DNA from: Burkholderiales bacterium
GTDB taxonomy: Bacteria; Pseudomonadota; Gammaproteobacteria; Burkholderiales; Burkholderiaceae_C
Assembly (NCBI GenBank): GCA_947450745.1
Contig: CANFYD010000002.1
Span: forward strand, 1-35,108
Length of the DNA: 35,108 bases
Reading direction: 5' to 3'
Positions 1-35,108 of this stretch are shown piece after piece. Below the pieces are notes generated by a model. The model did no database searches. It saw only the letters and a list, made by a program, of their open reading frames with translations, and was not told the DNA's origin. The translations under genes and the position numbers were made by a program. Numbering within the stretch: position 1 is the stretch's first letter; every line of letters starts with the position of its first letter.

Positions 1-264
1 GCAGCCAGCCTCTGGAAGCAACTTGAAAGAACTCATTTGGCCGGCATCGAATGGCAGGTGCGGCCCAAGCTGCCACTGCCGGTCGATGACTTGCGGAATG
101 ATTTGGTGGTCGAGCCGCCGCCTTTGATCAAAGGCTATTTACGCTGCGGTGCCCGCATTCTGGGCGCACCAGCCTGGGACCCGGATTTCAATACGGCTGA
201 CCTGCCACTGATGATGCGGTTGGCTGACCTACCGGCCCGCTATCGCCGTCACTTCCTCTGCTGA
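1..264 (+). CDS. C-terminal part of GNAT-like acyltransferase (OlsB / hemolysin-like N-acyltransferase family), truncated by window start
   Basis: Frame 1 is open from base 1 (AASLWKQLERTHLAGIEW...). The end, LIKGYLRCGARILGAPAWDPDFNTADLPLMMRL...RYRRHFLC, resembles the C-terminus of OlsB-like acyltransferases. Confidence 0.7.
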   Translation, partial: AASLWKQLERTHLAGIEWQVRPKLPLPVDDLRNDLVVEPPPLIKGYLRCGARILGAPAWDPDFNTADLPLMMRLADLPARYRRHFLC

Positions 265-278
265 CGGCGTGCGCGCCC

Positions 279-302
279 GCGAAGGGCGTCACTGCCCTTC
301 GC
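279..302. other. Hairpin GCGAAGGGC-GTCACT-GCCCTTCGC spanning the ptsH stop codon
   Basis: Perfect 9-bp inverted repeat with a 6-nt loop containing the ptsH stop; no clear T-tract. Confidence 0.6.
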
Positions 303-558
303 CGAACTTCTCGTTGACCAGTGCGGTGATGGCATCCTGCGCCGCTTGCTCGTCAGCGCCTTCCGTCTCCAACTCCACCTGCGAGCCCAGACCTGCCGCC
401 AGCATCATCACGCCCATGATGCTTTTGGCATTGACGCGGCGTTCGCCTTTGGCGATCCACACTTCACACGGAAAGCTGCCCGCCAGTTTGGTGAGCTTGG
501 CGGAGGCGCGCGCGTGCAGGCCCAACTTATTGCTGATAGTGAGCGTGGACTTGATCAT
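289..558 (-). CDS. ptsH: HPr phosphocarrier protein
   Basis: 89 aa; NKLGLHARASAKL (active-site His) and NAKSIMGVMMLAAGLG (Ser-46 region) are typical of HPr. Confidence 0.95.
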   Translation of the reverse strand: MIKSTLTISNKLGLHARASAKLTKLAGSFPCEVWIAKGERRVNAKSIMGVMMLAAGLGSQVELETEGADEQAAQDAITALVNEKFGEGQ

Positions 559-564
559 TGAACC

Positions 565-969
565 TCAGGACTCCGAAGAAGGATGGGCGGGCGGATCGCC
601 GGGCACGATGCCATTGATGCCGCCCTGGCAGGCCCGCTGAACCAAAGCATCCAGCGGCTCGGCAACGTAGCACAGCGCTCGCCACAGCATCGGCACATTG
701 ACACCACTGACGACCCTGAACTGACTGCTTTGCAGTCGCATCGCAGCATTGCAAGGCGTTGCGCCAAAGACATCGGTCAGCACCAGCGCCTCGGTGTGAC
801 CGGCTGCTTGCAGCAACGCGCGAGCGCTCGTTTCGACGTCGTCGGCCGACATATCCGGCGTCACGTCAAGCACCGTCAACTGCGGCGCGCAGTTCGGGAA
901 GGTGTGTTCAGCCACCGCTTTCAAAGCAGAGGCCAGCGGCGCATGGGCAATCAAAAGCAGTCCGGGCAT
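565..969 (-). CDS. PTS EIIA component, mannose/fructose family
   Basis: MPGLLLIAHAPLASALKAVAEH (phosphorylatable His in IAHAPLA), ...LVLTDVFGATPCNAA...; adjacent to ptsH. Start trimmed to the internal Met of the longer ORF. Confidence 0.88.
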   Translation of the reverse strand: MPGLLLIAHAPLASALKAVAEHTFPNCAPQLTVLDVTPDMSADDVETSARALLQAAGHTEALVLTDVFGATPCNAAMRLQSSQFRVVSGVNVPMLWRALCYVAEPLDALVQRACQGGINGIVPGDPPAHPSSES

Positions 970-1010
970 GACGCAATTATCGGGCAGGCGGAGATTGAGT
1001 CGGAGCGGAC

Positions 1011-1568
1011 TTAGAAATCGAGCTTGATCGAATCGGCAAAGTTGCTCCAAGCGCTGTCATCACGCTTGTCACCCAGCATCACGGCCTGATAGACCCATAA
1101 CCCGCGCGTGAACAGCGCCACTTGCGCGTGTTGAGAACCCGCCTTCGCGCTCCCTTCCAGGCGCTGCGTTCCGGCTTCAGGGTTGGGTGTCATGCCAGGC
1201 ACTTGCAAGGGCTGCAGCGGAGTCGGTTGGGCGGTCAGCTTGGTGAGCAGGGCCGCGCGCATCTGCTGCAAGGCAGGCGTCACTTGAGCCGGGTCGGCAA
1301 CTTCTGCCCAGGCCAGCGAAAAGCTCAAGCCGGCCGCCTTGCAACTGGCCAAGCCCATCCGGCCGGGTTGCTCGCGCGTCACCGGGCGGCTATTGACCTC
1401 GGGCTTGCAGGGGAACAAAACTTGCGCGCCTGACCCGTCCGGGCGCACATCGCGCCAATCCAGGCTGGGCGAGCAAGCGCTGCCAGCCAGGGCCAACACG
1501 AACAGGGCGCTGCGGGCGGCAGTACGGTGGGCGGCAAAAAGTAGGGCGGTGGTGCGATGCAATTTCAT
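1011..1568 (-). CDS. Hypothetical exported protein, possible lipoprotein
   Basis: 185 aa with an N-terminal hydrophobic segment ending LALAGSACS (lipobox-like). Confidence 0.6.
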   Translation of the reverse strand: MKLHRTTALLFAAHRTAARSALFVLALAGSACSPSLDWRDVRPDGSGAQVLFPCKPEVNSRPVTREQPGRMGLASCKAAGLSFSLAWAEVADPAQVTPALQQMRAALLTKLTAQPTPLQPLQVPGMTPNPEAGTQRLEGSAKAGSQHAQVALFTRGLWVYQAVMLGDKRDDSAWSNFADSIKLDF

Positions 1569-1610
1569 GCCGACATTATCGGAGCCGCGGCCAACACCCG
1601 CTGACGCACA

Positions 1611-2909
1611 ATGAAACTTATGCCTAGCTCAAGCTTCCATCCTCCTTCTGCCGCTGACCGCGACGCCTCATCAGCCACACCCGCTGCAGCCATGTCGCTG
1701 CAGGGAGTGCGCATCCTGGACCTCTCACGCGTGCTGGCCGGCCCCTGGTGTACCCAGACCTTGGCCGACTTGGGGGCCGATGTGATCAAAGTCGAACGCC
1801 CCGGCAGCGGCGACGACACGCGGGCCTGGGGGCCGCCCTATCTGAAGGACGACAACGGGGCCGACACCAGCGAGGCGGCTTATTACCTTGGTGCCAACCG
1901 GAACAAACGCTCGATCACCATCGACATCGCCTGCCCTGCCGGTCAACAACTGATACGCCAGTTGGCCGCTCAGGTCGATGTGCTGGTCGAAAACTTCAAG
2001 GTCGGTGACCTCGCCCGCTATGGTTTGGACGCCCACACCTTGCAGGCGGCAAACCCGGGCCTGGTGGTCTGCTCGATCACCGGCTTTGGACAAACCGGTC
2101 CCTACAAGGACAGAGCGGGTTACGACTATGCCGTCCAGGGCATCGGCGGCTTGATGAGCGTGACCGGTGAGCGCGATGACCTGCCAGGCGGCGGCCCGCA
2201 AAAGGTTGGCGTGGCGGTAGCTGACTTGTTCACCGGCCTTTATGCCTGCGTGGCTATTCTGGCTGCGCTGCGCCATCGTGACGCCACCGGCCAGGGCCAA
2301 ATGATCGACATGGCTTTGCTCGACACCCAATTGGCCATGTTGGCCAATCTGGGCTCCAACTACCTTTGTACCGACCAAGCGCCAGGCCGGATGGGCAACG
2401 CGCATCAAAACATCGTGCCCTATCAAGTGTTCGAGGCCAGTGACGGGCATCTGATCCTGGCGGTTGGCAATGATCGGCAGTTTGCCAAGTTCTGCGCCAT
2501 TGCCGGTCACTCCGAATGGGCGCAAGACCCGCGCTTTGCCAAGAACGCTGACCGAGTGCGCCACCGTCAACTGCTGGTGCCGCAAATCGCAGCCGTACTC
2601 AAGACACGCCCACGCGATCAATGGCTGGCGGCACTGGAAACGGCGCAGGTACCGTGCGGTGCCATCAACAACTTGGCCGAAGCCTTCGCTGACCCGCAAG
2701 CGCAAGCGCGCGAAATGACACAGGCTATGGCGCATCCGCTGACGGACAAGCTGCGCTTGGTCGCCAGCCCCATCAAACTGTCCATCACGCCGGTCAGCTA
2801 TCGGCATGCACCGCCGCTGCTGGGCCAGCACACGAGGGAGATTTTGCTCGGAGCAGGCTTCGATGAAGCGCAAATCGCGCTGCTCCACAAGCAAGGCGCG
2901 CTGGGCTGA
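1611..2909 (+). CDS. CaiB/BaiF (family III) CoA-transferase; start may be the internal Met at 1692
   Basis: LQGVRILDLSRVLAGPWCTQTLADLGADVIKVERPGSGDDTRAWGPP and YDYAVQGIGGLMSVTGE are hallmark family III CoA-transferase sequences. Confidence 0.93.
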   Translation: MKLMPSSSFHPPSAADRDASSATPAAAMSLQGVRILDLSRVLAGPWCTQTLADLGADVIKVERPGSGDDTRAWGPPYLKDDNGADTSEAAYYLGANRNKRSITIDIACPAGQQLIRQLAAQVDVLVENFKVGDLARYGLDAHTLQAANPGLVVCSITGFGQTGPYKDRAGYDYAVQGIGGLMSVTGERDDLPGGGPQKVGVAVADLFTGLYACVAILAALRHRDATGQGQMIDMALLDTQLAMLANLGSNYLCTDQAPGRMGNAHQNIVPYQVFEASDGHLILAVGNDRQFAKFCAIAGHSEWAQDPRFAKNADRVRHRQLLVPQIAAVLKTRPRDQWLAALETAQVPCGAINNLAEAFADPQAQAREMTQAMAHPLTDKLRLVASPIKLSITPVSYRHAPPLLGQHTREILLGAGFDEAQIALLHKQGALG

Positions 2910-3009
2910 ACAACGCTGCAACGTGAACAATCGCACGGAGAGGTGCCGCTTGATGCGGATCTGGATCCCGTTCCCCCGGATCACGGGATGGACGTTTGAG
3001 GACCGAGCG

Positions 3010-4275
3010 ATGACGATGGCGACCGCTGCGAACGATTACGCCTCAGCCTCGAAACAACCCGAAGTCACCCGCCGCACTCATCCCCGAATGGCCATGTCAA
3101 GCCCTCCTCCCGCCAGCAACACCTCTGCCAACGCTGCCAATGACGTGTCCGGCGAGCCGAGCCGTGCGCAGTGGGCCGAAATCGTGCAACAACTGGGTGC
3201 AGAAATTGCCGGTCCACTGAGCGCGGCGCTTGAACGTATTCACCATCTTGTCAACACCGGTCAGATTGATCGCCAGAGCCTGCGCGCACTGCGCGAAAGC
3301 GTGACCCAAGCGCGTGAGGCCGGCATGATCGGGCAGCAACTGGCGCGCTTGGCCTCGGGGAGATTACGGTTGTCGCGCGAGCGCATGCATTTGACGCAGA
3401 TCCTGCGCTCTGTGCTGGCCCAGCGCAGCCGCGAAACGCAGGCGCGCGGGATCCAAGTGCGCCAGGTCTTGAAATCTGTCGAAGTCATGACCGATGGCTC
3501 GCTGTTGTTTGCGCTGCTGAATGCCTTGATGGATTGGGCCTTGTCCAGCACGCATTCCTCCATCGACCTGCGACTCGACCTCAGCCCCTGGCCTCCCAAA
3601 GCCAGACTGGTCTGCCGCTTCGCGCATCGGCCGCTGGACTTGATCGACGCCTCGAGCACCAGCGGCATGCCACTCGCCTTGAACTCGCTGGCGTGGCGCT
3701 TGGTTGAACAAACTGCCATCACCATGGGCGTGCTGCCCTTGCGCGAAGACGAAGCGGGCATCACCGTGCTGACGCTTGAATTCCCGCACACGGTGGGCGA
3801 GGAACTCGACAGCGCCGAGGGTGCAGCAGAAGCGGATTTGGCTCGCGAGCTTGAGCTCGAGCGCCGCCAAGAGCGCGGCTACCTCCCTTCCAGCAACTCC
3901 AAGCCACTGGCCGGCAGCCATCTGCTGATCATTTCCGAACGGCGCGAACTTCGCACTCAAATTCAGAACTCGGTCCAGCACATGGGCCTGATCATCGACA
4001 TCGTCGCCAGCGTGAGCGAGGCCACACAGTTCTGCCTGGAGGGTCTGCCGCATGGCATCATTTTCGAGCACAGCTTGCGCGGCCCAGAGTTCGAGATGCT
4101 GCTCGCCGACTTGAGGCGTGAAGTCCCTCACTTCTGCTTCATCGAAGTGCTGGACGCCCAGCACCTGACGCAGCTGTCCACGGCCACCGCTGATGGTCTC
4201 GCTCGCATCTCGCGCTTCCACCTGACAGACGCCTTGCCGTCGATGCTGATGTTCGAGCTGTCCAAGGGTCACTGA
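3010..4275 (+). CDS. Histidine-kinase-like / receiver-like protein with degenerate catalytic motifs
   Basis: Helical DHp-like region, HATPase-like middle region and receiver-like C-terminus, but canonical H, N-box and Asp motifs not recognisable. Start uncertain (Met at 2953 or 3010). Confidence 0.6.
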   Translation: MTMATAANDYASASKQPEVTRRTHPRMAMSSPPPASNTSANAANDVSGEPSRAQWAEIVQQLGAEIAGPLSAALERIHHLVNTGQIDRQSLRALRESVTQAREAGMIGQQLARLASGRLRLSRERMHLTQILRSVLAQRSRETQARGIQVRQVLKSVEVMTDGSLLFALLNALMDWALSSTHSSIDLRLDLSPWPPKARLVCRFAHRPLDLIDASSTSGMPLALNSLAWRLVEQTAITMGVLPLREDEAGITVLTLEFPHTVGEELDSAEGAAEADLARELELERRQERGYLPSSNSKPLAGSHLLIISERRELRTQIQNSVQHMGLIIDIVASVSEATQFCLEGLPHGIIFEHSLRGPEFEMLLADLRREVPHFCFIEVLDAQHLTQLSTATADGLARISRFHLTDALPSMLMFELSKGH

Positions 4276-4319
4276 GGCCCGATCAATGCTTGGCCTCTCG
4301 GCCGGTCTAAACTAGGCTG

Positions 4320-4829
4320 ATGAAGTTACCCCGTCTGCTTGCCCCTGCCCTGCTGCTTGCCGCTCTGGCGGGTGGCGGTTTGTTCGCTTACCAAAGCCTG
4401 AATCAGCGTGAGCTCGCGCCGACCGTCAACTATGTGTTGCTGAACGGTGCCAAGGTCGACTCCAGCCAATGGGCGGGCAAGGTGATGCTGGTGAACTTCT
4501 GGGCCACCAGTTGCACGACCTGCGTGAAAGAGATGCCGCAGATCATTGCCACTCATGAAAAGTTTCAGGCGCGAGGTTTCGACACGCTGGCGGTGGCCAT
4601 GAGCTACGACCCACCGGCCTTCGTCGCTAATTTCGCGGAAAGTCGCAAATTGCCGTTCAGCGTGGCGATCGACAACACCGGCGACATCGCTCGGCAGTTC
4701 GGCAAGATTCAGCTGACGCCGACAACGCTGTTGATCAACAAGCGGGGCGAGATCGTCAAGCGCTACGTCGGTGAACCCGATTTTGCGGCCCTGCACAGCT
4801 TGGTCGAAAAACTGCTGGCAGAGAGCTGA
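4320..4829 (+). CDS. TlpA/ResA-like thioredoxin-fold disulfide reductase
   Basis: N-terminal hydrophobic anchor; VMLVNFWATSCTTCVKEMPQI (CxxC) and LTPTTLLINKRGEIVKRYVG. Confidence 0.9.
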   Translation: MKLPRLLAPALLLAALAGGGLFAYQSLNQRELAPTVNYVLLNGAKVDSSQWAGKVMLVNFWATSCTTCVKEMPQIIATHEKFQARGFDTLAVAMSYDPPAFVANFAESRKLPFSVAIDNTGDIARQFGKIQLTPTTLLINKRGEIVKRYVGEPDFAALHSLVEKLLAES

Positions 4830-4845
4830 CGCGCGGAGTAAAAGA

Positions 4846-4875
4846 CGCAAGCGCAAACGCAAACGCAAATGCAAA
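4846..4875 (+). repeat. Short hexamer tandem repeat (CGCAAR)n
   Basis: CGCAAG CGCAAA CGCAAA CGCAAA TGCAAA read directly. Confidence 0.85.
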
Positions 4876-4903
4876 CGAGCCGCAGCAGCGGCTCGTTTGC
4901 ATT
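4868..4903. terminator. Bidirectional terminator-like hairpin between convergent tlpA-like gene and lipA
   Basis: Perfect 16-bp stem AATGCAAACGAGCCGC-AGCA-GCGGCTCGTTTGCATT. Confidence 0.75.
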
Positions 4904-4917
4904 GCACAGCAGCTTTC

Positions 4918-4945
4918 AGCTGTTTAGCTGTTTAGCTGTTTAGCT
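4918..4945 (+). repeat. 9-bp tandem repeat (TGTTTAGCT)n overlapping the lipA stop codon
   Basis: cagctgtttagctgtttagctgtttagctggg read directly. Confidence 0.8.
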
Positions 4946-5932
4946 GGGGATTACACCCGCATGGGCGGCCTGCTCATCGGCGTGATAGCTGGAGCGCACC
5001 ATCGCCCCCACTGCGGCGTGGCTGAAGCCCATCTTGTAGGCCTCGACTTCAAACATCTTGAAGGTGTCAGGGTGCACATAGCGCCGCACCGGCAGGTGAT
5101 GGCTGGACGGTGACAGGTACTGACCCAGCGTCAACATTTCGACGCCGTGAGCCCGCATATCGCGCATTACTTGCAGAATTTCCTCGTCCGTTTCGCCCAA
5201 GCCCACCATGATGCCGCTCTTGGTCGGCACGCCGGGAACATCGGCCTTGAAACGCTTCAGCAGGTCCAAGCTGAACTGGTAGTCGGACCCCGGACGGGCC
5301 TCCTTGTACAAGCGCGGCGTAGTTTCCAGGTTGTGGTTCATCACATCTGGCGGGGCGGCGCGCAGGATATCCAGCGCGCGGTCCATGCGGCCACGGAAGT
5401 CGGGCGTCAAGATCTCGATCTGCGTCGTCGGGCTCAGCTCGCGAATCTTCTGGATGCAAGCCGCAAAGTGGCCGGCTCCGCCGTCGCGCAAGTCATCCCG
5501 GTCGACGCTGGTGATGACCACATACTTGAGCTTCAGCGCTGCGATCGTCTTGGCCAGATTGACCGGTTCGTCCGCATCCAGCGGGTCCGGACGACCATGG
5601 CCCACATCGCAGAACGGGCAGCGCCGCGTGCATTTGTCGCCCATGATCATGAAGGTGGCCGTGCCCTTGCCGAAGCATTCGCCGATGTTCGGGCAGGACG
5701 CTTCTTCGCACACCGTGTGCAGCTTGTGCTCGCGCAGAATCTGCTTGATCTCGTAAAACCGCGTGCTGGGAGAGCCTGCCTTGACACGAATCCAGTCGGG
5801 CTTTTTCAGCATCTCGCCGACCGGCACGATCTTGATCGGTATGCGTGCCGTCTTGGCTTGTGCTTTTTGCTTGGCGCTGGCGTCATACGCCTCGCCGGTC
5901 TTCAGTTCGTGGGTGATGTTCTCGGTCGCCAT
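4940..5932 (-). CDS. lipA: Lipoyl synthase
   Basis: [39 protein letters not shown]: radical-SAM CxxxCxxC plus auxiliary cluster Cys. Confidence 0.98.
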
Positions 5933-5971
5933 CTGTAATCCTCTGCTCCTCTGATCCGCTGAGCCTTGCTT

Positions 5972-6649
5972 TCAGCCTTCCAGCTGCGCCTTCAGGCGCT
6001 CGCCGAAGCGCTGGGCCACGGTGGGCCAGTCGGTGTAAACGCCGAGTGTAGCGAGGTCCACCGTCGCAAGCCCTGCATAGCCACAGGGGTTGATGCCTGA
6101 AAAGGGCTGCAAATCCATCGCCACATTCAAAGCCACCCCGTGATAGGCGCAGTGGCGGCTGACCTTGATGCCCAGGGCTGCCACTTTGCCCAAGCCCCGG
6201 AACGGGTCGAGCGGATCGACCGGGCCGGTCAGCGCCGCATGGGACTGCGGGTCGTCCAGGCGCACGTAAATGCCTGGTGCGCCGGCGACGCGGTGGCCTG
6301 TCACGCCAAAGCCGTCCAGCGTCTGCAGCACGGCCGTTTCAAGCCGGAACACATATTCCCGCACGTAGATGCCCAAGCGCTGCAGATCGATCAGCGGATA
6401 GGCCACCACTTGGCCGGGGCCGTGGTAGGTCACCTGCCCGCCGCGATTGGTCTGCACGACCGGGATGGCACCGGCGCTCAGCACGTGATCCGCCTTGCCC
6501 GCCAAGCCTTGGGTGTAGGTGGATGGATGCTCGCACAGCCAGAGTTCGTCGGGCACGGCGGCCACGGAGGGCGTGCGTGCTTCGGTGAACGCCCGCATCG
6601 CCTGCAGCGTGGACTCGTACTCGACAAGCCCCAAGGTTTTTAGAATCAT
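5972..6649 (-). CDS. lipB: Lipoyl(octanoyl) transferase
   Basis: [61 protein letters not shown]; adjacent to lipA. Confidence 0.97.
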
Positions 6650-6738
6650 GGCCGAATATTACCGTTTCGTTTGTAAGCCCTCGCCCTATTCAGACGACCC
6701 ACGAGTCGGCCTCACCTCGCCCTTTTTGAAAGCACGTC

Positions 6739-7389
6739 ATGCGTATCGCACCCTTTTTCATCGCAGCTCTGCTATCGCTCCCGCTGGCCAGCCAAGCCGC
6801 TACCGCGCCGATGGAGGCCGCGCTGGCCGCCTACGAAAGTGGCGATCTGGCGTTAGCTGCCAAGCGCTTTGCCGCGCTGTCAGCCCAGCAAGAACCACTG
6901 GCCGACTTCAACCTGGCGATGATGCATTTACGCGCCGAGTTGCCCAAACCCGACCTGCGTCTGGCGCAGCGCCTGCTGTTGCGGGCGGCTGCCAAAGGCT
7001 TGGTGCAAGCCGAGCTGTCGCTGGGCTATTTCCATGAACAAGGTGTGGCTGGCAAGCCCGATCTGGGGCAAGCGGTGCAATGGTATTCACGCGCCGCCAA
7101 GCACGGCAGCAGCGACGGCCAAGTGGCCCTGGCAACCGCCTACTACCTCGGTCGCGGAGCGCCGCTGGACATGGAGCAAGCTGCACATTGGTACCGCGAG
7201 GCCGCCAAGGGCGGCGACGTTGGTGCTCAATATCTGCTGGCGTCGATGTACGAAACCGGCCTGGGCTTGCCGGCCGATCTGCGCCTGGCTCGCTATTGGT
7301 ACGACATCGCGGCCCGCAATGGCGACGAAGCGGCCCCAGCCAAGGTGAAGGACTTGGACAAGCAGTTGGCCCCTGATGCGACCACTTGA
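6739..7389 (+). CDS. Sel1-like (SLR/TPR-like) repeat exported protein
   Basis: Signal peptide plus repeats such as AELSLGYFHEQGVAGKPDLGQAVQWYSRAAKHGSSDGQVALATAYYLGRGAPLDMEQAAHWYREAAKGGDVGAQYLLASMYETGLG. Confidence 0.92.
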   Translation: MRIAPFFIAALLSLPLASQAATAPMEAALAAYESGDLALAAKRFAALSAQQEPLADFNLAMMHLRAELPKPDLRLAQRLLLRAAAKGLVQAELSLGYFHEQGVAGKPDLGQAVQWYSRAAKHGSSDGQVALATAYYLGRGAPLDMEQAAHWYREAAKGGDVGAQYLLASMYETGLGLPADLRLARYWYDIAARNGDEAAPAKVKDLDKQLAPDATT

Positions 7390-7397
7390 GCGCAGCG

Positions 7398-7700
7398 TTA
7401 CATCACCAGCTTCACCATCGGGTGGGAGCTCAGCGTGCGGTAAAGCTCGTCGAGCTGTTCGCGGCTGGTCGCCGTGATGGTGATGGTCAGACCCAGGTAG
7501 TTACCGCCCTTGCTGGGGCGGTGTTCGACGCTGGTCGGGTCGAAGTCGGGATCGAACTGCTGCGCTACCAGAACGATGGCGGCGGCAAACCCGTCCACGT
7601 GCTTCCCCATCACCTTGATGGGGAAGCTTGAGGGGTATTCGATCAACGATTGCTCGGGTGGGATGTCCGACGGCAAGACCGGCGGTGTGGTGTGACTCAT
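7398..7700 (-). CDS. DUF493 (YbeD-like) family protein
   Basis: 100 aa, LIEYPSSFPIKVMGKHVDGFAAAIV...GNYLGLTITITATSREQLDELYRTLSSHPMVKLVM; adjacent to lipB block. Confidence 0.92.
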   Translation of the reverse strand: MSHTTPPVLPSDIPPEQSLIEYPSSFPIKVMGKHVDGFAAAIVLVAQQFDPDFDPTSVEHRPSKGGNYLGLTITITATSREQLDELYRTLSSHPMVKLVM

Positions 7701-7707
7701 GGCAGCC

Positions 7708-8583
7708 TCAAATCGATTGCACTAGTTTGGCGCGCTGATAGGCCTCGTAAAGCCGCGCATAAACAGGCCCCGGCTTGCCGTGCAATGCGCCGTGACCCAC
7801 CGGTTGATGATCGAGCCGGGTGACGGCCAGCACCTCCTTGCTGGCCGAGCTGAGGATGATCTCGTCAGCCCCGACCAGCTCCGCCTCGGAGATTGGCCGC
7901 AAGTTGTAGCCGATGCCGACGTCCTCGCACAGCTCCTTCAGCAATTCGACGCGAATGCCTTCCAGCACATGCTCACTTTTAGGGGGGCCGAGCAGCGCGC
8001 CTTCCTTGACGATCCAGACGTTGGACGCCGCCGCTTCGGTCAGAAAACCGTCGCGCAGCATGATGGTTTCGACAGCCCCTTGATCGGCAGACATCTGGCG
8101 CGCCAGCACATTGCCCAGCAAGGAGGTGCTTTTGATGTCCCCACGCTCCCAGCGAAAATCACGCGCTGTGATGCAGGCCACCCCGTGGTGGCGCTCGTCG
8201 GCCGTCATCGGTCGGGCCGGGCTGCTGTAGGCGAAGAGAGTGGGCGTGATGTCGGTCGGCATCACATGATTGCGCGGGGCCACACCGCGCGTCACTTGCA
8301 AATAGACCCACTGATCCTCTGCATCGACCGAGGCGATCAGCCGACGGGCTACCTCCAGCCACTGCGCCCGCAGCAGCGGACTGGCAATGCGCAGCTTGGA
8401 CAAGCTGCGCTCCAACCTGTCCATATGCGCTTCGAAGCGAAACAGCCGCCGCCCATACACCGGCAACAACTCGTAGACGCCATCGCCGAACAGAAAGCCA
8501 CGATCCATCGCCGACACCTTGGCTTCGGCCAGCGGCTGGTACTCGCCGTTCAAATAGCTGGGCAGCTCGGGCAAAACATTCAT
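7708..8583 (-). CDS. D-amino acid aminotransferase / class IV PLP aminotransferase
   Basis: MDRGFLFGDGVYELLPVYGRRLFRFEAHMDRLERSL, YLQVTRGVAPRNHVMP, ...EIILSSASKEVLAVTRLD. Start trimmed to MNVLPELPSYLNGEY. Confidence 0.92.
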   Translation of the reverse strand: MNVLPELPSYLNGEYQPLAEAKVSAMDRGFLFGDGVYELLPVYGRRLFRFEAHMDRLERSLSKLRIASPLLRAQWLEVARRLIASVDAEDQWVYLQVTRGVAPRNHVMPTDITPTLFAYSSPARPMTADERHHGVACITARDFRWERGDIKSTSLLGNVLARQMSADQGAVETIMLRDGFLTEAAASNVWIVKEGALLGPPKSEHVLEGIRVELLKELCEDVGIGYNLRPISEAELVGADEIILSSASKEVLAVTRLDHQPVGHGALHGKPGPVYARLYEAYQRAKLVQSI

Positions 8584-8668
8584 GCGCGTCTCCTGTTCAA
8601 TGCGGGTGAGTCTGGACGATTTGGTAGCAAAGCGCCACGCTTTCAGCTTACGCCCGCCAAGCAGCAGA

Positions 8669-9838
8669 TTATTTGATCCAAAGCCGTATCGAGTCCCAGG
8701 CGCGGCCGAAGATGCCGGCCACCGGCACGTCCTCCAGCACCACCAAGGGCAGCTCGGCGACGGCAACGCCGGCTGCGGTCGTGACCTTCAAACTGCCGAC
8801 TCGCTGGCCCTTGACCAGGGGCGCCACCAGGGGATCGGTGCGCTCGACCTTGGTTTGCAGCTTGGCACCCTCGCCGCGCGGTACCGCGATGAAGACGGCG
8901 TCGGCCGCGCCGAGCTTGGCTTGCGCCGAAGCGCCCTTCCAGACCGGCACCGTGCTGATCGCTTGATCCTTGTCGAACAGGCGCACGGCGTCATAAGCCG
9001 AATAGCCCCAGTTGAGCAACTTCTGGCTTTCGCTGGCACGTGCTTCCTTGGAGGCCGTGCCCATCACCACGCTCAGCAAGCGGCGCTTGCCATTCGGATA
9101 GTCGCGCAAGCTGCTGGCGATCAGGCAGTAACCGGCGGCCTCGGTGTAGCCGGTCTTCATGCCGTCCACGGTCGGGTCGCGGCGCAACAGCAGGTTGCGG
9201 TTGTCTTGGCGGATCTTGTTGAAAGTGAACTCGCGCTGCGAGTAGTAGCTGTAGTACTCGGGGAAGTCCCGAATCAGGTTGGACGCAATCACCGACAGAT
9301 CACGGGCACTGCTTTTATGACCCGGCTCGGTCATGCCGGTGACGTTCTTGAACGACGTGTTCTTCAACCCCCAGGCCTGCGCTTGGCGGTTCATCATCGC
9401 CACGAATTGCTCCAGCGAACCAGCCACACCCTCGGCCAAGGCCACCGACGCGTCGTTGCCGGACTGAATGATCATGCCGCGCAGCAACTCGTCCACCTTG
9501 GGTGTCATCAGGGTGTCGATGAACATCAGCGACGGGTCGCCCTTGCGCTCATCCCAGGCCCGTTTGGAGACCGGCAGCGTCTGCTCCAGCGTCAGGCGTT
9601 TGTCGCGCAGTGCACCAAACACCACATAAGCCGTCATCAACTTGGTCAGTGACGCCGGGTCGTTGGGCGTGTCGGCGTCCCGCTCGGTCAACACCTTGTT
9701 GGCTGTCATGTCGAGCAGCAGATAGTTGCGCGCCGCCAACTCCGGCCCTTGCGGCACCTGCGCTTGGGCAGCCAGTGGAGTCAAGGAGCCGGCGGCAGCC
9801 AGGGCTAGAGAAAGTGCCAGGGAAATCAATCGCTTCAT
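8669..9838 (-). CDS. dacC: Serine-type D-Ala-D-Ala carboxypeptidase (PBP5/6 family)
   Basis: SLTK (SxxK), SGND (SxN) and KTGYTEAAGYC (KTG) motifs; signal peptide MKRLISLALSLALAAAGSLTPLAAQAQ. Confidence 0.93.
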   Translation of the reverse strand: MKRLISLALSLALAAAGSLTPLAAQAQVPQGPELAARNYLLLDMTANKVLTERDADTPNDPASLTKLMTAYVVFGALRDKRLTLEQTLPVSKRAWDERKGDPSLMFIDTLMTPKVDELLRGMIIQSGNDASVALAEGVAGSLEQFVAMMNRQAQAWGLKNTSFKNVTGMTEPGHKSSARDLSVIASNLIRDFPEYYSYYSQREFTFNKIRQDNRNLLLRRDPTVDGMKTGYTEAAGYCLIASSLRDYPNGKRRLLSVVMGTASKEARASESQKLLNWGYSAYDAVRLFDKDQAISTVPVWKGASAQAKLGAADAVFIAVPRGEGAKLQTKVERTDPLVAPLVKGQRVGSLKVTTAAGVAVAELPLVVLEDVPVAGIFGRAWDSIRLWIK

Positions 9839-9911
9839 CGGGAGTCTCAAAAAATCGGGGTGGCGGAAAAGCGCCTCGGCAGATGCAGCGTCAAATTTGC
9901 CGAAACAGAGA

Positions 9912-10568
9912 TCAGTCTTGCCAATTGCCCAACACGATCTGCTTGAGCAAGGGCAACTGTCCGTGAAAAAAGTGTCCGGTGCCGGGCACGACGATGATCG
10001 GCAGCGACTGCGGGCGCGCCCAATCCAGCACGGACGACAAAGGCACGACATCGTCCTGCTCGCCGTGAATCACCAGCGTGTTGGCCGGCACTTGGGCGGT
10101 ATCGAAACGGCTCGTCGCCGGGCCGACCAGCACCAGGCGCCGGGCCTTCTGATCGGCGGGCAAGCGCTCGGCAGCTTGCGAGGCCACGTAGCCACCGAAG
10201 GAAAATCCGGCCAGCACCAACGGTTCAGCCGGCTCGCGCAGCGCCGACAGCACGGCCAGCGCGTCGTCGATCTCGCCCTGCCCGGCATCCCAGATGCCTT
10301 CCGATTGGCCGACGCCGCGAAAATTGAAACGCACCGCGCGGTAGCCCAACTGCACAAACGTACGGGCCAGCGTTTGCACGACCTTGTTGTCCAGCGTACC
10401 GCCATGGGTCGGCAGCGGGTGGCAGATCAGCGCCATGCCGCGCGGCATGGCCGTGGTGCTGGTGCCAGACAAATCAGCCAAATCAGCCACCGCAGCCGGC
10501 GTGTCGATTGCACACTCGATCAGCCCGGCAGGCCCGGCGATCAAACGTCGCTCAGTGTGTGAATTCAT
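9912..10568 (-). CDS. Alpha/beta hydrolase, YfhR/DUF-like serine hydrolase
   Basis: LICHPLPTHGGTLDNKVVQTLARTF, RFNFRGVGQSEG, GFSFGGYVA (GxSxG), GEQDDVVPL, GTGHFFHG. Confidence 0.92.
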   Translation of the reverse strand: MNSHTERRLIAGPAGLIECAIDTPAAVADLADLSGTSTTAMPRGMALICHPLPTHGGTLDNKVVQTLARTFVQLGYRAVRFNFRGVGQSEGIWDAGQGEIDDALAVLSALREPAEPLVLAGFSFGGYVASQAAERLPADQKARRLVLVGPATSRFDTAQVPANTLVIHGEQDDVVPLSSVLDWARPQSLPIIVVPGTGHFFHGQLPLLKQIVLGNWQD

Positions 10569-10572
10569 GCGC

Positions 10573-10899
10573 TCAGCGGCCGACGTTGTCCGGCAGCACC
10601 AGACGCTCGACCACTTCACCGCCAACCAGGTGCTTTTCGACGATTTCGTCGATGTCGCTTTGGTCCACATAGGTGTACCAAGTGGCGTCCGGGTAGACCA
10701 CGGCGACCGGCCCGCCGGCGCAACGGTCCAGGCATCCGGCCTTGTTGACCCGCACGCCGCCAACGCCGCCCAAGCCCAGCTCGCGCACGCGGGCCTTGCA
10801 ATGATCGAAGCCGGCCTGCGCGTCATGGCGCGAGCAACTGTCGTCGCCGCTCTCGCGGTGGTTGAGGCAAAAGAAGATGTGGCGCTGAAAATAGCTCAT
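10573..10899 (-). CDS. (2Fe-2S) ferredoxin, thioredoxin-like fold
   Basis: MSYFQRHIFFCLNHRESGDDSCSRHDAQ ... VRVNKAGCLDRCAGGPVAVVYPDATWYTYVD. Confidence 0.9.
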   Translation of the reverse strand: MSYFQRHIFFCLNHRESGDDSCSRHDAQAGFDHCKARVRELGLGGVGGVRVNKAGCLDRCAGGPVAVVYPDATWYTYVDQSDIDEIVEKHLVGGEVVERLVLPDNVGR

Positions 10900-10946
10900 G
10901 CCCCATTGTAGGCAGGCTCCTCACGACGCTTTGGGTTTACCCGCGA

Positions 10947-12062
10947 TCAGACCGCCCGGCGGCCGATCAAGGTCAGCAGCCAAGCGATGGCCGCGAACGG
11001 CCAAACCCAGCCTATCCATTGCGCCAAACCGTAGAGATTGATGAAGCGGCCCTGCTCCCAGGCCCGCAAGCTCTGCGCCAGATAGGGATCGGCCGGTGCC
11101 TGCGTGACCAGCGCGATCAAGGCGCTCAACACGATCAAGCCCAGCGCTGCACAGACGCGTCGAGGCAAGAGCAAGGCCAGCGTCGCCAACAGACTGCCGA
11201 CGCCCAAACCGGGCCATGTCGCCAGCGTCACCCAAGCCCAGGCATGTTGCGGGCCGAAGTTCAAAGCGGTCGACAAGGCGGTGGTCAGCACCCCCACGAC
11301 GCAAGCTCCGAGCACCAGATTGAGGCGGCGCCAACCCGGTCGCGCCACGGCCAACACCAGCAGGCACGGCGCCAGCAAGCCCAGCGCGATGGCAATCGCC
11401 TCCAAGCCCGGCGGCAGCGCAGTTGCCGCGCTGGCCGACTGATCGGCCGAAGCAAAGCTCCATTGCTCGGCCCAGGGCGTGCCCTCGAACAGATCGATCA
11501 GCACGCTTTGCAAACGCGGCAACCATTGCCCCAGCCCCAGCGGCATCGGCGTCGGGAAAAGCAAGCCCAGCGGCCACAGGGCAAGCAGCGCCAGCGCGCC
11601 AGCACTGTGGGCCTGAAACCAATACTCGCGCCAGTCGTGCCAGCGCCGCAGCCCGCCGAACAGGTTCAGCAGCAGCCCCAGCAGCACACCGAGCACCGCG
11701 CCTGCGCTGTTGAGCAACCAATCGGCCAGCGAAGGCACACGCCCAGGTAAAAAGTACTGCAAGGTCTCCAGCAGCAAAGACAGCAAGGGCCCGGGCAACA
11801 AGCCCAGCAGCAGTGCTCCTCTCAAACCAATGCCGCTGCGCAGCGCAGCGGCAAAGCCCAGCAAGCCCAGTGGCATATAGCCCAGCAAGTTGGCCTGCAT
11901 ATCGAACATGCCGAAGTACTTGGGCCAAGGCAGGCCAAGCAGGCCCGCCAGCGTCAGCCCAGGCGGCCAAGTCCAAGGCCAGAACGGGTACAGGCTGGCA
12001 TAAATGATCAGCGCCAGATAGGCCAGCAGCAGCCAAGTTGCGGAGCTCTGCCTGCGCATCAT
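10947..12062 (-). CDS. VanZ family integral membrane protein
   Basis: YLALIIYASLYPFWPW...FDMQANLLGYMPLGLLGF...ETLQYFLPGRVPSLADWLLNSAGAVLG is VanZ-like; multiple TM segments. Confidence 0.85.
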   Translation of the reverse strand: MMRRQSSATWLLLAYLALIIYASLYPFWPWTWPPGLTLAGLLGLPWPKYFGMFDMQANLLGYMPLGLLGFAAALRSGIGLRGALLLGLLPGPLLSLLLETLQYFLPGRVPSLADWLLNSAGAVLGVLLGLLLNLFGGLRRWHDWREYWFQAHSAGALALLALWPLGLLFPTPMPLGLGQWLPRLQSVLIDLFEGTPWAEQWSFASADQSASAATALPPGLEAIAIALGLLAPCLLVLAVARPGWRRLNLVLGACVVGVLTTALSTALNFGPQHAWAWVTLATWPGLGVGSLLATLALLLPRRVCAALGLIVLSALIALVTQAPADPYLAQSLRAWEQGRFINLYGLAQWIGWVWPFAAIAWLLTLIGRRAV

Positions 12063-12075
12063 GGCCTGGGCAAAA

Positions 12076-12504
12076 TCAGAAGGGCTTGACCACCACCAAG
12101 ATCACGATGGCGGCGAACATCAACACCGAGGCCTCGTTGAAGACCCGAAACCAGCGGTGGCTGCGGCGGTTCGCCATCACCTCGAACTTGCGCAGCAAGC
12201 TGCCGCAAGCATGGTGATAACCGCCCACCGCCAACACCAGCGCCAGCTTGGCATGCATCCAACCATTGCCAGGGCCGCGACCAATGCCGTAGTACAACCA
12301 CAGCAGCAAGCCCAGCGCGATAGCAGGAATCATCAGCAAGGAGCTGAAGCGGAAGAGCTTGTGCGCCATCAGCAACAGCCGTTCGCGCTCGGCATGGCTG
12401 TCGGCCGGCACCATCGCCAGGTTGACGAACAAGCGAGGCAGATAGAAAAGGCCAGCAAACCAGCTGGCGACGAAAATGATGTGAAGGGCTTTGATCCAGA
12501 GCAT
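12076..12504 (-). CDS. hemJ: CopD/HemJ-like membrane protein (candidate protoporphyrinogen oxidase HemJ)
   Basis: MLWIKALHIIFVASWFAGLFYLPRLFV...GNGWMHAKLALVLAVGGYHH...; His and HxKL positions expected of HemJ; adjacent to hemB. Confidence 0.72.
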   Translation of the reverse strand: MLWIKALHIIFVASWFAGLFYLPRLFVNLAMVPADSHAERERLLLMAHKLFRFSSLLMIPAIALGLLLWLYYGIGRGPGNGWMHAKLALVLAVGGYHHACGSLLRKFEVMANRRSHRWFRVFNEASVLMFAAIVILVVVKPF

Positions 12505-12606
12505 TGAGGGATTATGCGGTGCCCGGTTGACAGTCGCTTTTGCGCCTGCGCGTAGGGATTTTCAAGCCTCGCCCCAGCGTGACCCGGCGCGCACTTCTGC
12601 CGCAGC

Positions 12607-12637
12607 CAAAAAAAAGCCCCGACTAAAGAGTCGGGGC
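12607..12637 (-). terminator. Rho-independent terminator, minus strand
   Basis: On the minus strand GCCCCGACT-CTTT-AGTCGGGGC followed by TTTTTTTT. Confidence 0.88.
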
Positions 12638-12721
12638 GAGAAAGCCTTTTCGCTGTCATCACTAAAGGCTCCTGCTCAGGGAGGAAAAGCAGGGAACGAC
12701 CACCTTGCGGCTATCATCCGA
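12607..12721 (-). ncRNA. Candidate small RNA or leader/attenuator upstream of hemJ
   Basis: Minus strand: extended -10-like TGTTAAAAT at 12735-12727; CCTGC-TTTTCCTCCCTGA-GCAGG hairpin; AGCCTTT...AAAGGCT hairpin; then the terminator. Confidence 0.5.
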
Positions 12722-12823
12722 CATAGATTTTAACACCGCCCATTTGAGGCTTGCACTAGGGGATTTGCGTAGAGCGTGCTGCCTTGCACGTTTGGTCGAT
12801 GTTCCGCTGCACAGCCTCGGTGA

Positions 12824-13959
<1,136 letters not shown>

Positions 13960-13960
<1 letters not shown>

Positions 13961-14170
13961 GAGGGTGAGAACTTTTTACTGCGCGGCCGCCATGCGTCGT
14001 TGGCTGGGTACTCGGAATCCTCACGTACCTGAAGTACGCTGCGGTTCCTGCGCCCCATCCGCCAGGGCCAGAGGCCCTGGCCTTCGGTAGGCACAAGCAG
14101 TCCTCAGGACTGCTTGTGTCCGGCCTCAGCCTGGCCTGACAGCCGCTCGCTACAAAAGTTCTCACCCTCT
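13960..14170. repeat. Terminally inverted, multi-hairpin element (candidate MITE/dispersed repeat)
   Basis: Perfect 17-bp terminal inverted repeats AGAGGGTGAGAACTTTT (13960-13976) / AAAAGTTCTCACCCTCT (14154-14170); internal stems at 14061-14081 and 14092-14118. Confidence 0.75.
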
Positions 14171-14181
14171 GAGCTCCCACA

Positions 14182-15294
14182 ATGCGCGTCTTCCACATCG
14201 ACGGCGATCAGTTCACTGAACTGCCCGCTCTGCCGCCGGCGCTGCCCAGCCAGGGCTTTTTATGGCTGGGCTTCAGCCGGGTCGACTTCGAACTGCAGCT
14301 GCCCGCGCTGCAACAGCGACTGCAAGGCTGGGACTGTGGCCAACTGTTCGATCTGCACGCGTCCGACCTGCTCAACAAGCAGCTGCCCTCGCATTTCGAC
14401 TACACCTCGTGGTACGACATGCTGGTGTTTCGGCGGCTGGCCGCCAGCGCCCAAGTCAACGATGCCGGCGACGAAGGGCAGTTCGCCGACGACGAAGCCG
14501 CCCATGCACGCGACACCCAGCGCGCCCTGCAGGCCATCGACACCAACCCGGTGGGCTTTGTCGTCTTTGACCGGGTGCTGCTGAGCGTGCACCCGAGCGA
14601 TTGCTTGGTGCGCGAATACTTTGCCAACAAGCTCGGCAAATTGACCGAAGGCCGCGACCTGCGCGGCAGTGCGAGGCTGCCGCTCAGCTCCGCCGAGCTG
14701 ATGCTGCGCATGGTCAACCACATGGTGGACAGCTACCTCGAACTGCGTCGCCTGCTGACGCGGCAGCTGACAGGCCTGCAGCGCGCGCTGATGGATAGCC
14801 ACAACCCGTTCAACGACTGGAGCCTGCTGCTGGCTTCGCGCGACGCGCTGCATCTGCTGGAAGACACCTGCGAAGACCAGCGCAGCGCCGTGCAGGAGTG
14901 GATCGATGCGCTGGACGACTGGCCGCAGAGCGAAAACCCGCAAGCGCAGCGCGAACGCGAGTTGCTGCGGGTTCGCTCGCGCGACGTGCTGGAACATATC
15001 GAGCGGGTCCTGACCCATGTGCGGCGGCTCGAATCCTCCAGTGATTCGGCGGTACAAATGCATTTTTCAGCCCTTGGCCACCGCACCAACAGCATCATGC
15101 GCACGCTCACCGTGCTGACCGCCATCTTCCTGCCGCTGAACCTGATCACCGGCATCTTCGGCATGAACTTCGACGGCCTGCCGTTGATCCACAAGGCCAC
15201 CGGGGCCTGGATTGCCCTCGGGCTGATGCTCGGCATCGCGCTGGTCATGGGTGTGTTCTTCTGGCGCAAGCGTTATTTGGGCACGCAGCGCTGA
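14182..15294 (+). CDS. corA: CorA-like magnesium/cobalt transporter
   Basis: C-terminal TMs with LPLNLITGIFGMNFDGLPL (GMN motif). Confidence 0.93.
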   Translation: MRVFHIDGDQFTELPALPPALPSQGFLWLGFSRVDFELQLPALQQRLQGWDCGQLFDLHASDLLNKQLPSHFDYTSWYDMLVFRRLAASAQVNDAGDEGQFADDEAAHARDTQRALQAIDTNPVGFVVFDRVLLSVHPSDCLVREYFANKLGKLTEGRDLRGSARLPLSSAELMLRMVNHMVDSYLELRRLLTRQLTGLQRALMDSHNPFNDWSLLLASRDALHLLEDTCEDQRSAVQEWIDALDDWPQSENPQAQRERELLRVRSRDVLEHIERVLTHVRRLESSSDSAVQMHFSALGHRTNSIMRTLTVLTAIFLPLNLITGIFGMNFDGLPLIHKATGAWIALGLMLGIALVMGVFFWRKRYLGTQR

Positions 15295-15320
15295 AGCGTC
15301 TGGAGGACCCGGCGGCCAAG

Positions 15321-15336
15321 CGTGATCTGCATCACG
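15321..15336 (+). promoter_or_regulatory. Crp/Fnr-family-like palindrome CGTGATCTGCATCACG
   Basis: Symmetric CGTGA-N6-TCACG, close to TGTGA-N6-TCACA, 129 nt upstream of the PEP-CTERM start codon. Confidence 0.4.
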
Positions 15337-15464
15337 ACTGCCCGTTTTGAGTGCTCTTTACCCCCCGCGTCCACGGGGGCGCAGCACAGCGACAGGCTTT
15401 GAACGGCTACTTAAGATTCGTTCATCGACAAAACATCGCTTGTTGCAAGCACACCGGACCTCAC

Positions 15465-16277
15465 ATGAACAACACCAAATTCTTCATCGCCGCCCTGATC
15501 AGCGCCGCCTTCATCCCCACGATGGCCAGCGCCGCGTCTTACGACTTTGCCGACCTGAAGTGGAGTGGCAGCCCGGCCAAATCCAGCGGCTTCCTGCCTT
15601 CGGAGGTTTTGCAGAAGGCCAGCACCGCCAGCACAACGAGCGGCTTGGGTTACTGGAATTGCACTGGCGGTGATGTGTGCAGCTCGAACATGGACAAAGC
15701 CAACACCGCGCTCGGCGGGGACTTGAAGTTCACCTCCAGCGGCCTGACAGTCACCGCCACCGCCCTCTTCAACGGCGCTACCGCCACCGTCGTGCAGGAC
15801 CACGACAACGGCTACAACGCCAGCAAATCAATCGGTGCCGGCTTGGGTGTCTATCACTTGAAAGGCAATAACAGCGACGACAACATCACCGCCAAAGAAA
15901 CCCTGGTGATGTCGTTTGCGAATGCGGTCGCCCTGCAAGGCTTCTCTTTGCGCTCCGAAGGCCACAACACCACCTGGAACAGCAATTCGACCTTCAGCTT
16001 GGCCGTGACCGGTGCCGACAACAAGGTCACCACCTTCAGCAGCCTAGCGCTGAAAGCGACGTACAGCCTGACCGATCTGACCACGCTGAACCACAACCAG
16101 CCTTTGCTTGGCAGCAAGTTCGCCTTCAGCTATGGCGGCACCAAGGCGGATCAGTTCTATTTGTCCGGCATGACGGCATCCGCGATCGCGGCCGTGCCGG
16201 AACCCGCCACTTATGCGCTGCTGATGGCAGGTTTGGGTGCCATCGGCTTTGTAGCCCGCCGCCGCAAGGCGGCCTGA
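15465..16277 (+). CDS. PEP-CTERM sorting domain protein
   Basis: Signal peptide MNNTKFFIAALISAAFIPTMASAA; C-terminal VPEPATYALLMAGLGAIGFVARRRKAA. Confidence 0.95.
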   Translation: MNNTKFFIAALISAAFIPTMASAASYDFADLKWSGSPAKSSGFLPSEVLQKASTASTTSGLGYWNCTGGDVCSSNMDKANTALGGDLKFTSSGLTVTATALFNGATATVVQDHDNGYNASKSIGAGLGVYHLKGNNSDDNITAKETLVMSFANAVALQGFSLRSEGHNTTWNSNSTFSLAVTGADNKVTTFSSLALKATYSLTDLTTLNHNQPLLGSKFAFSYGGTKADQFYLSGMTASAIAAVPEPATYALLMAGLGAIGFVARRRKAA

Positions 16278-16318
16278 ATCAGCTGAGGCAAGCTGACAGC
16301 AGCTGAAAGCTGAGTTCA

Positions 16319-16343
16319 AACAGGCCCCGTTGTGGGGCCTGTT
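16319..16343 (+). terminator. Terminator-like hairpin after PEP-CTERM gene
   Basis: AACAGGCCCC-GTTGT-GGGGCCTGTT, 10-bp stem. Confidence 0.75.
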
Positions 16344-16352
16344 GCGCTTTGT

Positions 16353-16795
16353 TCATGGCTCGCCGTAGGGGTCGGCAAACCCCAAGCCCAACATGATCTC
16401 GGTCTCGCGCGCTTCCATGCACAGCGCCTCGTCCTCTTCTTCATGGTCGTAACCCTGCGCGTGCAGCGTGCCGTGCACCAGCATGTGGGCGTAATAGGCG
16501 GCGATGTCGGTCTGTGCCGCCAAGGCCTCGCGCTCGACCACTTCGGCGCAAATCACCAAGTCGGCCACCACCACCGGCTCATGGCTGTAGTCGAAGGTGA
16601 GCACATTGGTCGCGTAGTCCTTGCTGCGGAACTCCAGGTTCAAGCGCTGGCCTTCCTCAGGCGAGACGATGCGCACGGTGATCTCGCCCGGCAACTCCAG
16701 CCCGGCCCGCACCCAGCGCAGCACCTTGTGCCGAGGCAGCAGCGCGCGGTGACGCGGGTCGGCAAACTGCAACGACAAACTCAGTTCTGGAAGTT

Positions 16796-16799
<4 letters not shown>
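16353..16799 (-). CDS. ybeY: Endoribonuclease YbeY
   Basis: HMLVHGTLHAQGYDHEEEDEALCMEARE (HxxxHxxxxxH). Confidence 0.96.
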
Positions 16800-17818
<1,019 letters not shown>

Positions 17819-17935
17819 AGGGCACTTTCTATTGGATGGGCCGGCAAAGCCAAGCTGTTGATCGAGCGAAGAAGGCTATTGTGGCCGGGCATACACCAGC
17901 AGTTGCGACCTGCAGCGTCCGGCACAATCGCGCCC

Positions 17936-19429
17936 ATGCACAGATTGTTTCAAACAAAAAGCAAAATCGCCGCCGGCATGGCGACAATCGCTTTTATGTC
18001 GTCGTTGCCCTTCGCTGCGACGACAGCGGCAGCAACACCGCAGATGTTGCCCGCTCCGCACGGGGCGGCCAGCATCGCGCAGGCCTCGGCCGAGTGGACG
18101 CTGCTGGCGCAGCAATTCGCGCCGGCTTGGCTGGCCGCCATGCTGCTGATGATGTCCATCACGATCGCGCTGCTGGCCTGCTTGCACGCACGTGAGCGGC
18201 ACGCGCTCTACCTCAGCGGCATGATGCTCGGCTGGGTCGCTTGGACGCTGCTGCGCGCCGACGCCGATGTGCCCGCCACCGCGCTGGAAGCCGGCCTGCG
18301 GCTGTCGAGCCTGGCCGTGCTGGTGCTGTGCGGCGTGCAGTTTTTGCAGCATCAGATGATTTGGTCGCAACGCTGGGTCGCCCCGGCGCTGCTGCTGCAA
18401 GTGCTGCTGGTGCCGCTGAGCTTGCTGCTGCTGCCGCCTCCACAAGCCCAGCAGCTCAGCCCGGTCTGGTCCGGCCTGATGACACTCGAAATGCTGCTCG
18501 CGATGGCTTGGTATTTGCGTCTGCGCTGGCAAGCAGGCCAGGCCAATGAGCAGCCAGACCCGGCCAAGGATCACGACTTCATGCTGATGAGCTGCATGCT
18601 GGGGCTGGCAGCGACCGCGCTGCTGGGTGACTTGCTGCTGGAATATTTCAACCCTCTCAGCTTGAACGCCTACTCGCCCTGGCTGGCCCTGATGCCGCCG
18701 CTGCTGATGCTGGCCCTGGGCTTGAACGTGACGGTGGACTTTGCCCGCGCCCGCAAGGACGCCGAGAGCCGCCATGTGCAGTTCGAGCAGCAAATGCATG
18801 ACAAGGTGGCGGACATCGAGCGCAACTTCGGCCTTATGGTCGAGCAGAAGCTGGAACAGGTGACCGAGCGGGAGCGCAAGCGCATCGCCGCCGATCTGCA
18901 TGATGACCTGGGTGCCAAACTGCTGACCATCGTCCACACCAGCGAATCGGATCGCATCTCGACGCTGGCCCGCGAAGCGCTGGAGGAAATGCGTTTGTCG
19001 GTGCGCGGTCTGACTGGCAAGCCGGTGCAGTTGCTCGACGCGCTGGGCGACTGGCGGGCCGAGGTGGTGTCAAGGCTAGGCCAAGCCAATATCCTGGCCG
19101 AGTGGAAGTCGCCGCCCGAAGACATCATCCACACCCTGCCGGCGCGGGCCTACGTGCAAACCACGCGAATCTTCCGCGAGGCGGTCAGCAACATCATCAA
19201 GCACAGCGGCGGCACCCACTGCACCGTCAGCTGCAATGTGCAGGACGGCGATTTCATGGTGGTGATCCAGGACAACGGCCAGGGCATACCGGCCGAACTG
19301 GATGGCCGACTCGACCGCGGCCACGGCATGGCCAGCATGAAGTCGCGCGCCAAGCAAATGCAGGGGCAGTGCTTGGTGGAGTCCGGTGCAGGCTGGGGCA
19401 CGGTGATTCGCCTGACCATCCCACTTTGA
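17936..19429 (+). CDS. Membrane sensor histidine kinase, NarX/HisKA_3 type
   Basis: N-terminal multi-TM region; RERKRIAADLHDDLGAKLLTIVH (HisKA_3), FREAVSNIIKHSGG (N box), DNGQGIP. Confidence 0.92.
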   Translation: MHRLFQTKSKIAAGMATIAFMSSLPFAATTAAATPQMLPAPHGAASIAQASAEWTLLAQQFAPAWLAAMLLMMSITIALLACLHARERHALYLSGMMLGWVAWTLLRADADVPATALEAGLRLSSLAVLVLCGVQFLQHQMIWSQRWVAPALLLQVLLVPLSLLLLPPPQAQQLSPVWSGLMTLEMLLAMAWYLRLRWQAGQANEQPDPAKDHDFMLMSCMLGLAATALLGDLLLEYFNPLSLNAYSPWLALMPPLLMLALGLNVTVDFARARKDAESRHVQFEQQMHDKVADIERNFGLMVEQKLEQVTERERKRIAADLHDDLGAKLLTIVHTSESDRISTLAREALEEMRLSVRGLTGKPVQLLDALGDWRAEVVSRLGQANILAEWKSPPEDIIHTLPARAYVQTTRIFREAVSNIIKHSGGTHCTVSCNVQDGDFMVVIQDNGQGIPAELDGRLDRGHGMASMKSRAKQMQGQCLVESGAGWGTVIRLTIPL

Positions 19430-19719
19430 CCGCACGGGTTGCGCAAAGCCGCCGCAGCGTCAATTTGCGTCGTTTTGCGCCAATCAGCTTCAAACCCAGA
19501 TTTATTCGCCCGGCCTGCGTAAAAACGCACACCCACCGGTTCAGTCGCCACAGCCTTGTGCCGATAGAGACTTGCCGACTGCGCGAATGGATGGACGCCG
19601 GGCCCGGCTAAAGTCTGCCTCGCTCGCTTCATCCAGCCCAATCCAGCCCCAGCCCCAGACCCAGCGCTGCAGCATCGATGCAGCCGCAGGCCATGACCCA
19701 GACCACGACCGAGAAATCC

Positions 19720-20373
19720 ATGGAACACATCCTGCTGCTTGAAGACATCCCCGAGATCCGCGCTTGGCTGAAGGCCTTGACCAAGCAGGTCTTCCCTGCT
19801 GCCCAGATCACCGAATGCTCCCGCGTGCAGGATGCGCTGGCTCTGGTGAACAGCCAGCGCTTCAGCCTGGCCTTGCTGGACCTGGGCCTGCCGGACGGCT
19901 CCGGTGTCGACGTGATTGCCGCGCTGCGAGACAAGCAACCGGAGGTGCAGTCGGTCATCGTCACTATTCACGACGACGACGAGCACCTGTTCCCGGCCTT
20001 GCAGGCGGGCGCCTTCGGCTATTTGCTGAAGGAACAATCACGCGAGCTGTTGATCGAGCAATTGCAGCGTATGCGCCAGGGCGAGCCGCCGCTGTCGCCA
20101 TCGATTGCACGCAAGGTGATTGCCCATTTCGCATCGCAACGACGCCCGCAGGCCACCAATCTGCTGCCCGAGGTGTCGCTGACCGACCGTGAAACCGAGG
20201 TGCTGCTGCGCGTCGCCAAGGGCTTCACCCTGCCCGAGATCGGCGTGCAACTGGGCTTGTCACGCCACACCATTGCCGACTATGTGAAGCAGATCTACCG
20301 CAAGCTCAATGTCTCGTCGCGAGCCGAGGCGGCATTGGAAGCGCAACGGCTGGGGCTGTTCGGGCGGAACTGA
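19720..20373 (+). CDS. NarL/FixJ-family response regulator (start may be 19678)
   Basis: MEHILLLEDIPEIRAWL...LALLDLGLPDGSG; LTDRETEVLLRVAKGFTLPEIGVQLGLSRHTIADYVKQIYRKL (LuxR HTH). Confidence 0.95.
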   Translation: MEHILLLEDIPEIRAWLKALTKQVFPAAQITECSRVQDALALVNSQRFSLALLDLGLPDGSGVDVIAALRDKQPEVQSVIVTIHDDDEHLFPALQAGAFGYLLKEQSRELLIEQLQRMRQGEPPLSPSIARKVIAHFASQRRPQATNLLPEVSLTDRETEVLLRVAKGFTLPEIGVQLGLSRHTIADYVKQIYRKLNVSSRAEAALEAQRLGLFGRN

Positions 20374-20397
20374 TCGGCGCGCGCAGATAATGCGACG

Positions 20398-20970
20398 ATG
20401 ATTGGAAGACTGACAGGCGTCATCGCGGAAAAATCGCCCCCGCTGGTTCTCATTGATGTGCAGGGCGTCGGCTACGAAGTCGATGTGCCGATGAGTACGT
20501 TCTACAACCTGCCAGCGCTGGGCGAGAGGGTCAGCCTGCTGATCCATTTTGTCGTGCGCGAGGACGCCCAGATCCTGTTCGGCTTTTTGACCGCCGAGGA
20601 GCGCGCCACCTTCCGCTTGCTGGTCAAGATCAGCGGCGTCGGTCCCCGCATGGCTTTGTCGCTGCTGTCGGGCTTGTCGGTGGCCGAGTTGGCGCAAGCG
20701 GTGTCGCTGCAGCAGACCGGCCGCTTGGTCAAGGTGCCGGGTATCGGCAAGAAGACTGCCGAACGTCTGTTGCTGGAGCTGAAAGGCAAGCTGGGTGCCG
20801 ACCTGGGTCTGCCGCTGGCTCCGGCGCATGACAACCAGGCCGACATCTTGCAAGCCTTGGTCGCGCTGGGCTACAGCGATAAGGAAGCGGCGCTGGCCTT
20901 GAAGGCCTTGCCGGCCGACGTCGGCGTCAGTGACGGTATCAAGCTAGCGCTGAAGGCGCTGACACGTTGA
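20398..20970 (+). CDS. ruvA: Holliday junction helicase subunit RuvA
   Basis: [31 protein letters not shown]; Hh[11 protein letters not shown] and [18 protein letters not shown]. Confidence 0.98.
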
Positions 20971-20998
20971 TCAGCCGCACAGCCCCGAGCCCACAGAC

Positions 20999-22054
20999 AT
21001 GAGCATACAAACCGACGACTTCGCCAGCGCACCACAGCGGGTGCTGAGCGCCGCGCCCACTTCGCCAAAAGAGGAAGCCATCGAGCGGGCGCTGCGGCCG
21101 AAGCTGCTGGAGGAGTACGTCGGCCAAGCCAAGGCGCGCGAGCAGCTGGAAATCTTCATCAGCGCGGCCCGCAAACGCGATGAAGCGATGGACCATGTGC
21201 TGCTGTTCGGCCCGCCGGGCTTGGGCAAAACGACGCTGTCCCACATCATTGCCGCCGAGCTGGGCGTGAACCTGCGCCAAACCTCCGGGCCGGTGCTGGA
21301 AAAGCCGAAGGATCTGGCCGCGATCCTGACCAATCTCGAAAAGAACGATGTGCTGTTCATCGACGAGATTCACCGCTTGTCACCGGTCGTCGAGGAAATT
21401 CTCTACCCGGCGCTGGAGGACTATCAGATCGACATCATGATCGGCGAGGGCCCGGCCGCGCGCTCGATCAAGCTCGATCTGCAACCATTCACGCTGGTCG
21501 GGGCCACGACGCGCGCCGGCATGCTGACCAACCCGCTGCGCGACCGCTTCGGCATCGTGGCGCGGCTGGAGTTCTACACGGCGGCCGAGTTGCAGCGCAT
21601 CGTCACCCGTTCGGCCGGCCTGCTGAACACGCCGATGGATGAAGAGGGCGCACTGGAAATCGCCCGGCGCTCACGCGGCACGCCGCGCATCGCCAACCGT
21701 TTGCTGCGTCGTGTGCGTGACTATGCCGATGTGAAGGGTGATGGCCGCATCGGCAAGGCCATCGCCGACAAGGCCCTCGCCATGCTGGATGTCGACCCGC
21801 TGGGCTTCGACCTGATGGACCGCAAGCTGCTGGAAGCCATCATCCACCGCTTCGACGGCGGCCCGGTCGGGCTGGACAACGTGGCGGCCGCCATCGGCGA
21901 GGAAAGCGGCACGATCGAAGATGTGATCGAGCCGTATCTGATTCAACAGGGCTTTTTGCAACGCACGCCGCGTGGTCGCATCGCCACGCTGGCCGCCTTT
22001 CGCCACCTGGGTGTAACGCCGCCCAAAGCGATCGCGCAGCAGTTCGACGAGTAG
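20999..22054 (+). CDS. ruvB: Holliday junction helicase subunit RuvB
   Basis: [65 protein letters not shown]. Confidence 0.99.
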
Positions 22055-22090
22055 CGCCCGCGCCTGATTCGTCAACACCGTGCAGACGCA

Positions 22091-22116
22091 AAAAAGCGAC
22101 CCGAAGGTCGCTTTTT
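22091..22116. terminator. Bidirectional terminator between convergent ruvB and porin
   Basis: AAAAAGCGACC-CGAA-GGTCGCTTTTT, perfect 11-bp stem with T tracts in both directions. Confidence 0.93.
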
Positions 22117-22165
22117 GTACGTCTGGACCAACAAGTCAAGCCCTTGCGGACTCGACCCTGCAGGA

Positions 22166-23116
22166 TCAGAAGTTGTGGCGGATGCCAGCTGCCAGCGAGC
22201 TGAAGTCGCCGGCCTTGCCGCCCAACAACTTGCTGTTGTTGTCGATGGCGGTGTAGAAGCCGTAGACCTTGGTGCGCTTGCTCAGGTTGTAGTTGTAGCC
22301 CAGCGTGTACTGCTTGGCACCGGCAGCGCCGAAAGTGCCGCCAGCTTCGGTGCCGCCGACGTTGACGTGGAATTCCGAAGCGCCCATCGTGTACATGGCC
22401 GACACGCGACCGATGTTGCGGGTGGCGTTGCCGGTCAAGCCGGTGTCTTCCATCTGGTAGTAACCACCGAAAGTGAAGGCACCCAGCTCATACAGACCGC
22501 GCACGGCGACTTGCATGGCCGAACCTTGCTTGCCGTAGCCGACGCCCAGGTGCAAAGGACCCTGGTCGTAGTTGCCGGACACGTCGACAGCGCGGGCATC
22601 GCCTGCAGCGCCTTCGCCGGCGTGCACGGTGAACTCACCAGTGAAGCCGTTGTAGTTGGGCGTGAAGTAGCCGACCTTGTTCGTCGAAGTGAACGAAGTA
22701 CCGAAGGCGTACAGCGCGTCGCTGGACGTGCCGGTGTCATGGTTGTGCATCGACACATAGTCGGCCGTCGCGAAGTACGAACCGTTGGTCCAACGACCCA
22801 ACTTGACCGTACCGAAAGCGCCACTCAACTGAACCGTGGCTTCACGGTTCCAGAAGGCTGTGCTGCTGGCCTTGCCGTCATCCGAGTTGAGACCATGCTC
22901 AAGCCAGAAACCAGCCTTCAGGCCGCCGCCCAAGTCTTCCATGCCCTTGAAACCAAGGCGCGAACCGTTGTTCTGCACAGTGGCGACGCGGTCAGCGTTG
23001 CCTGTCTTCTGGCTCTCGACCGAAGTATTGATACGGCCCCACAGGGTCACTGTGCTTTGAGCGAATGCCGGTGCGGCGAGGGCTGCCAGGGCGGCGACGA
23101 GTGCGATCTTTTTCAT
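22166..23116 (-). CDS. Gram-negative trimeric porin (Omp32-like)
   Basis: MKKIALVAALAALAAPAFAQSTVTLWGRINTSVE...SRLGFKGMEDLGGGLKAGFWLEHGL...; terminal Phe (AAGIRHNF). Confidence 0.96.
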   Translation of the reverse strand: MKKIALVAALAALAAPAFAQSTVTLWGRINTSVESQKTGNADRVATVQNNGSRLGFKGMEDLGGGLKAGFWLEHGLNSDDGKASSTAFWNREATVQLSGAFGTVKLGRWTNGSYFATADYVSMHNHDTGTSSDALYAFGTSFTSTNKVGYFTPNYNGFTGEFTVHAGEGAAGDARAVDVSGNYDQGPLHLGVGYGKQGSAMQVAVRGLYELGAFTFGGYYQMEDTGLTGNATRNIGRVSAMYTMGASEFHVNVGGTEAGGTFGAAGAKQYTLGYNYNLSKRTKVYGFYTAIDNNSKLLGGKAGDFSSLAAGIRHNF

Positions 23117-23297
23117 CGTATTCCTTTGTAAGTAAACCTTGAGCCGCTCTGGATAACCCTGAGCAGGGACTGAATGTGCCCGAAGTATAGAAGTGCAAAC
23201 CTCGCCCAAATTCAGAGCGACGCGAAATTGCAACACTTTTAGTCTAGGGTTCTCACCGACCATTTTTGCCCCGGCATCGCCGTAACCATCGCCGTCG

Positions 23298-23975
23298 TCA
23301 CGCTTGCGGATGGCTGCATTCGGCGACCTCATCCGGCCCGATGCAGTGCAGATGGGAATCATCATTCCACCCGATTAAGCTGAAGCCCTGCGCGGAGTAA
23401 AGCAGGCGATTGATCGCCGCATTGCCCAGCGTCCAGGTCTTGGCTGCCTGCAGCGACATGCGCCGACTGGCCCGGTGCAAGCAGTCCAATACCCCGCCGT
23501 GGGTGACGATGACGATGGTTTGCCCCGGATGCGCTTGCGCCAGCCGCTCCAGGCAAGCCAGGCTGCGGGCGTAAAAGTCAGTCAGCGTCTCGCCGCCCTC
23601 GGCCCCAAAGCTGGCGTCGCGCGCACGCCAGCGCTCGCTTTGATCCGGCCAGCCCAGCGCAATTTCGCCCCAGGTCAGGCCTTCGAAAATGCCGAAACTG
23701 CGCTCACGCAAGGCGGCATCGAGCTGCACGGGCAAGCCCGTCACCGTGGCCACCTCTGCAGCGGTTTGTCGGGCTCGCAACAGATCGCTGCAGTAAATGG
23801 CGTCGATCGCCTCGTCGGCCAGGGCCACGCTCAGGCGCCTCGCTTGCGCTTGGCCTTGGCCGTTCAGCGGGATGTCGCGATGGCCTTGGATGCGGGCTTG
23901 CACGTTCCAGGCGGTCTCGCCGTGGCGGATCGCCAGGATGCGCGTGCTGCGGTCGAGCGGCATCGCCTCAAACAC
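23298..23975 (-). CDS. Histidine phosphatase family protein (phosphoglycerate mutase-like)
   Basis: ILAIRHGETAWNVQARIQGHRDIPLNGQGQAQA; IVTHGGVLDCL. Confidence 0.95.
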   Translation of the reverse strand: MFEAMPLDRSTRILAIRHGETAWNVQARIQGHRDIPLNGQGQAQARRLSVALADEAIDAIYCSDLLRARQTAAEVATVTGLPVQLDAALRERSFGIFEGLTWGEIALGWPDQSERWRARDASFGAEGGETLTDFYARSLACLERLAQAHPGQTIVIVTHGGVLDCLHRASRRMSLQAAKTWTLGNAAINRLLYSAQGFSLIGWNDDSHLHCIGPDEVAECSHPQA

Positions 23976-24291
23976 CCCAGACCAGCGGCTGACCGGCCTT
24001 TTGGCTGCGCCGCAACAGCTCGATCAGCGGCCAGGCGCGCTGGTGCAAGCTGATCCCGGTACGCCTTGGTAGCGGCTGATTCGCCGCCTCCGCCTCGGCT
24101 TGCGCTTGTGCAAACTGGGCTTCATCGGCGGCCACCGCCTGCTCCAGCGCAGTGATCGCTGCGGCCAGATCGGGCACATCGACCAAGCCCTTGGCCGCTG
24201 GCGTGCGACCCAGCAGGGTCAACATCTGGTCGCCGTGGGCACTCAGCATGATGACGTCGGAGCCGGCCTTGGACTTGAATTTGTAGATCAT
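23968..24291 (-). CDS. DUF1840-family protein
   Basis: MIYKFKSKAGSDVIMLSAHGDQMLTLLGRTPAAKGLVDVPDLAAAITALEQAVAADE typical of this small family. Confidence 0.85.
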   Translation of the reverse strand: MIYKFKSKAGSDVIMLSAHGDQMLTLLGRTPAAKGLVDVPDLAAAITALEQAVAADEAQFAQAQAEAEAANQPLPRRTGISLHQRAWPLIELLRRSQKAGQPLVWGV

Positions 24292-24344
24292 GAAACACCC
24301 TGTTGAGCTGACGGCTGCCATTGTGCTGCCAGCCACGTGGTGTT

Positions 24345-26468
24345 TCAGGCCAGGAAGCCGCCCGCCAAGCGCGGCATCGCGCGCAGGGGCTCGCTGGCAG
24401 GCCGCCAGACGCGCTCCTCGAACGCCCTCGGGTCGAGCGCCGGCGCATACAGAAAACCCTGAAACTCATCGCAACCGGCGCGGGCGAGGAAATCGCGCTG
24501 CGCTTGCGTTTCCACCCCTTCGGCGATCACTTGCAAGCGCAAGGCCCGGCCCATCTGGATGATGGCGTTGACGATGCCGGCGTCGCTGGCGTCACCGGGC
24601 AGGCCCTGGATGAAGCTGCGGTCGATCTTGAGCCGCTGGATAGGAAAGCGCTTCAGATAGGCCAAGCTGGAATAGCCGGTGCCGAAGTCGTCGATCGACA
24701 TGCCTACCCCCAAAGCGGCCAGCGCTTGCAAGCGCTGCAGAGCTTCATCGGCATCGCCGACCAGAATGGATTCGGTCAGCTCCAGCTCGAGCAACTCGGG
24801 CGGCAAGCCGGAGCTGCGCAGCGCGAAGGCCACCGAATCGGCAAACTGGCTTTGCTGGAATTGCAGCGCCGACACATTGATGGCGACCGGCATGGGCCAG
24901 CCCTGGCGCAACCAAGTGGCGGCCTGCTCGACCGCCTGCTGCAGCACCCATTCCCCGATGGCCACGATAAAACCGCTTTCTTCCGCCACCGGAATGAATT
25001 CGCCCGGCGAAATCTCGCCGCGCAGCGGATCACGCCAGCGGATCAGGGCCTCGGCCCCGATGACTTTGCCGCTGGCCAGGGAAATTTGCGGCTGGTAGTG
25101 CAGTCGGAACTGGCCTTCGTGCAGGGCTTGGCGCATCGCATGGTCGAGCCGCATGCGGGACAGCAAGTCGATGTCCTTGCGCGGTTGATGAAAGTGGAAG
25201 GTGCCGCGGCCGCTTTCCTTGACCCAGTGCATGGCCCGCTCGGCGCTGGCCATCAAAGCGTCGGCGCTCGCCCCGTCGGCGGGAAAGAGTGCGATGCCGG
25301 TGCTGCAAGTGACGGTAAAGCTGAGGGTGTCAAAACTGAAGGGCCTCGACATCGCTTCCTGCACGCGCCGCGCCGCCTGCTCGCCCCCCCGCATATCGGC
25401 CTGATGAATCAGCAGGGCGAACTCATCGCCGCCCAGCCGCGCCACCATGTCCACCTCACGCGTGCAGGCCTTGAGCCGCTCGGCCGCTTCTTTCAGTACC
25501 CGGTCGCCGTAGGCATTTCCCAGCGTGTCGTTGATCTGCTTGAAACGATCCAGATCCACATTGAGCAGGGCAAAAGGCATGTTTTCGCGCCGCCCGATCG
25601 CTTGCGCCAACTCGACCCGCTCGGCCAGCGCGCGGCGGTTGGGCAGGCCGGTCAGCATGTCGGAGTGCGACAACTCGGCAATGCGCTGGCTGGCGGCCAG
25701 CTTCTCACTCAAGTCCCGGAAGGAAAAAACCCGCCCGGCGGCACGCCCGCGACTGAGCTGCGGCAAGGACACGCGCTCCAGCACCCGGCCATCGGTCAAC
25801 TTGATGACATCGCTGCTTTCTTGCAGCGGGGTCGCCTGAATGGTGCTCAGGCGCAGCAGGTAAGCCTCTGGCTCCAGCACGCTGCACCGCATCCAGCTTT
25901 GCACGGCGGCGTCATCGCGCTGTTGCAACAGATCGGCGGGAATGGCCCACAACAGGGCGAAACGACGGTTGCACGAGCGCATCTGGCCCAGCAGATCGAC
26001 CACCAGAATGCCGTCCGCCGTGGACTCCAGCGTCGCTTGCAGCTCGGCCACCAGGACCTCTCGCTCGTCTTCGCTCTGGCGCCGCTGGGTCTGATCGCGC
26101 ATGGCCACCAACCAGTAGCCGTCGGCCACCTGCGGGCCGGCGGCGAAGTAGCTGATGCGCCGGGTCACCCACAGCAGGCTGCCATCGGCATGCCGCATCA
26201 AGGTGTCGGAGTGGAGGCTGGCACGGGTGTCGCTGGCCGCATCCATCCAGAACATCGCATCCTCGGGCGTGCTGGCCAGCGCCTCCACCGTTTGTCCGAC
26301 CAATTGCTCGGCTGTCAGGCCCGACAAGCGCAGTGCCGCGCCATTCACCGCCAAGATGCAGCGCGTGCGCCCGTCCACCAGCCACACCGCATCCAGCAAG
26401 CCTTCCAGCATGGCCGCGTACGGATCGGCCACGTTGGAAGGCAAGGGACGCGGAAGGCTGTGCAACAT
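24345..26468 (-). CDS. PAS-GGDEF-EAL cyclic-di-GMP signalling protein
   Basis: REVDMVARLGGDEFALL (GGDEF with upstream RxxD), IGAEALIRW (EAL), IDDFGTGYSSLAYLKRFPIQRLKIDRSFI, IAEGVET. Confidence 0.96.
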   Translation of the reverse strand: MLHSLPRPLPSNVADPYAAMLEGLLDAVWLVDGRTRCILAVNGAALRLSGLTAEQLVGQTVEALASTPEDAMFWMDAASDTRASLHSDTLMRHADGSLLWVTRRISYFAAGPQVADGYWLVAMRDQTQRRQSEDEREVLVAELQATLESTADGILVVDLLGQMRSCNRRFALLWAIPADLLQQRDDAAVQSWMRCSVLEPEAYLLRLSTIQATPLQESSDVIKLTDGRVLERVSLPQLSRGRAAGRVFSFRDLSEKLAASQRIAELSHSDMLTGLPNRRALAERVELAQAIGRRENMPFALLNVDLDRFKQINDTLGNAYGDRVLKEAAERLKACTREVDMVARLGGDEFALLIHQADMRGGEQAARRVQEAMSRPFSFDTLSFTVTCSTGIALFPADGASADALMASAERAMHWVKESGRGTFHFHQPRKDIDLLSRMRLDHAMRQALHEGQFRLHYQPQISLASGKVIGAEALIRWRDPLRGEISPGEFIPVAEESGFIVAIGEWVLQQAVEQAATWLRQGWPMPVAINVSALQFQQSQFADSVAFALRSSGLPPELLELELTESILVGDADEALQRLQALAALGVGMSIDDFGTGYSSLAYLKRFPIQRLKIDRSFIQGLPGDASDAGIVNAIIQMGRALRLQVIAEGVETQAQRDFLARAGCDEFQGFLYAPALDPRAFEERVWRPASEPLRAMPRLAGGFLA

Positions 26469-27757
26469 CAGGCCGCCAGCGCCACAGCAGACTCGCCACC
26501 CACCGGCTCGAAAAAGTAGGCCGGGCGGGCACGCGGGCTCAAGTAGTCCAGCGCGGCCCGGGGCAGCAGTTCGGCCTTCAAACTGCGCCTGATGCCCAAG
26601 TCGGCTTGATGCTCCAGATTCAGCACCAAGGCTTCTTCTCGCGGAATTTTGGGGTCGTGCACCATCACCCGGGGCTTCAGCGGCCGCGAGGTGTTGACGG
26701 CGACCACCAGCGCGTAGCGGTCGTCCGTCAACTGCACGGCCGAACCCGGCGGGTAAACGCCCATCATGCGGATAAAGGCATTCAGCATGGTGGCGTCGAA
26801 CCGGTTGCGCCCCTGAGCAAAGATCAGTGACAGTGCCTCATGCGGCGTCAAGGCCTTGGAGGCGAGCAGCGGGTTGCACAAGCCGTCGAAGCGATTCACC
26901 AAAGCGACGATGCGTGCGCCGGTGCTCATGCGGTCCATGTTGAGGCGCTGCGGAAAACCGCTGCCGTCCGCGTTTTCATGGTGCTGGGCAATGATCAGCA
27001 AGGGCCCCGGCGTCAAGCCCATCGCCTGCCCCAGCGCCACGCCCTTGGCCACATGCTGTTGATACATCTGCGTCTCGGCCACCGAGAAGCCGTCGTCCCG
27101 GTTGCGCACGCGCGCCGGCAATTCGACCTTGCCGATGTCGTGCAGCAAGGCCCCCACGCCAAGGTCCATCATCTCGGCCCGATTCAGGCCGAACGTGCGG
27201 CCCAGCAGCAGCGCAATGATGGACACATTCAGCGCGTGCGCCGCACTGCGGTCGCCGGCCGCCTCGTTGAGCAAGCGGATGTTCAAGTCGCCTGGGACCA
27301 ACATCTTGTCGAGCAGCGCGGAGGTCAACGACAGCGATTGAGCGCCGGCCAGCTTCGGGTCCTGCAAGGCCAGCTCAGTCACCTCGCGGAAGGAGCAGGC
27401 AGCCTCGCCGTACTGGCGTTCGCACAACTGCAGCGAGGCGCGCTGAGCATCGAGTGCAGCGCGGTGCGCAGCCAGCGCCAGCGCCTCAGGCGCGACGGCC
27501 GCCACCGGCCCGGCCAGCGTCGCCTCGACCGGCGCCAAAGGCAGCGGCGTGGCCTGGGCCTGCAGCTCGCTTTTCCCTGGGCTCCAACGCACCTTCGCCA
27601 GCCCCAGCCGGCGCAGGATCTGCAACTGCTCTTCCGAACTCAGCTTGAAGCTGCTGAGCGGGAACGGGTGGGCCATCCAACCCAGATCCAGGTGGATAAA
27701 CATGCCGACCGTGACCTGACTGACTTCGATCATCGGATCTGAATTTTTGTCATTCAT
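26468..27757 (-). CDS. HD-GYP domain protein with N-terminal DUF3391-like region
   Basis: VGALLHDIGKVELPARV and AQHHENADGSGFPQRL; N-term VTVGMFIHLDLGWMAHPFPLSSF. Confidence 0.92.
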   Translation of the reverse strand: MNDKNSDPMIEVSQVTVGMFIHLDLGWMAHPFPLSSFKLSSEEQLQILRRLGLAKVRWSPGKSELQAQATPLPLAPVEATLAGPVAAVAPEALALAAHRAALDAQRASLQLCERQYGEAACSFREVTELALQDPKLAGAQSLSLTSALLDKMLVPGDLNIRLLNEAAGDRSAAHALNVSIIALLLGRTFGLNRAEMMDLGVGALLHDIGKVELPARVRNRDDGFSVAETQMYQQHVAKGVALGQAMGLTPGPLLIIAQHHENADGSGFPQRLNMDRMSTGARIVALVNRFDGLCNPLLASKALTPHEALSLIFAQGRNRFDATMLNAFIRMMGVYPPGSAVQLTDDRYALVVAVNTSRPLKPRVMVHDPKIPREEALVLNLEHQADLGIRRSLKAELLPRAALDYLSPRARPAYFFEPVGGESAVALAA

Positions 27758-28320
27758 ATATGTTCTCTTGACCCAAACAATAAGCCACCCTCGTGACCTG
27801 CTTCGGCAGGAGCATCGCAAAACTTTAGCGCGACAACACATTTGCCAACTGAAAACCTGCCAATATTTTTGCTCTACCGGGCGCTGGCTCGCCTATCGCC
27901 CATCCGCCTTCAAATTCGCCCCCGCCGCCGCTCAAAATCAAGGCCTGAACTTAATGCCTTGGCAGCCATCGCAAAGTGAGCAAAGCATAAATTGTCCAAA
28001 TTTGCGCTATCGGTTCAATTGAGCGGTACTTTCACACGATCAAGCTCATTTGAGCCGTGTTGAAACGCTCTTCGCAGCACGCTGCCGAGGCGCTTGCGGT
28101 GATTCCACCATGACAAAGTTGACCGATTGGTAAGACTTTCGTCAGTCAGAACCCTTACGAATCCAATAACGACAAGTCGCGTGGCATACTCTTTCTAGGG
28201 ATTGTATTTTTTTCACATCTATCAGCTCCGCATCGACTGAAATTGCCAGTCAGGCGAGTCAATCGGCCGATGCGTCGTTTCTAACCAGTGAAATCAGGGC
28301 GCTCAACGCCCCAGCCACCC

Positions 28321-29169
28321 ATGTCAGCAGCTCGCGCCTTTGAAGATCTGGCCACCCTCACGGTGCCGTCCAATGAACCCACCGTGGAGACGCAAGCCGC
28401 TTACGCGGGGAAAGTGCCCCTCAAACGCGATCTGGTGGCAGGGCTGGAAAAGGGTTTGACCGTGATTGAGGCTTTTGATCAAGAGCGCCCGCGCCTGACC
28501 ATCAGTGAAGTCGCCGCGCTGACCGGACTGACCCGTGCCGCCGCGCGCCGCTATTTGTTGACGCTGACCCATCTGGGCTTTATCGCGCAAGACCGCAAGA
28601 TGTTTGCGCTGACGCCCAAGGTCTTGCGGCTGGGCCAGAGCTATCTGCACTCGGCCCGCCTGCCGCGCATCATCGAACCCGAATTGCACAAACTGGCTTA
28701 CGCCATGAAGGAAGCCAGCTCGGCCGGCGTGCTGGACGGCAATGACGTGATCTGCATCGCCGCCGCCAGCGCCGGACGGGTGGTGTCACCGACGATGCAG
28801 CCGGGCAGCCGGGTGCCGGCTTATTGCACCGGCAATGGCCGGGTGCTGTTGGCCGCCTTGCCACAGGCCGATGTCGAAGCCTGGGTCAGCCGCCAAGCAC
28901 TGACCGCCCTGACTCCGCACACCATCATCCACCCCGAACGGCTGAGCATCGAAATCGCCCGCGCCCGCTCGCTCGGCTATGCCTGCATCGACCAAGAGCT
29001 AGAGCTGGGCCTGCGCACCGTCGCCCTGCCGCTGAAAAACTACCGCGGCGACGTCGTCGCCTCGATGAACATCAGCGTCCACGCCGCCCGCATGAGCATG
29101 GACCAGCTGGTCGAGCACTGCCTGCCCCCGCTGCTGCAAGCTCAGGCGCATTTGAGGATGCTTCTTTAG
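28321..29169 (+). CDS. IclR-family transcriptional regulator (PcaR/PobR-like); start could be 28288
   Basis: VAGLEKGLTVIEAFDQERPRLTISEVAALTGLTRAAARRYLLTLTHLGFI; effector domain YCTGNGRVLLAAL. Confidence 0.93.
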   Translation: MSAARAFEDLATLTVPSNEPTVETQAAYAGKVPLKRDLVAGLEKGLTVIEAFDQERPRLTISEVAALTGLTRAAARRYLLTLTHLGFIAQDRKMFALTPKVLRLGQSYLHSARLPRIIEPELHKLAYAMKEASSAGVLDGNDVICIAAASAGRVVSPTMQPGSRVPAYCTGNGRVLLAALPQADVEAWVSRQALTALTPHTIIHPERLSIEIARARSLGYACIDQELELGLRTVALPLKNYRGDVVASMNISVHAARMSMDQLVEHCLPPLLQAQAHLRMLL

Positions 29170-29181
29170 AGTCCTTTGGTA

Positions 29182-29254
29182 TTGGGGACAGATCGCCCGA
29201 ATGTACCCATGAGTAGCTCTGTCCCCAACTGATCAAGCGGGTTACTGGGGACAG
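29182..29254. repeat. REP/REPIN-like GGGGACAG repeat cluster
   Basis: TTGGGGACAGA (29182-29192) inverted relative to TCTGTCCCCAA (29218-29228), plus a third copy TGGGGACAG (29246-29254). Confidence 0.6.
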
Positions 29255-29302
29255 GCCGATTGAGCACAGTGAGCGCTCTCGCCCTCCAGCACAAGACCAA
29301 CG

Positions 29303-30829
29303 TCAGCTCCCCCACCGTTGCTGCTGCAACAGCGGGCTGACCCGGTAGCGCTCGCTGCGGTAGGCGACAAACAGGCCGTCCAGCAGTTCCGCCACCATCT
29401 CGGCGCCGACTTGGGTCAGCCACTCGAACGGGCCGGCCGGGTAGTTCAGGCCCAGCTTGACGGCCAGATCGGCCGAGGCTTGGTCGCAAACACCTTGCCA
29501 GACCGCGTCACAGCCCTCGTTGATCAACATCGAGACCGTGCGCGCCACGGCCAAGCCCGGTACATCGCGCAGCAACAGCGGCTCCCAACCCAACGCGCGC
29601 CAGACTGCCTCCACATGGGCGCGCGAGGCGCTGCTGGTCTTCGGTGCGAAAGCGAGCGCCAAGCCGTCGATCCGGTCCGGTGCCAAGGGCCAATCCATCA
29701 CGGCCAGGTCGGGGTGCTGGCGGTCATGGGCCAGTTGCGCGGCACTGACACCACGGCTCAGGTGCACATGGGTGTCGCCAATCACCAGACCGGTCCAATT
29801 GGCTGATTCACCCCGGGTGAAGGTCAAGCCCCGATGAGTCAACCAGGCGGCCAAGTCGTCCACCAGCGCACCGCGCCCCACCACGTCGATGTGCGCCAGC
29901 GCAGTGGTCGGCGGCAGCACGGCGGCAGATGGCTCGGCTGTGCCGACGTAAAACCCCTTGCCCACCTTGCGGCCCAGGCGGCCGCCATCGACCAGCGCTT
30001 TTTGCACCAGTGACGGCTGGTAGCGCTTGTCCCCGTAATTCGCCTCGAAGACCGATTGCGTCACCAGATAGTTGGTGTCGTGGCCGATCAAATCCATCAA
30101 CTCGCAAGGGCCCATGCGGAAGCCGGCGCTGCGCAGGGCGCGGTCGATGACGGCCGGCGTGGCCGCCTGCTCTTGCAGCAGCGCCAGCGCTTCGGCATAA
30201 AAAGGCCGGGCAATGCGGTTGACGATGAAACCCGGCGTGGACTTGGCATGCACCGGCGTCTTGCCCCAGCGCTGGGCCAACGCCGCAATCACCTCGGCCG
30301 CATCGGCCTGCGTTTCACTCCCCCACACCACCTCCACCAGCTTCATCACCGGCACCGGGTTGAAGAAGTGCATGCCGACCAGGCGTTGCGGATGCTGCAT
30401 GCCGTTGGCCAGCGCAGTGACGCTGATCGACGAGGTGTTGGTGGCGATCAGCGCGCCCGCCGGCAGCAAGGCATCCAGCTCGCGCAGCAAGGCCTGTTTC
30501 GGCTCCAATTTCTCGACGATCACCTCGACCACCAGCGCCGCTGGCGCCAGCTCGGCCAACGCGGCTGCCGGCTGGATGCGTGCCAGCACGGCCGCGCAGT
30601 CGGCTGCAACCATGCGGCCCTTGGCCACTTGCCCATCCAGCGCCTTGCCGATCTGGGCAATCGCGGCGGCAGCTGCCCCTTCGCGCAAGTCCAGCAGCAG
30701 CACCGGGTGGCCCGCTTGTGCGGCCACCTGCGCGATACCGGCACCCATGATGCCGGCACCCACCACACCGATCAAAGCGGGTTGTTGTGCCGCCACCAGC
30801 CATCCAGTTGTTGTCATCGTCATGTCCAT
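29303..30829 (-). CDS. 3-hydroxyacyl-CoA dehydrogenase (PaaH-like, extended C-terminal domain)
   Basis: IGVVGAGIMGAGIAQVAAQAGHPVLLLD (Rossmann), GMHFFNPVPVMKLVEVV, LMDLIGHDTNY. Confidence 0.94.
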   Translation of the reverse strand: MDMTMTTTGWLVAAQQPALIGVVGAGIMGAGIAQVAAQAGHPVLLLDLREGAAAAAIAQIGKALDGQVAKGRMVAADCAAVLARIQPAAALAELAPAALVVEVIVEKLEPKQALLRELDALLPAGALIATNTSSISVTALANGMQHPQRLVGMHFFNPVPVMKLVEVVWGSETQADAAEVIAALAQRWGKTPVHAKSTPGFIVNRIARPFYAEALALLQEQAATPAVIDRALRSAGFRMGPCELMDLIGHDTNYLVTQSVFEANYGDKRYQPSLVQKALVDGGRLGRKVGKGFYVGTAEPSAAVLPPTTALAHIDVVGRGALVDDLAAWLTHRGLTFTRGESANWTGLVIGDTHVHLSRGVSAAQLAHDRQHPDLAVMDWPLAPDRIDGLALAFAPKTSSASRAHVEAVWRALGWEPLLLRDVPGLAVARTVSMLINEGCDAVWQGVCDQASADLAVKLGLNYPAGPFEWLTQVGAEMVAELLDGLFVAYRSERYRVSPLLQQQRWGS

Positions 30830-31617
30830 CAATCCTTTGAAATCCAAGCGGCCGGCCGTTTGGCCAGGAATGCCGCAAAACCCTCGCGCGCCTCATCTCC
30901 CATGCGGACTCGGGCAATCGTGCGGGCGGTCAATTCGCGTGTTTCATCGTCGATGGCGCCGGCGGCCAATTGATCAAACAGCTGCTTGATCTCGGTCTGC
31001 GCGACCGGGCCGCTGGCCAGCAACTCGGTGCTCCAGTGCTCGATGGCGGCGTCCAGCTCCGGCAACTCCACGACTTCGTGCACCAGCCCCATCTGCAGCG
31101 CGGTCTGCGCATCGATGCGGCTGGCCGTCAACGCCAGTCGGCGCGCCTGACGCGGCCCGACGGCCTCGATCAGATAGGGCCCGATGACGGCCGGCAAGAT
31201 GCCCAACCTGGCCTCGCTGACAGCAAATTTGGCCTCGCTGCTGGCCACGGCGATGTCGCAGGCACAGGCCAGGCCGATGCCGCCGCCCAGCGCCAGGCCG
31301 TGGATGCGAGCGATGGTCGGCTTCGGGCAAGTGGCGATCGCATGCAGCATGTCGGCAAAGCGGCGCGCATCGGCCAAGTTGGCCTCCTGCGACGCCGCTG
31401 CGGCACGCCGCATCCACTGCACATCGGCACCGGCGCTGAAGACCTTGCCGGCCCCCGCCAGCACGATCACCCGCACCGCCGGGTCGGCCACACAATGCGC
31501 CACCGCTTGACCCAGCTCGGCAATCATTGCCTCGTCAAAGGCGTTGAAAACCTCGGGGCGATTCATGATGATGCGGGCCACGCCGCGCCCATCCAAAGCA
31601 ATCTGCAACGTCTCCAC
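30829..31617 (-). CDS. Enoyl-CoA hydratase/isomerase family (possibly methylglutaconyl-CoA hydratase-like)
   Basis: VIVLAGAGKVFSAGADVQWMRR, IARIHGLALGGGIGLACACDIAVASSEAKFAVSEARLGILPAVI. Confidence 0.95.
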   Translation of the reverse strand: METLQIALDGRGVARIIMNRPEVFNAFDEAMIAELGQAVAHCVADPAVRVIVLAGAGKVFSAGADVQWMRRAAAASQEANLADARRFADMLHAIATCPKPTIARIHGLALGGGIGLACACDIAVASSEAKFAVSEARLGILPAVIGPYLIEAVGPRQARRLALTASRIDAQTALQMGLVHEVVELPELDAAIEHWSTELLASGPVAQTEIKQLFDQLAAGAIDDETRELTARTIARVRMGDEAREGFAAFLAKRPAAWISKD

Positions 31618-31707
31618 ATCAGCTCCTTGTCAGCTGCGCAGTATCGCAGCGCAGCCGGCAAGGCCTTAGCGCAATGGCGGGCGGTGACCAGCCCGCACAA
31701 TCGCCCG

Positions 31708-33441
31708 ATGAACCTGATCATCCCCATCATTCCAGCCAGCCCGCAACGCCCAGCCAAGGGCGGCGGTTTGCGCGGCCGGCAAGCCAGCAATGCGGCGCGC
31801 GACGCGTTGAAGCTCCTGCTGGACGACAGTCCACGGCAGCGCGACCTGTTGATCGAATACCTGCATCTGATCCAGGACGCCCAAGGACACTTGAGCGTGG
31901 ACATGCTGGCGGCCTTGGCCGATGAGTTGAAGCTGAGCCAAGCCGAGGTGCACGAAGCGGCCAGCTTTTATCACCACTTCGACATCGTCTACGACGGCGA
32001 CACCGCGCCGCCGGCTTTGACCGTGCGGGTCTGCAACTCGCTCAGTTGCGCCATCGCCGGCAGCGCCGACTTGAGCGCCGGGCTGCGCCAATCATTGAAC
32101 GGCAGCGGCGCGGTGCGGGTGATCGAAGTGCCCTGCGTTGGCCGCTGCGCACAAGCACCGGTGGCTGTGGTCGGCCAGCGGCCGGTCCATCACGCCGATG
32201 CGCCGCAGGTGCTGGCGCTGCTGCAACAGGGTTTGACCCAGGACCTGCCGCCTGCGCCCCACAGCGAAACAAGCTATGCCGATTACCGCGCAGCAGGCGG
32301 CTACCAAGTGCTGGACGAATTGCTGGCCGGGCAGCGCAGTGTGGACGAGACGATCAAGACCTTGAGCGAGTCGGGCTTGCGCGGCCTCGGTGGGGCAGGC
32401 TTTCCGCTCGGCCGCAAATGGGCCATCGTGCGCGGGCAGCCGGCACCGCGCTTGATGGCAGTGAACATCGACGAGGGCGAACCCGGCACCTTCAAGGATC
32501 GGCATTACCTGGAACAGCAACCGCACCGCTTCCTGGAAGGCCTGCTGATCGCCGCCCATTGCGTCGAGGCGGCGGCCGTCTACATCTACTTGCGCGATGA
32601 ATACCACGCGCTGCGCCAAGTTCTGGCCGACGAAATCCTGGCCCTGCAAGCGGCCCGCCCTGAGCTGCCTGACCTGCACTTGCGTCGCGGTGCCGGGGCC
32701 TACATCTGCGGCGAAGAGTCGGCCATGATCGAGTCGATCGAAGGCAAACGCGGCTGGCCACGGCAGCGCCCGCCCTACGTGGCCGAAAGCGGGCTGTTCG
32801 GCCGCCCCACGCTGGAGCACAACATGGAGACGCTGTACTGGGTGCGCGAGATCCTGGAGCGCGGTGCCGGCTGGTTCAGCGGCTTCGGCCGCCACGGCCG
32901 CAGCGGCCTGCGCTCGTTCTCGCTCTCGGGCAGGGTCAACAAGCCGGGCGTGCATCTGGCACCGGCCGGCATCACCGCGCAAGAGCTGATCGACGAATAT
33001 GGCGGCGGCATGCAGGCCGGCCACCAGCTCTACGGCTATTTCCCCGGCGGCGCATCGGGCGGTATCTTGCCGGCCCGCCTGGCCCAGGTGCCGCTGGACT
33101 TCGACACCTTGCAGGCCCACGACTGCTTCATCGGCTCGGCCGCCGTCATCGTGTTTTCGCAAATGGACAGCGCCCGCGCGCTGGCCTTGAACGCGATGGA
33201 GTTCTTCGAGCATGAAAGCTGCGGTCAATGCGTGCCCTGCCGCGAAGGCACGCAGCGGGCGGTGGAGCTGATGCGCTTGCCGGAATGGGATCAAGCGCTA
33301 CTGGAAGACCTGGCCAGCGTGATGGCCGACGCCTCGATCTGCGGCCTGGGCCAAGCCGCCCCGAACCCACTGCGCAGCGCGATGCGCTACTTCCCGCAGG
33401 AATTCACGTCTGTCTCGACGCACCGGCCGGAGGCCTCATGA
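31708..33441 (+). CDS. Fused NuoE-NuoF-type subunit of NAD-dependent formate dehydrogenase
   Basis: N-term NuoE-like with CNSLSC...CVGRC; NuoF-like GLRGLGGAGFPLGRKW, NIDEGEPGTFKDRHYLE, GAYICGEESAMIESIEGKRG, ESCGQCVPCREG. Start trimmed from the over-extended ORF at 30970. Confidence 0.93.
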   Translation: MNLIIPIIPASPQRPAKGGGLRGRQASNAARDALKLLLDDSPRQRDLLIEYLHLIQDAQGHLSVDMLAALADELKLSQAEVHEAASFYHHFDIVYDGDTAPPALTVRVCNSLSCAIAGSADLSAGLRQSLNGSGAVRVIEVPCVGRCAQAPVAVVGQRPVHHADAPQVLALLQQGLTQDLPPAPHSETSYADYRAAGGYQVLDELLAGQRSVDETIKTLSESGLRGLGGAGFPLGRKWAIVRGQPAPRLMAVNIDEGEPGTFKDRHYLEQQPHRFLEGLLIAAHCVEAAAVYIYLRDEYHALRQVLADEILALQAARPELPDLHLRRGAGAYICGEESAMIESIEGKRGWPRQRPPYVAESGLFGRPTLEHNMETLYWVREILERGAGWFSGFGRHGRSGLRSFSLSGRVNKPGVHLAPAGITAQELIDEYGGGMQAGHQLYGYFPGGASGGILPARLAQVPLDFDTLQAHDCFIGSAAVIVFSQMDSARALALNAMEFFEHESCGQCVPCREGTQRAVELMRLPEWDQALLEDLASVMADASICGLGQAAPNPLRSAMRYFPQEFTSVSTHRPEAS

Positions 33442-35108
33442 ACGCCAGAACGCATGACTTGCAGCCCCAGCCGCAGCCCGACATTTCCTTCACCCTCGAC
33501 GGCCAAGCGCTGCAAGCCCGCCCCGGCGAAACGATTCTGAGCGCGGCCAAGCGGCAGGGCATCAGCATCCCGCATCTGTGTCACCAAGACGGCCTGACTC
33601 CGGCCGGCAACTGCCGCGCCTGCGTGGTGCAGATCGACGGCGAGCGGGCGCTGGCGGCGTCCTGTTGCCGCCAGCCAAGGCCGGACCAAGCCGTCCAGCT
33701 GAACACCGAGCGCGTCCGCAAAGCCCAGACCATGGTGCTGGAACTGCTGGCGGCCAAAGCGCCCAGCACGGCCCACACGCGCAGCTCGGAGCTGACGCAA
33801 TGGTGCGACACGATGGGCTTGGGCGCACCCCGCTTCAGCCGCCCGGCCACAGCGCCGCCGCCGGACCGCAGCCACCCGGCCATCAGCGTGCAGCTCGACG
33901 CCTGCATCCAATGCATGCGCTGCGTACGCGCCTGCCGCGACGTGCAGGTCAACGACGTGCTGGGCATTGCCGGCTGGGGGGCGGACACCCGCATCGCCTT
34001 CGACGCGGAAGAAGCGCTGGGCAGCAGCAGTTGCGTCGGCTGCGGCGAATGCGTGCAGGCCTGCCCGACCGGCGCGCTGACACCGGCCAACGGCGCGGCG
34101 CTGCAAGTGGCGGATGCCGAAGTCGACTCGGTTTGCCCTTATTGCGGCGTCGGCTGTCAGCTGACCTACCGCGTGAAGGACCAGCAGATCATCGAAGCGG
34201 TGGGCCGCGACGGCCCCGCCAACCACGGCCGTCTGTGCGTCAAGGGCCGCTACGGCTACGACTATGTGCAGAGCGACGAGCGGCTGCAAACCCCGCTGAT
34301 CCGCCGCGCCGGCATCGCCAAGGACCCGGCCGACATCGCCCGCGTGCGCAGCGGCGCTTTGGCACTCGACGCGCTATTCCGCCCGGCCAGCTGGGACGAA
34401 GCGCTGGACTTTGCCGCTGCGGGGCTGGCAAGACTGCGTGATGAGCATCTGTTGGAGAAAACCAGCCCATTAGCCGACTCCTTGGAACAAACCAGCCCGC
34501 TGGCCGACTCCTTGGGGAAAACCAGCCTGCTGGCCGACTCCTTGGGAAAAACCAGCCCGCTGGCTGGTTTTGGCTCCGCCAAAGGCAGCAACGAAGAAGC
34601 CTATCTGTTCCAGAAGCTGGTGCGCCAGGGCTTTGGCACCCACAACGTCGACCATTGCACCCGGCTCTGCCACGCCAGTTCGGTGGCGGCCTTGCTGGAA
34701 GGCGTGGGTTCGGGGTCGGTCAGCAATCCGGTCGCCGACGTTCAATTTGCCGACCTGATCTTGCTGATCGGAGCCAACCCGAGCTCCAACCACCCGGTGG
34801 CAGCCAGCTTCATCAAAAACGCCGTCAAGCGAGGAGCTCAGCTGATCGTGGCCGACCCGCGCCGCGCCCCGATGGCTCGCTTTGCCAGCCATCACCTGGC
34901 CTTCCGACCGGACACCGATGTGGCACTGCTGAACGCGCTGCTGCATGTGGTCATCGACGAAGGCCTGACCGATCCGGCCTTCATCAAAGCCCGCGTGAAT
35001 GGTTTTGAAGCGTTGAAAGCTGCCGTGGCCGAGTGCACACCGGAGCGCATGAGCGAGATCTGCGGCATCGCGCCGGCCATGCTGCGCGAGGTGGCGCGCA
35101 GCTACGCC
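33438..35108 (+). CDS. NAD-dependent formate dehydrogenase alpha (molybdopterin) subunit, truncated by window end
   Basis: Open frame to the window edge: 2Fe-2S region CHQDGLTPAGNCRACVVQ, 4Fe-4S CIQCMRCVRAC and CVGCGECVQACP, CPYCGVGCQ, GFGSAKGSNEEAYLFQKLVR, VDHCTRLCHASSV (Cys, not Sec). ATGA overlap with upstream gene. Confidence 0.95.
   Translation, partial: MNARTHDLQPQPQPDISFTLDGQALQARPGETILSAAKRQGISIPHLCHQDGLTPAGNCRACVVQIDGERALAASCCRQPRPDQAVQLNTERVRKAQTMVLELLAAKAPSTAHTRSSELTQWCDTMGLGAPRFSRPATAPPPDRSHPAISVQLDACIQCMRCVRACRDVQVNDVLGIAGWGADTRIAFDAEEALGSSSCVGCGECVQACPTGALTPANGAALQVADAEVDSVCPYCGVGCQLTYRVKDQQIIEAVGRDGPANHGRLCVKGRYGYDYVQSDERLQTPLIRRAGIAKDPADIARVRSGALALDALFRPASWDEALDFAAAGLARLRDEHLLEKTSPLADSLEQTSPLADSLGKTSLLADSLGKTSPLAGFGSAKGSNEEAYLFQKLVRQGFGTHNVDHCTRLCHASSVAALLEGVGSGSVSNPVADVQFADLILLIGANPSSNHPVAASFIKNAVKRGAQLIVADPRRAPMARFASHHLAFRPDTDVALLNALLHVVIDEGLTDPAFIKARVNGFEALKAAVAECTPERMSEICGIAPAMLREVARSYA
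34449..34563 (+). repeat. 30-bp in-frame tandem repeat inside the formate dehydrogenase alpha gene
   Basis: ACCAGCC starts at 34461, 34491, 34521 and 34551; encodes KTSPLADSLEQTSPLADSLGKTSLLADSLGKTSPLA. Confidence 0.95.
34548..34571 (+). other. Terminator-like hairpin inside coding sequence, at the end of the repeat array
   Basis: AAAACCAGCC-CGCT-GGCTGGTTTT, perfect 10-bp stem with a short T run. Confidence 0.6.

Follow-up and report, generated by a model that had tools for sequence, protein, structure and literature searches.

The window, a stretch of 35,108 nucleotides from a Burkholderiales bacterium, contains a small element between hemJ and hemB. The hemJ gene (UPF0093/PF03653; Pfam score 138.9 bits) occupies positions 12076–12504 on the minus strand, and hemB, coding for ALAD (PF00490; 454.7 bits), runs on the plus strand from a probable TTG start at 12947 to 13960. 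This apparent start follows a GGAG by a few bases, and a longer in-frame reading frame opens at an ATG at 12827. Between the two genes, the sequence, its predicted fold and a terminator scan delineate an extended −10 box, a stable RNA and a strong terminator on the minus strand (12720–12608). The box, TGTTAAAAT at 12735–12727, is of the sigma-70 type with no clear −35 element. It reads exactly as quoted in an initial annotation of this DNA, which had called it extended −10-like. The RNA is predicted to start at about 12719–12722 and to comprise approximately 113 nt (12608–12722), divergent from hemB and upstream of hemJ, which is a separate gene.

Folding of the 115-nt minus strand gave a single dominant structure on which the minimum free energy and centroid predictions agree. 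Its energy of −48.0 kcal/mol compares with −33.8 ± 3.4 kcal/mol for dinucleotide shuffles (z = −4.16), and no competing antiterminator was seen in this fold. The structure consists of four hairpins, one more than the initial annotation had counted. The additional one is the 5′ hairpin H0 (12694–12719), which has the sequence GGAUGAUAGCC GCAA GGUGGUCGUUC from 12719 to 12694 and lies outside the Rfam model discussed below. It precedes hairpin H1 (12671–12693), which is supported by the fold and by an alignment of relatives, and which presents the loop UUCCUCCCU. The loop contains the CCUCC (12684–12680) that had been described as resembling an anti-Shine-Dalgarno sequence. The predicted probability that this candidate seed is unpaired is 1.0. 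Hairpin H2 (12643–12670), supported by fold and covariation, is followed by the intrinsic terminator (12608–12637). The terminator stem (12637–12616) comprises nine pairs, seven of them G–C, and leads into a run of eight T (U in the RNA; 12615–12608) that ends 104 nt 5′ of the hemJ ATG (12504), in agreement with the roughly 100 nt estimated earlier.

When the entire window was searched with cmscan against Rfam 15, a single match exceeded its threshold. The anti-hemB family, RF02837, matches the minus strand at 12608–12695 with 68.3 bits (gathering score 49.5; E = 4e-14) over the entire model (1–81 of 81). Hence, the window RNA adds a member to a known small RNA (sRNA) family and is not an unexplained element, and a terminator for which no annotated gene had offered an explanation is explained by RF02837. 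In keeping with membership, the locus carries a CCUCCCUGAGC hairpin, a second hairpin, a terminator with a U run and helices with compensatory changes among relatives, and it adjoins hemB on the opposite strand. The family member in Burkholderia cenocepacia, known as Bc7 or ncS04, is 105 nt long; its start has been mapped, and it was recovered together with Hfq (PMC5688073, PMC4603805, PMC6321483). The window RNA shares with Bc7/ncS04 the CCUCC-loop hairpin, the second hairpin, the terminator, the divergent hemB neighbour and a comparable size. It departs from the described anti-hemB RNA in the identity of its 5′ hairpin, in a longer H2 loop insert, in its extended −10 promoter, and in having hemJ rather than engB downstream. 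Its terminator also lacks the second C-rich loop, CUCCCC, found in many families. The element is an ordinary member of a described family for which the literature that we found assigns no function.

This architecture was compared among 56 aligned relatives, in which 93.4% of the paired cells are standard pairs. Compensatory change, which the initial annotation had proposed to look for along with a covariance model match, is evident at 12 of the 18 pairs, which vary on both sides. It occurs in all three modelled helices, including H2 (4 of 5 pairs) and the terminator (5 of 6). None of 500 shuffles reached any of five covariation measures, and pairing fell to 52–65% when the partner was slid by one column. 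The loop CUCC is invariant in these 56 relatives and is predicted to be unpaired in 74 of 76 that were folded. A further set of 38 named loci was selected by a pattern that fixes H0 and H1, so that conservation of these two hairpins in that set is no evidence; only figures for H2, the terminator, the promoter and the spacer were taken from it. Within the window's clade H2 is 93% conserved, compared to 29% for the spacer between terminator and hemJ. In other families, an analogous 5′ hairpin is built from another sequence, such as GACGAU..AUCGUC. Many families (L003, L004, L034 and other loci outside the window's family) also have a second conserved C-rich loop (CUCCCC; CUCCCCUUU), which lies in the terminator hairpin. 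This CUCCCCUUU loop, absent from the window's clade, is possibly a second seed that was lost there.

RF02837 scores above its cut-off in 190 of 299 genomes sampled from the order Burkholderiales. A sample of 249 genomes from the phylum contained eight genomes with such a match, every one inside this order. Among named records, the window's variant occurs in Roseateles, Paucibacter, Pelomonas, Rhizobacter and close relatives. A possible second copy in the window's own genome (G000:C49, 27.4 bits) was not counted, its score being similar to that of background matches throughout the phylum. This element (L002, 1440–1570) consists of a hairpin-terminator with a CUCC stretch and lies 3′ of a phasin-like gene. 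Six anti-hemB matches, four of them well above the cut-off, were found in one genome of the window's family (G256), which contains no RpoE. Two of the six are arranged in tandem about 180 bp apart (L103, G256:C10:719400-723000).

Two alternative identities can be weighed against this evidence. Double-hairpin "toxic" sRNAs (RF02278, with ncS27, bdhR1 and Bordetella pertussis S17) and the mmgR and ncS025 families have a similar layout of a CU-rich loop and a terminator, and they do produce weak cmscan scores in the window: 35.2 for ncS025, 25.3 for mmgR and 20.3 for RF02278. Each of these scores remains below its own gathering score (46, 41 and 50, respectively), whereas RF02837 reaches 68.3 across its whole model, which makes membership in any of these families highly improbable. 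The window RNA resembles S17 and the double-hairpin RNAs of B. cenocepacia in having a CU-rich loop complementary to ribosome-binding sites (PMC11722255, PMC5688073), but differs from RF02278 RNAs in family, locus and architecture. We therefore rejected S17 as a homologue. Since terminators are common and the element is intergenic, one could also imagine chance hairpins next to a bidirectional terminator of the hemJ/hemB region, with no regulatory role. Given the Rfam match, the covariation, the conserved loop, the promoter and the occurrence in 190 of 299 genomes, this idea is hardly credible.

Gene context bears on two further readings, both of which tie the RNA to a neighbouring gene. The initial annotation had offered two possibilities, a free-standing sRNA of about 115 nt and the attenuated leader of a heme gene. 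The latter reading, in which the terminator would be read through to hemJ under some heme or ALA condition, draws on the location of the terminator on the same strand 104 nt before hemJ, and on the presence of hemJ downstream of the RNA and on its strand in all 23 scorable loci of the window's family. Outside this family, however, the RNA is maintained without hemJ at 46 loci, where it is convergent with engB in 39 cases and follows engB on the same strand in seven. This context, together with the unconserved spacer to hemJ, argues that attenuation is not the conserved function. Moreover, the one dominant fold leaves no rival antiterminator, and the homologue in B. cenocepacia is a discrete 105-nt RNA with a downstream neighbour that is also in opposite orientation (PMC4603805, Table 4). 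We consider a hemJ attenuator very unlikely. A cis-antisense RNA that controls hemB by overlapping or pairing with its 5′ UTR would fit the literal family name. Divergent hemB accompanies the RNA at 61 scored loci, hemB was predicted as a target of Bc7 (PMC6321483), and where engB and hemB are codirectional a read-through mRNA would overlap the RNA. In the window, by contrast, engB is not upstream and hemB starts 225 nt from the predicted 5′ end of the sRNA. At −6.6 kcal/mol, the duplex predicted for the hemB start region is weaker than those for random windows of the contig (mean −9.9 kcal/mol); the value for hemJ is ordinary (−11.5 kcal/mol). Furthermore, the seven loci where the RNA follows engB have no hemB within the fetched stretch. 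Cis-antisense control of hemB is therefore unlikely, and the name anti-hemB should be read as describing a position, with hemB as a neighbour and not a demonstrated target. The reading that we hold with high confidence is that of an independent, trans-acting sRNA of the anti-hemB family.

The promoters of this sRNA differ between lineages. Other families have GGAACTT, a spacer of 15–18 nt and TCTNA at a fixed distance upstream of the RNA, a motif present at 32 of 47 loci as compared to 0.4% in base shuffles. These boxes resemble the sigma-E consensus of enterobacterial rybB and micA, GGAACTTTT...GTCAAA (PMC1804206). A pattern that places the −35 box at the right distance, GGAACY-N(40-68)-CCTCCCTGAGC, is found in 118 of the 299 order genomes; the reversed control is found in 2. 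No GGAAC motif precedes the window copy or the RNA at any of 31 loci of the window's family (0/31). What we find instead in the window's clade is TA-N3-T at a constant distance 5′ of the RNA in 39 of 39 loci (the window and its 38 named relatives), with the TG extension of the −10 box in 25 of them. These observations suggest that in most other betaproteobacterial families anti-hemB may owe its transcription to the envelope-stress sigma factor. In the window's lineage, a housekeeping-type promoter may have taken the place of this sigma-E-type one.

The gene rpoH is a classical sigma-E target. In an independent check, the sigma-E-type motif was found upstream of rpoH in 8 of 21 genomes outside the window's family, compared to 1% in shuffles. 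Because several of these motifs overlap a CIRCE-like TAGCACTC, and because a second check, on rpoE autoregulation in nine genomes, did not find the motif upstream of rpoE, the support from rpoH is partial. Two Burkholderia-type genomes (L256, L257) contain a clean GGAACT...CTCTAA about 225 nt before the rpoH match, yet the motif is absent from their sRNA promoter.

Burkholderia is the only studied host that our literature search found, and Burkholderia-type sRNA loci (L032, L033, L049) have no sigma-E-type promoter. In B. cenocepacia, ncS04 showed no significant change in any tabulated condition, in a study in which the stresses applied, including SDS, mostly caused no induction (PMC5688073). 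This result counts against the proposed role, although the absence of a sigma-E-type promoter from Burkholderia would account for the failure to identify a condition that induces ncS04.

RpoE (TIGR02939 above cut-off) is encoded in 257 of the 299 order genomes and in 96 of 121 genomes of the window's family. It was not found in three genomes of the window's genus, namely the window's own (G000, 79% complete), G008 (complete, one contig) and G010 (100% complete). Among the 41 genomes without a near-cut-off RpoE, eight have the sRNA, several of them being fragmented assemblies, as opposed to about 182 of the 258 others. Fisher's test on this hand count gives p ~7e-10, a value that overstates independence since the genomes share ancestry. 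The genomes lacking both RpoE and the sRNA fall into few clades (f42, most of f20, f10 and part of f32). Clear exceptions, in which the RNA was kept and RpoE is absent, are the window's genus and G256. Two RpoE-bearing families lack the motif: the window's own and the Burkholderia-like f32. A strict co-loss of motif and RpoE was rejected, as 96 of 121 genomes in the window's family have RpoE and none of its 31 loci has the motif. The loss of the motif throughout this family, including genomes that still encode RpoE, means that the promoter changed and RpoE disappeared in separate events.

Based on these comparisons, we favor, with some reservation, the following history. Anti-hemB would be an ancestral sigma-E-dependent sRNA of betaproteobacteria, a functional counterpart of RybB and MicA, that largely disappeared from lineages without RpoE. 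The window's clade (Roseateles, Paucibacter, Pelomonas and allies) would have kept the RNA after losing the sigma-E promoter as well as RpoE by shifting its transcription to a housekeeping extended −10 promoter, and the RNA would thereby have been uncoupled from envelope stress. Since a sigma-E-type promoter is present in most other families, the ancestral role probably lay within the envelope-stress response, as it does for RybB and MicA. The logic that we propose to be shared with these two RNAs is that of a sigma-E-driven, Hfq-bound RNA acting at the ribosome-binding sites of mRNAs (PMC1804206). In contrast to RybB and MicA, the window RNA has no Rfam match to either family, its candidate seed is a hairpin loop instead of a single-stranded 5′ end, and the window copy lacks the sigma-E motif. 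Neither the sigma-E-type promoter in other families nor its replacement in the window's lineage appeared in the open-access literature that we searched, and we regard both as new. The comparison supplies a concrete and testable upstream regulator in the form of a sigma-E-type promoter in many betaproteobacterial families. If correct, it would connect a betaproteobacterial small RNA to envelope stress and show that, through promoter replacement, an sRNA can persist after its sigma factor is lost.

As to how the window RNA may work, we envision that transcription runs from the sigma-70-type extended −10 promoter, away from hemB, to the RNA's own terminator, producing an independent RNA of about 113 nt. 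This RNA would most likely act in trans with Hfq, the gene for which is present in the window's genome. The open CCUCC loop of H1 could then pair with the Shine-Dalgarno regions of target mRNAs and thereby lower their translation. B. pertussis S17, an RNA of another family, has been shown to act as a repressor by means of CU-rich loops at ribosome-binding sites (PMC11722255). A scan of three genomes of the genus for AGGGAGG-N-ATG (43 distinct ORFs of at least 60 aa) yielded only one orthologous pair and no convincing target. This lone recurrent AGGGAGG-ATG pair, shared between two of the genomes, appears by eye to encode a molybdopterin dehydrogenase-like large subunit (L192/L213), and it is too weak to be claimed as a putative target. 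Two genomes of the genus also share the leader CAGGGAGGGATTGA(A/C)GATGATG 5′ of an ATG (L182, L122), which in G008 precedes a gene for a predicted secreted protein. This leader is possibly a conserved target of the sRNA, or a mere conserved ribosome-binding site. Elsewhere in the window, positions 15351–16277 code for a predicted protein that ends in VPEPATYALLMAGLGAIGFVARRRK, a PEP-CTERM-like sorting signal.
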